From Leptospirillum sp. (lineage in GTDB: Bacteria; Nitrospirota; Leptospirillia; Leptospirillales; Leptospirillaceae): a DNA stretch of 64,000 nt. The position numbers and the translations under genes were made by a program. The DNA lies in the NCBI GenBank assembly GCA_027315205.1, contig DAHUYM010000001.1, forward strand, positions 1 to 64,000, given 5' to 3'. The notes beneath the pieces are model-generated. The model searched no databases and had not been told where the DNA came from. It saw only the letters and a program-made list of their open reading frames with translations. The number at the start of each line of letters is the position of its first letter. Position 1 is the stretch's first letter. This document shows, one piece after another, positions 1 through 64,000 of this stretch.

Positions 1-138
1 AAACGGAAAATGTGATAGATGTCGATAGGACTCCCGGAGGCATGGATCCTGACAGGATTCCGCCCCCCGTCGCACAAATCCGGAAATCGGATCAGGAGCT
101 CGTATAAGGTTCTCACCGGAACAAAAGTCCGATTCAGG

Positions 139-452
139 TCACTTCGTGTTGAATGGGGGATCGTCCTGATAATGGTGATTGATCCGGGTCTCCGTCGACT
201 CGCGAGCAGACAATGTGGTCTGTCGGTTTTCCAGGAGTTTTTCCATCATGACTCCGGCGTTTCCGGCCATGAAACAGAAACTCCTGACCAGGACCTTGAA
301 TTCCCGAAGGACATGGCAGACGTTGATGCCGTTTCCTCCGGGATCGAAGCGGGTGGAGCGGGCATGGCCCTTTTGGTCGGAGACGCGGCGGGAAACCCAT
401 ACTTCACTATGAGACGTCCACAGCGAGATTGAGCGTCAGGGTAAGGTTACCC
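139..452 (-). pseudogene. PfkB-family sugar kinase remnant (N-terminal part, frameshifted)
   Basis: Read on the minus strand, the DNA near 450 encodes TLTLNLAVDVS, which resembles the first strand of 1-phosphofructokinase/6-phosphofructokinase-2 proteins (TLTLNPA-D), and then runs into a TAG. After a shift of frame it continues as STRFDPGGNGINVCHVLRE, the sugar-binding GGxGxNVAxxL motif of the family, then a FMAGNAG..MEKLLE segment and ETRIN. It ends at a stop at 139-141. No start codon with a ribosome site precedes it, and the C-terminal two thirds, including the GAGD catalytic motif, are absent. I take it as a decayed fragment. The match is by motif reading only. Confidence 0.6.
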
Positions 453-590
453 GGTATACGTTCTCTTCTTTATCGCCTCACGGCATTTCGGCAATAAAAC
501 CTCAAAAGCCATCATAAGGGTTCTTTAGCAACAACGATTGTGGGCCTTCAGACCCAAAAGGATCCGGTCTCCCTGACGTTTCAAGAGCCG

Positions 591-1184
591 TCAAAGAAAC
601 GTGAATCCGACCACGATCGGAACAAAGCTGATGCTTCCGAGAGAGGTATTGTTCGTGGTCAGAAGCGGACCGGAAATCGCCTCATAACGTACCTCTGCGT
701 AGAAAATCCCGACATTCATGCCGATACCGGCGTCCCAGACGAAACTGTTTCCCTGGCCGCCATAGCTCGTGCCGTAATTGTATCCGGCATCCCCCAGAGC
801 ATACAGGGATATGAGATCCAGCACGTTCAGGAACGTATACTGAACACCGAGCGTCACCGGGACCAGATCGATCGCCGGAGTTCCGGTCAGGCGGATAAAA
901 TTTCCCTGGCCGCGGATCGCCCAACTGTCCGAGAGGTGCAGGGTTGCCAAGAGTCCGGCTCCCCAACCGGCACCGCTATAGTTGGTACTTTGATTATCGA
1001 TGGTCCCGACTCCGGAGAGTTCGCCGATCCCCATCCCCTGGAGTGACAGCGTCAATGGAAAGGCTGCGGCCTCGGAAACCTGCATTTTTCCAAGGGTCAT
1101 CAGCATCACCAGTGCTCCCAAGACGAAAATCAAACGCGCCGTTTTTCCCTGTCTGTCCCGCATGATACGTTTGTTTTCTTTCAT
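591..1184 (-). CDS. Small outer-membrane beta-barrel protein
   Basis: 197 residues. The start at 1184 is chosen because AAGGAG stands 6-8 bases upstream; longer in-frame starts lack a site. Residues 1-38 form a signal peptide (basic MKENKRIMRDRQGK, hydrophobic core, cleavage after SEAAA). The rest alternates polar and hydrophobic residues, is rich in Gly, Tyr and Asn, and ends in the C-terminal Phe-x-Phe-Leu pattern (VGFTFL) of outer-membrane barrels. The size fits an 8-stranded OmpW/OmpA-barrel-like fold. I do not recognise a specific family or ligand. It is monocistronic and divergent from the PDC-sensor gene at 1610. Confidence 0.7.
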   Translation of the reverse strand: MKENKRIMRDRQGKTARLIFVLGALVMLMTLGKMQVSEAAAFPLTLSLQGMGIGELSGVGTIDNQSTNYSGAGWGAGLLATLHLSDSWAIRGQGNFIRLTGTPAIDLVPVTLGVQYTFLNVLDLISLYALGDAGYNYGTSYGGQGNSFVWDAGIGMNVGIFYAEVRYEAISGPLLTTNNTSLGSISFVPIVVGFTFL

Positions 1185-1609
1185 CGGCTTCTCCTTCTTC
1201 CGGTCCATCGGTACCCACGCTTTGACCCGGGTTACTTCATCCAATAAGGCATCTCCTAACATACGCATCTCTTCCCAAACAGGCAAATATCCATATTCTT
1301 TCGGAAATTTGGCACACGGGAAATCCCGAAGGCCCCCTGCCGAACCCCGGAATCCTTCCACAAGAACACTCCTCGAATCCATGATCGGGATCACATCCAG
1401 CACTTTTAGGGAACGATCCCGATCTCTCGTTTTCACGGACGCTAAAAAAAGTCCGGGAACCAATTTTGCAAGGAAAAAGGGGCACTGTTTCCGCCAAGCT
1501 TCGTATTTTATCCTGACCTATGGGTCGGGACGAACCCGCTTCATTTATGGACAGCGTCGCGCTTAGCGGACATGCGAAACGATTCAGGATTCAGAAGAAT
1601 GGGGATTTC
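1185..1609. other. Intergenic region between divergent genes
   Basis: 425 bases separating the beta-barrel gene (minus) from the sensor-like membrane protein (plus). It must hold both promoters. I could not pick a convincing -35/-10 pair on either strand, and I see no conserved coding signal. Confidence 0.5.
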
Positions 1610-2653
1610 ATGAACCGATTGGAAAATTTCCACGAAAGCCGGAACGATCTCCTGGGCTTTCTCGGCAGCATCCTGGAAGGCGTGATCTCGGAAGAACATC
1701 TTGGAGCCGGAACGGACGCCCTCAGAAAACAATTGAAGCCGTTGATCCGGGCATATCCGTTCCTGGACCTCTGCTACGTCCTCAATCCCGATGGGCGGCA
1801 GATCGGCACGAACATCGTGGGTGCCCGGTGTTTCCCGAGCCTCGGAAAGGAAGGAGACGGAGAAGACCGAAGCCAGCGCCCCTATTACCGGCAAGCCAGG
1901 GATTCCGCGGGAAGCGTTTTGACGCCTCCTTATTTCTCGTCTGCGACCCGGTCCCTATGCGTCACGGTCTCCACACCGGTCCGGGACGAGGACAATCATC
2001 TCCTTGGGATCGTTGTCGCCGACATCGATTACGAGCAGGTCATGACGCTTCTCGAAGACGACCACCGGAGAAAAGCCATGGAACCCTTCTTCAAGGGGAT
2101 CTATTCGGTTTTCTCCCTGGGACTCCTCGTCGTGAGCGTGGGGCTTGCGATCCAGGCGTTCCATTCTCTTCGCCAGGTGTTCGGCAATCTCACCGAAATC
2201 GCCGACACCACTCCGTCGTTCCAGGCGACGATCCTCCTGACCCTGGCCTTGGCCATCTTCGACCTCGCCAAGACGATATTCGAGGAGGAGGTCCTTCTCA
2301 GGAAAGACGTCCGGCGCCACAGCGCGACCCGAAGAACGCTCACCCGTTTCATCGCCTCCATCCTGATCGCCATCTCGATCGAAGCCCTGATGCTCGTCTT
2401 CAAATTCGCGATCCAGGATCCCACGCACCTGAACGAAGCCGGTTGGCTCGTATTCACCGTCGTCGGACTTTTGATCGGACTGGGCGTCTACGTCTATCTG
2501 GGAGCCCGTGCGGAAATCCTCCTGACCCGGAACAAGGCCCGGGAAAAACAGCATGCGTTCGGACCGGTCATCGACGCCCGGAAGGTCGGAAACCCTTTGC
2601 GGATGAAACCCCGGACGGCTTTGTCCGGAGAGATTCCTTCCGTTCGGGATTGA
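1610..2653 (+). CDS. PDC/Cache-like sensor domain membrane protein
   Basis: 347 residues. The N-terminal ~160 residues contain the features of a PDC (Cache) sensory fold: LCYVLNPDGRQIG, RPYYRQARDSAGSVLTPPYFS, then CVTVSTPV and LGIVVADIDYE. These match the Y-x8-10-P-Y and DI-dy signatures of Cache domains. About four hydrophobic segments follow (near residues 164-188, 206-225, 246-264, 282-301). No kinase, GGDEF or methyl-accepting domain is attached, so any output is unknown. The start at 1610 has GGGG six bases upstream; an extension to 1520 is possible but lacks a site. The terminus after the last segment is basic and probably cytoplasmic. Confidence 0.7.
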   Translation: MNRLENFHESRNDLLGFLGSILEGVISEEHLGAGTDALRKQLKPLIRAYPFLDLCYVLNPDGRQIGTNIVGARCFPSLGKEGDGEDRSQRPYYRQARDSAGSVLTPPYFSSATRSLCVTVSTPVRDEDNHLLGIVVADIDYEQVMTLLEDDHRRKAMEPFFKGIYSVFSLGLLVVSVGLAIQAFHSLRQVFGNLTEIADTTPSFQATILLTLALAIFDLAKTIFEEEVLLRKDVRRHSATRRTLTRFIASILIAISIEALMLVFKFAIQDPTHLNEAGWLVFTVVGLLIGLGVYVYLGARAEILLTRNKAREKQHAFGPVIDARKVGNPLRMKPRTALSGEIPSVRD

Positions 2654-2676
2654 CCCGGAAAGAATATTCAGAAAGC

Positions 2677-2734
2677 GTCCAATATTTTTAGTTATATTGG
2701 ACAATATGGTTTGTTAACGGACCATATTGTCCAA
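2677..2734. repeat. Two overlapping perfect inverted repeats
   Basis: GTCCAATAT (2677-2685) pairs with ATATTGGAC (2694-2702). TTGGACAATATGGT (2697-2710) pairs with ACCATATTGTCCAA (2721-2734) across a 10-base loop. The two share 2697-2702, so as RNA they are mutually exclusive; as DNA they present three copies of a GGACAATAT-like half site. There is no U-run, so neither is a normal terminator. An operator or a switching leader both fit. Confidence 0.6.
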
Positions 2735-3047
2735 GTCGGTCCTAAAAAGGTCCCGTTGGTGTTCCAGGACGCGGTCAAGCGACGGGTATCATGGAACTCC
2801 GGATTCACTTTTAGGGCACAAAGCCCTTTCGTCTATCGATGGGTTTGTCTTGGGCACAATTTGAAATCTCTTGAGAAGAATACCCTTGGTTTCTCGGCAA
2901 TCGTCCAACCCGGGATGGCCGAAGCGATGGAAGGGAGACAGAGGGAACGGTGGACGGGATTGTGGGGAATCCCGGTCATTGCGGCCGCCGATGGCACGAA
3001 CAACATCAATGACCCACAATAATAAGGCCCCTAAAAAGGGGCCTTTT
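2735..3047 (+). ncRNA. Candidate structured RNA ending in an intrinsic terminator
   Basis: No convincing protein is encoded here, yet the stretch ends in a strong plus-strand terminator. It contains complementary segments: CGTCCA (2902-2907) with TGGACG (2951-2956), AGGGC/GCCCT near 2815-2830, and a long stem. In that stem ATTGTGG (2959-2965) and GTCATTG (2975-2981) pair consecutively with the single uninterrupted stretch 3007-3020. No gene on the plus strand follows for 2.8 kb, so it is either a free-standing RNA or the 3' untranslated region of the gene ending at 2653. It does not look like tmRNA, SRP RNA or RNase P RNA. Confidence 0.3.
3024..3047 (+). terminator. Rho-independent terminator
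   Basis: A perfect 8-bp stem AAGGCCCC (3024-3031)/GGGGCCTT (3038-3045) with a 6-base loop and a T-run on the plus strand. It closes whatever transcript covers 2680-3023. Confidence 0.8.
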
Positions 3048-3111
3048 ATGTGAGGGAACAAGATCGGCGAAAGGATCTCGCGAACCGTGACCCCCACCCG
3101 ATAACAGTATA

Positions 3112-3182
3112 CCCCCCGCCCTGGGGGATTGCCGGGATAATCTTTCCCGGTTGCATGAAAACTGTCAGACGCATAATGCGTC
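3112..3182. repeat. Three consecutive small hairpins
   Basis: CCCCC/GGGGG (3113-3117/3123-3127), CCGGGA/TCCCGG (3132-3137/3145-3150) and GACGCA-TAA-TGCGTC (3168-3182) follow each other within 71 bases. The last is followed by CCTTTTCG on the plus strand. They lie between a plus-strand terminator and the 3' end of a minus-strand pseudogene and may act as terminators or be part of a structured RNA. Confidence 0.5.
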
Positions 3183-3416
3183 CTTTTCGAGCAGAGGACA
3201 TATCCACCGGAGACCGAATGCCGTGTTTCAATAAGGGATCGGCCTTGCCCGACCAAGACCATCTACTGTGTCTCAGAATATCCTCAGGCCACATCCGAAT
3301 GTTCGATGTCCCGGATCATGATTTTGGGAGGAGTGTCCATGCACGTTCTTCCCTGGCTGTTCCAAAGGGTTCCCACGAAGATCCGGAGCGGAGAAACTCT
3401 CCCGAACCCCGTCCAG

Positions 3417-3829
3417 TCAATGTTCGACATCCGGGTTCAGGTTCTGGGCGATGGTTTTCGAGAGATTGTTGAACTCTCTTTCGATAACCATCAGCAGATC
3501 GTCCATGCTGAGAATCCCGATGACTTTGCCTTTCGAGTTGACGACCGGAACCCTCCGCACCCGTGCCCGGCCATGATCCGGGCGGCTCCCATGACACCTT
3601 CATCTTCCTTACAGGGTCGTCACGTGATGGGTCATGACGATCGATACGCCCGTGGATGCCGGATCCTTGCCGGGGCTCACGACCTTTACCACGATGTCCC
3701 GATCCGTCAGGATCCCCAGGGGAGCGGACTTGCTGTCGGGAACGACTATGGCTCCCACGTTCATCTCCTCCATCTTTCTGGCAACGTCCCCCTGACCATG
3801 TCGCCTTCCCACGCCATCACGACATGCAT
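3417..3829 (-). pseudogene. CBS-domain pair protein broken by three 1-base indels
   Basis: Piecing frames together gives a normal two-CBS protein of about 137 residues. It reads VARKMEEMNVGAIVVPDS, GILTDRDIVVKVVSPGKDP, VMTHHVTTL, then EDEGVMGAARIMAGHG, then VRRVPVVNSKGKVIGILS and MDDLLMVIEREFNNL. Three single-base lesions separate the pieces: a missing G in the G-run before GDVARK (near 3790), an extra T just after THHVTTL creating TAA (near 3609), and a missing G in GHG-VRR (near 3560). The start is near 3829 (ATGCATGTC). Such proteins usually bind adenine nucleotides. Either the gene is dead or the sequence carries errors in G-runs. Confidence 0.75.
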
Positions 3830-3971
3830 TGTGCAAAACTCCCTGATCGAAATAAAAGACCTCCCCAAAGATTGCCCGTCTCCGGTTTCATTGTTCCCCG
3901 CTACGGAAAAAGTTCCGGCCCTTTCGCGGAGCGATGGCTTCCAGGCACCTTCTATTCTCCGGTATACCGGT

Positions 3972-4214
3972 TTATCTTTGCGCTTTCCCGTCTTCCTTCA
4001 GGAAAACGCCCTCTTCCACCAGGACATTCCCGCCTTCCAGGAGCCATCGCACGTACTCCGTACGATCCCAGATCGCATAAGGCATCATCTCTTCCCCGCA
4101 CTGCCGGCACCGGTACCTCATCCCCCAACACTCCAGGGGTTTTTGGGATACCCGCCGGCATTTACAGAAAAAATACAGGAACCGCGACGTCCGCTTCTTC
4201 ACGGCTCTTTCCAC
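3972..4214 (-). CDS. Small Cys-rich protein, likely zinc ribbon
   Basis: 80 residues from a GTG start with a weak upstream site. Cysteines fall as CKC, then C-W-G-M-R-Y-R-CRQC, consistent with a metal-binding knuckle, followed by a charged tail. The open frame extends upstream without a start codon to the TGA of the preceding gene; that extension adds KECPKRRHACGG, two more cysteines. The true product may therefore begin elsewhere or be a readthrough extension of the gene ending at 4263. I do not recognise the family. It is the third member of a minus-strand cluster of Cys-containing unknown genes (5123 to 3972). Confidence 0.4.
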   Translation of the reverse strand: MERAVKKRTSRFLYFFCKCRRVSQKPLECWGMRYRCRQCGEEMMPYAIWDRTEYVRWLLEGGNVLVEEGVFLKEDGKAQR

Positions 4215-4262
4215 CCCGCCGCATGCATGACGGCGTTTCGGGCACTCCTTCGAGACACGCTT

Positions 4263-4865
4263 TCATCCCATTCGTTCCGGACGTTCCCACGACAAAGGCC
4301 CCTCTTTTCCGATCGCCCCCGACACCTCGTCCAGCACGATGTCAAGCAGAGCGCCTCCGTGGATGGGTCTCTCTCCCTCGTGATAGAGGGCCGCATGTTG
4401 CCGGACCCGCTCCCAGACGAACTCGGGATCGATCCCGAAGAGTTCGATCAAACCGAGGGCGATTTCTTTCGAAAACCGGAGGAGATCGATATCCTGCTCC
4501 CATGCCCCTTTGCGAAGAAGCATGCGGGGATAAAGACGGATAAATCCCCCTTTTCCCGTTTCTTCCAAATCGATTGGAAGAGGTTTTCCCGTTTCACCTT
4601 CCACATCGTCGAAGACCGACGCCCTGACGGCAAATCCCCGGATCCCGTTTCCGATATCGGTGCCGGCCTTCCTCGAAAGAATCAAGACGGTGTTGGGACA
4701 CCGATAGGCCATGGCACCGCCTTCCTTTTCCGCGTTATGAAAATGCTCCCAGAATCGAACGGCACCCGCAACACGGGCCGGTTGGCTCACCAACTGCGTG
4801 CTATGGCCATAGTCAAAGAGGCGCACAGGACCTCCCACTGCCGAACGCATTTCTTTCTGCCCCAT
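4263..4865 (-). CDS. Hypothetical protein
   Basis: 200 residues of ordinary composition with an acidic second half; no signal peptide or membrane segment. Recognisable stretches include AYRCPNTVLILSRKAGTDIG and ALGLIELFGIDPEFVWERVR, but no family comes to mind. The start at 4865 follows the stop of the upstream gene by 18 bases and has only a weak ribosome site. Its stop TGA is in the same frame as the downstream Cys-rich open frame. It is supported mainly by operon position and by the length of the frame. Confidence 0.45.
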   Translation of the reverse strand: MGQKEMRSAVGGPVRLFDYGHSTQLVSQPARVAGAVRFWEHFHNAEKEGGAMAYRCPNTVLILSRKAGTDIGNGIRGFAVRASVFDDVEGETGKPLPIDLEETGKGGFIRLYPRMLLRKGAWEQDIDLLRFSKEIALGLIELFGIDPEFVWERVRQHAALYHEGERPIHGGALLDIVLDEVSGAIGKEGPLSWERPERMG

Positions 4866-4883
4866 GCTGATTCCGGAGCCGGA

Positions 4884-5123
4884 TCATGTCGCGTCACGAC
4901 CCCTGTCTTTCCCGTCCGGTGCGATCATTCCCCAGCGGGCGCGGGAACGATTCCAGCTCATTTCCCTGACGCATTCCCAACATTCCGCGTTCGTCCGGAT
5001 ATAGAACCATTCCCGCATATCCCGTTTCCGATGGCATTTGGGACAGGTGAGAAAACGGTCCGGTAGTTTCAGGACCCCTTTTCTGAATGCGCTTTTATCC
5101 AAAGCACTCGCCCATAAAACCAT
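4884..5123 (-). CDS. Small zinc-ribbon-like protein
   Basis: 79 residues. The start at 5123 has GGAGG eight bases upstream, a strong site that supports this as a real gene. It carries two CxxC pairs, CPKC (residues 27-30) and CWEC (49-52), about 18 residues apart, the spacing of a treble-clef or zinc-ribbon module. Trp and Arg are frequent around them, as in nucleic-acid-binding ribbons. It leads the small minus-strand cluster with the genes ending at 4263 and 3972. No family recognised. Confidence 0.6.
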   Translation of the reverse strand: MVLWASALDKSAFRKGVLKLPDRFLTCPKCHRKRDMREWFYIRTNAECWECVREMSWNRSRARWGMIAPDGKDRGRDAT

Positions 5124-5884
5124 GGTCGGATCCTCCGTAAGGATTCCCCTTTCGCCAACATCAGGAAAGACCTATCCCAACCGCGTGTCTTTCAGGTCGA
5201 AAAACCGGGACGAATCCTGTTCGACGCCGGCCCTTGGTCTTTCCGACGGGAAAGACCAACGAATGGCTTCGATCGGTTCTGCAACCCCCGGTTCGCGTTC
5301 GGGCACACGAAACACTGATTAATAAGAACGCCACGCACTCGCGATCAGGAGCGCTTATGGGAATCTCCGAACATTCCGTTCACCCCGCTCGACGGGAAAG
5401 GAATGGACTGGCGACGGCATCGGGTTCCGAAGAGGGGGCGAAATAACAGGGAATGGCAATCTGCAAGGGGAAATAAGGAAAGGGATCGAAGACCCAAAGA
5501 CGGAAACGAACCCCGGGCTTTCCTTACGAACGACTGTCCGGAATTGTTCTTCCTTTAGGCCCATGTCGTCTCTCCAGAAAATCCTTATTTAGATTCTTGA
5601 TGGTGGGGATCGTCTCTATGTCATTTTATACCCCTCTGAACACTTGTCAACGCGTTAAATATTTATTATTAAATGAAATAAATAATATTAAATAAATTTA
5701 TTAATAAGTCAAATTCGAGAGATCATCATACGATTCCGGGACGATACGTTTCTGGAAGAGCGCACGAAGACTCGTTTTCATGGGGGTTACCTGATGGCCT
5801 TTCCCGTCTTCGAACTTCTCGGGTACACTCTACGACAGTCTTCGAGTTGTCCCGATTACGTGCCCTTCCCCGGAGGAGACCGAG
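5124..5884. other. Long intergenic region with an AT-rich block
   Basis: 761 bases between divergent genes. I see no conserved coding signal. At about 5655-5705 lies a block made almost only of A and T, standing out sharply from its surroundings, which probably belongs to the promoter region of the lipoprotein gene at 5885. Confidence 0.5.
5644..5672 (+). promoter_or_regulatory. Possible sigma-70 promoter within AT-rich block
   Basis: TTGTCA (5644-5649), a 17-base spacer, TATTAA (5667-5672), leading into further AT-rich DNA. If used, the lipoprotein mRNA would have a leader of about 205 bases. AT-richness makes chance matches likely. Confidence 0.3.
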
Positions 5885-6616
5885 ATGCCCGTCCTGCGAA
5901 TCGTTCTTTTTCTCGCAATGTCTTCGTTGCTGGTTCTGACCGGCTGCACCTCGTTTTTTTCCGAACTCGGGAAGTCCGAAAGCTGTCCGACAGCCAAGAC
6001 CCCCTATCAGATTCCCGAGGGTTTCTCGCGGGTGCAGGCCAGATCCCGCGGACACATCGACATCTTGATCGACCACGTGTTTGTCGGACGCTCGCCGATG
6101 GACAAGTTGATCCCGTCCCATAAGAACCCCCGGACCGCCGATGTCGAAGTCGGAGGACAGACGTATCCGATCATCAATTACTGGGGAGAGTTCTCAGAGT
6201 ACAACACCAACAATTTCGACTTCCGCAACGGAACGACGGTAAAGCTCGGGACCTTCCTCTCCGACGGGGCTCATGACGATTTCGATTCTTCCTCCTGCAA
6301 CATGGGCCACTACGGATCCGTTCCCCCCGGCAAGACCCGATTGATCATCCATAGCAGCCCCGAAGGCCTTTTGGTCTACATGGGCGACCGGTCCGTCGGA
6401 AAGACGCCGTTGGACATCCTCGTCTCCGCGTCTACGAACCCTCCTCTCCTCGTTTTCATCCTTCCGGACGGGAAGCGACTGACCGACGAGGCGTTCAGGA
6501 TCATGCTCCTGGAAGGGGACACCCTCAAGGTCTACCGGGACGTCTCCGGAGAAACGGGCGCCGCTCCTCCCATAAATCCCGGTGTCATGCAACCGCCGAT
6601 CGTTCCCATGTACTAG
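5885..6616 (+). CDS. Lipoprotein with a PEGA-like segment
   Basis: 243 residues. A signal sequence ends in the lipobox LTGC (residues 18-21), so Cys21 would be lipidated. GGAGGAG stands seven bases upstream. Near residues 158-178 the sequence GLLVYMGDRSVGKTPLDI resembles the PEGA motif (short beta-rich surface segments with a small residue-Val-x-G-TP core); an earlier HIDILIDHVFVGRSPMDKL looks like a second copy. It is probably exported to the periplasmic face of a membrane. Function unknown. It is monocistronic and convergent with the LpxH-like gene. Confidence 0.75.
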   Translation: MPVLRIVLFLAMSSLLVLTGCTSFFSELGKSESCPTAKTPYQIPEGFSRVQARSRGHIDILIDHVFVGRSPMDKLIPSHKNPRTADVEVGGQTYPIINYWGEFSEYNTNNFDFRNGTTVKLGTFLSDGAHDDFDSSSCNMGHYGSVPPGKTRLIIHSSPEGLLVYMGDRSVGKTPLDILVSASTNPPLLVFILPDGKRLTDEAFRIMLLEGDTLKVYRDVSGETGAAPPINPGVMQPPIVPMY

Positions 6617-6735
6617 GGACCGGACGGAACACAAACACCGCAAGGTCGGGTTTTTGACAGCGGACTCACGGACGGTTCTGGAAAGTATCGCGGAGTAAAA
6701 ACAGTTGGACCAGGGACGCGGGCAGATCCATTCTC

Positions 6736-7539
6736 TCAGGGACAGGCTTCGGCCAGGGAGAGCTCTTCAGGAAAAACCGGCGTCTCGGGGGGATTCTTCC
6801 AGTCGACGATCTCGAGTCGCCCGTCCATGTGTTCGACAAGGGCTGTACAGCTTTCCACCCAATCCCCGTCGTTGTAGTAGTCGATGTTCCCGATCCGTTT
6901 TGCCGATGCCTTGTGAATGTGGCCGCACACCACCCCGTCCAGGGCCATACGACGGACGTGGTTGGCGACCAAGATTTCATAGTTTCCGATATAGTTGGCC
7001 ACGGACTTCACCGAGTTTTTGACCGCGGCGCTCAAGGACCACCGGTAGCGGATCCCCGCCGCTTCGGCCAGCCGGTGGAGATTCCGGTTGATCGTCAAGA
7101 GGATATCGTACCCTTTGTCGCCCAGCCGGACAAGAACCGGAGCGCAACGGATCAGACCGTCGAACTGGTCCCCGTGAAGGATCAGAAGGGCCTTTCCATC
7201 CGCCGTCACATGAACCGCTTCCCGGACCACCTCGATCGTCCCGAATCCGAAGCGGTCCATCTCGAAAAAAAAGGACAGGGAGTTCCAGACGGGGTCGTGG
7301 TTCCCCTGTACATAGACAATCCGTGTCCCCGACCGTCCTATCCTGAGGATTTTCTGAACGACCGTGTTGTGGAGGGGCGGCCAGTACCAGGACCGCTGGA
7401 GACCCCAGAAATCGACGATGTCCCCCACCAGATACAGATTCTCCGAGTCGTTCTTCTTCAGAAAATCCAGGAGTTTTTCGGCCTGGCATCCCCGGGTTCC
7501 CAGATGGACGTCCGAAATCCAGATCGACCGGTAGTTCAT
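6736..7539 (-). CDS. UDP-2,3-diacylglucosamine diphosphatase-like metallophosphatase
   Basis: 267 residues of the calcineurin-like metallophosphoesterase fold. Metal-binding motifs appear in order: SDVHLG (residues 9-14), GDIVDFW, GNHDP, HGDQFD and GHIHKA. The order and the DFW following the second motif match LpxH/YbbF-type enzymes that cleave UDP-2,3-diacylglucosamine in lipid A synthesis. The length exceeds E. coli LpxH (about 240), as in LpxH2-type proteins, so substrate is inferred. Its ATG overlaps the stop of the glycosyltransferase gene (ATGA), so the two are co-translated, and both act on envelope lipids. Confidence 0.8.
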   Translation of the reverse strand: MNYRSIWISDVHLGTRGCQAEKLLDFLKKNDSENLYLVGDIVDFWGLQRSWYWPPLHNTVVQKILRIGRSGTRIVYVQGNHDPVWNSLSFFFEMDRFGFGTIEVVREAVHVTADGKALLILHGDQFDGLIRCAPVLVRLGDKGYDILLTINRNLHRLAEAAGIRYRWSLSAAVKNSVKSVANYIGNYEILVANHVRRMALDGVVCGHIHKASAKRIGNIDYYNDGDWVESCTALVEHMDGRLEIVDWKNPPETPVFPEELSLAEACP

Positions 7540-8684
7540 GACGCGAATCTCCTTTCACGGACCGCGATATCCATCAGTATCTGGCTTATCCGGTCGGCCG
7601 CATCGGGCCGGGCGATCGCACGGGCCGAACATTCAAGCCTTGCGATCTTCGACGGATCTCCCAGAAGCGTTTCGACCCGGTAGCATGTGTCGGAATTGTC
7701 ATGGATCCGGATCGCCGCCCCGTGTTCCAGGAGGTAATCCGCATTCCGCTCCTCCTGTCCGGGGATGGGGTTGACGAGCGCCATCGGTTTGCCCTTGCTC
7801 AGAAGCTCGCTGGTTGTGAGGCCTCCCGGCTTGGTAACGACGACATCGGACGCATCGATCAAGTCCGAAAGCCCGTTGACGTAGCCGAAAACAGTGGTAT
7901 CCACCGGTAGAGTCTCGGACCACGCCTCCATCCGTGTCTTGAGATCCCGATTGTGTCCGGCGACAAGAACAAGGGACAGGTCCCTGGTTGCTTCGCCGAA
8001 CGAAAGGACGATCTCTTCGAGAGGACCCATACCGTACCCTCCCGAAAGGACGAGAACGGTCGGCTTGTTTGGAAGGTTCAAACGGGACCGGACCTCCTCT
8101 TTCGGACGCGAGTTCCGGATTTCAGGGCTCACGGGGATCCCGGTCACCCGGATCCGGTCCGCCGGAACGCCACGACGAACCAGCTCCCGGACCGCGAGGT
8201 CGTTGGCGACACAGTAGAGCGTCACATCGGGGTAAGCCCAGATGGCATGAGGGCTCGTGTCCGTCAGGATACCGACCAGCGGGACGGAGCAGTGGCCAAG
8301 CCTTCTGAGCTCGGAGAAAATCTCGAGGGGCAGGAAATGGGTACATGCGATGACGTCGGGACCGATTTCCCGGAGCATCCGGAGAAGTGGACGGGTATTC
8401 AGGCGGTCGAACCAGATCCTGAGCCTTGCCCTCCATTCGTCGTGGATGATCGTGTCGCTCTGGCGGTACAGGAGGCTCAGGAGATTGGGCCTTTTGTTTG
8501 CGAGGACCATGTAGGTCCGTGGGTAGACTGTTTTGAACAGGAGGTTGGTGAAGTCGAGGAAATCCAGTACGGGGGAGGGGGACATCCCCCGGGAAAGCAG
8601 TGCCTGATGTACGGCCTCTGCGGCTTTCAGGTGACCGGCTCCGGCCGTCACATGGAAGAGCGGGATGCGCACGTCCCGATACAC
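7536..8684 (-). CDS. MGDG-synthase-like glycosyltransferase
   Basis: 382 residues. The N-terminus FHVTAGAGHLKAAEAVHQAL is the glycine-rich acceptor-side motif of the MGDG synthase / processive diacylglycerol glucosyltransferase family. TDTSPHAIWAYPDV in the middle resembles the family's TD-xxH-xxW motif. The C-terminal half has VLVLSGGYGMGPLEEIV and VVTKPGGLTTSELL, the GT-B nucleotide-sugar site with the KPGGLT signature. It would transfer a sugar to a lipid such as diacylglycerol at the inner membrane. Its stop overlaps the start of the LpxH-like gene. The exact lipid product cannot be told from sequence. Confidence 0.8.
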   Translation of the reverse strand: MYRDVRIPLFHVTAGAGHLKAAEAVHQALLSRGMSPSPVLDFLDFTNLLFKTVYPRTYMVLANKRPNLLSLLYRQSDTIIHDEWRARLRIWFDRLNTRPLLRMLREIGPDVIACTHFLPLEIFSELRRLGHCSVPLVGILTDTSPHAIWAYPDVTLYCVANDLAVRELVRRGVPADRIRVTGIPVSPEIRNSRPKEEVRSRLNLPNKPTVLVLSGGYGMGPLEEIVLSFGEATRDLSLVLVAGHNRDLKTRMEAWSETLPVDTTVFGYVNGLSDLIDASDVVVTKPGGLTTSELLSKGKPMALVNPIPGQEERNADYLLEHGAAIRIHDNSDTCYRVETLLGDPSKIARLECSARAIARPDAADRISQILMDIAVRERRFAS

Positions 8685-8775
8685 CCCCTCGAATGTGAAT
8701 CTTCATTTATGAAGAATCATTCCCTTCATCCTGGTGTTTTTCACAATAAGAGTGCCGGGTGAACTCAATATCAAG

Positions 8776-9367
8776 ATCAGATCAAGTTCCGCCCGGAATC
8801 CCCTCCACCATGCCCATGAGTACAGCCAGAAGTGCGTCCTGGAAGAAGTGGGCGGCCTGATCCTCCAGCCGATCGTGGACGATCCACGGCCGGACGACGT
8901 TCCGCCGGACGCGCGCATAAACACCTACGAAACAATCTTTGAACATTGTTATCCGCCCGACACAGCATGATCAGCATATTTCCGGAATTCATGCGCTATG
9001 CAAAGCCCAAGGAAGTTGTATTACCGCACTGTGCCGGAAAAATTACGGCTGCTCCCATTTCATCGTGGGACGCGATCATGCCGGAGTCGGAAATTTCTAT
9101 GGTCCGTATGATGCCCGGGGGATTTTTTCCCGGTTCGAAACGATCGAGATCGGCATTTCCCCGATCTTCTTGGAAGCGGAGTACTCTTGCCGGCGATGCG
9201 GGAGCATGGCCACAATCAAGACCGGCCCCCACAAATCCGAAGAGCATATTGTGTATTCAGGAACGCAGATCCGCCTGATGCTCAGGGCGGGACAACAGCC
9301 CCCCAAGGAGTTCACCCGTCCCGAAGCGGCCGATATACTGATCGAAGCCTACAGGGAAAGAAAATAA
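8776..9367 (+). pseudogene. ATP sulfurylase (sat) remnant, 5'-truncated with two frameshifts
   Basis: Three frames together spell the catalytic and C-terminal parts of sulfate adenylyltransferase. The first gives SARNPLHHAHEYSQK (the RNP-x-HxxHE nucleotide motif) and DDVPPDARINTYE. The second gives SMISIFPEFMRYAKPKEVV. The third gives RKNYGCSHFIVGRDHAGVG, then CRRCGSMATIKTGPH, SGTQIR and the end PEAADILIEAYRERK. Roughly the first 180-190 residues are missing and frames change near 8965 and 9020. A Cys of the usual KTCPH motif has become Gly. It cannot make active enzyme. No other sulfate-assimilation gene is nearby. Confidence 0.85.
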
Positions 9368-9406
9368 ATCCAAGTACGAAACGATCCGGCCCTTTTCAAT
9401 TTTGTG

Positions 9407-9436
9407 TTGACGAGAATTTTTTGATCTCATTATCAT
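9407..9436 (+). promoter_or_regulatory. Sigma-70-type promoter placing transcription start at the GTG
   Basis: TTGACG (9407-9412), an 18-base spacer, TATCAT (9431-9436). The expected start of transcription is six to eight bases later, at 9442-9444, which coincides with the GTG start codon of the following gene. A leaderless message is suggested. Confidence 0.55.
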
Positions 9437-9442
9437 GATTTT

Positions 9443-10555
9443 GTGAAAAAACTTTTAACGTTAATGATCTATGCATGCCTTCTCCTGTCCCACATCCCGT
9501 TATCCTGGGCAGCCGACAAACCTTCCAAGACGGACAAGAAAAACGGCCCTTCGGAAAATCCGTCGGGTTTCAAACCCGTACGTCTGACGCACCATCATCC
9601 CTCCCGGAACGGTCCCGATGCCATCGAAGCCTATCGAAAAGGCTGGAATCCTCTCACAGCCGGCCCCAACTATACCCCCCAGGCGGACTCTCTTCCGGAA
9701 GGGGAGTTCAATGCGCGTTTTTTCATGTATGGACAGTTCGACCAGGCACAGTACACGAATTCCTGGGGAATCACGGGTCTCCCCCAGGGCTATTCGAACA
9801 TCCAGCTCCTGGACCTCTTTGCGATGTTCTACGGGATCGAGCCCAACACCGAATTCATCTTCCTCCCGTCCATTCTCACGACCTTTTCGACGGGCGAGGG
9901 AAACATCGTCGACGGAACGGGGCTCAACGATCTCAGCATGGCGATCAAACACCGATGGGTCGTCCAGGATCCTGGATCCGACCGCCCGTCGATTTCGACC
10001 TCGCTGCTCGTGACCTTGCCCACCACCGCCTGGACCGGAACACCCCTTCCCCCGGGAAATACACTCCCACCAATCTCCGTCGTTCCGTCGACCCGTCTTG
10101 GAACACCGTCCCTCACCGCCATTCTTCTGACCCGTAAGAATGTCAAACCGTTCCGGATTTCTGGGGACCTCGAATACACGTTCTCCTTTCCCGACAATGG
10201 CGTTCTTTCGGGAGCGACCCAAAAAACCTACAATCAGTTCGGGGATATGGTCCAAGAGCGTCTGTCGGTGGAAGACGTCGTCGACGACCGCAACGGAATG
10301 GGGCTGATCCTCGAATTCGTGGGGCTTTCGGGATTACCGTTCAGTCTCGACGGAATCGGGGTGAACGTGCACCCTTCCACCTTCAACCTGTTCGGAATCC
10401 AGCCGGCATTCGAAATCAACCTGACGGAAAGGCTCGCCTTTTCGGCGGGAGCCCTGCTCCCCGTCATCGGGAGCAACGCATATCTTGCAACGACACCCAA
10501 TTTCTCGCTCTGGTACTATTGGGGGAGCGTCGGGGGGCACGTTCTTCCGCGCTGA
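9443..10555 (+). CDS. Outer-membrane beta-barrel protein
   Basis: 370 residues beginning at GTG. Residues 1-23 are a typical signal peptide (MKKLLTLMIYACLLLSHIPLSWA, abbreviated; cleavage at WA-ADK). A linker rich in Lys, Ser and Pro follows, and then alternating beta-strand-like sequence with many Gly, Asn and aromatic residues. The layout resembles the transporter-type barrels annotated as MetA-pathway-of-phenol-degradation proteins, but I cannot assign a family firmly. There is no ribosome site before the GTG; see the promoter entry at 9407. It follows the sat remnant and precedes lipA in the same direction. Confidence 0.7.
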   Translation: MKKLLTLMIYACLLLSHIPLSWAADKPSKTDKKNGPSENPSGFKPVRLTHHHPSRNGPDAIEAYRKGWNPLTAGPNYTPQADSLPEGEFNARFFMYGQFDQAQYTNSWGITGLPQGYSNIQLLDLFAMFYGIEPNTEFIFLPSILTTFSTGEGNIVDGTGLNDLSMAIKHRWVVQDPGSDRPSISTSLLVTLPTTAWTGTPLPPGNTLPPISVVPSTRLGTPSLTAILLTRKNVKPFRISGDLEYTFSFPDNGVLSGATQKTYNQFGDMVQERLSVEDVVDDRNGMGLILEFVGLSGLPFSLDGIGVNVHPSTFNLFGIQPAFEINLTERLAFSAGALLPVIGSNAYLATTPNFSLWYYWGSVGGHVLPR

Positions 10556-10668
10556 CGGACTAAGACGCCCGGAGTCCTTTACAGAACCCCGGGCAACCCT
10601 CCATACTGAAACCCCTGAAAACGCGGTCTGGTCCGGAAACTCCCACCTCCCGGCCCGCAACCACTCCC

Positions 10669-11658
10669 ATGTCGCCGGACAGCCGGCGGAAGGATGACCT
10701 GTTGTCAGAGCCCGAAGACGAATTCCAACCGCGCGCGCCGTTCACACCCGAAGGGCACTTGGGACGCCCCGCGCCCGTGCCGATCCTGGCCCCAAAACCC
10801 CCCTGGCTCAAGGTCCAGTCCCCCCTTTCCCCCGAAGTCTCGGGATTGAAACGTCTCCTGAGGGAAACCGCCTTGCACACGGTATGCGAGGAAGCGAGTT
10901 GCCCCAACATGGGAGAATGCTTCCGAAACGGAACAGCCACTTTCATGATCCTCGGAAACATCTGCACCCGTGCCTGCCCGTTCTGCGACGTGGACCACGG
11001 AAAACCCGGGCCCCCGGACCCGGACGAACCAAAAAGGCTGGCAGATGCGGTGTGCCGGATGGGACTCTCGTTCGTCGTCGTCACATCGGTCGACCGTGAT
11101 GATCTGCCGGACGGGGGGTCCTTCCAGTTCCGACGTGTCATCCAGGAGGTCAGGGCAGCGCGACCCGCCACCCGGATCGAAATCCTCGTCCCCGATTTCA
11201 GAAACTGCGAGGAAAAGGCGCTCGACACCCTTCAGGACGCCCCGCCGGACGTCTTCAATCACAACATCGAAACCGTGCCCAGACTATACAAAGCCGTCCG
11301 GCCGGGCGGGGATTACGAGCGATCGCTGCGTCTTCTTTCCCGGTACCGGACCGGGAACCCCGGCGTGCCGGTGAAGTCGGGGCTGATGGTCGGCCTTGGA
11401 GAAGAACCCGGGGAGGTGGAAGAGGTGATGAGGGACCTGAAAAGCGCCGGATGCACGATACTGACGATTGGACAATACCTTCCTCCTTCGCGCAACCATC
11501 TTCCGGTGCACCGGTATGCGACGCCGGACGAGTTCTCCCGGTGGGCAAAGTCGGGAAGGGATTTCGGCTTCGAACATGTCGCTTCGGGACCTCTCGTCCG
11601 GTCGTCCTACCATGCCGAGGAGGTCGAACGAACCCTCCGCCCAGATCGCTCTTCTTGA
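10669..11658 (+). CDS. lipA: Lipoyl synthase
   Basis: 329 residues. A radical-SAM enzyme that inserts two sulfurs into the octanoyl group on lipoyl domains. Both iron-sulfur sites are visible: the auxiliary cluster motif CEEASCPNMGEC (C-x4-C-x5-C) and the radical SAM motif CTRACPFC (CxxxCxxC). GGSFQFRRVI, FNHNIETV and the C-terminal SGPLVRSSYHAEE, whose RSSY serine ligates the auxiliary cluster, complete the family picture. The N-terminal 45 residues are not conserved. The ATG at 10669 has no clear ribosome site; TTG at 10702 has GGAAGG eight bases upstream and may be the true start. No lipB is in view. Confidence 0.93.
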   Translation: MSPDSRRKDDLLSEPEDEFQPRAPFTPEGHLGRPAPVPILAPKPPWLKVQSPLSPEVSGLKRLLRETALHTVCEEASCPNMGECFRNGTATFMILGNICTRACPFCDVDHGKPGPPDPDEPKRLADAVCRMGLSFVVVTSVDRDDLPDGGSFQFRRVIQEVRAARPATRIEILVPDFRNCEEKALDTLQDAPPDVFNHNIETVPRLYKAVRPGGDYERSLRLLSRYRTGNPGVPVKSGLMVGLGEEPGEVEEVMRDLKSAGCTILTIGQYLPPSRNHLPVHRYATPDEFSRWAKSGRDFGFEHVASGPLVRSSYHAEEVERTLRPDRSS

Positions 11659-11725
11659 AATGAACCCACGGCCTCCGGCACAATTCCAGGAGAGCCGGAC
11701 CCCCATCGACCCCGGACGCGAACCC

Positions 11726-12415
11726 ATGACGAGGACTGTCGTGCAGAACCAGAAAAACGATTCGATCGTTGAAAACATTGGAAAACTCGTTCTGGTCCGT
11801 CACGGACAGAGCCAGTGGAACCTTGAGAACCGATTCACGGGATGGGTCGATGTCGAACTTACGGAACTGGGCCGGGAAGAAGCCTGGAGGGCGGGGATCC
11901 ATCTCAAGGGGATGTCGTTTTCGTGCGCATTCACCTCCCACCTTAAAAGAGCCCAGGAAACCCTCCGGATCCTCATCGACTCGGCAGGAATCGCGGGCCT
12001 TCCGGTCCACCGGAGTTCGGCCTTGAACGAACGTCATTACGGCGATCTTCAGGGGCTCAACAAAGAGGAGACCGCAAAGAAATTCGGCACCGAACAGGTC
12101 CACCTCTGGCGGCGAAGCTACGACATCGCACCCCCGGGAGGAGAGAGCCTCAAGACGACGGCGGAACGGGTCCTTCCATATTTCGACGGAGAAATCCTCC
12201 CTGTCCTCCTGAAAGGAGAGGACTGTTTGGTCGTCGCGCACGGGAACAGCCTTCGCGCCATCGTCATGTCCATAGAACGTCTTACCCCGGCGGAGATTCT
12301 CGAAGTGAACATCCCGACCGCCATCCCAATCCTTTACGAATTTCTGGCAAACCCTTTCCTCTCTCCGAACGGCTCCTCCCAGCTTGCCTTGAAAACGAAG
12401 AAAGTCCTGGAATGA
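11726..12415 (+). CDS. gpmA: 2,3-bisphosphoglycerate-dependent phosphoglycerate mutase
   Basis: 229 residues. Interconverts 3- and 2-phosphoglycerate in glycolysis and gluconeogenesis. The phosphohistidine motif LVRHGQSQWN has Arg25 and His26. ALNERHYGDLQGLNKEE carries the catalytic Glu, and VAHGNSLRAIV carries the second His. About 18 residues precede the usual N-terminus (KLVLVRHG), so the true start could be a GTG at residue 6; no site decides. It lies 67 bases after lipA and its stop overlaps the start of a 51-residue membrane peptide. Confidence 0.92.
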   Translation: MTRTVVQNQKNDSIVENIGKLVLVRHGQSQWNLENRFTGWVDVELTELGREEAWRAGIHLKGMSFSCAFTSHLKRAQETLRILIDSAGIAGLPVHRSSALNERHYGDLQGLNKEETAKKFGTEQVHLWRRSYDIAPPGGESLKTTAERVLPYFDGEILPVLLKGEDCLVVAHGNSLRAIVMSIERLTPAEILEVNIPTAIPILYEFLANPFLSPNGSSQLALKTKKVLE

Positions 12416-12567
12416 CTTCCATACCCCCGGAAGCTCCCCCCCCTGCCCCTCCGACCCGCAACGACCACCACCACGAATACAAGATCCTCGTCATGGTCCT
12501 GAAAGCACTCATCGGGCTCCTGACGTTCGGACTTTTCCTCCGATACACCCTTTTGCCCCACGCCTGA
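12412..12567 (+). CDS. 51-aa single-span membrane peptide coupled to gpmA
   Basis: Starts at ATG 12412, overlapping the gpmA TGA as ATGA. The N-terminal part is proline-rich (MTSIPPEAPPPAPP), followed by RNDHHHEYK, and then one hydrophobic helix from ILVMVLKALIG to the C-terminus. The start/stop overlap and the single clean membrane segment argue it is translated. No family recognised. The three consecutive His next to the membrane segment could bind metal, but this is speculation. Confidence 0.5.
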   Translation: MTSIPPEAPPPAPPTRNDHHHEYKILVMVLKALIGLLTFGLFLRYTLLPHA

Positions 12568-12693
12568 CCCCCACCGTTCAAACAGCCCGGGATCTTTGAT
12601 CGAAAACGACCTCCCTCCTCCCTGGAAACCTGTTATCCAATTATAAATATTTTTAATAAATATTTATTATCAATAATAATAAATAATAATTTA

Positions 12694-12722
12694 TTGACAC
12701 ATTAGACAAACGTCGATAGACT
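12694..12722 (+). promoter_or_regulatory. Strong sigma-70 promoter with AT-rich UP-like region
   Basis: TTGACA (12694-12699), 17-base spacer, TAGACT (12717-12722). It is preceded by about 55 bases that are nearly all A/T (12638-12693), like an UP element. It drives the HD-GYP gene at 12799 with a leader of about 70 bases. Confidence 0.7.
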
Positions 12723-12798
12723 GGCTGGTGGAGTGCCGAGAAATTGGGCCGGATGCGTCCGGGATCTTCGCTCATCAAAACCCGATAAGGGGAGGCAC

Positions 12799-14037
12799 AT
12801 GAAGAAAAAAATCCCCGTTCAGGAACTGCAGGTCGGCATGTACGTCACCGGCCTGGACCAAAGCTGGTTCAACACGCCTTTTCCGGTCCACAGTTTCCTG
12901 ATCGCGTCGACGGAGGACATTGAACGACTCAAGCACATCGGTATCCGTACCGTCGAAATCGACCTCGAGAAATCGGTTGTCCGCCATCATCCCCAATTCC
13001 AGGCATTTTCTCTGCCGACCCCCCGCAAGGGAACATCTTCCGGCACCCTTCCCTCTGCGGACATAGAGGCTCTCAGGTCACTCCAGACCGCCACATTGCA
13101 ACGCCTCCACATGGCGTTCAAAGACGCCCGGTTCGGAAAACCTTTCCGGATCTATCCATTCCAGAAAACACTCCAGGGTCTGACCGAATTGGCCCTGTCC
13201 AATCCCAGCGTGGGAGCGATCCTCCTGGAAAATGACAATTTCGAGAACGACATTCTGACCCATTCAGTCAACACGATGACACTGGCCCTGGGGATTGCCT
13301 GCCACAAGAAACTCCCTCCCGGAGAATGCATTCTCTGGGGACTGTCGGCCCTGTTCCACGACATCGGCAAGTGCCGGATCCCCGAAACTATCCTCGACAA
13401 GCCAAGCAGCCTGTCCGATGAAGAGCGAAAGGTCGTCGAGGAGCATACCTTCCATGGATTCAAGATCCTGCATCAGAGTCCGGACGCCTCGCTAAGGAAC
13501 ATTGTCGCCCGTGTCGCCCTCGAACATCACGAGCGCGAGGGTGGGAAAGGGTACCCGTACGGAATGACCTGCGACCAGCTTCAACCGCTGTCCCGGTTGA
13601 TCGCCACCCTGGACGTCTACGAATCGTTGACCGGAGACCGCTCCTACAGTGCCGGCATCCCCTCTTCCAGGGCACTTTCTTACTTGGTCGACACGTCGAG
13701 GTCCGATGTCGATCACAGGGCAGCCATGGACCTCGTTTATTTCCTGGGAGAGTACCCGGTGGGAACCCTCTTCGTCTCACCTAATGGCCAGGTTCATCTG
13801 GTCGCGGGATATCCCAACCCCGAAAACCCCAAAGAGGTGATCACCCTCGTGATCGCGGGAGAGGACGGGGAACTCCTGGATTCGCCGGAATTCCAGAGCC
13901 CCCTCGTCCTGGAAAAGGAGTTTGTACGTTCGATCTGCCATCCAAGGAACTTCGGACTCTCACAAGCAGACATGGATCACTGGATCGGACGTGCGGGAGA
14001 GAAATGGATGGAAGAAACGAGGACCGTTTCCACCTAG
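12799..14037 (+). CDS. HD-GYP domain cyclic-di-GMP phosphodiesterase
   Basis: 412 residues. The start at 12799 follows AGGGGAGG. The N-terminal part (KIPVQELQVGMYVTGLD) is the DUF3391 domain that often precedes HD-GYP. The catalytic domain shows LFHDIGK (HD), VALEHHEREGGKGYPYG (HHE then GYP) and DVYESLTGDRSY. All residues normally needed for metal binding and c-di-GMP hydrolysis appear intact. An unassigned domain of about 100 residues closes the protein. It sits alone behind a strong promoter, so it probably lowers c-di-GMP constitutively. Confidence 0.88.
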   Translation: MKKKIPVQELQVGMYVTGLDQSWFNTPFPVHSFLIASTEDIERLKHIGIRTVEIDLEKSVVRHHPQFQAFSLPTPRKGTSSGTLPSADIEALRSLQTATLQRLHMAFKDARFGKPFRIYPFQKTLQGLTELALSNPSVGAILLENDNFENDILTHSVNTMTLALGIACHKKLPPGECILWGLSALFHDIGKCRIPETILDKPSSLSDEERKVVEEHTFHGFKILHQSPDASLRNIVARVALEHHEREGGKGYPYGMTCDQLQPLSRLIATLDVYESLTGDRSYSAGIPSSRALSYLVDTSRSDVDHRAAMDLVYFLGEYPVGTLFVSPNGQVHLVAGYPNPENPKEVITLVIAGEDGELLDSPEFQSPLVLEKEFVRSICHPRNFGLSQADMDHWIGRAGEKWMEETRTVST

Positions 14038-14078
14038 GTTACATCCCCCGTCCCTGGGACCCCCTTCCAGAAAACAAA

Positions 14079-14111
14079 AAAGCGCCAGAAGGGGACCCCC
14101 TCCGGCGCTTT
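14079..14111 (-). terminator. Rho-independent terminator (mainly minus strand)
   Basis: AAAGCGCC (14079-14086) pairs with GGCGCTTT (14104-14111). On the minus strand the stem is followed by TTTTGTTTTC, ending the transcript of the Urate_ox_N gene. It can also serve the convergent HD-GYP gene. Confidence 0.75.
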
Positions 14112-14155
14112 CGCACATCTTCCCGACACTCTTAGTTCGGCGCGAACTTTCCGCT

Positions 14156-14656
14156 TCAGTGAAGGAACAGCGCGGCCCCGTGGCCTGAGGCACCCATGAA
14201 GAAAAGCATGGGGATCGAAAGCATGACATTGACGCGGGATGCCAGGAAAGCGATCCGGCCGGCCTTGGCTTTCTCTTCGGGAGTGGCCTGAACGAGTCCG
14301 ATCACCCTCTTCTGGTTGGGCCAGATCAAGCCCCATACGTTAAAGAGCATGATGAGCCCAAGCCATGCCCCCATTCCGATGATGGCGGCGCCTTTATGGA
14401 GCGTCAGGGCCTGTACCAGGATGCCCCTTTGCCCAAGGATGTCCAGACCGAACAGGACTGTCAGGAGAGCTGCCCACCGGAAAAACAGAAGAGCCCTGGG
14501 AACGAGGTGCTTGAAAGCCTCGGCCTTTCCTTCCGGAGAGACAGCCTTGAGGTAAGCACCCTGAACGAAGTTGAAATAGTACAAAAGACCGATCCACATA
14601 ATTCCCGAAAGGAAATGTCCCCAGCGGGAGATCAGCTCTACAGCCACCTTTTCCAT
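14156..14656 (-). CDS. Urate_ox_N (PuuD-like) membrane protein
   Basis: 166 residues with four hydrophobic segments. RWGHFLSGIMWIGLLYYFNFVQG near the N-terminus (given here over two parts: RWGHFLSGIMWIG and LLYYFNF) is the signature of the membrane part of PuuD-type urate hydroxylases, also found alone in many bacteria. His residues in segments 1 and 3 (GH, LHKGAA) could bind haem. The cytochrome c part present in PuuD is absent, so urate oxidation is not implied. AAGGAG precedes the ATG. It follows a 32-residue membrane peptide on the same strand. Confidence 0.8.
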   Translation of the reverse strand: MEKVAVELISRWGHFLSGIMWIGLLYYFNFVQGAYLKAVSPEGKAEAFKHLVPRALLFFRWAALLTVLFGLDILGQRGILVQALTLHKGAAIIGMGAWLGLIMLFNVWGLIWPNQKRVIGLVQATPEEKAKAGRIAFLASRVNVMLSIPMLFFMGASGHGAALFLH

Positions 14657-14734
14657 CGAATGACTCCTTTTTCTAAGTCTTTGGCAAACCGTGAAACATG
14701 ACTGATATAGGCATCAGCGCACTTCGTGCACCGT

Positions 14735-14833
14735 TCAGCTATTGACGAGAACCCGAACCACGGCGAATAGTATCGCCGTCAGGACGAATCCGGAGATGAC
14801 GGTTCCCCACAGGGAATCTAGAGGGTTCTTCAA
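14735..14833 (-). CDS. 32-aa single-span membrane peptide (TTG start)
   Basis: AAAGGAG stands seven bases before a TTG, giving MKNPLDSLWGTVISG followed by FVLTAILFAVVRVLVNS. It is one membrane helix with short tails. The strong ribosome site, the ideal spacing and the position 78 bases upstream of the Urate_ox_N gene make translation plausible. Peptides of this size are often accessory subunits of membrane oxidases or small regulators. None recognised here. Confidence 0.55.
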   Translation of the reverse strand: MKNPLDSLWGTVISGFVLTAILFAVVRVLVNS

Positions 14834-15142
14834 GGTTTGCTCCTTTCACTCTTTCCCCTTTCGCCACAGGACGAAAGGGATCCGGGCCTCCGGCCCGAAA
14901 TGTCCGGCGTAAGGCCGGTCGGCTTTGACCGGAGGGCATCTATAAATCACCAATGTCGCGCATACCGATATGGACTCAGCCGATCACTATAACAAAAATC
15001 GATATCGTCCTCAAGCCAATTTCGCCACAACCCAATGAAGTTCATGAAAAATTCTTCTCGTCTCTCCCCAGAGCTCCGACAAGAAACGAAGGGAACGATT
15101 TCGAAGTTTCCTGCCAGAGAACTACCAAGTCAACACAGACAA

Positions 15143-15164
15143 ATTTGTAATAACAATTACAAAT
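15143..15164. repeat. Perfect palindrome, operator-like
   Basis: ATTTGTAAT (15143-15151), loop AACA, ATTACAAAT (15156-15164). A 9-bp dyad of this type is typical of a dimeric regulator site. The half site resembles a Pho-box half (TTGTAAT) but the halves are inverted rather than direct, so PhoB is unlikely. Confidence 0.5.
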
Positions 15165-15259
15165 AGAGATGAATTGTCTATTTGCGTTCGATTTGGTTAA
15201 CCACGAGAAAGCGCTCAAGAGCACACGCGGCGTTCCTCTGGCACCCTCCTTGCTTCCTA

Positions 15260-15337
15260 TGAAATTCGCAAGGCTCTTCCCTGGGGAAACTCGCCGGAAC
15301 ATCAAGACGGATATATCCGGTCTTGATGAGAATTTCA
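15260..15337 (+). promoter_or_regulatory. Nested stem-loop leader upstream of the 81-aa gene
   Basis: TGAAATTC (15260-15267) pairs with GAATTTCA (15330-15337). It encloses a near-perfect palindrome at 15301-15327 (ATCAAGAC ... GTCTTGAT with GGATATATCC in the middle). The whole element ends 74 bases before the start codon at 15412. It could be a structured 5' leader or a DNA operator pair. Confidence 0.4.
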
Positions 15338-15411
15338 CTTGGTCGCTGTAGGGTATCGCACACATCGAACTCATTCACCTTGATCCTGACTTCCGGCTTT
15401 CGGAGGAAACC

Positions 15412-15657
15412 ATGAAAACCACTCAGACGGATATCATACAGCTCGAAGAGCATTTAATGGGGATGTTACAGGCCAATCGTTCAGAGTGGGATGCGATCCT
15501 TTCTCTCATCGCATGCGTCGAGGAAAGATCGCTTTACAGGGACCTTGGCCACCCAACCCTTTCGTCGTGGCTCAGAAAAATCGGCATATTTTCCCGCCTG
15601 AAGGGAGGAGAATTCCGATACGATCCCCAAACCTACCGGAATCAATATGCAGAATGA
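15412..15657 (+). CDS. Small hypothetical protein
   Basis: 81 residues. GGAGGA stands five bases before the ATG, which is strong support for translation. It is helical in character, with MLQANRSEWDAILSLIACVEE followed by LGHPTLSSWLRKIG. The latter resembles the sequence found at the start of HNH-endonuclease-associated DUF222-like or phage proteins (a leader helix and a -SxSWLR- turn), but the catalytic part would be missing. It may be a truncated gene. No firm assignment. Confidence 0.5.
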   Translation: MKTTQTDIIQLEEHLMGMLQANRSEWDAILSLIACVEERSLYRDLGHPTLSSWLRKIGIFSRLKGGEFRYDPQTYRNQYAE

Positions 15658-15968
15658 CGGCGGAAACCCGAAGCCGAAACCCCCATGCACCAGGATCTCG
15701 CAGGGTTACGCTTGATATCCCGCCCGATCTGACATATAATTTTCAGTTGAGCCGAAACATTCGGCTTGATCGAGAGTCGTTCACACGCCGACCACTGTTC
15801 CTGACCTGCCCGAAGCACCTCCCGTCAGTCATGACGCTTGTGAGGGAAGTGCGATCCATCGTCAGCACGCCTTGGCCGGTCACCCATCGGACCGGTTTCC
15901 GGTTTCCGAGCGGCGCACAGGCGGACCGACCGTCAGATCTCACTTCACTTACAAAATAAGGAAACGTC
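15658..15968. other. Long leader of the helicase gene
   Basis: 311 bases without a gene. It holds the helicase promoter (15712-15740) and, at the predicted 5' end of the message, a small hairpin AGCCGAA (15750-15756)/TTCGGCT (15760-15766). The remaining ~200 bases are transcribed leader. Confidence 0.55.
15712..15740 (+). promoter_or_regulatory. Sigma-70 promoter of the DEAD-box helicase gene
   Basis: TTGATA (15712-15717), 17-base spacer, perfect TATAAT (15735-15740). Transcription would start near 15747, leaving a leader of about 220 bases before the ATG at 15969. Long leaders are common in cold-inducible helicase genes. Confidence 0.65.
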
Positions 15969-17315
15969 ATGACTTTTGAAGCACTTGGACTGTCCCCGGA
16001 AATCCTAAAGGCCCTCACCGATCTTGGTCACCATGCCCCTACCCCCATCCAGAAACAATCCATTCCCCACGTCCTGGACGGACGGGATATTCTCGGAATC
16101 GCACAGACCGGAACCGGAAAGACCGGCGGATTTCTCCTCCCCGTACTCCACAAGATCGCCGAAGGCAAACGGCACGGGATCCGTATCCGGGCTCTCGTCA
16201 TGTCCCCGACCCGGGAACTTGCGGGCCAGATCCATCAGGCCGCCAGGGACTATTCGAAGTACCTCCACACCCAATCGGTCCTTCTCGTCGGGGGCGTCGA
16301 CTTCGCCCGGCAGGAACGGAATCTCCGTCGTCCATGGGATCTGATCGTTGCAACCCCCGGCCGTCTCCTCGACCATATCCGCCGGAGGAACCTGACCCTA
16401 TCCCGGGCATCTCTGGTCATCATTGACGAAGCGGACCGGATGCTGGACATGGGGTTCCTGCCCGACATCCAGACCATCGTGGACTTCCTTCCGAAAGGGA
16501 GGCAATCCCTCCTCTTTTCCGCAACATGTCCTCCGCGGATCCAGGAGCTCGCCACCTCGTTCCAGAACGACGCAGTCATCGTCCGGGTCGATCCGGAAAA
16601 AGCGACTGCGGACAAGATCCAGCAGGAGTGGATCACCGTTGCCCACGGGTCCCAGAAACTCGGCCTTCTGAAAAAAGTCCTTGGGACGCCCGAAGAGGGT
16701 ACGGGCCAGGTGATCATCTTCACCCGGACCAAACGCGGTGCGGAAGATCTCTCAGTAGCGCTCTCGCAGGCCGGGTTTCCAACCGATGCCCTTCACGGCG
16801 ACAAGTCCCAGCCCGTCCGGAATCGGGTCCTGGGCCGGTTCAGGAGGGGAGAGCTCAAGGTTCTTGTCGCTACCGACGTCGCGGCCCGGGGACTCGACAT
16901 CGACGGGATCACCCACGTCATCAACTATGATCTTCCCCAGACGGCGGAGGATTACGTGCACAGGATCGGTCGGACAGGCCGGGCCGGAAAGTCCGGCAGG
17001 GCCCTTTCCTTTTTCCATCCCGGCGACCGCGAAATCGTCCAGATGATTGAAACCTTGACGGGAAAAACCATTCCTCATTCCCCTCTTTCGGTGCCCCTTC
17101 CCGAAGGCGGCGTCCGTCGTTCTTTCGGGGGAGTCCGCAGGCCCGGCGGATTCGGCGGTGGTCGGTCACGCAACGGGGACAACCGTTTCTCCTCCGACAG
17201 AGGGAGTTCGAAAGGATCGTGGGGATCGTTCTCGGGACATTCCCAGAACGCATCGACCCGACGCCGGACCCCTCCCGGAGGTCGCAGCGGACTCCCACCC
17301 AACGATGAACGCTGA
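15969..17315 (+). CDS. DEAD-box ATP-dependent RNA helicase (RhlE-like)
   Basis: 448 residues. All superfamily-2 motifs are visible: Q motif APTPIQKQSIP, motif I AQTGTGKT, Ia PTREL, II IDEADRMLDMG, III SAT, IV VIIFTRT, V TDVAARGLDID and VI HRIGRTGRAG. The tail from about residue 375 is rich in Gly, Arg and Ser (GGFGGGRSRNGDN), as in RhlE/DeaD-type proteins that remodel ribosomal precursors and mRNA. AGGAAACGTC precedes the ATG. The last 11 bases overlap the start of the amidotransferase gene in another frame. Cold or ribosome-assembly roles are inferred from family and leader. Confidence 0.92.
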   Translation: MTFEALGLSPEILKALTDLGHHAPTPIQKQSIPHVLDGRDILGIAQTGTGKTGGFLLPVLHKIAEGKRHGIRIRALVMSPTRELAGQIHQAARDYSKYLHTQSVLLVGGVDFARQERNLRRPWDLIVATPGRLLDHIRRRNLTLSRASLVIIDEADRMLDMGFLPDIQTIVDFLPKGRQSLLFSATCPPRIQELATSFQNDAVIVRVDPEKATADKIQQEWITVAHGSQKLGLLKKVLGTPEEGTGQVIIFTRTKRGAEDLSVALSQAGFPTDALHGDKSQPVRNRVLGRFRRGELKVLVATDVAARGLDIDGITHVINYDLPQTAEDYVHRIGRTGRAGKSGRALSFFHPGDREIVQMIETLTGKTIPHSPLSVPLPEGGVRRSFGGVRRPGGFGGGRSRNGDNRFSSDRGSSKGSWGSFSGHSQNASTRRRTPPGGRSGLPPNDER

Positions 17316-18006
17316 AGCCCGTCCACTCATCGGCATCACGGCGGATTTCGAAAGCCCGACGGGAACCCAGCCCCGTTTCTTCCTGAAAGAACCTTATATA
17401 CGGTATGTGGCCTCCTCCGGGGCCACTCCGGTCATCCTCCCGTTTCTGGATTCAACCGACACAGAAACCTGGTCATTTTTGGACGGTCTTGTCCTTTCGG
17501 GGTCCGGCCCGGACATTCCTCCGGAACGATATGGCCGGGTGCGAACATTCTGGAACAACACCCTCATGAACGAGGGCAGACTGGAACTCGAGATGTCCCT
17601 TCTGTCGCTGTTCGAAGCGGCCAGGAAACCCGTACTGGGGATTTGCGGGGGATTCCAGATGATGAACGTATTCCGGGGAGGCACACTTATAGAGGACCTC
17701 GACGGGAGCGGTTTCCCGTCTATCAACCACAGGGAGGGGGACCATTCGATTCAATTTCTGGACCCGGTCCCCGGCCTCCCGTCCAACGTCCCGCCCGTCA
17801 ACAGCTTCCACCACCAGGGAATCGATACTATCGGACGGAAACTCGTTCCGTTCGCACGAAGTCACGACAATGTCATCGAAGGTATTTGGGATCCCGAACT
17901 GCCGTTTTTCGTCGGTGTCCAGTGGCATCCCGAGCGTCAGACTTCACACCCTCTGTCGAAGGCCCTTATGGAACAGTTCCTCAAGGTGGCGCGAACAAGA
18001 CGATGA
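17305..18006 (+). CDS. Class-I glutamine amidotransferase-like peptidase C26
   Basis: 233 residues. It resembles gamma-glutamyl-gamma-aminobutyrate hydrolase (PuuD, peptidase C26). ICGGFQMMNVFRGG holds the nucleophile Cys. The SGSGPDIPPERYG segment and VNSFHHQGID are characteristic, and VQWHPERQ provides the His-Glu pair. It probably hydrolyses a gamma-glutamyl amide; the substrate is unknown. The start overlaps the helicase 3' end by 11 bases, so translation may be coupled. It converges on murI with three bases between stops. Confidence 0.85.
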   Translation: MNAEARPLIGITADFESPTGTQPRFFLKEPYIRYVASSGATPVILPFLDSTDTETWSFLDGLVLSGSGPDIPPERYGRVRTFWNNTLMNEGRLELEMSLLSLFEAARKPVLGICGGFQMMNVFRGGTLIEDLDGSGFPSINHREGDHSIQFLDPVPGLPSNVPPVNSFHHQGIDTIGRKLVPFARSHDNVIEGIWDPELPFFVGVQWHPERQTSHPLSKALMEQFLKVARTRR

Positions 18007-18009
18007 TTG

Positions 18010-18873
18010 CTATGACTTCTGGATAAACAGGGAACGCGCAAGTTCCGGTGGGTCGGGCAGGGTCAGAACGCTGGGTACGGCACCGATGGGACGCCCCATG
18101 AGATTCTGGCCGATCCGTGCGAATCGGTCGGGGCTGTCGGTGACATAGAAATGGGTTTCTTGTTCGGCGGGGCCGGAAGCGGTGGGAAGGATCCCCTTTT
18201 CCGCGAGTTCGCGGGCGAGTTCGAGGCCGGGATCGATGAATGTCACTCCGGGGAGGATCTCTTCCAGGAGAGGTTTGAGCGGCGGATAATGCGTGCATCC
18301 GAGGATGATCGTGTCGACTCTGGAATGCCCCGTCAGGAAGGGTTCCAGATAACGAAGCGCCAGGAGCCGCGCAACCGGATCGTTGACAATCCCTTCTTCG
18401 ACGATCGGGGCAAACAATGGACAGGCTTGGCCGACGACCCTGAGGCCCTTTTCTCCCATGGACTCGATCAGCGCCGGATAGGAACCGCTCCGGATCGTCC
18501 CTTCGGTCGCCAGAACGCCGATCTCACCGGTTTTAGTCATTCGGAGCGCCGCCCGGGCTCCCGCTTCCAGGACACCCACGACTGGAAACGGATCGCATTC
18601 CCTCGGGAGCTCCGGAAACGCCTGGCTCGAAACCGTGAAGCAGGCCACCACGATGAGGGACGGTTCCAGCTCCATCAGAAACCGGACATCATCCCGCGCG
18701 AAGCGGAGAATGGTTTCCTTCGATTTGGTCCCGTATGGGAAGCGGGCCGTATCCCCCAGGTAAGCAAAAGAGACACCCGGAAACCATTCCAGAAAATGTC
18801 TCAGGACGGTTAAACCTCCGATCCCTGAATCGAAGAGAGCGACCCCGCCGCCGAGCCGGTCCCGGTCCGTCAC
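18010..18873 (-). CDS. murI: Glutamate racemase
   Basis: 287 residues. Supplies D-glutamate for peptidoglycan. FDSGIGGLTVL (first Asp-Ser), YLGDTARFPYG and ILGCTHYPPL (second Cys with Thr-His) are standard. The first catalytic Cys lies in VVACFTVSS, where nearly all homologues have AC-N-T: the Asn next to the Cys is Phe here (codon TTC). The second half is intact, so activity is likely but the first active-site half is unusual. It is the last gene of rph-rdgB-nagZ-murI, 25 bases after nagZ. Confidence 0.9.
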   Translation of the reverse strand: MTDRDRLGGGVALFDSGIGGLTVLRHFLEWFPGVSFAYLGDTARFPYGTKSKETILRFARDDVRFLMELEPSLIVVACFTVSSQAFPELPRECDPFPVVGVLEAGARAALRMTKTGEIGVLATEGTIRSGSYPALIESMGEKGLRVVGQACPLFAPIVEEGIVNDPVARLLALRYLEPFLTGHSRVDTIILGCTHYPPLKPLLEEILPGVTFIDPGLELARELAEKGILPTASGPAEQETHFYVTDSPDRFARIGQNLMGRPIGAVPSVLTLPDPPELARSLFIQKS

Positions 18874-18898
18874 CTTACTTCATCTCCCCCGTCAACTC

Positions 18899-19915
18899 TC
18901 ATTTTCCGTGGTTCCTCCGGCACATGAACCGTATTTTTTCCAGCCGTTTGAGAGACATCGAAAGTCGTCTCCCCCAGAGACTGGGAGATTTTTCCGCTTC
19001 GCCTCGGATCACATCCAGAACCTGTCGCGCTTTCTCTTGGTCCTTTAGGACTAGGAGACCATCGCATCCCGTCCCGAGGGAACGTCTGACGATGACCGGA
19101 AGGGAAAAATGCGCTCCCACCCCCGCCATTGACAGATCGTCGGAGAGGAGTAATCCCCCGAAACCGAGCCTTCTCCGGAGAAGGTCCCGATTGATGCGAT
19201 AAGACAGGGTCGCCGGCCATGTCGGATCGAGACGTGAAAAGAGGACATGGGCCGTCATAAGAATCGGGATCCCCATCGCAATCGCCCTTTCGAAGGGAAC
19301 CCATTCTCTGACGGAAAGAATTTTTTCGTCGGCGTCCACAACCGGCAACGCGATATGGGAATCGGCCGACGTGTCCCCGTGACCCGGGAAATGCTTCCCG
19401 CACGGCAAGACCCCCCCCGCTTCGAGACCGTGAGAAAACGCCATGGCCAATCGGGCGACGGTTTCGGGATCTTTGGAAAAAGCCCGGTCCCCGATGATAG
19501 GGTTCGAAGGGTTCGAATCCACGTCCAGCACCGGAGCAAAGTCGATGTCGATGTCAGCCGCCTTCAGGGCCAGTCCCAGCTTGAAAGCGGTCTCGAAGGC
19601 ATGGACGGGATCGCCGGTCAGGCCGATCGTCCTCATCGGCGGAACGTTCGGCACGCCTGCCTTCAAACGGGCCACTCTGCCGCCCTCCTGGTCGATGGCG
19701 ATCAACACCTCGTCCGGATGAAGGACTTCCCTGATCTCCCGTACCAGCCGAGCGACCCCGGCCGCTGTTCTTCCGTTTTCTCCGAAAAGGACGACACCGG
19801 CGGGTCGGATGTCTTGTAAAAAGCGACGGTCGGACTCCCCGAGGTTCTCGCCCGGAAGGCTGACCCAGATCCATTTTCCCCAGGGAAGCACGGAACTCCC
19901 GGAGGATCCCTTCAT
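18899..19915 (-). CDS. nagZ: Beta-N-acetylhexosaminidase (NagZ-type)
   Basis: 338 residues, glycoside hydrolase family 3. Releases N-acetylglucosamine from muropeptides during cell-wall recycling. Characteristic segments: AIDQEGGRVARL, the loop KHFPGHGDTSADSH with the Asp-His catalytic dyad, and LLLSDDLSMAGV with the nucleophile Asp. No signal peptide, so it is cytoplasmic, as expected. Its ATG overlaps the rdgB stop. The adjacent murI shares the peptidoglycan theme. Confidence 0.93.
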   Translation of the reverse strand: MKGSSGSSVLPWGKWIWVSLPGENLGESDRRFLQDIRPAGVVLFGENGRTAAGVARLVREIREVLHPDEVLIAIDQEGGRVARLKAGVPNVPPMRTIGLTGDPVHAFETAFKLGLALKAADIDIDFAPVLDVDSNPSNPIIGDRAFSKDPETVARLAMAFSHGLEAGGVLPCGKHFPGHGDTSADSHIALPVVDADEKILSVREWVPFERAIAMGIPILMTAHVLFSRLDPTWPATLSYRINRDLLRRRLGFGGLLLSDDLSMAGVGAHFSLPVIVRRSLGTGCDGLLVLKDQEKARQVLDVIRGEAEKSPSLWGRRLSMSLKRLEKIRFMCRRNHGK

Positions 19916-20511
19916 GGATTTTTGCCCAAAGGGGCCAGGGCGTCAAGGAGATGCCGGAGGGCTTTCGCCCGATGGGAAATCCGGTTTTTTACCTCGGACG
20001 GAAGGATCCCGAACGTCACCTGGTACCCGTCGGGAATGAACAGGGGGTCGTACCCGAAACCCTGTTCCCCCAGGAGACCTTTCGTCAACCGACCTTCGAC
20101 GGTTCCCTGGGATGTGGCCACCAAGCCCCCGCTGTCTCCATCGATGACGGTGAGCACACAGCGGAACCGGGCGGCCCTCTTCTCCGGGGGAACCTCCTTA
20201 AGTTCCCGGACAAGAGCCTGGCAGTTCATCAAGGAACTGGCCCCCACTCCCGCAAATCGGGCCGACAGAATGCCTGGTCTCCCTTCCAGGGCCTCCACCT
20301 CGAGCCCGGAATCGTCGGCGAGAACCCACTTTCCAGGAGCAGGCAGACAGGCGCGGGCTTTCAGGAGGGCGTTCCGGAAATATGTTTCCTCGTCCTCGGG
20401 CCCGAACGCGACCTCCGGAGACACCATCGAAAAACAGATCGTTTCAGGAAGAATCTTCAGGAACTCCTTGTATTTGTGTTCATTACCCGTGGCCAGGAGA
20501 AGAGGTTTCAA
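19912..20511 (-). CDS. rdgB: XTP/dITP diphosphatase (RdgB/HAM1 family)
   Basis: 199 residues. Removes deaminated purine nucleotides. [13 protein letters not shown] (nucleotide-binding N-terminus), [20 protein letters not shown] and [10 protein letters not shown] are the family signatures. The start is taken as TTG at 20511, which overlaps the rph stop as TTGA and puts the conserved LLATGN at residues 4-9. Longer frames would overlap rph by 270 bases. Codon overlap on both ends indicates strict translational coupling. Confidence 0.92.
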
Positions 20512-21242
20512 CGGGAGGTCCCGGGGAACGACACGAGTTTTTTCTGGAGCGCGATGATCTCCTGGATCCCCTTGTTGCCGATATCCAGAAGGTGGTCCAG
20601 CATCTCCCTCGTAAAGGGGGTATCTTCCGCGGTCCCCTGGACTTCGACGAGTTTTCCGGACTCCGTCATGACTAGGTTCATGTCGGTTTCGGCGGTGCTG
20701 TCCTCCGTGTAACAAAGGTCGAGGCGCGGTTCGCCGTCGACGATGCCGACGGATACGGCACCCAAATACTCCCGGACCGGCCACCCGGGGATCATTCCCC
20801 GGCTATGGAGCTCCTGGAAAGCCATGCACATCGCGACGAATCCCCCGTTGATCGAAGCCGTCCGGGTTCCACCGTCCGCCTGCAAAACGTCGCAGTCGAC
20901 CGTCAGCGTCCGGGAACCGACTTTCACCGGATCGATCACCGACCTCAGGCTCCGTCCTATCAGTCGCTGGATCTCCTGCGTTCGGCCCGTCTGCTTCCCG
21001 CGGGCGGCTTCTCTCGGGTTCCTCTCGTGCGTCGCCCGGGGGAGCATTCCGTATTCGGCCGTGACCCATCCCTTTCCCAGGTCTTTCAAGAACGGGGGAA
21101 CCTTTTCCTCGATACTGACCGTGCACAGGACTTTAGTCTGCCCCATTTCGATCAGGACACTGCCCTCGGCATAGAGATTCACCTTCGGTTTCATGGTCAC
21201 GGGCCGGAGCGCATCGGTGGCCCGTCCATCGGATCTCGTCAT
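20508..21242 (-). CDS. rph: Ribonuclease PH
   Basis: 244 residues. A 3'-5' phosphorolytic exonuclease trimming tRNA ends. It begins [13 protein letters not shown], with [17 protein letters not shown] and [20 protein letters not shown] in the core; Arg and Asp phosphate-binding residues are present. The start at 21242 has GGAGG five bases upstream. First gene of the rph-rdgB-nagZ-murI operon; the rph-rdgB pair is a common arrangement. Confidence 0.95.
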
Positions 21243-21618
21243 TCCACCTCCTCGAAAACAAACCGTACGGACATCACATGACTTGCCTTGCTTCAGGAAA
21301 CACATGTGCTTCCCGAGCCGAAAATAGTATTCTACACCCGTGTCTTCCGTCTGGAAATCGGTGTTCCCGAGCGAAAGCCCAAGCGGTACATGCACCCTCG
21401 CGGCTTGTCGATTCCCACTATGAAAGCCGACTGGAATCGGATATTATAGCAAGAGTGTTAGAATTGATTAAAAATAGTGGCGTTAAAACCGGAGCGGAGA
21501 TTTTGCCCGTTGCCCGGAAACATCGATCGAGAGTCGTGCAAGCCTCTCATACCGGAAAGGTCTCCCGAAAGGATCGGACGCATTACGAAAAATCGAATGC
21601 CGTTCCGTTTCGAACTCG
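21243..21618. other. Intergenic region between divergent rph and ABC-F genes
   Basis: 376 bases with no conserved coding signal. An AT-rich patch at 21438-21478 (including TATTATAG) may be part of the promoter of the ABC-F gene. No clear operator seen. Confidence 0.45.
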
Positions 21619-23559
21619 ATGATCAGCCTCGTCGGTCTTTCCAAACATTATCCTTCCAAAACCCTCTTCGACAACCTCTCGCTCAAAATCACCCTGAAGG
21701 AACGGATGGCCATTGTCGGTCCGAACGGAGCCGGCAAATCCTCCCTCCTCAAGATGATCGCAGGTCTTCTCGAACCGGATGCAGGCCAAGTCGTACTCCC
21801 GGTCGGCGCCAAGATCGGTTACCTTCCTCAGGACCTCGACGTCGTTTCCGACAGGACAGCCGTTCATGAAGTCGTCGGGGGAGACTCCGGACTCCGTAAG
21901 ATCGAAGACGACATGCAACGTCTCGAAGAGGAGATGTCCGACGCCGACAAGCTGAAGCCCGGGGCCCTCGACCGCCTTCTGGCACGCTACGGTGACCTTC
22001 AGACCCTCTTTTCGACCCTCGGTGGCTTTGAACAGGAGGCCAACGCACGGAAAATCCTCGCAGGCCTGAACTTTTCCGAGCAGCAGATGGATACCCGAGT
22101 TTCCCAGCTGTCGGGGGGGTGGCGCATGAGGGTCGCCCTCGCCCGAACCCTTGTCACCCAACCGGACATCCTGCTTCTGGACGAACCCACAAACCACCTC
22201 GATATCCCCTCAATCGAATGGCTTGAAGAGTTCCTGAATGATTTCGCCGGATCGGTCCTTCTTATTTCACACGACCGGACGTTCATGAACCACGTCGTCA
22301 ACGGCGTGATTGAAATCCAGCAGGGGAGAGCCACCGTCTACCACGGGAATTACGACGACTATCTTTCCCTTCGGGAATCCCAGAAAGAAGCGCTCGAGTC
22401 CGCCTACGAGAGGCAGCAGGCGGAGATCGCACGCATCCAGTCCTTCGTGGACCGCTTTCGGGCCAAGGCGACAAAGGCGACCCAGGCACAAAGCCGTCTT
22501 AAGGCCCTGGAAAAGATCGAACGAATCGAACTCGAATCCGAGGCCAAAACCGTCCGCTTCAAATTTCCCCAGCCCCCCCGGTCGGGGAATATCGTCCTGA
22601 CTCTGGTGGAAGTCCAGAAACATTATGCAGACCGGATGGTGATCCCCTCCACGAACCTGACCGTTCACCGCGGGTCCAAGATCGCCCTGGTGGGTCCCAA
22701 CGGCGCGGGGAAATCGACCCTTCTTCGGATCATGGCAGGAGTCCTGAAACCCGACAAGGGGAACCGGATGCCTGGCACGAATGTGACGCTCACCTATTTC
22801 GCCCAGCACCAGCTAGAGACTCTCGACCCACACCACACGGTCCTGGAGGCAATGGAATCCGTCGCCCCCGATACCGAATCCCAGACGAAGATCCGGAGTT
22901 TACTTGGGGCTTTCCTTTTTCGACAGGACGAGGCCTACAAGAAAGTCTCGGTTCTTTCGGGAGGTGAAAAAAGCCGTCTCGCCCTGGCCCGGATGCTTCT
23001 GGTCCCCTCCAATTTCATTCTTCTGGACGAGCCGACGAACCATCTGGACATCGCCTCCCGGGAATGTCTCGAAAAGGCCCTTTCCGCCTATTCGGGAACG
23101 CTGGCCTTCATCACCCATGACCGGCACCTGATCGAGACGATCGCAACAGACATCCTGGAGATCGTTCCCGGAAAGATCACGCCATTCTTCCATACTCCGT
23201 ATCCAATCTACGTGGAAAAGAAGAAACTGGCCGCCGCGGAATCAAAAGTCCCCGAAAGTTTGGCGAAATCCGGTTCCCGTCCGGATACTCCCAGGGAAGC
23301 CGCCCCTGCGGACACACGTACGGGCGACCGCGACGTGCTCAAGAAAAAACTGGAAAGGATCGAACTGGATATCGCCGAGGCGGAGAAAACCCTTGGGAAT
23401 CTCGTGTCCGAGCTCGACAACCCCCGTTTTTCCGAGCCCCTCGACTACAAGGCGAAGAGCGAGAAAAAGAAAATCGCGCAGAAGATCGAGGAGGCGCGGC
23501 GCAGGATAGCGTCCCTTTCCCAGGAGTGGGAACGGGAAGCGAGTCGCCTGTCCGCATGA
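21619..23559 (+). CDS. ABC-F family ATPase
   Basis: 646 residues with two ATPase domains and no membrane segment. Walker A GPNGAGKS occurs twice (residues ~34-41 and ~355-362). Signature motifs are LSGGW and LSGGEKSR, and Walker B is [11 protein letters not shown] / [11 protein letters not shown]. The interdomain linker (about 240-310, charged and helical, with [16 protein letters not shown]) is the P-site interaction motif of ABC-F proteins. The C-terminal 75 residues are predicted coiled coil, as in Uup/YdiF-type members. Such proteins act on the ribosome (stalling relief or antibiotic protection). The particular subfamily is not decided. Confidence 0.92.
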
Positions 23560-23575
23560 CCAGAATCCGGACGGG

Positions 23576-24484
23576 GTGCGGCATCCCCACGGTGAGACAT
23601 TGACGCGGAAACTTCCGGAGCTGAAAATCGACGGAACTCCCGTCACCGTGTACTACCACCAGAACTGTTCCGACGGTTTCGGTGCCGCCTTTTCCGCATG
23701 GAAACGCCTTTCCGGGACCACGCCCTTTACGCTCGTTCCCGTTTCCTATGGCGACCCCCTTCCCCCCGTGCCTCACAACGAAACGGTGTACATCCTGGAT
23801 TTTTCTTTCGACCCGTCCCATTTCCTGCACTTGCGTCGCCAGAACCGCCGCGTCATCGTGCTGGACCACCACCAGACCGCCTTCGAGAAAATGAGCCCCC
23901 TTTTTCCGGACGACACCGACATCTATTTCGACATGAACCGGTCCGGGGCCACTCTGAGCTGGGCCCACTTCCATCCGGAAGACCCCGTCCCCAACCTGAT
24001 CCGGCTGATTGAGGACAAGGATCTCTGGCGCTGGGAATGTCCTTACAGCCTGGAGGTCAACACGGCGATCGCCTCCTATCCCTTCGACCTCGCGCTGTGG
24101 GAGAGTTTCAACGACCTCCTGGGGAAAGGGCCGGTCGATGAAAACAACACCCTCGTCCAGGAGGGAAGATCCATCCTCCGCTATCAGCGCCAGATCATGC
24201 TGGCCACGGTCCGGGAAACGGCAAGGATAGGGGTGTTTCCGGACGGAGAGGAAGCACTTTTCGTCAACAGCGCTATCCTGAACTCGGAAATCGGTGGCCT
24301 TTTGAAGGACGAGAACCCGCTCATCGTCATCTGGTCCCACAGAAAGGACGGCCGCATCGCATACAGCCTCAGGTCTTCTCCGTCGGGACCGGACGTGGCA
24401 CGGATCGCTGAAAAATTCGGCGGGGGAGGACACAAGCGCGCGGCCGGATTCATAGCAAACCACGTCATCCATCGTTCCCTCTGA
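23576..24484 (+). CDS. DHH-family phosphoesterase
   Basis: 302 residues. YYHQNCSDGFGAAF near the N-terminus, VYILDFSFDP, and VIVLDHHQTA hold the metal-binding Asp and DHH residues. The C-terminal FGGGGHKRAAGF is the DHHA1 substrate-binding motif. Relatives hydrolyse oligonucleotides or phosphodiesters (NrnA/RecJ-like superfamily). The GTG at 23576 is used; a TTG at 23600 is an alternative, and neither has a good ribosome site. It starts 16 bases after the ABC-F gene, so it is probably co-transcribed. Confidence 0.8.
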   Translation: MRHPHGETLTRKLPELKIDGTPVTVYYHQNCSDGFGAAFSAWKRLSGTTPFTLVPVSYGDPLPPVPHNETVYILDFSFDPSHFLHLRRQNRRVIVLDHHQTAFEKMSPLFPDDTDIYFDMNRSGATLSWAHFHPEDPVPNLIRLIEDKDLWRWECPYSLEVNTAIASYPFDLALWESFNDLLGKGPVDENNTLVQEGRSILRYQRQIMLATVRETARIGVFPDGEEALFVNSAILNSEIGGLLKDENPLIVIWSHRKDGRIAYSLRSSPSGPDVARIAEKFGGGGHKRAAGFIANHVIHRSL

Positions 24485-24504
24485 AATCCCATATCCGATC
24501 GGGG

Positions 24505-24534
24505 AAAAAAAAGGGAAGGCACCAAGGCCTTCCC
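24505..24534 (-). terminator. Rho-independent terminator of the hsp20 gene
   Basis: GGGAAGGC (24513-24520) and GCCTTCCC (24527-24534) form a perfect 8-bp stem. On the minus strand it is followed by eight T residues (24512-24505). Confidence 0.85.
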
Positions 24535-24564
24535 TCATCTGGGATCCTCTAGGAACCCGGGGTC

Positions 24565-25023
24565 TTATTTGACCTCGATCGCAACGGTCTTCGGCTTCGC
24601 CTCAACCCGTTTTTCGATCCTGACATGCAATATGCCGTCCTTCATGTTCGCCGTCACGCGGGAAGGATCGGCATCGTCCGGAAGAGAGAAGCTCCTCATG
24701 AAAGAACCGTAGGAGCGTTCGATTCGATGGTACCTTCGACCATTCTTCTCTTCCGTTTCTTTCTTCCTCTCGCCTGAGATCGTCAGCACGCCGTTTTCGA
24801 TCGCAACTTTCGCATCCTCTTTCTTCACCTCTGGCAATTCCGCCATTACCAGATACGCATTTTCCTCTTCCGCGATGTCGACGGTCGGCGCCCAATCGAT
24901 GACCCTCATGGCCTGACGTTCCTCTTGGGGAACTTCGTGCGTCAGGCGTCCGAACAACGGAACCAGACGTCGGCTGAACTCTTCGAACTCCCTAACGGGA
25001 TCCCATCTTAAAATGCTGTTCAT
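24565..25023 (-). CDS. Small heat-shock protein, Hsp20 family
   Basis: 152 residues, normal for the family. An ATP-independent holdase. The N-terminus NSILRWDPVREFEEFSRRL is the usual amphipathic arm. The alpha-crystallin domain runs from about residue 45 (WAPTVDIAEEENAYLV) through ELPEVKKEDAKV and NGVLTISGER to ADPSRVTANMKDGILHV. The C-terminal VAIEV can serve as the IxI/V motif for oligomerisation. AAGGAG precedes the ATG. It has its own promoter inside the end of the upstream gene and its own terminator. I see no CIRCE element. Confidence 0.93.
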   Translation of the reverse strand: MNSILRWDPVREFEEFSRRLVPLFGRLTHEVPQEERQAMRVIDWAPTVDIAEEENAYLVMAELPEVKKEDAKVAIENGVLTISGERKKETEEKNGRRYHRIERSYGSFMRSFSLPDDADPSRVTANMKDGILHVRIEKRVEAKPKTVAIEVK

Positions 25024-25126
25024 AACGACTCTCCTTTTTTAACCTTATTAATCGGATTCGCTCTTGTGTTGTTCGTCCGAAGGACTCACAACGGTGAGGG
25101 GACCATGCTTTCATTTCCCCTCTTCT

Positions 25127-25981
25127 TTACAGTTCAATTATATCCCCTCTTCGGAGAGCGTCAAGTATTATGTAAAGTTCAAAACGGCCCGAACGATAGA
25201 ACCACGCCGTCACATCGCTGACGCTTCCCGGAGAAAGGCCCGACAGGAAAAATGGCCCGAAACGGACCCTGACCAGGTGCAGGATCTCGTATCCTTCCTG
25301 TTCGAACGGCTTTCGGATTTCCCGGTTCTTACCCTCCGTCAAAGAGATCCTCACCCATGTCGACCTGGGATTCTTCCGTTCGATCCGGACGACAGGCGAC
25401 CTGAAACCCCATTCCCGGGCCCAGTCCCCGGAAGAAAGAGCCCGGCTGTGCTCCTCGGACAGGGAAGGCCTGACCTGGACCCGGTACTCGCGAAGGATAC
25501 CTAGGTCCGGGTTCAAAAGGGCATTCAGATCCGTCGGACGATTGCTCAGGAGGATAAGCCCGGCTGACGCCCTGTCCAACCTTCCGATCGGAACGATCGA
25601 ATCGATGTCCGGGCGATCGCGGACACCGGGCAATGACCTTAAGAGATCGGACGGCACGGCGCGCCCTCCGGGATCCTGTCGGGTCGATACCACCCCCCGT
25701 GGCTTGTTGAGCGCCAGAACGAGGGGGAGGGAGGGAAGGAGTGGGTTCCCGTCCAGGAGAAACACCGGTGGCCCCGACGGGGAAGCCGGGATCACCTGCT
25801 CGACCGAACGGACCGGACCGAAATCAGGGATCGACAGCCGCCGTTCTTCGATCCATTTTCGGGCCTGACCCCGCGTACCGAGTCCGAGCCTTGAAATCCA
25901 CCGGTCGGGAGTGTGCCTCTCCGGAATGTGTGTCAAAACAGGACTCAATATTGTTTTTTGAAAAGGGGGTCTTTTCCTCAT
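25127..25981 (-). CDS. RsuA/RluB/E/F-type pseudouridine synthase
   Basis: 284 residues. An S4-like RNA-binding segment lies at the N-terminus (ISRLGLGTRGQARKWIEERRLSI). The catalytic core contains LNKPRGVVSTRQDP and PIGRLDRASAGLILLSN, where Asp of GRLD is the nucleophile, and the KNREIRKPFEQEGYEILHLVR end block. It modifies rRNA, probably 16S or 23S; which uridine cannot be said. In the usual KNRQVRRM motif Met is replaced by Pro-Phe. The last codons overlap the hsp20 promoter. The start at 25981 is tentative. Confidence 0.88.
   Translation of the reverse strand: MRKRPPFQKTILSPVLTHIPERHTPDRWISRLGLGTRGQARKWIEERRLSIPDFGPVRSVEQVIPASPSGPPVFLLDGNPLLPSLPLVLALNKPRGVVSTRQDPGGRAVPSDLLRSLPGVRDRPDIDSIVPIGRLDRASAGLILLSNRPTDLNALLNPDLGILREYRVQVRPSLSEEHSRALSSGDWAREWGFRSPVVRIERKNPRSTWVRISLTEGKNREIRKPFEQEGYEILHLVRVRFGPFFLSGLSPGSVSDVTAWFYRSGRFELYIILDALRRGDIIEL
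25137..25164 (-). promoter_or_regulatory. Sigma-70 promoter for hsp20
   Basis: On the minus strand TTGACG (25164-25159), 16-base spacer, perfect TATAAT (25142-25137). It lies within the last codons of the pseudouridine synthase gene and gives the hsp20 mRNA a leader of about 105 bases. Confidence 0.65.
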
Positions 25982-26050
25982 TTAAGTCTGATTTCCCCTA
26001 AATCCAAGGTTTCTTATCGGAATTCGAATTGCTATTCATTCAGAATCCTT

Positions 26051-26094
26051 CAATCTTTAATTTCCTTGACCAATCAAAGATTGGGAGATAAAAT
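26051..26094 (+). promoter_or_regulatory. Promoter with an overlapping inverted repeat
   Basis: TTGACC (26066-26071), 17-base spacer, TAAAAT (26089-26094) precede the lytic transglycosylase gene. The perfect inverted repeat CAATCTTT (26051-26058)/AAAGATTG (26076-26083) brackets the -35 box, the position of a repressor operator. Confidence 0.5.
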
Positions 26095-26158
26095 ATTACT
26101 CATCAAAGCAAACCTATTATCAAATGGACCTTATTTGAAGGTCTAAAGAGAGGTGCGA

Positions 26159-26776
26159 GTGAATTGGATGATTCACCAATCTGTTTCATGGTGCCTTGGG
26201 GCTCATCTTCTGACATCGACGGTCCCCTATCATGAAACAATAACGCGAATCTCCTGCGCATACCACGTCAACCCGGTTCTGGTGGCTGCGATCATCCATC
26301 GGGAATCGGACTTCGATCCCCGCAAGATGCGGTCGGAAGACCGGATTGGAGATGTGTCTCGGGGACTTATGCAGGTGACGCTGCGGACAGCTCAGTGGAT
26401 GGGGTTCCAAGGAAAGCCGGAAGCTCTCTTTACGCCCTGGATCAATATCCGGTACGGTGTTCGGTTCCTCGCCTACCTTCTCAAGAAATACCCTAATGTC
26501 TCGGATGCCCTCGCGGCGTACAATGACGGAAGGCCGCACATTCGAAACGGGAGATACGTCTCTTCAAGAGGGTCCCTCTGCGTCGACCACTACGTGAAGG
26601 CGGTTCTCGCCCATTCACGGACCCTCTTACAGGCCTCAACGGCCGAACAGTTCCGGAGGATGGCCCGTTTTTCGGAAGGGGACGGGTTACCGTCCCCCGG
26701 ACGTTCCTCCTTGCATATGGCCGACCTGGGACTGCCCAACGCCGGGCTTTTTAACCGCATGGAAATGGGGTTTTAA
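26159..26776 (+). CDS. Lytic transglycosylase, SLT domain
   Basis: 205 residues. The soluble lytic transglycosylase fold is indicated by HVNPVLVAAIIHRESDFDP, where Glu of HRES is the catalytic acid, then SRGLMQVTLRTAQWMGF (the GLMQ motif) and SDALAAYNDGRPHI (the AYN motif). It cleaves peptidoglycan glycan strands. No full signal peptide is seen; residues 5-20 are only mildly hydrophobic, so export is uncertain. GTG 26159 is chosen because AGAGAGG stands six bases upstream; GTG 26153 and ATG 26168 are alternatives. The 3' end overlaps a convergent gene by 90 bases. Confidence 0.82.
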   Translation: MNWMIHQSVSWCLGAHLLTSTVPYHETITRISCAYHVNPVLVAAIIHRESDFDPRKMRSEDRIGDVSRGLMQVTLRTAQWMGFQGKPEALFTPWINIRYGVRFLAYLLKKYPNVSDALAAYNDGRPHIRNGRYVSSRGSLCVDHYVKAVLAHSRTLLQASTAEQFRRMARFSEGDGLPSPGRSSLHMADLGLPNAGLFNRMEMGF

Positions 26777-27019
26777 TCGTTCGGACCTAAGCTTTGCGTA
26801 ATCCGATATGCGCTTCACCAGAAGATCCGTCTGTGCCTCAATGTTCCGGTGCCCCAGCACTTCGTAGAACAGGGTTGCCCCTGCGAGGATGACGATTGAT
26901 CCCAAAGTGAGTGCCACGGCTGATCGGATCGGGTGACGGATCCCAAGCCCCAGAACGACGGAGACAATACCGAGGGCAGTCACAAGAAAACACAGAATGG
27001 TCAGGAAAAGCATCGTCAT
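26687..27019 (-). CDS. Small two-span membrane protein
   Basis: 110 residues. AAGGAGG stands ten bases before the ATG. Two hydrophobic helices (residues ~2-26 and ~33-54) are followed by a charged cytoplasmic-type tail ending in Gly-rich sequence. No family recognised. The last 90 bases are antisense to the end of the lytic transglycosylase gene, so the two messages can pair. Confidence 0.6.
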   Translation of the reverse strand: MTMLFLTILCFLVTALGIVSVVLGLGIRHPIRSAVALTLGSIVILAGATLFYEVLGHRNIEAQTDLLVKRISDYAKLRSERLKPHFHAVKKPGVGQSQVGHMQGGTSGGR

Positions 27020-27184
27020 TGGGCATCCTCCTTCCCCTCAAGGGGGCGTTACGGCCCTGCCGACACAGAAAGCCTCATCGTTTCGACTCCTGCGCGACGG
27101 CCTTCACAAGACTCTAGCCTGTGAACTCTCACGTTGCAAGCCAGTCACCCGCTTTTGTTTCCCCGACCCCCGACGGCACACCTT

Positions 27185-28609
27185 CTAAAAAGACTTTACT
27201 GACCCCTTGCCTTTTCCAAAATAGCGCTGTACGGCTTCGATCGGTTTAAGGTCCCGCGTTTCCGGACGGGCAAAGATGCGGACCGTCAATTCCCGGAAAG
27301 GCAACTTGTTCAGGAGTTCGGCCAAAGGTTCGAACGAAAGATCCTCCGTCAGGGGGTCATAGACTAGAATTTGCCGGTCCCCCATCTGCCAGGGGTTTTC
27401 CGGTCGGGTGTCCCGGAATGCGACATCCACACGGAATGGGGAGTTTTTCCCGCCTGTCCCCGCCAGACTTTCCAGTTTCTCTCCGAGCTCCTCGGGCATT
27501 TTTGCCCCGGATAGAATAATGCCGTCCCGTTCAAACACGGTTTTCCATTCCTTCCTTCGCGAAAGGAAGTGTCCCCAGGCATCCCCCAGCTTTTTCCGGC
27601 CCGCGTTTTCCGAATGCCTCCATCTGCGTACCTCTTCAAGGAGGGCATGGTCGGTCAATCCCGCATATATTTCGAGATTCCCGGTCGGATCTTCAAATCC
27701 CCACTCTGCCATCGTCTCGCCGATCAGGTCGCGAAGGGTCATGTCAAAAATTCGTGTCGTCCTGTGAAAATAAATGTGCCGGTACATGAAGGCGCGGACG
27801 GTAATGAAAATTTCGAGGGCTCCGAGGCCCGAGCGATGGATAGCAAGCTTTCCTTCCCGTATGTGCGTGTAGTATAGGAGCCGGTCGAGGTCGACCGGAC
27901 CGATCGCCACGCCGCACATGTAGGAATCCCTCAAGACATAGTCAAGGTTGTCCACCGTGAAAAGGCCCGAAAAAAGTGGTTTTAGGGTCGAAAGAAAGGG
28001 CGCATTCTCCGGCACGGGATTCGGGCCGGCTCCCTTTCCGATCAGGTACGAGACCCAGTCGGCCGAAAGCCTTTCCCCGCGTCCGAACGGGCCCGCAGGA
28101 GAACGGTCCAGGTCTTCGATGATTTCCCTCAAGGGACCCCGAACGAGAAACTGTCCGATCCGCTCATGAGAAAGCCCGAACCTAGGGCCCAGCACGTTCT
28201 CGTCAAAGAAATGGCAAAAGGGACCGTGGCCAACATCGTGGAGAAGAGCCGAGACACGGAGAAGTTCCTCGAAAAGGGGAAGTGACAGGACACCGGGGAA
28301 TGAACGGGAGAACGCCGGATAAAGGTGGGCCGCAAACCGGCCGGCGATGTGCATGGCACCCAGGGAATGGACAAACCGTGTATGTTCGGCGGAAGGAAAG
28401 ACAAGGCGGGCACTCTGCAGCTGAAGAATGGACCTGAGCCTCTGAAGCCAGGGAGAATCGATGAGGTCCCGTTCGGCCGAGCGGCCTTTCCTGTCCGGGG
28501 ACGAGACGAACTGGACATACCCGTGAACGGGATCGGAAAAGAGCGAGACTCCCCGGTAGGGTTCCGGGGAAGAGTCAGGATCCATATCGATGGGCACACA
28601 GCCCCCCAT
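27185..28609 (-). CDS. HD-superfamily phosphohydrolase (dGTPase/SAMHD1-like, COG1078 type)
   Basis: 474 residues. HTRFVHSLGAMHIAGRFA and LLHDVGHGPFCHFFDE contain the H...HD...D metal site, with SHERIGQFLV and DNLDYVLRDSYMCGVAIGP downstream, matching the YwfO/COG1078 group of deoxynucleoside triphosphate hydrolases. The N-terminus GVSLFSDPVHGYVQF is also typical. The start is uncertain: ATG 28609 lies nine bases after the RNase P RNA gene, and ATG 28585 is an alternative; neither has a strong ribosome site. Longer frames would run into rnpB. Confidence 0.82.
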   Translation of the reverse strand: MGGCVPIDMDPDSSPEPYRGVSLFSDPVHGYVQFVSSPDRKGRSAERDLIDSPWLQRLRSILQLQSARLVFPSAEHTRFVHSLGAMHIAGRFAAHLYPAFSRSFPGVLSLPLFEELLRVSALLHDVGHGPFCHFFDENVLGPRFGLSHERIGQFLVRGPLREIIEDLDRSPAGPFGRGERLSADWVSYLIGKGAGPNPVPENAPFLSTLKPLFSGLFTVDNLDYVLRDSYMCGVAIGPVDLDRLLYYTHIREGKLAIHRSGLGALEIFITVRAFMYRHIYFHRTTRIFDMTLRDLIGETMAEWGFEDPTGNLEIYAGLTDHALLEEVRRWRHSENAGRKKLGDAWGHFLSRRKEWKTVFERDGIILSGAKMPEELGEKLESLAGTGGKNSPFRVDVAFRDTRPENPWQMGDRQILVYDPLTEDLSFEPLAELLNKLPFRELTVRIFARPETRDLKPIEAVQRYFGKGKGSVKSF

Positions 28610-28617
28610 GATTCGTA

Positions 28618-28981
28618 AGAGATGGACATAAGCCGAGTTCTGTCGCGCTGTTTCCAGCGGGGTGACCATTACTCTTGGGACGCGGTTACCCGCGGCCTCC
28701 AGCGACCTTACCCGGGGGCACAAGCCGGGCCGGCTCCGTTCCGACAAGCGGAAACGCCCCCCTATTTGGTCTTGCACCGGGCGGGGTTTACCATGCCGTT
28801 CCTGTCACCAGGAACGCGGTGAGCTCTTACCTCGCCATTTCACCCTTACCCGATTGCTCGGGCGGTATCTTTTCTGTGGCACTTTCCTTCCTGTCGCCAG
28901 GACTGGGAGTTACCCAGCGCCTTGCCCTGCGGTGCTCGGACTTTCCTCCCGGACATGCCGGGCGGCCACCTGTCCATCTCT
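28618..28981 (-). ncRNA. rnpB: RNase P RNA (bacterial type A-like)
   Basis: Read on the minus strand. The 5' part contains GAGGAAAGTCCGAGCACCGC and the 3' part ACAGAACTCGGCTTA, two invariant regions of RNase P RNA. P1 is formed by AGAGATGGACA at the 5' end and TGTCCATCTCT at the 3' end (28971-28981 with 28618-28628). The length, about 364 nucleotides, is normal. It is wedged between the rnhA stop codon and the HD-hydrolase start with no room for its own promoter outside rnhA. Confidence 0.95.
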
Positions 28982-29400
28982 CACGAAACCCGGGGGGCAC
29001 CGGGTGTCGGTTTGCGATCGAGGGCCTCATTCGCCATACGATCCGCATGCGTGTTTTCCGACCTGGGAACATGTTCCAGACGAACCGATTCGAAACCGGA
29101 AATGAGCTGGACTGCCTTTTCGTACAAGGGAATAAGACCCGGATTCCGGACCCTGTATCGTCCCGACAGCTGCCGGATCATCAACTCGGAATCGGCCCGG
29201 ATCACCAGGATCTTCACACCGGTTTCGAGGGCGGCGCTCAAGCCCGCCAGGAGCGCCTGATACTCTGCCTGGTTATTTGTCCCATCGGGAAGGAGGCGTC
29301 CTTCCGATCGAACGACACGACCCCCCTCGTCCATCAGGACAAAACCGAGAGCCGAAGGTCCGGGGTTTCCGCGGGACGCTCCATCGCAATACAGAATCAC
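28981..29400 (-). CDS. rnhA: Ribonuclease HI family protein
   Basis: 139 residues. YCDGASRGNPGPSALGF begins the fold with the first Asp. NNQAEYQALLAGL supplies Glu, RADSELMIRQLSG the second Asp, and HADRMANEAL the last Asp. This is the short, Bacillus YpdQ/archaeal-like subgroup and lacks the basic handle loop of E. coli RNase HI. The GTG at 29400 overlaps the upstream stop (GTGA); the conserved ILYCDG follows immediately. The stop codon abuts the RNase P RNA 5' end. Confidence 0.88.
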   Translation of the reverse strand: MILYCDGASRGNPGPSALGFVLMDEGGRVVRSEGRLLPDGTNNQAEYQALLAGLSAALETGVKILVIRADSELMIRQLSGRYRVRNPGLIPLYEKAVQLISGFESVRLEHVPRSENTHADRMANEALDRKPTPGAPRVS

Positions 29401-30146
29401 CGTTTGGCTGACTCTCCACTCGCTCCGACACCTTCGGAGACCGCCACCCTTTCCGAAGTTCTTTCCGGCAAGTAGAGCCATCGCTGGCAAAAAAGACACG
29501 TGATGATCCGTTGGCGCTTCTTGACCTCAGTAACGCTTTTGGGAGGCAGATTCATTCGGCAGGCTTCGCACGTACCTTCCAGAAGCCGGGCAACAACCAT
29601 GCCGTTTTTATGGGATGCCCGCAACCTGTTATAGGTGCGGAGGAGGTCGGAAGGAAAACTGCTTTCGACGTCGATTCGTTCCTGGTGGATCGCTTCGATC
29701 CGCCGGGAACGTTCTTCGTTCTGGGCCGACTTTTCTTTGGCCAAGGCTTCGAAGGGTGCACGCTCGCGTTCGAGAGCGTGTTCCGTTTCGGACACTTTCT
29801 TTTTCAGCTGCTCCTGGGACTCGAGATTTTTGAGGATCTCCTCTTCGAACCGGTCCTTTTCGTCCCGCCGGAACTCCATCTCCGCAAGGTAGGCCTGAAT
29901 ATCCCTGGCGTGCTTCAGTTCCTTCTGCCTCTTTTTCCCTTCTGCCAGCATCCGTTCGGTTTCCTTGAGCTCCGATTCCATCTGGCGATGCCGGGTCTCA
30001 AGGTCATCGATTTCCTTAAGGAAAGACACCAGCTGTTTTTCAAGCGATTCGAGGTTCTTGCGCCCGACGTCGACCGATTCCTGGGCTTCCTGCATTTCCG
30101 TCGTCAATCGGAGAACTTCAACATCCATCGTCTGCAACCGGTACAC
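29397..30146 (-). CDS. Coiled-coil protein with C4 zinc ribbon (CdsZ-like)
   Basis: About 249 residues. Residues ~15-180 form a long coiled coil with heptad-like Glu/Lys/Leu patterns (for example KNLESLEKQLVSFLKEIDDL). Then a ribbon CEACRMNLPP ... CLFCQRW closes the protein (two CxxC pairs). This is the zf-RING_7 / CdsZ-type architecture often found beside RNase H genes. The start is uncertain: GTG 30146, TTG 30155 (AGGAG close upstream) or ATG 30128. It is coupled to rnhA by GTGA overlap and follows the tRNA gene. Confidence 0.75.
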   Translation of the reverse strand: MYRLQTMDVEVLRLTTEMQEAQESVDVGRKNLESLEKQLVSFLKEIDDLETRHRQMESELKETERMLAEGKKRQKELKHARDIQAYLAEMEFRRDEKDRFEEEILKNLESQEQLKKKVSETEHALERERAPFEALAKEKSAQNEERSRRIEAIHQERIDVESSFPSDLLRTYNRLRASHKNGMVVARLLEGTCEACRMNLPPKSVTEVKKRQRIITCLFCQRWLYLPERTSERVAVSEGVGASGESAKR

Positions 30147-30233
30147 CAGGGTCAATGTCTCCTGGACCGTATGGCCATCTCCCAACCGAACCTCCCGCTC
30201 TGATCTTTCAACGTGTTCTCCGACCCAAAGTCT

Positions 30234-30308
30234 TGGTGGGCCCACCAGGATTCGAACCTGGAACCAACCGGTTATGAGCCGGCAGCTCTGCCGTTGAGCT
30301 ATAGGCCC
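30234..30308 (-). tRNA. tRNA with CAT anticodon (elongator Met, or Ile2)
   Basis: The minus strand folds as a complete cloverleaf: acceptor GGGCCTA/TGGGCCC, D stem GCTC/GAGC with a short 7-base loop, anticodon stem GCCGG/CCGGT with loop CTCATAA, T arm CCAGG-TTCGAAT-CCTGG, discriminator A, and CCA encoded (30236-30234). The first base pair is normal, so it is not the initiator. CAT can be Met or lysidine-modified Ile; the anticodon stem favours Met. It begins four bases after the rpoD stop codon. Confidence 0.93.
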
Positions 30309-30312
30309 TTTC

Positions 30313-32109
30313 TTACCAGTCGACGAAACTTTTCAGGTGCTTGCTTCGGCTGGGGTGACGCAGCTTGCGCAAGGCCTTGGCCTCGATCTGGCGGATCCGT
30401 TCCCGGGTCACGTCAAAGTCCTGCCCCACTTCTTCCAACGTGTGGTCGGTCGACTCTCCAATGCCGAAACGCAGCCGGATCACGCGTTCTTCCCTTTCGG
30501 TCAAGCTGGAAAGCGCTTTCCCGATTTTCCGGACAAGGTCGTACCGCACCGCGGAATCGATCGGGGAGATGGACTTCTTGTCCTCGATGAAATCGCCCAG
30601 GTGGCTGTCCTCTTCTTCCCCGATTGGAGTTTCGAGAGAAATCGGCTCGCGAGCAATTTTGAGGACCCGGCGAACCTTTTCGACCGGCATCTGCATTTCC
30701 TTGGCAAGCTCCTCGGGCAGCGGTTCGCGCCCAAGCTCCTGGACCAGATGGCGGGTCGTGCGTATCAGCTTGTTGATCGTTTCGATCATGTGGACCGGAA
30801 TACGGATCGTGCGCGCCTGATCGGCGATGGCCCGGGTGATCGCCTGGCGGATCCACCAGGTAGCGTACGTGGAGAACTTGAATCCACGCCTGTACTCGAA
30901 CTTGTCCACAGCCTTCATCAGGCCGATGTTTCCTTCCTGGATCAGGTCGAGGAACTGGAGCCCCCGGTTCGTGTAGCGCTTGGCGATCGAGACGACGAGC
31001 CGGAGATTCGCCTTGATCAACTCGGCCTTCGCTTCGCGGACTTTCCTCTCCCCTTCCTCCAGGAACCCCACGCTTTCCCGGATTTCGGACGAGGAAAGCA
31101 GTGCGGCCACTTCCGCATCATGGATCCGGTCCAGGGAAGAACGGAAGAGGTTCAGGAGTTCCTGCTTCTCAGCACCACGGAATTTTTCAGCCGGTCCCTT
31201 TCCGTTCCGGAGGGCTTCCACGGATTTCAGGATCTCCTCCTTTCCGGCCCCGAGCCGGCGGCGCGCCTGGTCAAGCGCCCTTTCCGCGTCGTCGATGACG
31301 TAGACGACTTCGTGAAGCTGGCGGATCATGAGTTCGACCTGCTTTCGATGCAGGTGCATCTCCATGATCAGCTCCACGATCTCTTTCTTGATCTTCCGGA
31401 CCTGTTCCTTCAGCTCCCTCTTTCGGGCGGAGTTTTTCTGGGCTTCCTTCCACTTGACCGAAAGCGCGTTCAGCTTGTGGAAAAGCTCGTCCACCTTGTC
31501 GGTCTGGCGGATGAACTGCTCGCGGGCTTCCCGAAGCGAAGCGGAGTCCCCTTCCTCTCCTTCTTCCGAGTCTTCTTCCTCCATCACGTCGACGATTTCC
31601 CGAATACCAAGCTGCCCGGTCTGGAACTTTTCGCGAAGGGCCAGGATGCTTCGGACGGTCAAAGGCATGCCGAACAGAATTCCGGAAACTTCCTTCTGTC
31701 CCTCTTCGATGCGCTGGGCGATCGCGATTTCCCCTTCGCGCGTCAAAAGGGGCACCGCGCCCATTTCCTTCAGATAAAGACGCACGGGATCGTCGATCCT
31801 GGAAAGCGCTCCGGGGGTCATGTCGATCCCCTCGTCCTCCTCTTCGGCGTCCCCTGCCCGGACGGATTCCAGTTCTCCGAAGCCTTCTTCGTCTTCGGAG
31901 TCGGCGTCCTCATACCCGGCTTCGCGCGATTCCTCATCGACAATATCGATGTTCATGTCCCCGAAATAGGTCATGAGGCTGTCGAGCTGATCCGATCCGA
32001 TAGCTTCAGGCGGAAGCACGTTGTTCAGCTCATCATAGGTCAGGTAACCACGCTCCTTGCCCAGGCTTATAAGGTCTTTCATTTCGCTCAATTTTTCGCT
32101 CTTGCTCAT
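30313..32109 (-). CDS. rpoD: RNA polymerase primary sigma factor
   Basis: 598 residues. Region 1.1 lies at the N-terminus ([18 protein letters not shown]), followed by a very acidic linker, region 1.2 ([21 protein letters not shown]), a large non-conserved helical insert, region 2 ([35 protein letters not shown]), region 3 and region 4.2 ([21 protein letters not shown]). This is the full RpoD type. ATG 32109 is used because GGGAG stands seven bases upstream; TTG 32124 is an alternative. It is the last protein gene of the rpsU-yqeY-dnaG-rpoD operon. Confidence 0.97.
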
Positions 32110-32158
32110 TCGTTCTCCCAGCAATGCTGTATCGTGCGTTTTTCTTTCTTACGTCCCA

Positions 32159-33802
32159 TCACGCGGATGCCCGGTCGCGGCGGGACAAACGGCGTACCTG
32201 CGCCACCAAGTCCGTCAGACGCTGGTTTCGTGATTCAGGGTCGTCGGAAAGGCCGATCCACGCTTCCACAAGCAAGGGTTCTTCCAGAACCTTCCCCCGG
32301 ATCTCTTCCGGATGCACATGGGAAAGGGTCCAGAGTTTTTGGACAAATCCCGCCAGACGTTCGATCGTCAAAAAACCGAAATCCTCCGGCTTAAGGCATT
32401 CCGAAGGGTGGGGTCCCATTCCATCTCCCCAAAGCCTCACCAGTTCAAGAACAAGATTCCGTTCCATAAGTTCCCGGTTCGATGGGGAACCCGGTGTCCG
32501 GCTGGAATGGGATTCCGTTCCGAGGGATTCTTCCCGGAAAAGCCCCTGTGCCAGCAGGTCCTTGTTCAGGTGGAACAATGCCGCCCCGCGGGACAGGAAC
32601 CTGTCCAGTTCCCGGGGATCGGTGATTTTCTTGGCCAGGGCATAGAACGGTTCGAGGAGGGACTCTTTTTTTGGCGTCCCGGGACGCGAAATCCTCTCCT
32701 CGAACAGGTCCACCACGAAATCGACAATCGGCCTCGCACCCTCGATGGCTTTCCAAACCGAGTCGGGACCTTCCCGCCGGACCCATTCATCGGGATCCAT
32801 GCCTTCGGGGGTTCTCACCGCCCGGAGGGGAATACGGGAATCAAATACGAACCGGTCCGCCACGCGGGCGACGGCGTCCTGTCCGGCGCGGTCGCCGTCG
32901 AAGATGAAAATCACTTCGTCCGCCAGCCGGGACAGGTGGATGAGGTGGCTTTCCGTAACGGCGGTGCCCAACGGAGCGACGACGGGACGGATCCCGGATT
33001 CCGACAGGACCATGACATCGAAGTACCCTTCCACCACGAGGACCCGTCTCTTCGACTCGATGGCTTCGCGGGCCTGGTCGAGTCCAAAAAGGATCTCTTT
33101 CTTCCGGAAGAACGGGTGTTCCGGGGAATTCAGGTATTTCGGCGTCCCGGCGGCAGGCCCGAGGGTTCTTCCTCCGAACGCCACCGTCGGCCCGTACTCC
33201 AGGCGGATGGGAACCATGATCCTCTCCCGGAAGAACTCGCGATAGCCACCGGTTCCTTTCCGGAAAAGCCCGTATGTTTCCCAAGCATCCCTGCGGGAAA
33301 TGGAAACATTCTGGAGAAGGATCCCGGGAGAGGCATATCCGAGTCCGAAACGATCCACGGTTTCGCGGGAAAGATGACGCTCTTCAAAAAGATAGCGTCG
33401 GGCTCGTTCCCCTTCCGTCAAGGAGAGGGACTTACGGAACAACGCTTCCGCTTCACGGCAAATGGCGAAACAGGCCTTCTTCCGATCGGCCTTCTCTCCC
33501 CGGATCTCCGGTGGAGCGATGTTGGCCTGGTCGGCAAGAAAACGGACCGCTTCGCCAAAACTCTTGTGCTCGTACTTTTCGATAAAACGGAATACGTCTC
33601 CTCCGGCCTGGCAGCCGAAGCAGTAGAAAAGCTTTTTTTCGGGGTCGACATGGAAAGAAGGGGTACGTTCCTCATGAAACGGACAAAGACCGACAAAAAC
33701 GCGTCCGCGGCGTTTGAGCGAAACGCGATCCTCCACTACACGGGCAATATCACTCGCCCCGCGGACCCGTTCAACCCAATCCTTGAATTCCCGAGTTTCC
33801 AG
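32159..33802 (-). CDS. dnaG: DNA primase
   Basis: About 547 residues. The zinc domain is CPFHEERTPSFHV ... FYCFGCQAGGDV (CHC2). TOPRIM residues occur in VVEGYFDVMVLSESG and IFDGDRAGQDA, and a C-terminal helicase-binding domain follows. Residues encoded upstream of the first GTG (33736), REFKDWVERVRGASDIARVV, align with the usual DnaG N-terminus, so translation must begin further up. The only start-like codon there is CTG 33802, ten bases after the yqeY stop. Either a rare start is used or the protein is shortened. Rate of synthesis may be held low this way. Confidence 0.9.
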   Translation of the reverse strand: METREFKDWVERVRGASDIARVVEDRVSLKRRGRVFVGLCPFHEERTPSFHVDPEKKLFYCFGCQAGGDVFRFIEKYEHKSFGEAVRFLADQANIAPPEIRGEKADRKKACFAICREAEALFRKSLSLTEGERARRYLFEERHLSRETVDRFGLGYASPGILLQNVSISRRDAWETYGLFRKGTGGYREFFRERIMVPIRLEYGPTVAFGGRTLGPAAGTPKYLNSPEHPFFRKKEILFGLDQAREAIESKRRVLVVEGYFDVMVLSESGIRPVVAPLGTAVTESHLIHLSRLADEVIFIFDGDRAGQDAVARVADRFVFDSRIPLRAVRTPEGMDPDEWVRREGPDSVWKAIEGARPIVDFVVDLFEERISRPGTPKKESLLEPFYALAKKITDPRELDRFLSRGAALFHLNKDLLAQGLFREESLGTESHSSRTPGSPSNRELMERNLVLELVRLWGDGMGPHPSECLKPEDFGFLTIERLAGFVQKLWTLSHVHPEEIRGKVLEEPLLVEAWIGLSDDPESRNQRLTDLVAQVRRLSRRDRASA

Positions 33803-33812
33803 CTCAGCCGTC

Positions 33813-34286
33813 TTAGGCTCCCAGTCGGGTCTTGACTTTCTGGCTCACCACGCGGTTGTCGGCCCGGCCCGATGTTCTCGGAGCCAGCCATTTCATGATC
33901 GTTCCCATATCCCGAGGTGAAACGGCACCCGTTTCCTTGACCGCTTCCTCAACGAGGGCCTCGATCTCCGGCTCCGACAGAGGTGCGGGAAGGTATTCCC
34001 GAATGATGTTCCGCTCTGCCGCTTCTTTTTCGGCCAGATCCGTACGCCCCGCTTTCTCGTACTGCTCGATCGCTTCTTCGAGTTTCCGAACCATGCTGCT
34101 CAAGACAGCGACGACCTCGGCGTCGGTCAGAACCGACCCCTTGCCCTTTTCTATTTCCGCGTTCCGGATCGCCGACAGCGCCATCCTTATGATCGAAAGC
34201 CTATCCTTCTGTCCTCCGCGGAGACTTTCTTTTTGATCGGATCGCAACCTTTCCAGAAGAACGGAAGGATTCCCGTCAATGGTCAC
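33813..34286 (-). CDS. GatB/YqeY domain protein
   Basis: 157 residues, full length for the YqeY family. [23 protein letters not shown] at the N-terminus and [22 protein letters not shown] and [12 protein letters not shown] in the C-terminal domain are typical. The family is related to the tRNA-binding tail of GatB; its own function is not settled. The GTG start overlaps the rpsU stop (GTGA). It is the usual neighbour between rpsU and dnaG. Confidence 0.92.
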
Positions 34287-34480
34287 CGGGTTGCCAGCCT
34301 CGCTCGCTTCAATGCCTTCTTCCTTGCCGCAAGGGCTTTTTTCTTCCGACGGACACTAGGCTTCTCGTAATGCTCGCGCTTCTTGATCTCGGACAGGATC
34401 CCCGCTTTTTCGCACTGCTTCTTGAACCGCTTGAGGGCACTTTCAAACGATTCGTTTTCCTTGATTCGAACTCCGGTCAT
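34283..34480 (-). CDS. rpsU: 30S ribosomal protein S21
   Basis: 65 residues. The sequence [21 protein letters not shown] then [15 protein letters not shown] and a very basic tail is bS21. ATG 34480 has GGAG seven bases upstream. It heads the classical macromolecular-synthesis operon (rpsU, yqeY, dnaG, rpoD). Confidence 0.97.
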
Positions 34481-34544
34481 AAACTCTCCTTCAAACAACT
34501 CCTCGGCATTCAGATACGGAACGTTTACAAAAGAACAGTTTTTC

Positions 34545-34574
34545 AGTCTACCGCTTTCAAAAAGCTTCTGTCAA
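34545..34574 (-). promoter_or_regulatory. Promoter of the rpsU-dnaG-rpoD operon
   Basis: On the minus strand TTGACA (34574-34569), 18-base spacer, TAGACT (34550-34545). The -10 sequence is identical to that of the HD-GYP gene promoter. The leader is about 60 bases. Confidence 0.6.
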
Positions 34575-34655
34575 AAACTGACCTTCCCTACTGAATATAT
34601 TTTACCACACGGAACATAACGGGATTTTTTTGGCCTTTGAAACGGGAAAAAACCC

Positions 34656-34684
34656 TTTACATCCATCAATTCTTTTTGTTACAG
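34656..34684 (+). promoter_or_regulatory. Possible promoter of the HU gene
   Basis: TTTACA (34656-34661), 17-base spacer, TTACAG (34679-34684). A moderate match, about 85 bases before the ATG at 34770. Confidence 0.35.
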
Positions 34685-34769
34685 TCCACTGTGGGCGGGT
34701 AAAATTCTACGGCCCGCGCGGTTTTTCGGGCGCGGCCAACCCGAAAACCAAAACTGCAGGGAGGCTTCC

Positions 34770-35078
34770 ATGGCAAAAGCGTCAAAAGCGACCTTGACCA
34801 AAGCGGATCTGATCGATGCACTGCATGCAAAAAACGGCTCTCTGACCAAGAAGGCCGTTGCCGAAGTGGTGGACAAGCTGTTCTCGACCATCACCGAGCA
34901 AGTCGCCAAGGGCTCTGCTGTCAACATCGTCGGATTCGGCAAATTCCATGCCGTGAAACGGGCAGCAAGGATGGGCCGCAACCCTGCCACCGGGGCGACC
35001 ATCAAGATAGCAGCGACCACCACCCCCCGCTTTTCGGCCGGGAAAGCTTTCAAGGACGCCGTGGCCAAGAAGAAATAG
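34770..35078 (+). CDS. HU-family DNA-binding protein
   Basis: 102 residues. The fold markers TKADLIDALHAKNG, VNIVGFGKFHAVKRAARMGRNP (arm region RMGRNPATG) and PRFSAGKAFKDAV identify HU. Compared with E. coli HU (90 residues), there is an Ala/Lys-rich N-terminal extension MAKASKATL. GGGAGG precedes the ATG. It is divergent from rpsU. Confidence 0.95.
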   Translation: MAKASKATLTKADLIDALHAKNGSLTKKAVAEVVDKLFSTITEQVAKGSAVNIVGFGKFHAVKRAARMGRNPATGATIKIAATTTPRFSAGKAFKDAVAKKK

Positions 35079-35105
35079 CCGGTTTTCCCCCTCGGAAATT
35101 CGGGT

Positions 35106-35462
35106 TCAGCCCGGAGGCCAGACCATCTGCCGACCGCCGAGCAAATGGAGATGGAGATGATCGACCGTCTGGCCTCCCTCCGCTCCGGAATTGACAACGA
35201 CCCGATAGCCACTCCTTTGGATCCCGAGTTCGACCGCCAGCTTCCCCGCCGCGTGAAACAGGGCGAACAGGCGATTGGGGGCATTGACCGTCTCCAGTGA
35301 GTCCCCGATCGTCGCAACGTGATCCTTGGGGATGACGAGAACATGGACCGGTGCCTGGGGATTGATGTCACGGATGGCGAGAACCTGTTCGTCTTCGTGG
35401 ACACGCGTTGCCGGAACGTCCCCCCGGATGATCCGGCAAAACAGGCACCCTTCCTTGTTCAT
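35106..35462 (-). CDS. HIT-family hydrolase (HinT-like)
   Basis: 118 residues. CLFCRIIRGDVPATRVHED and the catalytic triad VDHLHLHLLGGRQM (HxHxHxx) mark the HinT branch, which hydrolyses purine nucleoside phosphoramidates. AAGGAG stands within the end of hisIE. Its ATG overlaps the hisIE stop, making it the last gene of the his array; HinT beside hisIE is seen in other bacteria. Confidence 0.93.
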   Translation of the reverse strand: MNKEGCLFCRIIRGDVPATRVHEDEQVLAIRDINPQAPVHVLVIPKDHVATIGDSLETVNAPNRLFALFHAAGKLAVELGIQRSGYRVVVNSGAEGGQTVDHLHLHLLGGRQMVWPPG

Positions 35463-36160
35463 CGCTTTTCTCCTTTTCCGTCCTTTTCGTCCCGCATCCG
35501 TTTCTCTTCAAGCCCTCGGGTACCTCGCCGGCTTTCGAGGACGCCCATCACTTTTTCCCAGGGCACACCGAGCCGTTCCAGGGCCACCGCGACATGATAA
35601 AAAAGATCCGCCCATTCCATCACCAGCTTGTCCGGATCTTCGGAAAGGGCAGCGATCAGCATCTCGGCGGTCTCTTCGGACACCTTCTTCAGAACCCGAC
35701 CCGGGGGGGATGAAAGAAGCAAGGCGGTATAGGATACCCCGGGATCGTCGGATCGACGGCTCCGGACCGTCCGCATCAAGTCCGCCCACGTTTCGAACGG
35801 CGGCGCATGCCGATCTCCAATCTCACCGGTAGACGCAACGTCGAAGCATGAAAGGGCTCCGGTATGGCAGGTCGGACCTTCGGGTCGTGCGAATACAAGG
35901 AGGGTGTCGTCGTCGCAGTCCCCCAGGATCTCGACCAGCAACAAACCGTTTCCTGAAGTCTCCCCCTTTTCCCAGAGACGATTTTTGCTTCGGCTGAAAA
36001 ATGTAACGCGTCCCGTGGAAAGAGTTCTTTCAAGGGCTTCCCTGCTCATGTACCCCAGCATGAGAACCCGACCGGACACCCAGTCCTGGACAATCGCGGG
36101 AATGAGTGGCCTCTTGACGAAGAACCGGTCGAGTCCCGGCCCCGGCGATCCGATTTTCAA
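35459..36160 (-). CDS. hisIE: Bifunctional phosphoribosyl-AMP cyclohydrolase / phosphoribosyl-ATP pyrophosphohydrolase
   Basis: 233 residues, steps 2 and 3 of histidine synthesis. The HisI half (to ~115) has GYMSREALERTLSTGRVTFFSRS, DCDDDTLL and GPTCHTG with the Zn/Mg ligands. The HisE half (to ~215) has VLKKVSEETAEMLIAA and EWADLFYHVAVAL. The C-terminal 18 residues are charged. The ATG overlaps the hisF stop by four bases. Confidence 0.95.
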   Translation of the reverse strand: MKIGSPGPGLDRFFVKRPLIPAIVQDWVSGRVLMLGYMSREALERTLSTGRVTFFSRSKNRLWEKGETSGNGLLLVEILGDCDDDTLLVFARPEGPTCHTGALSCFDVASTGEIGDRHAPPFETWADLMRTVRSRRSDDPGVSYTALLLSSPPGRVLKKVSEETAEMLIAALSEDPDKLVMEWADLFYHVAVALERLGVPWEKVMGVLESRRGTRGLEEKRMRDEKDGKGEKR

Positions 36161-36945
36161 GGTGTTCCTCCATGCGAAGCCTCGACTGCGGGAAGCCGGC
36201 GAACCGGAACCCCATGGTCGATAAGATAGGCCTTCAGGTCGGGAAGCCCCAGTTCACCGAAATGAAACAGGCTTGCGGCCAGGGCCGCGTCCGCGCCAGC
36301 GCCGAACACTTCCCGGAAATGTTTCATGGATCCGGCTCCACCCGAGGCGATGATGGGTACCCGGACGCTCATGGCGACCCTCCGGATCAGGGTAAGGTCG
36401 TATCCGAGACCGGTCCCGTCCTGATCGATGGATGTCAGGAGGATCTCCCCCGCCCCAAGCGAAACGGCCCGTACGATCCATTCCTCGGCATCGAGCGGTG
36501 TGGCTTCCGTACCGCCTTTCGAGTACACCCGATACCCATCCCCTTCTTTTTTCACATCCACGGCGAGCACAACGCACTGGCTACCGAACCGCCGGGCACC
36601 TTCGGAGACAAGACCCGGGTTCGATATGGCCGCGGAATTTACCGAGACTTTGTCGGCACCGGCGAGAAGAATGTTCCGCATGTCGTCGATCGACCGGACG
36701 CCCCCGCCGACCGTAAAAGGAAGGAACACCGCCTCCGCTGTCCGGTGTACGACGTCGAGCAGGGTATCGCGCTCTTCCAGAGTCGCCCCGATATCCAGGA
36801 GACAGATCTCGTCGGCCCCCATCCGGTCGTAAAGACGCGCCACGGCAACGGGATCTCCCGCGTCGACAAGGTTTCCGAAACGGACACCCTTGACGACACG
36901 TCCCTCTTTCATGTCGAGGCACGGAATGATCCGTTTCAGGAGCAT
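36157..36945 (-). CDS. hisF: Imidazole glycerol phosphate synthase cyclase subunit
   Basis: 262 residues, a (beta/alpha)8 barrel. RIIPCLDMKEGRVVKG holds the first catalytic Asp, and LAVDVKKEG the second. GGVRSIDDM and IASGGAGSMKH are the two phosphate-binding loops. It works with HisH to form imidazole glycerol phosphate and AICAR. Two bases separate it from hisA. Confidence 0.96.
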   Translation of the reverse strand: MLLKRIIPCLDMKEGRVVKGVRFGNLVDAGDPVAVARLYDRMGADEICLLDIGATLEERDTLLDVVHRTAEAVFLPFTVGGGVRSIDDMRNILLAGADKVSVNSAAISNPGLVSEGARRFGSQCVVLAVDVKKEGDGYRVYSKGGTEATPLDAEEWIVRAVSLGAGEILLTSIDQDGTGLGYDLTLIRRVAMSVRVPIIASGGAGSMKHFREVFGAGADAALAASLFHFGELGLPDLKAYLIDHGVPVRRLPAVEASHGGTP

Positions 36946-36947
36946 CC

Positions 36948-37682
36948 CTAACCCTGTCCGGCCGCCGTTTGCCGGAGAAGGGCCAAAGCCTCCGAAAGGT
37001 CCATGCCTCCCGAATAGAGGGCTTTCCCGACGATGGCTCCGTCGAGGCCCATTTCACGGAGGAGAGTCAGGTCGGAAAGGTCCCGGATGCCTCCGCTCGC
37101 AAACACCGGTGTCCGGACCGTCCGTTTCAGGATCTCGTAACGGTCGAAGTTCGGTCCCGAAAGAAGTCCGTCCCTCTGGATATCGGTATAGACGAACCCT
37201 TTAACCCCGAGTTCGGCCATACGGACCATCACCTCGAGAGGATCCCGGGAATCGACTTCCAGCCACCCCCTCAGGGCCAACCCGTCGTCCTTCACGTCGA
37301 TTCCCACGTAAAATCGCTCCGGATGGAAGGTCAGCATCGCTTCCAGGAACGCGGGGTCGGTCAGGGCTGCTGTTCCGAGAATCAGCCTGGACACGCCGAC
37401 GTCATAATACGACCGGGCGATCTCCCGGGAGCGGACCCCTCCGCCGACCTGGACGAAACCCCCGAATGTCCTGACAATGTCTCCGATGATCTCCCGGTTT
37501 ACAGGCACACCTTCCCGGGCGCCGTCCAGATCGACCACGTGGAGGGACCTGGCCCCTTTCTCCCTGAATGTCAGGGCCATGCGGACGGGGTCTTCCCCAT
37601 ACACCGTCTCCCGGTCGAACCTCCCCTGGGTCAACCGGACGACCTTTCCATTTCTCAGATCAATTGCGGGAAACAGCAGCAT
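36948..37682 (-). CDS. hisA: ProFAR isomerase
   Basis: 244 residues, a barrel paralogous to HisF. LFPAIDLRNGKVVRLTQG carries the first Asp and YVGIDVKDD the second region; VGGGVRSREIA and FASGGIRDLSD are the phosphate loops. Start 37682 gives the standard N-terminus MLLFPAIDL; it overlaps the hisH end by 23 bases. Confidence 0.96.
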   Translation of the reverse strand: MLLFPAIDLRNGKVVRLTQGRFDRETVYGEDPVRMALTFREKGARSLHVVDLDGAREGVPVNREIIGDIVRTFGGFVQVGGGVRSREIARSYYDVGVSRLILGTAALTDPAFLEAMLTFHPERFYVGIDVKDDGLALRGWLEVDSRDPLEVMVRMAELGVKGFVYTDIQRDGLLSGPNFDRYEILKRTVRTPVFASGGIRDLSDLTLLREMGLDGAIVGKALYSGGMDLSEALALLRQTAAGQG

Positions 37683-38298
37683 GCAACGCCTTTCCAAAAT
37701 TCCGCAGTAGCGCGATTCCGAGATCCTGGCTTTTTTCCGGATGAAACTGGACTCCCACAATTTTGTCACGGCCGACGACCGAGGGAAACGCGATCTGGTA
37801 CTCGGTCACGCCAAGGACGATATCGTCCGGACAGGCGTCCGCATGAAACGAATGGACAAAATAGACGTCGAGGGAATCCGGAAGTCCCTCCCAGAGGAAA
37901 CTTTCCTTTCGCCGCAGGACCTGGTTCCAGCCGACATGGGGAACCTTGACCCGATCCGGGGAAAACCCCACGACCTTTCCCGGCAGGAGACCAAGTCCCG
38001 CATGGTTGCCGAACTCCTCGCTTTTCTCGAAAAGAAGCTGGAGTCCCAGGCAAATTCCCAGGATCGGACGTCCCGATGCGGCCCAGGACCGGATGAAAGG
38101 AACAAACCCTCTCCCTTCGAGATGCGCCATTCCTTCCCCGAACGCTCCCACCCCCGGAACAACCAGATGGGTCGCATCCTTGGCTTCGGCGGGAGTGGCG
38201 GCCAGTCGGGCATCATGACCCGCCGCTTGCAGGGCCTTGACCACGGAGAAAAGGTTCCCCATGCCATAGTCGACAACAGCGGTTTTCCAGTCCGTCAA
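37660..38298 (-). CDS. hisH: Imidazole glycerol phosphate synthase glutaminase subunit
   Basis: 212 residues, class-I amidotransferase. VVDYGMGNLFSVVKAL at the N-terminus, ILGICLGLQLLFE with the nucleophile Cys, and VGVQFHPEKSQDLG with His-Glu complete the triad. It partners HisF. Start overlaps the hisB stop by four bases. Confidence 0.96.
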   Translation of the reverse strand: MTDWKTAVVDYGMGNLFSVVKALQAAGHDARLAATPAEAKDATHLVVPGVGAFGEGMAHLEGRGFVPFIRSWAASGRPILGICLGLQLLFEKSEEFGNHAGLGLLPGKVVGFSPDRVKVPHVGWNQVLRRKESFLWEGLPDSLDVYFVHSFHADACPDDIVLGVTEYQIAFPSVVGRDKIVGVQFHPEKSQDLGIALLRNFGKALHAAVSRN

Positions 38299-38939
38299 AG
38301 AAGGCTTCCTTTCGTCGACGGGATCCCACCCTGACGCGGATCCCGGGACGTCGCCATACGCAGTGCACGTGCAAGGGCCTTGAAAAGGGCTTCCGCCTTG
38401 TGGTGCAGGTTGCGGCCATAAAGGATCCGGGCATGCAGGGTCGACCGGCTTTTGACTGTCCAGGCCTGGAGAAAATCCTGGATGAGATCCGGATCGAAGG
38501 TTCCGATCCTCTCCCCCCGATTGAACGGAAGTTCGTATACAAGGTAGGGACGCCCCGAAAGATCCACAACGACTTGGGCCAGCGTCTCGTCAAGAGGCGC
38601 CATGAATTGCCCGAAACGCACGACCCCCGATCGGGAACCCAGAGCGTCATCAAACAGTTCTCCCAAAACGAGACCGGCATCCTCCACGGAATGGTGGAGG
38701 TCGACTTCGAGATCCCCTTCGATTCTAAGCTCAAGATCGAACAAGCCATGGCGGGCGAGCTGATCCAGCATGTGATCTAGGAACGGAATCCCCGTCTTGA
38801 CGTCCGACCGTCCGGTTCCATCGAGATCGAGCATGCCGTGGATCGACGTTTCCCTGGTCGATCGTTCGATGGTGGCCTTTCGGGTGTTAGCCGTGCTGCG
38901 TCCCGACTGGGAGCGACCCTGGGTTTTCTTCCGATTCAC
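38295..38939 (-). CDS. hisB: Imidazoleglycerol-phosphate dehydratase
   Basis: 214 residues, the monofunctional form. Metal-binding His clusters: DHMLDQLARHGLFDL, DLHHSVEDAGLVLG, GRNLHHKAEALFKA. About 20 extra basic residues precede the conserved domain. Its ATG overlaps the hisC stop. Confidence 0.95.
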   Translation of the reverse strand: MNRKKTQGRSQSGRSTANTRKATIERSTRETSIHGMLDLDGTGRSDVKTGIPFLDHMLDQLARHGLFDLELRIEGDLEVDLHHSVEDAGLVLGELFDDALGSRSGVVRFGQFMAPLDETLAQVVVDLSGRPYLVYELPFNRGERIGTFDPDLIQDFLQAWTVKSRSTLHARILYGRNLHHKAEALFKALARALRMATSRDPRQGGIPSTKGSLL

Positions 38940-40018
38940 GATTTCATCCCCTCCTTCAATGCGGCTAGGAACGTACGGTTTTCACCCCCTGTCCCGACGG
39001 TCACCCTTAAGGTTCCGGAGAGAAGCGGGTGGTGCCCGCTGACATCCCGTACAAGAATCCCCTTGGCAAGCAGGGTTCGGAACACCGTTGCGGGGGAAGG
39101 CCCCTCCACGCGGAACAGAATGAAATTTGAACGCGATGGGAAGGGCGTCACTCCGGAAATGGCCGCCATTTCCCGTGTCATTTTTTCCCGGAGATCCACG
39201 ATCTCCTGAACCTGGGCGTTCAAAAGAGGAAGGGATTCCCTAAGAAGGAACGCGGCTGCTTTCTGGGTCAGGGCATCCATGTTGTACGGGAGACGGATCT
39301 TGTCCAGCATTTCGATCACTGTCTGGGATGCGATCAGGACCCCGAGCCGGAGACCCGCCAGTCCCATCTTGGAAAATGTCCTGAGGACAAGCAATGTTTC
39401 CGCTTCGGGCAGCGACTGGAGAACGGTTTCCCCGTGGAACGGGAAATACGCCTCGTCGACAAGGGTCGTAAAACCCCACTTGGTGGCTATTCTGTGGGCG
39501 GCCCCTATCGACTCCATGGACAGGGAGAGACCCGTTGGGTTGTTGGGACTTGCCAGAACGAGCACTCCCGGCGGCTCGTCGCGGAGCATACGATCGACCC
39601 CGTCAAGATCGAGCGAAAAATCGGGCAGAAGATCCGTGCCCCGGAAGGTTCTTCCGATCGAGCCCGCAATGATCCGATACATCGAGAACGTCGGCTCAGG
39701 AACGACGATGGTGCCGGACGTCGCGAGAAAAACGTTCAGGAGCACCTCATCCGAACCGTTTCCGAGAAAAAGGCGTCCCGGGGGGATGGCGATGACTTTC
39801 GAGACGGCCTCTTTCAACTCCCGGGCATGGGGATCGGGATACCTGTTGAAGGAAAGGGCCGATACTTCCCGAGCAAGCTTCGACCGCACATCTTCAGGTA
39901 AACCAAAGGGGTTCTCCATGGCGTCCAGCTTGATCGTTCCGTCCGGAGACTCGAGCACCGAATATCCTTTCATGGATAGGATCTCGGACCGTATCCAGGA
40001 AAGCGGAGGCCGGTTCAT
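38936..40018 (-). CDS. hisC: Histidinol-phosphate aminotransferase
   Basis: 360 residues, PLP-dependent fold type I. LDAMENPFGLPE, FLGNGSDEVL, SPNNPTGLSLS, the aldimine lysine in TFSKMGLAGLRLG, and RSNFILFRV. Start overlaps the hisD stop. Confidence 0.94.
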   Translation of the reverse strand: MNRPPLSWIRSEILSMKGYSVLESPDGTIKLDAMENPFGLPEDVRSKLAREVSALSFNRYPDPHARELKEAVSKVIAIPPGRLFLGNGSDEVLLNVFLATSGTIVVPEPTFSMYRIIAGSIGRTFRGTDLLPDFSLDLDGVDRMLRDEPPGVLVLASPNNPTGLSLSMESIGAAHRIATKWGFTTLVDEAYFPFHGETVLQSLPEAETLLVLRTFSKMGLAGLRLGVLIASQTVIEMLDKIRLPYNMDALTQKAAAFLLRESLPLLNAQVQEIVDLREKMTREMAAISGVTPFPSRSNFILFRVEGPSPATVFRTLLAKGILVRDVSGHHPLLSGTLRVTVGTGGENRTFLAALKEGMKS

Positions 40019-41346
40019 GACGTGCGTTCCGAAGAGCCGGAAGACCGGATCAAGGCCGATCGGGCATGGCCTTCGAGTCCTTCGAGCCGGGCCAGGAGGA
40101 CTGTCGTCCGGATGAGGGATTCACGCTCTTCATCGGATGAAAAGCCCGTCAAAATGCTGGTCCTCTTCAGAAACGTCTCGACGGAAACCGGAGACGCGAA
40201 ACGGGCCGAACCGTTCGTCGGAAGGACGTGGCTGGGACCGTAGCAATAATCGCCGAACGACTCGGCCGTTTCGGACCCAACAAAAATGGCGCCTGCGTTA
40301 CGGATCCGAGATATCCATTTTTCGGGCTGCCGGACATGAAGCTCAAGATGTTCCGGAGCGATCAGGTCGGCAAGGCGAACGGCGTTCTCCCGGTTGGAGA
40401 CGGTAATCAGGAAACCGAACCGTCCGAGGGCCTCGCGAACGATCTCCTTACGCGGAAGATCCGCCATCTGTCGGTCGATCTCCGTCGCCACGTGTCTGGT
40501 CAGGTCACTGTCGGTCGAAATCAGGACCGCGGCAGATTGGGTGTCGTGCTCGGCCTGTGCCAGGAGATCCGCTGCGATGATTCCGGGATCTCCCGAACGA
40601 TCCGCCAACACGAGCACTTCCGTCGGTCCCGCTATCATATCGATGTCGACGGTTCCATAGACCTGTCGCTTGGCTTCGGCGACATACCTGTTCCCGGGAC
40701 CGACGATCTTGTCGACTGCAGGAATGGTCTGGGTCCCAAACGCCAACGCGCCGATGGCATGAACGCCTCCGACCTGAAAGACCCGCGTTACACCGGCAGC
40801 GAAAAAAGCGGCCAGGATCGAGGCCGGGATACCATCCTTCCCACCCGGAGAGACACCGATGATTTCCCGGACCCCGGCAACTTGCGCCACAACCGCCGTC
40901 ATCAGGACGGTGGAGGGATATGAGGCCGTCCCCCCGGGAACGTACACGCCCACACGGTCCAGCGGCGTCACGCGGACTCCGGCCATCCCCGGTGACGGAT
41001 CCAGTGGGTGGATCGTTTTGAATACCCTTTCGTGGAACCACCGTATGCGGTCCCGGGCCTCTCCCAATGCGTGGTGCAATTCGGGATCGAGATTTTCATA
41101 GGATGCCCTCAGGCGATCGGGGGCAACGCGGAAATCGGATGACGTTCCGGAAAATCCGTCGAGTTCCTTCGCATATCGAAGGACGGCAACATCCCCTTCC
41201 GACTGGACATCACGGAGGATTTTCGAAACGCGTTCGCGAACGGTCTGTGATTCGGGATCGCGTCCACGGGTCAGAAGGGGACCGAGGAGCGAACGAGCTT
41301 CGGCCACCCCTCCGACCTCGAACACTCTATCCTGGGCTACCCTCAT
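40015..41346 (-). CDS. hisD: Histidinol dehydrogenase
   Basis: 443 residues. VGVYVPGGTASYPSTVLM, VGPGNRYVAEAKRQVYG, IDMIAGPTEVLVLAD and AQAEHD are the NAD- and zinc-site motifs; SAETFGDY-like ETAESFGDYCYGPSHVLPT supplies further ligands. ATG 41346 has AGGAG six bases upstream, eight bases after the hisG stop. Confidence 0.96.
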   Translation of the reverse strand: MRVAQDRVFEVGGVAEARSLLGPLLTRGRDPESQTVRERVSKILRDVQSEGDVAVLRYAKELDGFSGTSSDFRVAPDRLRASYENLDPELHHALGEARDRIRWFHERVFKTIHPLDPSPGMAGVRVTPLDRVGVYVPGGTASYPSTVLMTAVVAQVAGVREIIGVSPGGKDGIPASILAAFFAAGVTRVFQVGGVHAIGALAFGTQTIPAVDKIVGPGNRYVAEAKRQVYGTVDIDMIAGPTEVLVLADRSGDPGIIAADLLAQAEHDTQSAAVLISTDSDLTRHVATEIDRQMADLPRKEIVREALGRFGFLITVSNRENAVRLADLIAPEHLELHVRQPEKWISRIRNAGAIFVGSETAESFGDYCYGPSHVLPTNGSARFASPVSVETFLKRTSILTGFSSDEERESLIRTTVLLARLEGLEGHARSALIRSSGSSERTS

Positions 41347-41354
41347 GGGAACTC

Positions 41355-42020
41355 CTATCGCCTTCCGGTTCCACGGGACATGGACTCTCCGGAGATGACC
41401 GGAGCCTTGGGTATGCACGGAAGGATCCTGTCGAGGAACGTCCGGATCGCTCGATTCTTCAAAGGCCAAGACGAGCGGTTGACGACCATTCGACCGGTCG
41501 AAACCAGAATTTCGTCCTGGACTTCCATCTGGTTCTCTCTCAGTGTGCGACCGGTCGCCACGAGATCGACGATTTTATCGGCCATCCCCATTTTCGGAGC
41601 CAACTCAAGTGAACCGTAAAGTTTCAATATTTCGACGGACAACCCACGCGACAAAAAAAACTGTTCGGTCAGTTTCGGGTATTTCGTTGCGATTCGGAGA
41701 GGACGCCCCGTGGGGAGGCCTGGTCTCTCTTTCGGCCCCGCAACGACAAGCCGGCATAGACCGATGTTGAGGTCGAGCGGTTCCAGGACATTGCGGCCCT
41801 GCTCCAGGATAAGGTCGAGCCCGACGATCCCCATGTCGGAACCGCCATGCTCGACATAGGGGAGGATATCGGCACCCCGGATCATCAGGACCCTGAGCGA
41901 GCTATCCATCGAATCGAAGGTCAGGCGGCGGGATTCACAGGAAAGCCCCGGGAAAACGTATCCTCCCAATCGAAGGATTTCGGTGGCGTCGTCGAACAGT
42001 TTCCCTTTTGGCAAAGCCAA
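41355..42020 (-). CDS. hisG: ATP phosphoribosyltransferase, short form
   Basis: 221 residues, so the short HisS type, which normally needs the HisZ regulatory subunit; no hisZ lies in the window. MALPKGKLFDDA, GGSDMGIVGLDL and DLVATGRTLRENQM are typical. TTG 42020 is used, but upstream in-frame SSPLVLALPKG looks like a normal HisG N-terminus, and GGAGG stands seven bases before an ATA that overlaps the murA stop. First committed step of histidine synthesis. Confidence 0.93.
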   Translation of the reverse strand: MALPKGKLFDDATEILRLGGYVFPGLSCESRRLTFDSMDSSLRVLMIRGADILPYVEHGGSDMGIVGLDLILEQGRNVLEPLDLNIGLCRLVVAGPKERPGLPTGRPLRIATKYPKLTEQFFLSRGLSVEILKLYGSLELAPKMGMADKIVDLVATGRTLRENQMEVQDEILVSTGRMVVNRSSWPLKNRAIRTFLDRILPCIPKAPVISGESMSRGTGRR

Positions 42021-42034
42021 TACAAGCGGAGAGC

Positions 42035-43360
42035 TTATTGTGCCGCCTCCTCCCGGACCCGTTTAATCCGGGCACCGAGTGCTTCAAGTTTTTTTTCGAT
42101 TCTCTCGTATCCCCGATCGATATGATAAACCCTTTGGATGACGGTCTCTCCGTTCGCAAGAAGTCCCGCCAGAACAAGACCGGCGGAAGCGCGTAGATCT
42201 GAAGCCATTACGGACGCCCCCTCTAGAACGGACCTCCCCCGGACGAAGGCGCGGGATCCATGAATATCGATGTTCGCTCCCATCCGGTTCATTTCCATGA
42301 CATGGGTGAATCTGTTTTCAAAGACGGTTTCGACCACGGTCGATGGTCCGTCGGCGATCGCCATCAGAGGGAGGATCTGGGCCTGCATGTCGGTCGGGAA
42401 TCCCGGGTACGGCTCTGTCCTCACGGACGTGGCTTTCGGATTCGCGATTCGGGAAATCATGACGGAATCCCCTTTTGTTTCGAACGCCGCACCCATTTCC
42501 GACAAAGCCGTCATCAGGGAAATCAGAAGCGAAGGGTCCAGCCCTTTTACGGTCAGGGATTCGCCAAGGAGAGCACCGGCGACCAGGAATGTTCCCGCTT
42601 CGATCCGGTCCCACATGACCGAGTGGGCTCCAGGCGACAGGCTTTTGACCCCCTCGACGGACAACGTCGATGTCCCCACCCCTTCGATTCTGGCACCTCG
42701 CCTGATAAGGCTCCAGGCGAGGTCCGTCACTTCGGGCTCCTGTGCCGCGTTGAAAATCCGGGTCTGGCCTTTGGCCAGAACGGCCGCCATGAGGATATTT
42801 TCCGTTCCGGTCACCGTCGGATAGGCCAGGTGTATATCGCAGCCGACCAAACCGTCCGTGTTGGCATCGATATACCCGTGGTCAATCGAAATGCGGGCTC
42901 CCATCTTGGCAAACGCGTTCAGGTGCATGTCGACCGGACGGGAACCGATCAGGCATCCCCCGGGAAGGGAGACCCGGGCTCGCTTTCTGTGGGCAAGAAG
43001 CGGACCCAGGCACAGGATCGAAGCCCGCATCGTCCTCACAAGATCGTAAGGCGCTTCGAATGAGGCCAGTTCGTCTTCCCAGAGCCGAAACGCTCCGGTC
43101 CAGGACGCTTCCCCGGATGTTCCCGGCATGGAGGATCCCGGCTCTTCATCTGGAGACTCTGGAAGGGAAACGGCCCTGATACCCAACTGGGACAAAAGGG
43201 AAAGGGCTGTCCGGATATCCCTGAGCGAAGGCAGGTTGTCGACCTCGAGGCTTCCCCCCAGAAGGGTCGAAAACAGAATCGGAAGGGCCGCATTCTTGGA
43301 ACCGGATACCTGGACCGTTCCCCGCAGGGAGCGGCCGCCGACGATATGGAAACGATCCAC
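42035..43360 (-). CDS. murA: UDP-N-acetylglucosamine 1-carboxyvinyltransferase
   Basis: 441 residues, first step of peptidoglycan precursor synthesis. GGRSLRGTVQVSGSKNAALP at the N-terminus; PGGCLIGSRPVDMHL holds the catalytic Cys (fosfomycin target); TDMQAQILPLMA and ENRFTHV are further motifs. About 25 residues rich in Ser/Pro/Glu (SPDEEPGSSMPGTSGEAS) are inserted after the first domain strand compared with E. coli. GTG start, five bases after prmC. Confidence 0.95.
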   Translation of the reverse strand: MDRFHIVGGRSLRGTVQVSGSKNAALPILFSTLLGGSLEVDNLPSLRDIRTALSLLSQLGIRAVSLPESPDEEPGSSMPGTSGEASWTGAFRLWEDELASFEAPYDLVRTMRASILCLGPLLAHRKRARVSLPGGCLIGSRPVDMHLNAFAKMGARISIDHGYIDANTDGLVGCDIHLAYPTVTGTENILMAAVLAKGQTRIFNAAQEPEVTDLAWSLIRRGARIEGVGTSTLSVEGVKSLSPGAHSVMWDRIEAGTFLVAGALLGESLTVKGLDPSLLISLMTALSEMGAAFETKGDSVMISRIANPKATSVRTEPYPGFPTDMQAQILPLMAIADGPSTVVETVFENRFTHVMEMNRMGANIDIHGSRAFVRGRSVLEGASVMASDLRASAGLVLAGLLANGETVIQRVYHIDRGYERIEKKLEALGARIKRVREEAAQ

Positions 43361-43365
43361 TCGGC

Positions 43366-44244
43366 CTAATCCTTTCGAAAGAGAACTACTCGGTCCAGTC
43401 CGCCAACATCACGAACGATCTGGGGATTGGAAAAACCTATTGCGCTGGCGTCATAACCACGGAAAAAGCTCCCCTGATCACCGCCAATTTCCAGAGCGAC
43501 CCATCCTCCGGGGTGCAAATGCGCCGGAAGGATGTCGATCAGTCGACGATATATCGACAATCCATCCGGGCCGCCATCCAAGGCTTCCCATGGGTCGAAG
43601 GAACAGACTTCCTCTTCGAGGGCGGGAATCGTCTCCGTCGGCACATAGGGCGGGTTCAAGACAATGAGATCGAATCTTCCGGCCATGGCAATCATCGACA
43701 TCCAATCGCCCCTCACCAGGGATATCCTGCCTTCGCATCCCAAAGACCGGGCATTCACGGTCGTCCAGTACAAGGCTTCCGGAAGAATGTCGACCGCTAC
43801 TCCCTTTGCTTCCGGAAACTCGGCAAGGAGCGTCAGGATCAGAATTCCGCTTCCTGTACCGAGGTCCAGGACCGTCCGTGGAGGACACACTGACATCCGT
43901 TCCAGGACGGCTTCCACGAGAGTCTCTGTTTCTGGCCTGGGAACAAGGACCCCCGGTCCAATATAAAAATCCCGCCCCCAAAAAGGAACGACCCCCGTGA
44001 TTCGGTGGAAGGGCTCCCTCTTCGCCCGGCGCAGCACCCATTCCTTGTAACGGGAGGCCTCGTCACCCTTAAGCAGATCAGTTTTCCGGAGCCATGGAAC
44101 GAGGGGGTCCTTCTTGAGGACGGTCATGAGAGAACGAGCCTCCCTCCGGCCATCTTCCGGCAGACGCGAGAGAGTTTCTTCCCCCCATGCGATCCACGCC
44201 TCGACAGTCCCCTCCTCCGGAGACGGTTCCCGAAGCACGATCAT
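43366..44244 (-). CDS. prmC: Release factor glutamine methyltransferase
   Basis: 292 residues. The SAM site is LDLGTGSGILILTL, and the catalytic NPPY sits in IVLNPPYVPTE. An N-terminal helical domain precedes it. It methylates Gln of the GGQ motif in RF1/RF2; its partner prfA is directly upstream with a four-base overlap, the usual pairing. Confidence 0.94.
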   Translation of the reverse strand: MIVLREPSPEEGTVEAWIAWGEETLSRLPEDGRREARSLMTVLKKDPLVPWLRKTDLLKGDEASRYKEWVLRRAKREPFHRITGVVPFWGRDFYIGPGVLVPRPETETLVEAVLERMSVCPPRTVLDLGTGSGILILTLLAEFPEAKGVAVDILPEALYWTTVNARSLGCEGRISLVRGDWMSMIAMAGRFDLIVLNPPYVPTETIPALEEEVCSFDPWEALDGGPDGLSIYRRLIDILPAHLHPGGWVALEIGGDQGSFFRGYDASAIGFSNPQIVRDVGGLDRVVLFRKD

Positions 44245-45326
44245 CCCAGCCGTTCTATTTCTTCGGAACGCTCCTGGGCCCTCAAGGCGTCCACAAACGG
44301 TTCGATCTCGCCTTCGAGCACATGGTCCAGCTGATAGAGCGTCAGCCCGATCCTATGGTCCGTAACTCGGTTCTGGGGAAAATTGTACGTGCGGATCCGT
44401 TCGGACCGGTCACCCGTTCCGACCTGGCCCTTTCGTTCGGATGCGATTTTTTCGTTCTGCTTCGTCTGTTCGCGTTCAAGAAGCCTTGCGCGAAGCACTT
44501 TCATCGCCTTCGCCTTGTTCTTGAGCTGGGAGCGTTCGTCCTGGCAGGAGACTACGGTATTGGTCGGGATATGGGTAATGCGGACAGCGGAATAGGTGGT
44601 ATTGACGCTTTGTCCGCCAGCGCTGGAAGCGCAAAAGGTATCGATCCGAAGGTCCTTCTGATCGATGTTGATCTCGACTTCCGATGCCTCAGGAATGACC
44701 GCGACCGTGACAGTCGACGTATGGATCCTTCCACCCGCCTCGGTCACGGGGACACGCTGGACCCTATGCACGCCGCTTTCGTACTTGAGGTGGCTGTAAG
44801 CCCCTTCTCCCTGCACATAGATCACGATTTCGCGGGAGCCACCGATTTCTGTTTCGTTCGATTCCATCACTTCCGAACGGAATTTCCGGCGTTCGATGAA
44901 TCGAAGGTACATCCTGGCAAGTTCTCTGGTGAATAGGGCCGCCTCTTCGCCGCCGGCTCCCGCCCGTATTTCAAGGAACAGGTTCTTTCGGTCCCTCTGG
45001 TCTTTCGGAAGGATCGAGTCGAGCAGCCGGGACTCCACCGCCGACAGATCCTGTGCCAGCCTCTTTTCTTCCAGGGGGACAAGATCCGACATTTGCGGAT
45101 CATTCCGGATTTCGGACAGATCGCTCTGTTCCCGGACGATCCGAAGGTATTCATCGTAAAGGGAAACGATCTGGGAGAGTTCGGACTGGTCCCGAGCCAA
45201 TTTCATATAGGCGGTGGGGTCGCGCGAGATGGCCGGATCTGCCATTTTCCCCGAGATCTCTTGGTACCGTTCGCGCATGGAATCGAGTCTGGGACGGACC
45301 TTTTCGATGATCCCCGAGGCTGACAA
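44241..45326 (-). CDS. prfA: Peptide chain release factor 1
   Basis: 361 residues. The anticodon-like loop PVTEAGGRIHTS contains the RF1 PxT (PVT) tripeptide, which reads UAA/UAG. ASSAGGQSVN has the GGQ catalytic motif; ITHIPTNTVVSCQDERSQ follows. TTG 45326 is chosen with GAGGG four bases upstream; it gives the usual length. It lies 11 bases after rpmE. Confidence 0.95.
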   Translation of the reverse strand: MSASGIIEKVRPRLDSMRERYQEISGKMADPAISRDPTAYMKLARDQSELSQIVSLYDEYLRIVREQSDLSEIRNDPQMSDLVPLEEKRLAQDLSAVESRLLDSILPKDQRDRKNLFLEIRAGAGGEEAALFTRELARMYLRFIERRKFRSEVMESNETEIGGSREIVIYVQGEGAYSHLKYESGVHRVQRVPVTEAGGRIHTSTVTVAVIPEASEVEINIDQKDLRIDTFCASSAGGQSVNTTYSAVRITHIPTNTVVSCQDERSQLKNKAKAMKVLRARLLEREQTKQNEKIASERKGQVGTGDRSERIRTYNFPQNRVTDHRIGLTLYQLDHVLEGEIEPFVDALRAQERSEEIERLG

Positions 45327-45337
45327 AGATACCCTCT

Positions 45338-45550
45338 TTATTTTTTCGTTTTCGTCTGCCCGTATTTCTTGACAAACCGTTCGACACGGCCTTCCGTATC
45401 GATGATCTTCTGTGTGCCCGTAAAGAAAGGGTGGCATTCGTTGCAGATGTCGAGCTTCAAATTTCCTACCGTCGTTCGGGTCACAAACTGGTTGCCGCAG
45501 GCGCAGGTCACGGTCGCCAATCCGTACTCCGGGTGGATCCCTTTTTTCAT
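45338..45550 (-). CDS. rpmE: 50S ribosomal protein L31 (zinc-binding form)
   Basis: 70 residues. [18 protein letters not shown] and [17 protein letters not shown] with four Cys (CAC, CNEC) identify the zinc-containing C+ form. AAGGAG stands nine bases before ATG 45550. It lies 86 bases after rho, commonly its neighbour. Confidence 0.96.
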
Positions 45551-45636
45551 CACTTTCTCCTTAAAGAATCGATGGTGAATGTCATCTGGGTATTATACAT
45601 GCAGGAAGGGGAGTCCGTCTTCCCCCGTTCCGGATA

Positions 45637-46887
45637 TCAGCCTTTCATCATCCGTTCCAGGAATTCCTTGTTGTTCTTCGTCCCCTTCATGTTGCTCAGG
45701 AGATACTCCATGTCATCCAGGGGGTTATTCGAATTCAGGGCCTTCCTCAGAATCCAGATCTTGTTGAGGTCGTCCTTGTCCAGAAGCAGTTCTTCTTTTC
45801 TCGTCCCGGAAAGGGTCACATTGATCGCCGGGAAGGTCCTTCGATCCGCCAGATGGCGGTCGAGGTGAAGCTCCATGTTTCCCGTACCCTTGAATTCCTC
45901 GAAAATGACGTCATCCATCCGGCTACCTGTATCGATGAGCGCCGTGGCGATGATCGTCAGACTTCCGCCTTCCTCGATGTTCCGTGCGGAGCCGAAAAAT
46001 CGTTTCGGCCTCTGGAGCGCATTCGAATCCAAGCCTCCGGACAAAACCTTACCCGAAGGAGGGGCTACGGTGTTATATGCACGGGCCAGACGCGTAATAC
46101 TGTCGAGAAGGATCACAACGTCCTTCTGGGATTCCGCAAGCCTCTTCGCCTTCTCCAGAACCATTTCCGCCACCTGGATATGCCTTTGCGGCGGTTCGTC
46201 GAACGTCGAACTTACGACTTCACCCTTGACCTGGCGGACCATGTCTGTGACTTCTTCGGGACGTTCATCGATCAAAAGGACGATCAGGACGATATCGGGA
46301 TAGTTCCGGGAAATTGCCTTAGCAAGACCTTGGAGAAGCATCGTTTTTCCCGTCCGGGGAGGAGCGACGATCAAACCTCGCTGTCCCTTTCCGATGGGGG
46401 TCACGAGATCCATAACTCTCATGGAAAGATCGTCCGGAGCATGCTCCAGGCGTATCCGTTCCATCGGATAGAGGGGGGTCAGATTGTCGAAGAGAATCTT
46501 CTCCCGTCCGGAATCGGAATCCTCGAAATTGACCTTCTCCACCTTGAGCATGGCAAAGTAGCGTTCGCCTTCCTTCGGCGGACGGATCTGCCCCCAAACC
46601 GTATCTCCCGTGCGGAGATTGAAGCGGCGGATCTGGGAAGGGGAAACGTAAATGTCGTCGGGTCCGGGGAGGTAGTTATACAGCGGGGAGCGAAGAAACC
46701 CGAAGCCATCCTGGAGGATTTCCAGAACGCCTTCTCCGTAAATCGTCCCGTTTTTGTCGGCCTGAGCCTGAAGGAGTGCGAAAATCAGGTCTTGCTTCCG
46801 TAGGTTGACGGCCCCTTCGATGTGAAGTTCCTTGGCCATTTCCGTCAGTTCGGCAATGCTTTTTTCTTTTAGTTCCGCAAGATTCAT
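45637..46887 (-). CDS. rho: Transcription termination factor Rho
   Basis: 416 residues, normal length. N-terminal helical SAP-like part ([19 protein letters not shown]), cold-shock-like RNA-binding domain ([21 protein letters not shown]), then ATPase domain: Walker [13 protein letters not shown] (usually PPKAGKT), [16 protein letters not shown], the Q loop and R loop ([15 protein letters not shown]). Thr in place of Ala in the P-loop is harmless. It heads the long rho-to-hinT array. Confidence 0.97.
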
Positions 46888-47461
46888 GGAATCCTCTCGT
46901 CCGGTCTCTATCTGGCAGTCAAGATCGAACGGTCATACGAGTGAATGTTTCGGGGGCTTGGACATGCCCCCTTTGTACGTCCTAAGATCCGCCACACGCG
47001 GAAGGACATCGAAAGAATACGGCTCGTTCCCCACTTGAGCCCTGCGACAAGGCGAGAGGATCTCTGCTTGGCATATCCAGAAGAGCGGGAGTTCGAGAAA
47101 ATGCCTGATTCAGCGGGAGAAATTGCTTTCGGCCTTGGCTTTATTGTGGAACGGCAAGGACGCGCACCTTCCACATGCAAGAATGCCCTTCCGGAAACCC
47201 CGGACGGGACGATTGTCCGATCCAAAAGACATTTGGAGCAATATGGAATCCATCACTTTTATCGAAAGGGGAGCAATTCAAGATCGAACCCAACCAGGGG
47301 ATGAACCTGCGTGAATCCGCCGTTGCGGAATTCATTAGGTCCCGGAAGGCGTGTTTTACGCTTTTACTTAAAAAGATATCTCGGATTATCAATAACGGAA
47401 GAAAGCAATCTTGTCAAGAATCGGGGGACCGCGACTGGTCCCCCGAAAGATCCCAAAAGGC
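46888..47461. other. Intergenic region upstream of rho
   Basis: 574 bases between the cytochrome terminator and rho. It must contain the rho promoter and leader, where rho genes are often autoregulated. No clean promoter pair is visible. Open frames on both strands show no family resemblance. Confidence 0.45.
47421..47446 (-). terminator. Hairpin terminator of the cytochrome c gene
   Basis: A perfect 10-bp stem TCGGGGGACC (47421-47430)/GGTCCCCCGA (47437-47446) with 6-base loop, 15 bases after the cytochrome stop on the minus strand. The T-run is short (TTCTT), so it may be a weak intrinsic terminator. Confidence 0.6.
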
Positions 47462-48016
47462 TTACTTTGCCGCTGTGTTCAAGAACTCGGGCTTCAAGTT
47501 CCCGGCAGCTTCTTCGTGAACGGGCTGCTTGGAAACCCAATCGGCCGAACCGGTCACGCAGTCCATGTCACCACCGCAACCAAGGCTTCTTTCATAAAGG
47601 GCCGCTTCCCAGGCCTGCTTCTCGGTGATCTGCCCGGCGCTCACAAAACCCACCATCGCGGGCTGTAAAGGAGAGCCGTTCGAAATCACCCAGAACATTT
47701 CGCCGGTGGTCCGAACCTCTTCAAACTGCTTGTTGGTGAAGTTCCGGGGGGACGGATCCATACCGGCCGCTCCAGGACCGTTTCCTTCTCCTGTCTGACC
47801 ATGGCAGGTATAGCAGGTCCCGGCACCGGTAAAAACATCTTTCCCCTTAGCGATCATATCGGCCGTCACCGGGAAAGGGGGCTTCAATGCCTTCGCCGCT
47901 GCAATCTGATCTGCAGGAACGCGGGGTTTCAGAATGTCCAGCTCTGCGGCGAATGCCGATGCTGTGGCGAAACTCATCGCCGCAGCTCCCATGACAGCTA
48001 CTGTCCACATCCTCAT
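47462..48016 (-). CDS. Periplasmic monohaem cytochrome c
   Basis: 184 residues. Signal peptide of ~23 residues (cleavage at AFA-AELD). A single haem site CYTCH (residues ~68-72) is followed by GQTGEGNGPGAAGMDPSPRNF, a class-I-like loop. A Met in SPLQPAMVGF could be the sixth ligand. Two further Cys near the C-terminus (CGGDMDC) may form a disulfide. GGAGG stands nine bases upstream. A role in periplasmic electron transfer, for instance iron oxidation, is inference from the guessed lineage. Single gene with its own promoter and terminator. Confidence 0.87.
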   Translation of the reverse strand: MRMWTVAVMGAAAMSFATASAFAAELDILKPRVPADQIAAAKALKPPFPVTADMIAKGKDVFTGAGTCYTCHGQTGEGNGPGAAGMDPSPRNFTNKQFEEVRTTGEMFWVISNGSPLQPAMVGFVSAGQITEKQAWEAALYERSLGCGGDMDCVTGSADWVSKQPVHEEAAGNLKPEFLNTAAK

Positions 48017-48060
48017 AGGATATGCCCTCCGTTAATAATGTAAAATAAGGTTAGGAAGAC

Positions 48061-48131
48061 AAAACTCCCGTCACCGCCCGGTTCACTTCTCCCATCGAAT
48101 TTGGAAATCGGGAGAAAAGGGCTTGGGAGTT
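48061..48131 (-). promoter_or_regulatory. Nested hairpins in the cytochrome c leader
   Basis: AACTCCC (48064-48070) pairs with GGGAGTT (48125-48131) around an inner stem TCTCCC (48089-48094)/GGGAGA (48111-48116). They lie in the predicted 5' leader of the cytochrome mRNA, which is about 125 bases long. Confidence 0.4.
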
Positions 48132-48147
48132 GTCGGGAACGGAGCTC

Positions 48148-48176
48148 ATTCAATCATTACCCGCACCTATTGTCAA
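48148..48176 (-). promoter_or_regulatory. Promoter of the cytochrome c gene
   Basis: On the minus strand perfect TTGACA (48176-48171), 17-base spacer, TTGAAT (48153-48148). The -10 is a partial match. Confidence 0.5.
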
Positions 48177-48260
48177 GAAACTTTTCCACCCCCAGAATCA
48201 TCCGGGACAGTGGACACCGGCACCGGGGTTCCGGAAAAACATACAGCGGAGAGACGCCCG

Positions 48261-49193
48261 ATGAAACCAGTCGTTTTGGACTGCCCGGCCGGCACCGGTC
48301 ACACCAACGGCCCAGGACATCCGGAATCCCCGGACCGGCAGAAGGTCCTTGAAACCCTTTTCGGGGATATGGCTCAACAAGACGAGATTGCGTTTCAATC
48401 GATCGCCCCGTCGGGGACTATCGATTTCTATGAGGGACCCCATACTCCCTCCTATCTCCGGCTTCTGTCAGAAAATACCTCCGATCCGGATTGTCCTTCG
48501 CGGCTCGATCCGGACACAGGCATGTCCCGTGCGTCCCTTCCGGCGCTTCGAGCAACCGCAGCCGCATTGTCGAAACTCGTCTCGGCCTATCGAAACGGGG
48601 AGGGACGATTCTTCGTTTCAGAACGCCCTCCCGGCCATCACGCCCTTCCAGATCGGGCCATGGGGTTTTGCCTCGTCAATCATATCGCGACGCTCGCATG
48701 GCGGATCCGCTCGACGGACCCGGACGCACGGATCGCCATTTTTGATTTTGACGTCCACCACGGAAACGGAACGGAAGCGATGGTTCGGGACATCCCCGGA
48801 ACCCTTTTCATCAGCACCCATCAATACCCGTTCTATCCCGGATCCGGGTCAGGCAGAGAGAATCGAAGCGGGCCCTCCGGCGAGGGAATTCTCGATATCC
48901 CGCTCCCTGAAGCCACCGGTGACAAGAAATATCTGGAAATCTTTTATCAAACCGTCGTACCCCGAATCGAACGCTTCAAGCCGACGGCCCTTCTTGTCTC
49001 CGCAGGCTTCGACGCCCACAAGGATGATCTGCTGGGCGGACTCGCCCTCACGGAAGAAACCTACAGCGCCATCGGACAGACACTCGCCAGGATGGGTCCT
49101 GCATTCATTGCCTCCGTCCTTGAAGGCGGGTATAATCTAACAGCCCTTGTGCGATCCGTGGAAGCGTATCTCCGGGGCCAGGCAACCGCATAG
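48261..49193 (+). CDS. Histone deacetylase / acetoin-utilisation family deacetylase
   Basis: 310 residues. RPPGHHALPDRAMGFCLVNH, AIFDFDVHHGNGT (metal ligands Asp, His), SAGFDAHKDD and the final EGGYN with Tyr-adjacent glycines are the HDAC-superfamily motifs. In bacteria such enzymes deacetylate polyamines or acetyl-lysine proteins; the substrate here is unknown. ATG 48261 has GGAGAG upstream. It heads a plus-strand group with two small unknown genes and fbp. Confidence 0.9.
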   Translation: MKPVVLDCPAGTGHTNGPGHPESPDRQKVLETLFGDMAQQDEIAFQSIAPSGTIDFYEGPHTPSYLRLLSENTSDPDCPSRLDPDTGMSRASLPALRATAAALSKLVSAYRNGEGRFFVSERPPGHHALPDRAMGFCLVNHIATLAWRIRSTDPDARIAIFDFDVHHGNGTEAMVRDIPGTLFISTHQYPFYPGSGSGRENRSGPSGEGILDIPLPEATGDKKYLEIFYQTVVPRIERFKPTALLVSAGFDAHKDDLLGGLALTEETYSAIGQTLARMGPAFIASVLEGGYNLTALVRSVEAYLRGQATA

Positions 49194-49233
49194 AACAATA
49201 CAAGATGAACCCTTACCGAGACGACCCCATATT

Positions 49234-49683
49234 GTGGCAGACCATAATTCAGGCGAATTCGCCAATGTCCTCGATCGCATCGTCTCCCAATGGCTTTCTA
49301 TCGCCAAAGGAGTCCAGCTCATCCGGAAGGACCTTCCTGGGGCTCCGACAGAATGGTGTTTTTCCCCCGGAGAAACCGAAACGCGACTTCTCCTCGGAGT
49401 TCAGGAAGAATGGGACCGCCTGGAAGATGCCGTCCTTCCGCTCCTGGGAAAAATACCTCCGCTAAAGAAGGCGGAAACCACAGAGATCATGCGCATCCTG
49501 AGATCGAAGCTCGACCTCAACAGACGAAACCGGCATTTCGTGGGATATTCCGGAAAGAACGACCCGGACGGCGAACGGGGAAGAGCACATTTTCTCGAAT
49601 CAATGGACCGGACCGTACGGCATTTTCGAAAACTTGAAGGGGAGCTTTTTCCTTCCGTTACGGAGGGAGAGGACACCGCATAA
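49234..49683 (+). CDS. Hypothetical protein
   Basis: 149 residues from GTG 49234; a longer frame reaches 49147 and would overlap the deacetylase gene. No ribosome site decides. Predicted mostly helical and charged (VQEEWDRLEDAVLPLLGK, MRILRSKLDLNRRNRHFVG). No membrane segment, one Cys only. Its stop lies two bases before the next ATG. No family recognised. Confidence 0.55.
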   Translation: MADHNSGEFANVLDRIVSQWLSIAKGVQLIRKDLPGAPTEWCFSPGETETRLLLGVQEEWDRLEDAVLPLLGKIPPLKKAETTEIMRILRSKLDLNRRNRHFVGYSGKNDPDGERGRAHFLESMDRTVRHFRKLEGELFPSVTEGEDTA

Positions 49684-49685
49684 TC

Positions 49686-50102
49686 ATGGACGATGCCATT
49701 TATCATCCGGTCGGCGTGTGCGATGCCTGTGGAGAAGCCGATGTCGACCTTTACAAAATAAGCCTTGGCCGGGATTTCTTTGACCGGGCTTACGATCGTC
49801 TTTCGGCCGGAGAAGACCTTCGGCCGAAATGGTATTGCGGAAACTGTTCCCGCGAGAAAGACTTCCAGAGAGACGTACGGGTGATCCGGGAAGAGTTTGA
49901 AAAACTCCAGGAAGGACTTCCATCCTTTCTTTCTGATCCGGCAACTTTCAGGAAGGCTCTTGAGCGAGTCATACTGATCGAACAGCACATCAAACGCGGA
50001 CGAAAAGTCCACGTTCTCCTCCCCCCCGGGGAAGTCGGCATTCTCTCGATCGAAATGTCCCAGCACTTCGCATCGGCCGACTCAGAGACGGAAGACCTGT
50101 AA
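49686..50102 (+). CDS. Small protein with zinc-ribbon-like CxxC pairs
   Basis: 138 residues. CDACGEADVD (residues 12-15 are CxxC) and YCGNCSREK (about 50-54) give two CxxC pairs, about 38 residues apart, suggesting a bound zinc. The rest is helical and charged (VRVIREEFEKLQEGLPSFL). Start two bases after the previous gene, so translation is coupled. Not recognised. Confidence 0.65.
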   Translation: MDDAIYHPVGVCDACGEADVDLYKISLGRDFFDRAYDRLSAGEDLRPKWYCGNCSREKDFQRDVRVIREEFEKLQEGLPSFLSDPATFRKALERVILIEQHIKRGRKVHVLLPPGEVGILSIEMSQHFASADSETEDL

Positions 50103-50163
50103 ATACCGTTTTCCGAAAAAACGATCCTTGGATTTCCGCCCAGTCCGAGTCACAGGAGGTTCC

Positions 50164-51186
50164 ATGCCCCCTTCCGGAAACCCGTTCACACCCTTCGACC
50201 AGATTCAGAACACCCCCGGTCTCGGCAAGGACGAACGACTTTGCCTGTCTGCGACGGTCGTCGCAATCGAGAAAGGAGGCAGGAAAATCGCGTCCCTACT
50301 GAGACAAGGGCCGATCCTGGGCATCACCGGATCCACCGACACAAAAAACATACAGGGCGAAGAGGTCCAGACAATGGACCAGATCGCCCAGAACACCTTT
50401 CTGACATATTTCCAGCAATCCGGAGCTGTGCAGGCGCTTCTTTCGGAAGAATCCGAGTTTCCCGCTCTCCTGCCGGTCCGCTTTTCTTCTCCATGCCTTG
50501 TGGCAATGGACCCCCTCGACGGTTCCTCAAATCTATCGGTTAACGCTTCCGTCGGCTCGATTTTTGCCATTTTCCGTCCCGCGAGGGACCCCCGTGCCGG
50601 TGTGCCTTCGGATACGGAACTTTTCAATGATTCGGCATCGGGTCTGTTCGCCGCATGTTACCTTCTTTACAGCGTCTCGACTTCCCTTGTCCTGGCGATC
50701 AACGGGGAAGTCCATGTTTACACTCTGGACCCTTCGACGGGAGAGTTCGTCGGCAACGGAACGCCGGTTCAATTCCCCGATGGAGGGAAGATATACAGTG
50801 TCAACGAAGCGTACTACCCATCCTGGGAAGCGCCTTTGCAGGAATACATCCAGTGGGTCAAGACGGATCGGAAGCCCACAATGATACTCCGCTATATCGG
50901 AGCACTCGTCGGCGATTTCCACCGGAATCTGCTGAAAGGGGGGATCTACCTCTATCCTCCCGACGCCAGCGATCGCGTAAAAGCCTCCGGAAAGCTCAGA
51001 CTTCTCTATGAAGCGTACCCAATGGCGTTCATCGCCCGGGCCGCCGGAGGAATGGCCACGGACGGCCATCGTCCAATCCTGGAAATCCGTCCCAACAGCT
51101 ATCATCAGAGAATTCCACTTGTCGTGGGGCCGTCGGACCTCATCCGGGAATTTCAGTCCAGGATCGGTGCTCCGGTTTCTTCCTGA
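50164..51186 (+). CDS. fbp: Fructose-1,6-bisphosphatase, class I
   Basis: 340 residues. DPLDGSSNLSVNASVGSIF is the metal-binding signature. SEESEFPALLPV, SLVLAINGEVHVYTLDP, LRYIGALVGDFHRNLLKGGIYLYP and KLRLLYEAYPMAFIARAAGG are the other conserved blocks. AGGAGG stands six bases before ATG 50164. Acts in gluconeogenesis and, in autotrophs, sugar-phosphate regeneration. It follows two small unknown genes, probably in one operon. Confidence 0.95.
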   Translation: MPPSGNPFTPFDQIQNTPGLGKDERLCLSATVVAIEKGGRKIASLLRQGPILGITGSTDTKNIQGEEVQTMDQIAQNTFLTYFQQSGAVQALLSEESEFPALLPVRFSSPCLVAMDPLDGSSNLSVNASVGSIFAIFRPARDPRAGVPSDTELFNDSASGLFAACYLLYSVSTSLVLAINGEVHVYTLDPSTGEFVGNGTPVQFPDGGKIYSVNEAYYPSWEAPLQEYIQWVKTDRKPTMILRYIGALVGDFHRNLLKGGIYLYPPDASDRVKASGKLRLLYEAYPMAFIARAAGGMATDGHRPILEIRPNSYHQRIPLVVGPSDLIREFQSRIGAPVSS

Positions 51187-51320
51187 AACCAGGCGTTTCT
51201 TGTACGAAAAACGGGGCGAACCGAATTCGGGGGTTACACGATCTTGATCTTTCTGTCATTTTGGCGGTGTAGAAAGGAGGTCGACAAAAAGAATGATAAA
51301 AATTGAGAAAGGAATTCAAA

Positions 51321-51485
51321 ATGAGAATGACACTCGTCGAATGCGATCTGTGCGATCGCGCCAAAGAAATCGTTGTCGATCAGGACGCCGGTTTTTTCAT
51401 CTGCCGGGAATGCTGGGAAGAACTGAAGCGTTCCATTGGCATCACGAAACTCTCGGAGACTCCCAATATCCTGCCGGGAAAATAA
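51321..51485 (+). CDS. 54-aa protein with two CxxC pairs
   Basis: CDLCDRAKEIVVDQDAGFFI with a CREC pair after it: two CxxC pairs 19 residues apart, a treble-clef zinc-binding layout, followed by a short helix. AAAGG stands nine bases before ATG 51321. Convergent with the aldehyde dehydrogenase gene, stops three bases apart. Likely a small zinc protein; no family assigned. Confidence 0.6.
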   Translation: MRMTLVECDLCDRAKEIVVDQDAGFFICRECWEELKRSIGITKLSETPNILPGK

Positions 51486-51488
51486 CCG

Positions 51489-52973
51489 CTAGGCCCCTTC
51501 CGAGCGAACCCTGAAGGCGATGAGCTTGGGACGGGTCATTTCGTCCATGGCATAAAAAACCCCTTCCGAACCGCTCCCAGATTCCTTTATACCTCCATAC
51601 GGCCAGTGGTCGAGCCGGAACGTCGGTATCTCGTTGATCAGGACACCTCCGGTTTCGATCCTGCGGGCCCATTCCAATCCGCGTTCGAGCGAACCGGAAT
51701 AGATTCCCGCCTGGAGGCCGAAGCGGGAATCGTTGATCCGGGCGACCGCCTCTTCAATCCTGGCAAACGGAGTGACCGTCACGACGGGACCGAAGATTTC
51801 TTCCCGTTCTACGTCATCTTCCGGGGATGTCCCCGTCAGGATCACGGGATATATCGTATTTCCTTCCCTCCTCAGAGGGGTTTCGGAACGGGCACCACGC
51901 GCGACGGCTTCCTGAACTGTCTTCCAGACACGATCGGCGTGGATGTCGTGGATAAGCGGACCCATGACCGTCCCGGGGTCGCCGGGATCTCCCACAGCAC
52001 CTCCTGTCACCAGACTTTTTACGCGCCGGACCAAACTGTCCAGAATCTCCTCATAACGGGATTCGGCGACAAGAATCCTCTGCACCGAGATGCACACCTG
52101 CCCGGAATAGGCAAAAGCACCGTTCACAAGACGTTCGGATAGTCCCGAAGGATCGGCATCGTCCGCGACGAGCACGGCCGCATTTCCCCCAAGCTCAAGA
52201 AGGACCTGTTTTCTGGGAACCCTCTCGCGGATCGACCAACCCACGCGATCCGAACCGGTAAACGAGACGACCGGAATGTCCGGATGCTCGACCAGGGAAA
52301 TCGTACCGGAAATGTTGCAGGGAACGACAGACAGGGCTTCCGGAGGAAGGCCCGCCTCGAGCAGTATGGCTCCGAGAGAGAGGGCCGAAAGCGCCCCGAA
52401 CGGAGCCGGCTTGGCAATGACGGGAGATCCCGCCGCGATCGCGGGTGCGACCTTGTGAGCCAAGAGATTCAAAGGAAAATTGTAGGGGGTAATGGCAAGA
52501 ACAGGCCCTCTGGAAACCCTTTCCACGAGACCGGTCATGCCGCTTCCCTGCGGAACGGAATCTCCGGGCATCCATTTCGTTCCATACTCCGCCGCAAGAT
52601 GGGAAGCGGTCCGGAAGGTCGACGCGGCTCGCTCCACTTCGAAACGGGCGGCGGAAAGAGGTTTTCCGATCTCCTGAACCATCTGTTCCGCCAGCGCGTC
52701 CCGATGGCTTTCGAGCAGACGGGCCACCTCTTCCAGGATCCGGGCACGGCGGGCCCGCGTCAAGCCTTTCATCGCCCGCGTCCCGCTGTCGAGAGATCCG
52801 AAAACCAGGGCAAGATGTTCTTCCTGGGCTTCAGAGACCTCCCAGTCCTTCCCGCCTCCGGGGACGGGGACCACCGTGGAAAACGGTGAAAAAGACTGCC
52901 GGACCGGACTCTCCATCCACTTTCCCGAGATAAGAAACGGATACGGGGAACACGCTGAAAGACCCGGTATCAT
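51489..52973 (-). CDS. NAD(P)-dependent aldehyde dehydrogenase family protein
   Basis: 494 residues. NFPLNLLAHKVAPAIAAGSP, SFTGSDRVGWSI (cofactor loop), LLELGGNAAVLV (general-base Glu) and GQVCISVQRILV (catalytic Cys) are present, with EIFGPVVTVTPF near the end. It is closest in feel to the lactaldehyde/succinate-semialdehyde or non-phosphorylating glyceraldehyde-3-phosphate branch; the substrate is undecided. The GTGATG at the start allows 52976 or 52973. Monocistronic. Confidence 0.88.
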   Translation of the reverse strand: MIPGLSACSPYPFLISGKWMESPVRQSFSPFSTVVPVPGGGKDWEVSEAQEEHLALVFGSLDSGTRAMKGLTRARRARILEEVARLLESHRDALAEQMVQEIGKPLSAARFEVERAASTFRTASHLAAEYGTKWMPGDSVPQGSGMTGLVERVSRGPVLAITPYNFPLNLLAHKVAPAIAAGSPVIAKPAPFGALSALSLGAILLEAGLPPEALSVVPCNISGTISLVEHPDIPVVSFTGSDRVGWSIRERVPRKQVLLELGGNAAVLVADDADPSGLSERLVNGAFAYSGQVCISVQRILVAESRYEEILDSLVRRVKSLVTGGAVGDPGDPGTVMGPLIHDIHADRVWKTVQEAVARGARSETPLRREGNTIYPVILTGTSPEDDVEREEIFGPVVTVTPFARIEEAVARINDSRFGLQAGIYSGSLERGLEWARRIETGGVLINEIPTFRLDHWPYGGIKESGSGSEGVFYAMDEMTRPKLIAFRVRSEGA

Positions 52974-53107
52974 CACTCCCCTTCTATCCTAAAGTCATTG
53001 CCGGGCAACCCGCATTCCAAATGTTTCGGAGCGATTTGCCCTACCCCGCTCCAAATGGCATACTGTCCCCTAGTTTCAACACCGTCGACGGTTATCCCGG
53101 AGGAATC

Positions 53108-54373
53108 ATGGAGAATCGGACCCCGCGGATTGGTTCATGGATGAGCAGAGTGGCGCTGTCCCTTTTCGGAGTCGCCCTTTTAGGTGGGTTCATGGTCCCC
53201 ACCCCTGGCCCTCCGCCCAATGGCATCCGTTCGATTCCTCTATCGGACGGCCCGATCCTTTCCAGCCGTTTCCTTTTCGCGGCCAGAGGAACGTCCGAGT
53301 TTTTCTTCTTCGACCCGATCCGCTCCCGGACCCTCTGGATCCTCAAGGTCAACCACCCCATGGGATCCCGCAATTTCGTGCACGAGACCTGGACCCCGCT
53401 CCACCTTCCTGACCTCGGGACGCTTCGTGACATTAGGGACATGGCCTTCGCCAACGGCACCATTTTCTTGTCCGGACGAGACGAAAACGATCTCCCGATC
53501 GTGAGATCCTATCCGATCACTGGAACCGAAAAATCCGAAAGCGGACAAGAGACGGCATCGTCCCATACCGATTTCTATCCACCCTCCGGAGGAGCTCCGA
53601 TCCGGAGCCTGATGTACGATGCCAGGACACGTGTCCTCTGGATGGCGTACGACAACGGACGCATCCAGGTCGGCCCGCACATCGTCGGGAACCCCCGACA
53701 CCTGATCCTCGATTCTCCTGCGGGGTATCTGGCTCTTGGCGAACCTGCGAAGGCACTGAACGGCCCACCGACCCTTCCGATTATCCGCAGCCCGAAGACA
53801 CCGGACAACGGGTGCCTTACCTGCATCCTCTACGTCGTCGAACGGCTCCAAAGCCCGACGGCCAATATCCGCAATATCCCCCTCCGCTCTCCCAGAGGGT
53901 CGGATTCCCGGCTCGGTCTCTTTCCGTTCGGGAACCGGACGATCCTTTTGAAAGGTTCCCGGACGTTCGCATGCGGCATGAAAATAGAGGCCGATCCTCC
54001 GGAACTGAAACCGTGTCTTTACGTCGATCCTGCCGACATGCCCCTTTCGTCGGGTCTTTCCGGACAGAACCTGATCTTTTTGACCGTATCGGCTTCGTCA
54101 GGGTACAGCCTCGATGTCATCAATCCCGCGTACCTGGACTCCCGGATCTCCTCAGGAGCCCCTTTGGCCAAAGGATTCCTCGAAAAAATGATCGAGGAAA
54201 AGGGAAAACGCCACACCCTTCCGGCCCAGGCGAAACCGATCCCCTTTTTTTTTGCGGCAGGATCGCGGAAGGTGGTAGTTTTTGGCCACCAGCACCTTTA
54301 TAGGCTTTCTCTCGTGAACCCCGAATCCACGAAAAAAACCCCGGAACCTCCCTCACACACCCCGTCCCTTTGA
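53108..54373 (+). CDS. Exported or membrane-anchored protein of unknown function
   Basis: 421 residues. GGAGGA stands four bases before ATG 53108. An N-terminal hydrophobic segment (RVALSLFGVALLGGFMVP, residues ~14-31) suggests a signal or anchor, leaving the remainder in the periplasm. The body has many short beta-strand-like pieces (GTIFLSG, RVLWMAYDNGRIQVG, NLIFLTVSASSGYSLDVI), like a beta-propeller, and two Cys pairs (CLTC; C...C near 300). I recognise no family. Confidence 0.65.
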   Translation: MENRTPRIGSWMSRVALSLFGVALLGGFMVPTPGPPPNGIRSIPLSDGPILSSRFLFAARGTSEFFFFDPIRSRTLWILKVNHPMGSRNFVHETWTPLHLPDLGTLRDIRDMAFANGTIFLSGRDENDLPIVRSYPITGTEKSESGQETASSHTDFYPPSGGAPIRSLMYDARTRVLWMAYDNGRIQVGPHIVGNPRHLILDSPAGYLALGEPAKALNGPPTLPIIRSPKTPDNGCLTCILYVVERLQSPTANIRNIPLRSPRGSDSRLGLFPFGNRTILLKGSRTFACGMKIEADPPELKPCLYVDPADMPLSSGLSGQNLIFLTVSASSGYSLDVINPAYLDSRISSGAPLAKGFLEKMIEEKGKRHTLPAQAKPIPFFFAAGSRKVVVFGHQHLYRLSLVNPESTKKTPEPPSHTPSL

Positions 54374-54603
54374 CCGAAATGCAGGCACGCGCATTCGATC
54401 CCGGGGAACTGGAATAAACGGATCGATTCCCTCATTCGTTTAAGCTATCACAGCTGCCCGAAGAGGTCCATTTCCGGGGTATCCGGCCTCTCTTAAGGCC
54501 CGCCGGACTTCGCCCTTGCGAGGGGGGTCCCGTTCGCCTAAAATGGCGGGGACCTTCCTAAAGAACATCAATCCGGCCCGCCGGTCACTGACAGGAAACC
54601 GCC

Positions 54604-55422
54604 ATGCTTGAAGCCAATGAAGGCACACGCGAGATCGCCGACGAAATCAACACCCGCCTTTCCCTGAATCCGGGGCGGGCCCGAAGGATCGGGAACTTCG
54701 GATTCATCGAGCTCGAAGACACGTGGGGAGACGAGACCACGATCCTGAACACCGCACGAGTTTCGACCTCAAATCGCCGGCTGAACCGGGTTGAAGACCT
54801 TACCGACAAGGACCGGACCCTCCTGCGCCATCTCCTGTCCGAAAATCACGGCACCCCCTTCGAGACGATATATCTCAGATACCGTTTCATCGCACCCATT
54901 TTTGTCCTTCGTCAATGGGTCAAGCACCGCATTTCGACATGGAACGAATTTTCGATGCGGTACAGGAAACCCATTTCCGCCTTCTATATTCCGGGGCCCG
55001 AGGCCCGGACGATCGACGGCTTCGAGGTGATGACGGAAAATCAAGTGAGCCGCTACACGGATCTTCTCGAAACCATGAACCGATTTTACGAAGAAGAGTA
55101 CGAAAAGGTTTGCGAAAAAATCGACAGTGCACGTAAGCGGGGGACACTACCGGGAAAAACGGGAGGGAGGGATCCTTACCGGGCACGGGCACGTGAGCTG
55201 CTGCGCTCCGCGATGCCGGTCGCGAATTACAGCGATGTATACTGGACCGTGAACTTCCGGTCGTTGATGAACTTCTTCAATCTGAGGATGAAAGAAACCG
55301 CCCAGTATGAAATCCGCGAATATGCCCGGGCCGCATATGTGCTTTTCGGGGATGCGTTCCCGCTCCTGAAGGAGCTCATGGAGGATATCGGAAGGGCTCC
55401 CGACCAACCCGTCTCCCTCTGA
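54604..55422 (+). CDS. thyX: Flavin-dependent thymidylate synthase
   Basis: 272 residues. The ThyX motif RHRxxSxNExSxRY appears as KHRISTWNEFSMRY, with Lys for the first Arg. FIAPIFVLRQWVKH and LRSAMPVANYSDVYWTVNFRSLMNFFNLR further confirm it. It makes dTMP using methylene-tetrahydrofolate and FAD; no thyA is seen here. The ATG has only a weak site. About 35 residues longer than small ThyX proteins. Confidence 0.94.
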   Translation: MLEANEGTREIADEINTRLSLNPGRARRIGNFGFIELEDTWGDETTILNTARVSTSNRRLNRVEDLTDKDRTLLRHLLSENHGTPFETIYLRYRFIAPIFVLRQWVKHRISTWNEFSMRYRKPISAFYIPGPEARTIDGFEVMTENQVSRYTDLLETMNRFYEEEYEKVCEKIDSARKRGTLPGKTGGRDPYRARARELLRSAMPVANYSDVYWTVNFRSLMNFFNLRMKETAQYEIREYARAAYVLFGDAFPLLKELMEDIGRAPDQPVSL

Positions 55423-55450
55423 AAGCCCAGTTCCGGTCTTCTTTCCCGGT

Positions 55451-56104
55451 TCAGACCAGATGCCGGATGACTTTTCCTTCCACGAGATAGACGACAATTT
55501 CGGCGACATTGGTCGCATGGTCGGCGAACCGCTCGAGCGAGCGGCTCAGGAAAAGAAGCCGGATGACGGGGCTGATGCGGTCGGGATCCCGGGCAAGATC
55601 CTGGACCATGGACCGGACCAAGTCCCTGTAGATGAGATTGACCCGTTCGTCTTCCCGGCAGACGCGCATCGCTTCGGCCGTGTTTTTATTGACAAACGCG
55701 TCCAGGGCTCCTCGCAGCATCTCTCTTCCGATTTCCGCCATGGTCGTGATCGCATCGGGAATGGGAACGGGGGGCTCATCTTTCAGTTCGACCGCGCGTT
55801 CGCAGACATTCGCCGCCAGATCGCTCATCCGCTCGAGATCCGTGATGATCTTCATCGCAGTGATGATGAACCGGAGGTCACGGGCTTCGGGTTGATGCAG
55901 GGCGATCATCCGGATGCATTCCTCGTCGATCCCGACTTCCATCGCATTGACCTGATGGTCGCGGGCGATGATCGTCATGGCTTTCTCGACGTCGCGCGCC
56001 AGAAGAGCCTGGATCGCGCCCTCGAGCTGCTCTTCCACCATGTGCCCCATGGCGGTCACACGTTCCTTCAGTTGCTCAAGTTCGATGTCAAAGTGCCTGT
56101 ACAC
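55451..56104 (-). CDS. phoU: Phosphate transport regulator PhoU
   Basis: 217 residues, two three-helix repeats. MGHMVEEQLEGAIQALL, LRFIITAMKIITDLERMSDLAANV and SLERFADHATNVAEIVVY are the two E/D-x-x-x-D metal-site repeats. It links the Pst transporter to the phosphate two-component system. Last gene of the pst cluster, 23 bases after pstB. Confidence 0.95.
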   Translation of the reverse strand: MYRHFDIELEQLKERVTAMGHMVEEQLEGAIQALLARDVEKAMTIIARDHQVNAMEVGIDEECIRMIALHQPEARDLRFIITAMKIITDLERMSDLAANVCERAVELKDEPPVPIPDAITTMAEIGREMLRGALDAFVNKNTAEAMRVCREDERVNLIYRDLVRSMVQDLARDPDRISPVIRLLFLSRSLERFADHATNVAEIVVYLVEGKVIRHLV

Positions 56105-56127
56105 CTGGATGCCTTTCCCCTAGGAAC

Positions 56128-56880
56128 TCAACCGAAACGCCCGGTGATGTAGTCTTCCGTCCTTGGGTCGGAAGGATTCGTGAAGATCCGGGAGGTTTCG
56201 CCCATTTCGACCATTTCCCCCAGCAGGAAAAAAGCGGTCTGGTCGGATATTCTTGCCGCCTGTTGCATATTGTGGGTAACGATCACGATCGCATACTGAG
56301 TCTTCAGGTCCTGGATCAATTCTTCGATGCGTGACGTCGATATCGGATCGAGGGCCGAAGCCGGTTCATCAAGAAGAAGAACCTCGGGTTCGACCGCGAG
56401 CGCGCGGGCAATGCACAGACGCTGCTGTTGCCCTCCCGACAGCGAGAATGCCGAATCGTTCAACCGATCCTTCACTTCGTCCCAAAGCGCCGCGGACCGG
56501 AGTGATTCTTCGACATTGTCCGCCAGCACCGACTTGGCCCGGATCCCCTGTATCCTGAGCCCGTAGGCCACATTCTCGAAGATCGACTTATGGAACGGGT
56601 TCGGTTTCTGGAACACCATTCCAACCCTTCGGCGAAGCACGACCGGGTGCATGTCCGGCGAATAGATGTCGACGCCGTCGAGGGTCACGAGTCCCTCGAT
56701 CGAAAATTCCTTGACGAAATCGTTCATCCGGTTCAGGGACCGCAGGAAGGTGGTTTTACCACATCCTGATGGCCCGATCAAAGCGAGAACCTGCTGATCG
56801 GGAACCTCGAGCGTCACGTTCTTTAAGGCCGCATTTTCCCCGTAATAGGCGAAAAATTTTTCGACGCTCATCCTCGCCAT
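56128..56880 (-). CDS. pstB: Phosphate ABC transporter ATPase
   Basis: 250 residues. Walker [11 protein letters not shown]-loop [18 protein letters not shown], signature [15 protein letters not shown], Walker [13 protein letters not shown], switch [13 protein letters not shown], and the PstB-specific [10 protein letters not shown] end. ATG 56880 has GGAGG eight bases upstream. Confidence 0.97.
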
Positions 56881-56946
56881 AAGGTCAACCTCCAAAGTCC
56901 GGTACCGGAACGATCCGGGCAAAAGCGTCGCATTGTCTCTCCCTCG

Positions 56947-57846
56947 CTACCCGACCCGGGCGTAAAGTTTCCGGGACCCCCAGGTCATCAGCCGGATGCC
57001 GATATCGATGAACAGGACAATCCCCAGAAGAACCAGAGACGCCGCCATGGCTTTCGTATGCAAAATCTCCGATGGTTCGTGGATGTAAATGAAGATCTGC
57101 ATGGCAAGATCGCCGACCGCTCCCTGGGAGCCAACGAGGGACGAGGGGACCCCGGTATTGTAGTAATTCGTGAAGATGAGGGGTGCCGTTTGACCCAGAA
57201 CGTTCAGAACACCCAGGAGGATGCCTGTGCCGATGCCGGCCATGGCGGACGGTATCGCTATGCTCTTCAACGTCTGCCACCGGGACGCCCCGAGGGCGAA
57301 CGATCCTTCGATAAAGGTCAATGGCACGTCCCGAAGCGCCTGTTCCGTCACGCGGGTCACGATCGGAATCATGATGAACCCGAGCGTCAGTCCCCCGGCC
57401 ATGGCCGAAAAACCCCAATGAAGACCGTATCCGGTCGAAGTCGAAAAAACGTAGAACCCCACAACTCCCCAGACGACCGAAGGAACGCCGAGGAGAAGAT
57501 CCGAAAGCAGGCGGATCAGGCGGGCCAGAGGGGTCGTACCCTCTTCCCAGAGGTACATCCCCGCCCAGATTCCGGCCGGAACGGAAAGGGAGCTTGCCAC
57601 GATCACGAGGATGATGCTGCCCACAATCCCATTCAGGATCCCTCCCTGGCTCCCCACGGGAAAACCCGTCGGCAACGTCGAAACGAACGACCAGTTGAGC
57701 GCTGACTTTCCCTTGTCCCATGCGGTCCAGATGATCAGGAGCAGTGGAGCGACAGCCACGATGAAAAACGCGAGAGTGAGAAATCCCAGGAGGACCGTCC
57801 GGACCCGGCGAAACAGGGACAGCGAACCTTTTTTTTCGTTCCCCAT
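56947..57846 (-). CDS. pstA: Phosphate ABC transporter permease PstA
   Basis: 299 residues with six membrane spans. GGILNGIVGSIILVIVASSLSV and LFTFPTQI-equivalent loops, and the EAA-type motif RDVPLTFIEGSFALGASRWQ (twenty residues), are characteristic. ATG 57846 has GGAGG eight bases upstream, inside the end of pstC region; the pstC stop at 57848 lies just one base before it. Confidence 0.94.
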   Translation of the reverse strand: MGNEKKGSLSLFRRVRTVLLGFLTLAFFIVAVAPLLLIIWTAWDKGKSALNWSFVSTLPTGFPVGSQGGILNGIVGSIILVIVASSLSVPAGIWAGMYLWEEGTTPLARLIRLLSDLLLGVPSVVWGVVGFYVFSTSTGYGLHWGFSAMAGGLTLGFIMIPIVTRVTEQALRDVPLTFIEGSFALGASRWQTLKSIAIPSAMAGIGTGILLGVLNVLGQTAPLIFTNYYNTGVPSSLVGSQGAVGDLAMQIFIYIHEPSEILHTKAMAASLVLLGIVLFIDIGIRLMTWGSRKLYARVG

Positions 57847-57847
57847 G

Positions 57848-58873
57848 TCAGCCGCCTCCCACAGAACCCGCAAGCCGCCCCCCCATCAGGCGCATCAGGA
57901 GTCTCCTTCCGAGGGTGTTCACGACGAGGGTGATCAAGAGGAGGATGAGGCCGAGTTCCACTTCCGCCGCGGCGTAGAGGGGATCGATCACCGCATAGGT
58001 AAAGGTATTTGCCAATAGTGAACTGATCGTATAGCCGACGTCCTGGATCGTCTGGGGTATGGAGGCCTGGTTGCCGATCACGAGAAGAACGGCCATCGTT
58101 TCCCCGACCGCCCTTCCGAAACCCAGGATAAACGATCCTACCATTCCCGGGACCACCGCCTTGAGCTTCACGAAGAACACCGTTTCGGCCTTGGTCGCCC
58201 CCAACGCATAGGACGCCTCGACCATTTCGTGCGGGACCATCAAAAGCGAATCGCGGGTCACCGTGGCCACCAGGGGAACGATCATGAAACCGACGACGAT
58301 CCCAGCCGCGAGGATTCCGTAACCCATCGGATCGCCGTTGAAGAAGTCCCACTTCTTCCCCAGAGTATTGGCCAGGAATGGTTCAAAATGGTCTCTCAGA
58401 AGCGGGACCATGAACGTGATTCCGAACGCCCCGAAGACGATCGAGGGAATCCCGGCAAGCATTTCCATGAGGGTGGAGACGATTCCTGAAAGCCATTTAG
58501 GGGCATAATCCGAGAGGAACAGGGCGGAAAAGATCGCGACCGGAATCGAGATGAAGAGGGCAATCCCGGTCACCCAAAAGGTGCCGACGAGATAGGTCAA
58601 GGCACCGAAAACGCCATGGGCGGGGTTCCATGTGGATGTCCAGAGAAACGAAAAACCGAACTTTGCAATCGATGGCCAGGATTCGATCAGGCAGATCAGG
58701 AGAACGATGGAAAACAGGCCGAGGATGAAGACGCCTCCCCCCTGGAGAGACCAACCGAAAAAGCGGTCAGAACGGGACAGAAACGTGTTCGAGGAGACGC
58801 GTCCGGGACGGGCATTCCCGGTACGGGCTTTCTCTTTCGTCCCTTCCAGCGGGACGACGTTGTCCACTTCCAT
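57848..58873 (-). CDS. pstC: Phosphate ABC transporter permease PstC
   Basis: 341 residues, six spans after a ~45-residue hydrophilic N-terminal extension. MVPHEMVEASYALGATKAET is the EAA loop contacting PstB, and FILGFGRAVGETMAVLLVIG is the PstC signature. ATG 58873 has AGGAG six bases upstream; the longer frame from 58918 lacks one. Confidence 0.95.
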   Translation of the reverse strand: MEVDNVVPLEGTKEKARTGNARPGRVSSNTFLSRSDRFFGWSLQGGGVFILGLFSIVLLICLIESWPSIAKFGFSFLWTSTWNPAHGVFGALTYLVGTFWVTGIALFISIPVAIFSALFLSDYAPKWLSGIVSTLMEMLAGIPSIVFGAFGITFMVPLLRDHFEPFLANTLGKKWDFFNGDPMGYGILAAGIVVGFMIVPLVATVTRDSLLMVPHEMVEASYALGATKAETVFFVKLKAVVPGMVGSFILGFGRAVGETMAVLLVIGNQASIPQTIQDVGYTISSLLANTFTYAVIDPLYAAAEVELGLILLLITLVVNTLGRRLLMRLMGGRLAGSVGGG

Positions 58874-59019
58874 ACTCGGCTCCTTTCCGGCTCCGATAGG
58901 TGCCCCGGGATCCATCATCTGATTGCCCTGTTCCCTCTAAAATACGAGGCCGGGAAGACCCGACCCATCCGGTCCGTCCCGGCACTCATCGTGTGATAAC
59001 GTCCCTTGCGAAACGGGTC

Positions 59020-60138
59020 TTAACCGGGGGATCGTTCGTTATAGGTATTGCCCGGAAGAAGACGGTGAACGATCTTGTCCAGGCGCGGCTTGAGCGGAGC
59101 GAACGGAAGCGGGGCGAAGCCCGTGGAAACGGTATACTTCGGATCCTGCCCCGTGCTCAAGGCCCAGATCATGAGATCCCGAACATGTTTCATGGTATCG
59201 CCATCGAGATTGGTGTTGACCATCCAGAATTCGAAATTGGAATCCGGATAGACGTCTTTACCGTGCAGTTTCCAGACGATGGACCGGTTGAAGTCGTCCG
59301 GGAACTCCGGATCCTTCAATGCCTTGAAGCCCGCCTTGTTGATTGAGTCGACGGATCCTACGACGAAGTAGCCGTCGAGATTTTTGAGAGCGGCCGTCGT
59401 CAGGTGGTATTCCTGGACCCAGCCGAGACCGACGTATCCGATGGCGCCGGGCGTGGACATCACGGCGGCCACGACTGCGTCGCTTCCGTTGTAACCGGAG
59501 CCGACCGGCCAAGCCGGCGAGAGATCCCGGCCGATCTTGTCGAACCATTCCTGGGACGTCTGGTTCAGGTAGTCGGTGAACACAAAGGTTGTCCCCGAAG
59601 CGTCGGCGCGATGGATGACCTTGATCTTCTGGTGGGGAAGACGCACATGCGGATTCAGGGCCCGGATGTGCTTGTCGTTCCAGAACCGGATGTCGCCCAG
59701 AAAAACCCGAGCCAGGGTCGGCCCGTCGAACCTCAGGACCGTGGACTTCTTGAGGCCGGGAATGTTGTAGATGACCTGGGCATCGTCAAAGGCGATCGGA
59801 ACGCTGACGAGATTCGTGTACCTCTTCCGGAACGCTTTCGTGAGATACGCGTCGCTTGCCCCGATCGTGATGTTGCCGTTCGCGGCGTTCGCGATCCCGA
59901 AACCCGACCCGGTCGACGCCACGGAAATGTGGACATCGGGATGGGATTTCATATAGGCCACCGCCCAGACCTGCTCAAGCGGAAAAAGCATCGAGGAGCC
60001 GGAAATGGTGATGTTGGACGCCGACCAGCCGGCACGCGACATCCCCAACACGGCGAACAGGGCGACGACCAGCATCAGGAGCAGACGGCCGAAACCGGCC
60101 GGGTTCCCGCGTCTTGTCAAAATACGGTTCGTGAACAT
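59020..60138 (-). CDS. pstS: Phosphate-binding protein PstS
   Basis: 372 residues. Signal peptide (residues ~18-39, ending GWSA-SNI). ITISGSSMLFPL, ASTGSGFGIANAANGNITIGASDA and HRADASGTTFVFTDYLN are phosphate-ligand loops (Ser, Asp, Arg, Ser-Gly-Thr). VGSGYNGSDAVVAAVMSTPGAIGYV is also typical. AGGAGG stands six bases upstream. Preceded by Pho boxes. Confidence 0.95.
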   Translation of the reverse strand: MFTNRILTRRGNPAGFGRLLLMLVVALFAVLGMSRAGWSASNITISGSSMLFPLEQVWAVAYMKSHPDVHISVASTGSGFGIANAANGNITIGASDAYLTKAFRKRYTNLVSVPIAFDDAQVIYNIPGLKKSTVLRFDGPTLARVFLGDIRFWNDKHIRALNPHVRLPHQKIKVIHRADASGTTFVFTDYLNQTSQEWFDKIGRDLSPAWPVGSGYNGSDAVVAAVMSTPGAIGYVGLGWVQEYHLTTAALKNLDGYFVVGSVDSINKAGFKALKDPEFPDDFNRSIVWKLHGKDVYPDSNFEFWMVNTNLDGDTMKHVRDLMIWALSTGQDPKYTVSTGFAPLPFAPLKPRLDKIVHRLLPGNTYNERSPG

Positions 60139-60180
60139 TCATGCCTCCTTGAGACAGTGGAAGTGAGATATCAAATCAAA

Positions 60181-60220
60181 GCAACATTGAGATTACAAAT
60201 TTATGACAAGGTGGTTACAA
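60181..60220 (-). promoter_or_regulatory. Pho box array upstream of pstS
   Basis: On the minus strand TTGTAAC (60220-60214), TTGTCAT (60209-60203) and TTGTAAT (60198-60192) recur every 11 bases; a fourth, weaker copy ATGTTGC lies at 60187-60181. This is the PhoB direct-repeat pattern (TGTCA-like heptamers with 4-base AT-rich spacers). Confidence 0.85.
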
Positions 60221-60237
60221 ATGGTTCGCCAGAATCC

Positions 60238-60501
60238 TTAGTTTTCTGACCTCCTTTCCCGTTCGATCCATTCACAGAAGCGCTTTCGAATGCCTCTGGT
60301 TTCCCAGTCCTTGAAATAACCGCATGCCTTATGCTGCTCGGTCCGGCAGATCTGTTCCCGATACGTCTTCCGGCGCACGGGGCTCATGTCCCAATGGCCT
60401 GCGAGGAGACAAAACACTTCCCGGGGATGGCCGACCTTTCGAAGGTGCGGACAGTCTTCCATCTTTCGATCCCATACGGGCACGGCCGATTCGATTTCCA
60501 T
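60238..60501 (-). CDS. 87-aa Cys-rich protein in the phosphate cluster
   Basis: 87 residues with GGAGG five bases upstream of the ATG, so translation is well supported. Cysteines: DCPHL, VFCLLAGHW, QICRTEQHKACGYF and RFCEW. The pattern could hold a metal or an iron-sulfur cluster. It begins 18 bases after the response-regulator-side gap and ends just before the Pho boxes of pstS. No family recognised. Context suggests a phosphate-response role. Confidence 0.65.
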   Translation of the reverse strand: MEIESAVPVWDRKMEDCPHLRKVGHPREVFCLLAGHWDMSPVRRKTYREQICRTEQHKACGYFKDWETRGIRKRFCEWIERERRSEN

Positions 60502-60519
60502 TCTGACCTCCGGACCTTA

Positions 60520-61284
60520 TTAGGTCTTCGAAGAATGTTTTCCGGAAAAGGCAACGGGATCCCTGAAACGGTATCCGGTTCCCCGGAGGGTTTCGATGAA
60601 CCGGGGACCGCCTTGTTGTTCCCCGAGCTTCTTCCGGAGCGACCAGATGTGGACATTCAGATTGTGCTCGTCCACTTCCCAGTCCTCGCCCCAGAGTATT
60701 TTCATCAGTTCGTCGCGCCCGATCGCTATTCCTTTTCGCGATACGAGATAGACGAGGATCCGGAATTCGATGGGAGTAAGCCGGATTTCGCGGCCGTCCA
60801 CCCAGGTCTCGTAGCGGAGAGTGTCCACGATGATCGGTCCCATCTCGAAGCGGGCTTTCGGGAAAGGACCGTCGTCCTTCACTTTTTCGACCCGACGCAC
60901 CAAAGCATGGACACGGGCGATGAACTCCCGGCCGGAAAACGGTTTTTCGAGAAAATCGTCGGCCCCTTCTTCGAGCGCCTTTACGCGCCATTCCGAATCG
61001 GCGACAGCCGAAAGGGCCAGGATGGGTACATTGCGGATTTCCTTCTGGCGGCGGATGAAACGGCACACATCGATTCCGTCCCGTATCGGAAGCATCAAAT
61101 CAACGACGGCCAGGGCAATTTTCCCTTGGCTCTGGACCCGCCGGATCACCCAGATGGCCTCTTCTCCATCCCGGGCGGTCACGACACGGTATCCTTCCTT
61201 CGACAGGAGACTCCGGGTCAGGACAAGAAGGTCCTCTTCGTCGTCAATGACAAGAATGACCGGCTTTTCGGATCCCGTTTCCAT
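60520..61284 (-). CDS. PhoB-type response regulator
   Basis: 254 residues. Receiver: VIDDEEDLLV (acidic pair), phospho-acceptor Asp62 in VVDLMLP, LSAVAD (Ser switch) and EKPFSG (Lys). Winged-helix domain: LTPIEFRILVYLVSRKG, GEDWEVDEHNLNVHIWSLRKK, IETLRGTGYRF. OmpR/PhoB class; beside pst genes and Pho boxes it is probably the PhoB equivalent. ATG 61284 has GAGAGGG upstream. No histidine kinase gene is adjacent, which is unusual. Confidence 0.9.
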   Translation of the reverse strand: METGSEKPVILVIDDEEDLLVLTRSLLSKEGYRVVTARDGEEAIWVIRRVQSQGKIALAVVDLMLPIRDGIDVCRFIRRQKEIRNVPILALSAVADSEWRVKALEEGADDFLEKPFSGREFIARVHALVRRVEKVKDDGPFPKARFEMGPIIVDTLRYETWVDGREIRLTPIEFRILVYLVSRKGIAIGRDELMKILWGEDWEVDEHNLNVHIWSLRKKLGEQQGGPRFIETLRGTGYRFRDPVAFSGKHSSKT

Positions 61285-61407
61285 CGCATCCCTCTCTTTT
61301 ATCCACCCTTCGTCGACAGGCATGACAGCATGATATCCCCGCATTGTTATCCCTTTCGAACGAACGTGGAACAAATCGAAGACATGCCGAGCACTCCGGA
61401 AAAACAC

Positions 61408-61431
61408 ATGGGGGAGGGCGCCCTCCCCCAT
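61408..61431 (-). terminator. Terminator of the porin gene
   Basis: A perfect 12-bp inverted repeat, ATGGGGGAGGGC (61408-61419)/GCCCTCCCCCAT (61420-61431), followed on the minus strand by GTGTTTTT. It lies seven bases after the porin stop and separates it from the response regulator gene. Confidence 0.75.
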
Positions 61432-61437
61432 CGATCT

Positions 61438-63030
61438 TTAAAAGAAGTAGAACCAGGACATCATGACGCGATTGTCCAGAGCGGCCATACCATTTGTATA
61501 CAGCGTATCGTACTGACCGTATTCCAGACCTGCCCGAACCGCCGGCGTAAAATCGTGCCAGACATTGGCAAAACTGTATGTGTTCCGATTCCAAGGAGAC
61601 AGGTATTTGTAAAGACCGTTTGCTGAACCAGCGCCGCCCAAACTATTTCCACCACCAGGCATGTTGTAGATCGCGGTCAGGTTCGAGGCATTGTCGACCG
61701 CAAAGCCCAAAGAGATCGACGTGTGTGCGTCGTCCGGGAAATAATATTGAAGAACGACGTTGTACGTCTGGATATCCAGGGGCATAAAGACGGTACCATT
61801 CAAAACACCTTCCCCTGTGGGACCGACTCCCGCAACAGGAGAGGTTCCAGACAATGCAGAACCACCCATTCCCCAATTGAGGTTAGGAAACTGGTAACCG
61901 TCTCCTTGACCCCACGTATATTCCGCCGTCAAGGTCAGGTTGTTTCCGGGCTTTCCATCTTTCACAGGGATGATCGGCAACCAAAGATCGACAGCTTCCG
62001 CCGATGTCCAACTGCTATACCCCGCGGTCGCAGTTCCGACAGTATCGTAACCAGAATAATCGGTCTGAATGGCGGAAAAACCAAGCGCAAGAGGAAACTG
62101 CCCTTTGCCCGTATCGCCGATCATGCTTTCGCCCATCCAGTCCGAGTCGGCGATCTTGACTCCTTCAACGAATGCCGGCAACCCGACACTCTGAATCGGA
62201 GGAAGCTGAACACTGATAGCGGGCTCAATCTTGATGCTGTCTGTCGCATGGAAGATTTTGTACCAACGGGCCTGCGGAAAGCGTCCATAAAGGGTTCCCG
62301 GCGCCGGCGCGATCTGAACGGAACTGTAAATGTTGTATGGCTGCCAGCCAAAAAGGGACCAGTATTGACCGAAGAGGAAGTTTCCAGCGCTCGGCGTCGT
62401 GATGTCCATGAAGAAGTGGCGGATACGGAAAATCGGGTTGGTAAAATAACCGAGACCGCTCCCAGCCGAACCTGCGGCAGCACCCCCATATTGGGTTTCA
62501 CCCGGATTCGCCAAAAAGTCCATCTCGAGCAAGGCGCGAAGTTTATAACCGTGATAAACCGGAGAAGACAGCGCGAATCCGATACGGGAGTTGTTCACAT
62601 CGAACGCCCATGCATTATGGTCGATCGTGGATCCAAGAGCATTGTCACCCCCGCCCTGGACCGTACCGGCACTTGCTGCGCCCGCATTAAACGGCCAGTT
62701 GTTGAACGAGTTCGAGGAGTCGTAGACCGTATCGAACTGGACAAAGCCATACAGGGTCGTAGTCCACTTGCCCATCATGGTCGAATAACCCGGTGGAGGA
62801 GCATCCGGCATGATGTTCTGGAAAGATTGATGGAACTCGGAATTAAACTTGTCGGTATCTGAAGGTGCAGCTTCAGCCGGATGCGACATCGGGGAATCGG
62901 GGCTCAGATTGTCCGCCACATCTGAAGGTGCGTTCGAATCGGCCGACCATGCCGCCATCGGCGTACCGAACGCCAAAAGGACTGCCGCCAAGACACAGGC
63001 ACCCAGGGTGGCTTGCCATCTTTTACGCAT
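61438..63030 (-). CDS. Outer-membrane porin
   Basis: 530 residues. Signal peptide (cleavage near AAWSA-DSN), then a periplasmic acidic linker, then a beta-barrel: TTLYGFVQFDTVYDSSN, DVNNSRIGFALSSPV, FRIRHFFMDITTP and FLFGQYWSLFGWQPYN, ending in the outer-membrane signature WFYFF. The size fits 16-18 strands. Because it precedes the phosphate genes, a phosphate-uptake porin is a reasonable guess, but the sequence does not prove it. AGGAGGAG precedes the ATG. Confidence 0.85.
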   Translation of the reverse strand: MRKRWQATLGACVLAAVLLAFGTPMAAWSADSNAPSDVADNLSPDSPMSHPAEAAPSDTDKFNSEFHQSFQNIMPDAPPPGYSTMMGKWTTTLYGFVQFDTVYDSSNSFNNWPFNAGAASAGTVQGGGDNALGSTIDHNAWAFDVNNSRIGFALSSPVYHGYKLRALLEMDFLANPGETQYGGAAAGSAGSGLGYFTNPIFRIRHFFMDITTPSAGNFLFGQYWSLFGWQPYNIYSSVQIAPAPGTLYGRFPQARWYKIFHATDSIKIEPAISVQLPPIQSVGLPAFVEGVKIADSDWMGESMIGDTGKGQFPLALGFSAIQTDYSGYDTVGTATAGYSSWTSAEAVDLWLPIIPVKDGKPGNNLTLTAEYTWGQGDGYQFPNLNWGMGGSALSGTSPVAGVGPTGEGVLNGTVFMPLDIQTYNVVLQYYFPDDAHTSISLGFAVDNASNLTAIYNMPGGGNSLGGAGSANGLYKYLSPWNRNTYSFANVWHDFTPAVRAGLEYGQYDTLYTNGMAALDNRVMMSWFYFF

Positions 63031-63315
63031 GAAAGCTCCTCCTTAATGGTTTAAGAACGGCAAAAAAGCAACTTGCACGTGATATTGGCACTGGGGTTTT
63101 GATCGGATGCCATACTAAAGACCGTCCAAAAATCGAATCTCAATTTCGTGTGACAAATCGATGAACGGAATCGATGTCGGCCAGATGCGTTCGTTGACTT
63201 TTTCCAAGGTTCCACAAGAAGATGGATAAAAAAGGCTGTCACGTGCTGTTCACACTCGGCCGTGTTCCGTCCGGAACACGTTTTGGACCGGAATTATCAG
63301 GGGAGGATTCTCAAA

Positions 63316-63630
63316 ATGTCCGTACTTCTCGAATTCAGCATGTCACCACTGGACAAGGGCGAAAGCGTGGGAGCCTTCGTGGCCCGGTCGCTCGAGATCG
63401 TCGACAAAAGCGGGGTCGAATACAGGCTGAACCCGATGGGGACAGTCCTGGAAGGGGAATGGGAGGCAGTATTTTCTGTCGTTCGGGACTGTTATCTGCG
63501 CATGAGCCAGGATTGTGCCCGCATTTCGGTGTCGATCAAGGTGGACGCGAGAAAAGGTCATGAGAACCGGATCGGGGGAAAGATCGAATCGATCGAGCGA
63601 AGGCTCGGAAAAACCCTTAAGAAGTCCTAA
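63316..63630 (+). CDS. MTH1187/UPF0045-family thiamine-binding-type protein
   Basis: 104 residues. VLLEFSMSPLDKGESVGAFVARSLEIV, given in part as EFSMSPLDKGESVG, then GVEYRLNPMGTVLEGEW and ISVSIKVDARKG, are the family core. Members of this fold bind thiamine or related small molecules as tetramers. GGGGAGG stands ten bases before ATG 63316. It precedes purA by 112 bases. Confidence 0.85.
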   Translation: MSVLLEFSMSPLDKGESVGAFVARSLEIVDKSGVEYRLNPMGTVLEGEWEAVFSVVRDCYLRMSQDCARISVSIKVDARKGHENRIGGKIESIERRLGKTLKKS

Positions 63631-63673
63631 CCCTCCGAGCCTCACTTTCGTTCCCGGCAGCGAGGTGTTATGA

Positions 63674-64000
<327 letters not shown>

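Follow-up and report, generated by a model that had tools for sequence, protein, structure and literature searches.

A putative minus-strand small RNA gene in a Leptospirillum contig, with counterparts in four genomes of the same Nitrospirota family

The stretch of DNA analyzed here (64,000 nt of the Leptospirillum sp. contig DAHUYM010000001.1, hereafter the window) carries a Cache-domain gene at 1520-2653 on the plus strand, beyond which lie the features collected in Table 1. Directly after the stop of this gene there are two overlapping AT-rich inverted repeats (2677-2734), one formed by GTCCAATAT and ATATTGGAC (2677-2702) and the other by TTGGACAATATGGT and ACCATATTGTCCAA (2697-2710/2721-2734). 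The two have TTGGAC in common and are thus mutually exclusive; neither is followed by a T-run, and no further copy of either was found in the genome. The first credible plus-strand ORF downstream begins at 5885, in keeping with the gap of 2.8 kb to the next plus-strand gene given in the first-pass annotation of this DNA. On the minus strand the next ORF (591-1463) is located beyond the oppositely oriented Cache-domain gene, and no minus-strand gene in the window is placed downstream for control by an RNA. Two ORFs covering the region were rejected as protein genes: 2711-3022 (+) has no Pfam family above cut-off and no phage tblastn match, and 2789-3262 (-) has no Pfam family above cut-off. A plasmid origin of 2640-3110 was also discarded, as no match was found.

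Table 1. Features at the locus, with positions in the window
Feature	Position	Strand	Basis
Candidate small RNA gene, ~80 nt	3018-3100	-	R2 covariance match and two-hairpin fold
Predicted RNA ends	5' near 3097-3101; 3' in T-rich tail near 3016-3020	-	
Predicted 5' hairpin, closed by GTGGGGG (3097-3091) and CCCTCAC (3056-3050)	3050-3097	-	Fold
Single-stranded linker between 5' hairpin and terminator, ATAA (relatives: GCAA)	3046-3049	-	Alignments
TATACT, a -10-like box with 8 bases between it and GTGGGGG	3106-3111	-	Sequence
Intrinsic terminator hairpin, AAGGCCCC TTTTTA GGGGCCTT, then ATTATTGT	3024-3045	-	Terminator scan
Same hairpin read on plus, where it may terminate the 1520-2653 gene (bidirectional terminator)	3024-3045	+	Sequence
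Stem of the first-pass annotation (2959-2965 and 2975-2981 with 3007-3020)	2959-3020	+	Present in sequence
CBS-domain gene split over two frames, apparently broken	3417-3836	-	Pfam CBS in 3420-3560 and 3612-3836
Uncharacterized protein gene without Pfam match	4263-4865	-	ORF

The first-pass annotation had proposed that the plus strand of 2677-3047 may encode a structured RNA, so far undescribed, that ends in a terminator of its own. The pairings on which it was based are present: the reverse complement of the 14-base segment 3007-3020, ATTGTGGGTCATTG, corresponds exactly to ATTGTGG (2959-2965) followed by GTCATTG (2975-2981), and CGTCCA at 2902-2907 is complementary to TGGACG at 2951-2956. Such a pairing of 14 contiguous nt with two blocks of 7 nt was obtained in 117 of 20,000 dinucleotide shuffles of 2732-3022 (0.6%). 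When the window was divided into 425 overlapping tiles of 300 nt, 5 contained one, two of them around this site; the arrangement is mildly unusual, and only modestly so since it was chosen after the fact. The plus-strand RNA itself was not borne out. Folding of 2733-3022 does not differ from that of dinucleotide shuffles (z -0.1 on plus, +0.4 on minus), and 2880-3022 gives a z of -1.2 on plus. The full interval reaches z -4.55 on plus and -4.07 on the opposite strand, and because 2733-3022 is unremarkable, the value of -4.55 is ascribed to the terminator and the AT-rich repeats at 2677-2734. Neither a relative of 2640-3022 nor any homologous sequence keeping the 2959-3020 stem was found in 40 related genomes, and the stem shows no excess folding energy. 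What stands of the proposal is a predicted structured RNA that carries a terminator. It would be encoded on minus (~3100-3018) and has a different stem, and the putative conserved element lies largely outside the 2677-3047 interval.

When 40 relatives were searched at the DNA level with 2640-3060 as the query, only query bases 385-419 gave a match, in four Nitrospirae MAGs (G010, G011, G012 and G019; contigs JAKADN010000005, JAKBXW010000025, JAKAWK010000009 and JAMCWM010000008) belonging to another genus than that of the window. The matching piece, 31-35 nt in length and present in one copy per genome, consists of the terminator and what comes after it. This hairpin, which reads AAGGCCCCTAAAAAGGGGCCTT on the plus strand, had been annotated as a strong intrinsic plus-strand terminator; the hairpin is real, but the terminator scan calls a Rho-independent terminator on the minus strand only, the strand of the candidate RNA, with T-rich tails. 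The plus-strand tail after GGGGCC, TTTTATGTGA, contains 6 T of 10 bases in the window, and across the five homologs the 10 bases past the GC stem hold 6-8 T on minus versus 5-6 on plus. The window hairpin, loop included, is identical to those of G011 and G012, and the pattern AAAGGCCCCN{3,6}GGGGCCTT has a single match in the genome, at this terminator. Single-copy GGCCCC terminators were also observed behind a cytochrome-like gene, with a C-terminus of WPDPTKTP or similar, in G014, G016, G006 and G013 (L028, L030, L031 and L032); their stem resembles that of the small RNA, and the locus differs. Because such terminators follow an unrelated gene, similarity of the stem would be insufficient proof of homology, and the argument for it leans mostly on the loop and linker shared by the members, together with the closing stem and the -10 spacing.

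In the four relatives a promoter-like unit was recognized that consists of TTGACA or TGGACA, 16 bases, one of TATATT, TATTGT, TACATT or TATTCT, and 6 bases, followed by GTGGG (ATGGG in G011, a difference of one base). The RNA order there is a hairpin closed by GUGGG/CUCAC, the linker GCAA, the terminator AAAAGGCCCCUUU(U/G)UAGGGGCCUU and a T-rich tail, and equivalents of the 5' hairpin occur in all four genomes (z -1.9 to -5.4). When the four MAGs are compared pairwise, identity is 96-100% in the terminator, 52-79% in the hairpin and linker and 51-66% in the promoter segment; in the flanks on both sides it is 42-47%, versus 44% for shuffled sequence. The element thus appears as a conserved island amid random flanks, the conservation apart from coding genes by which a small RNA would be recognized.

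A covariance model (R2), built only from the four genomes of the other genus with the window left out, matched 3103-3017 on the minus strand with 36.5 bits (E 1.5e-7 genome-wide). The next match in this genome has 19.7 bits, and the best non-member across 148 genomes of the phylum has 30.8 bits. The calibration of R2 is rough and optimistic, and because chance terminator matches reach 25-31 bits, the margin of the window over background is ~6 bits; the window copy nevertheless scores above all background. When the terminator-free 90 nt upstream were compared with the four relatives, only one of 5,000 shuffles reached the score of the window (a tie) and all but 3 of 5,000 random window stretches were beaten, a result which is supportive rather than a strict probability because the four references are related. 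The element has so far been found in five genomes, that of the window included, all in one Nitrospirota family, and its distribution is patchy: it was not found in the complete or near-complete relatives G002, G003 and G006. Searches for further members with the covariance model returned only marginal terminators (<31 bits), scanning a wider set of genomes for the sRNA pattern returned the same four MAGs and six unrelated chance terminators, scanning viral contigs for it returned none, and no further copy was met upstream of the tRNA-Pro/sigma-factor genes of other genomes.

The two-hairpin fold is predicted in all five members. Standard pairs make up 89.6% of the stem cells in the five sequences on minus versus 80.9% on plus, and at one closing position every member shows G-U on minus, which on plus becomes A-C throughout. 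Measured against shuffles, the 5' hairpin has a clear stability advantage on minus in 4/5 members, G019 being the exception (z -2.5 on minus and -0.6 on plus for the window copy). The promoter-like boxes of the four relatives are located directly 5' of the hairpin on minus, as is the TATACT of the window, and the wobble pairs and the position of these promoter-like boxes point to the minus strand as that of the predicted RNA. Pairs with changes on both sides number four, which was equalled by 21-26 of 500 shuffles (~5%) for a set of only five sequences, and the terminator helix does not vary among the five members; covariation across them is suggestive only.

The window copy departs from its relatives in some respects. 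No convincing -35 box was recognized upstream of its TATACT, the interior of the 5' hairpin has a different pairing, and the closing stem gains a G-C pair where the relatives show A-G. The copy has a weak -35 and could be decaying. At 3113-3128, at the expected promoter spacer, the window contains a CCCCC-loop-GGGGG inverted repeat (minus) which was not seen in the four relatives. The surroundings differ as well. In G010, G011 and G019 the RNA adjoins tRNA-Pro(CGG), with a sigma-factor gene beyond, and in G012 it lies ~5 kb from the tRNA, the two being separated by an ATPase-like gene and other genes. Past the 3' end of the RNA, sequence reading identified an oppositely oriented Hsp20-like gene in G010 and G011, and the Hsp20 gene of G012 was confirmed by Pfam. 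In the window, where broken genes are present in its neighborhood, the RNA adjoins the split CBS-domain gene and the uncharacterized gene, the product of which has relatives of 35-40% identity, in several copies, near the RNA in G010, G012 and G019. The orientation of the RNA relative to neighboring genes is not preserved.

Taken as a whole, these observations indicate that the window probably carries an undescribed, freestanding small RNA gene of ~80 nt on its minus strand. A related reading holds that the small RNA is real in the four MAGs and that the window copy is a decaying relic. We regard this as somewhat unlikely: the lack of a -35 box, the altered inner hairpin, the neighboring CBS-domain gene split over separate frames and a position away from the tRNA-Pro/sigma-factor locus of G010, G011 and G019 are all consistent with decay, but the copy has an intact terminator, linker and closing stem as well as an intact -10 spacing, and the closing stem even has a G-C pair in place of the A-G of the relatives. 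It is quite unlikely that nothing more than a bidirectional terminator of a common type, conserved or convergent, is present and that the resemblance upstream of it is due to chance. Single-copy GGCCCC-stem terminators do occur elsewhere in the family, such as those of the cytochrome-like gene, and chance terminator matches reach 31 bits; such an account leaves aside, however, the conservation of the promoter region and 5' hairpin between random flanks, the terminator-free upstream resemblance that beats nearly all shuffles, the loop and linker in common, and the single copy per genome.

The other two readings concern different transcripts. A plus-strand RNA, either separate or transcribed from the 1520-2653 gene, might cross 2677-3023, fold and end at the hairpin, as a structured RNA or 3' UTR; the exact pairings, the TTTT after the hairpin on plus and the whole-interval z would agree with this. 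It is nonetheless improbable, as 2733-3022 folds no better than shuffles, the stretch has no relative in the 40 genomes, orthologs of 1520-2653 have unrelated 3' flanks, and the terminator scan prefers minus. A hairpin followed by a terminator also has the look of an attenuator, but a leader or riboswitch-like attenuator is very improbable with no nearby downstream minus-strand gene in the window, and the same applies to a small protein gene, which is disfavored because the member lengths (~78, 80 and 84 nt) differ out of frame; a conserved start or stop is likewise absent.

For the candidate small RNA gene, RNA polymerase is predicted to start near 3100 on minus, to copy a ~48-nt 5' hairpin, a short A-rich linker and the terminator hairpin, and to stop near 3018, which would yield a free RNA of ~80 nt, as judged from sequence and conservation. 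The hairpin at 3024-3045 may act in both directions and also terminate plus-strand transcripts of the 1520-2653 gene, which could then have a 370-base 3' UTR, possibly plain and unstructured. The RNA is most likely regulatory and independent of Hfq and ProQ, since neither Hfq (PF17209) nor ProQ (PF04352) was detected in any of 21 genomes of the family with searches in which the positive controls worked; CsrA is present in 19 of the 21. The constant parts of the element are the closing stem, linker and terminator, and the 5' hairpin loop varies; this faintly suggests that protein recognition, or pairing through the linker or terminator, may be likelier than a conserved 5' seed. More speculatively, and we would call it doubtful, the element could represent a lineage-specific Nitrospirota RNA family, independent of Hfq and ProQ and located near stress-protein genes, in which the terminator hairpin serves as a recognition element held by its sequence and not only by its pairing. 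The locus offers a concrete, testable sRNA candidate in bacteria for which the literature search found no sRNA study and in genomes without detectable Hfq or ProQ, and it illustrates how a terminator spotted on one strand can point to a gene on the opposite one.

A literature search on Leptospirillum with the terms small RNA and sRNA found no such RNA described, the terms being met in the papers checked only in a reference or an annotation count, and Rfam 15 contains no family that matches the window element or its relatives at the gathering score. The suhB/mmgR family (RF00519), which also comprises a short sRNA with a terminator, gave a weak match over 3011-3081 (-), but at 14 bits versus a gathering score of 41 (E 3.4) and with no match at the element in the four relatives, membership is ruled out. 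The CsrA-sequestering RNAs of the CsrB/RsmZ type would suit the presence of CsrA in most genomes of the family and an Hfq-independent mode of action; capture of CsrA is not supported, however, because the window RNA (3100-3018) contains no GGA, and the GGA motifs of the relatives are mostly in the 5' stem arm. The closest likeness is to intergenic trans-acting sRNAs in general, with which the candidate shares a length of ~80 nt, a freestanding position, promoter-like boxes, a Rho-independent terminator and the lack of an ORF, and from which it differs in that no Hfq or ProQ was detected in its genomes and no conserved single-stranded seed is apparent. The candidate is new and narrowly distributed, and the kind of element it represents is very familiar.
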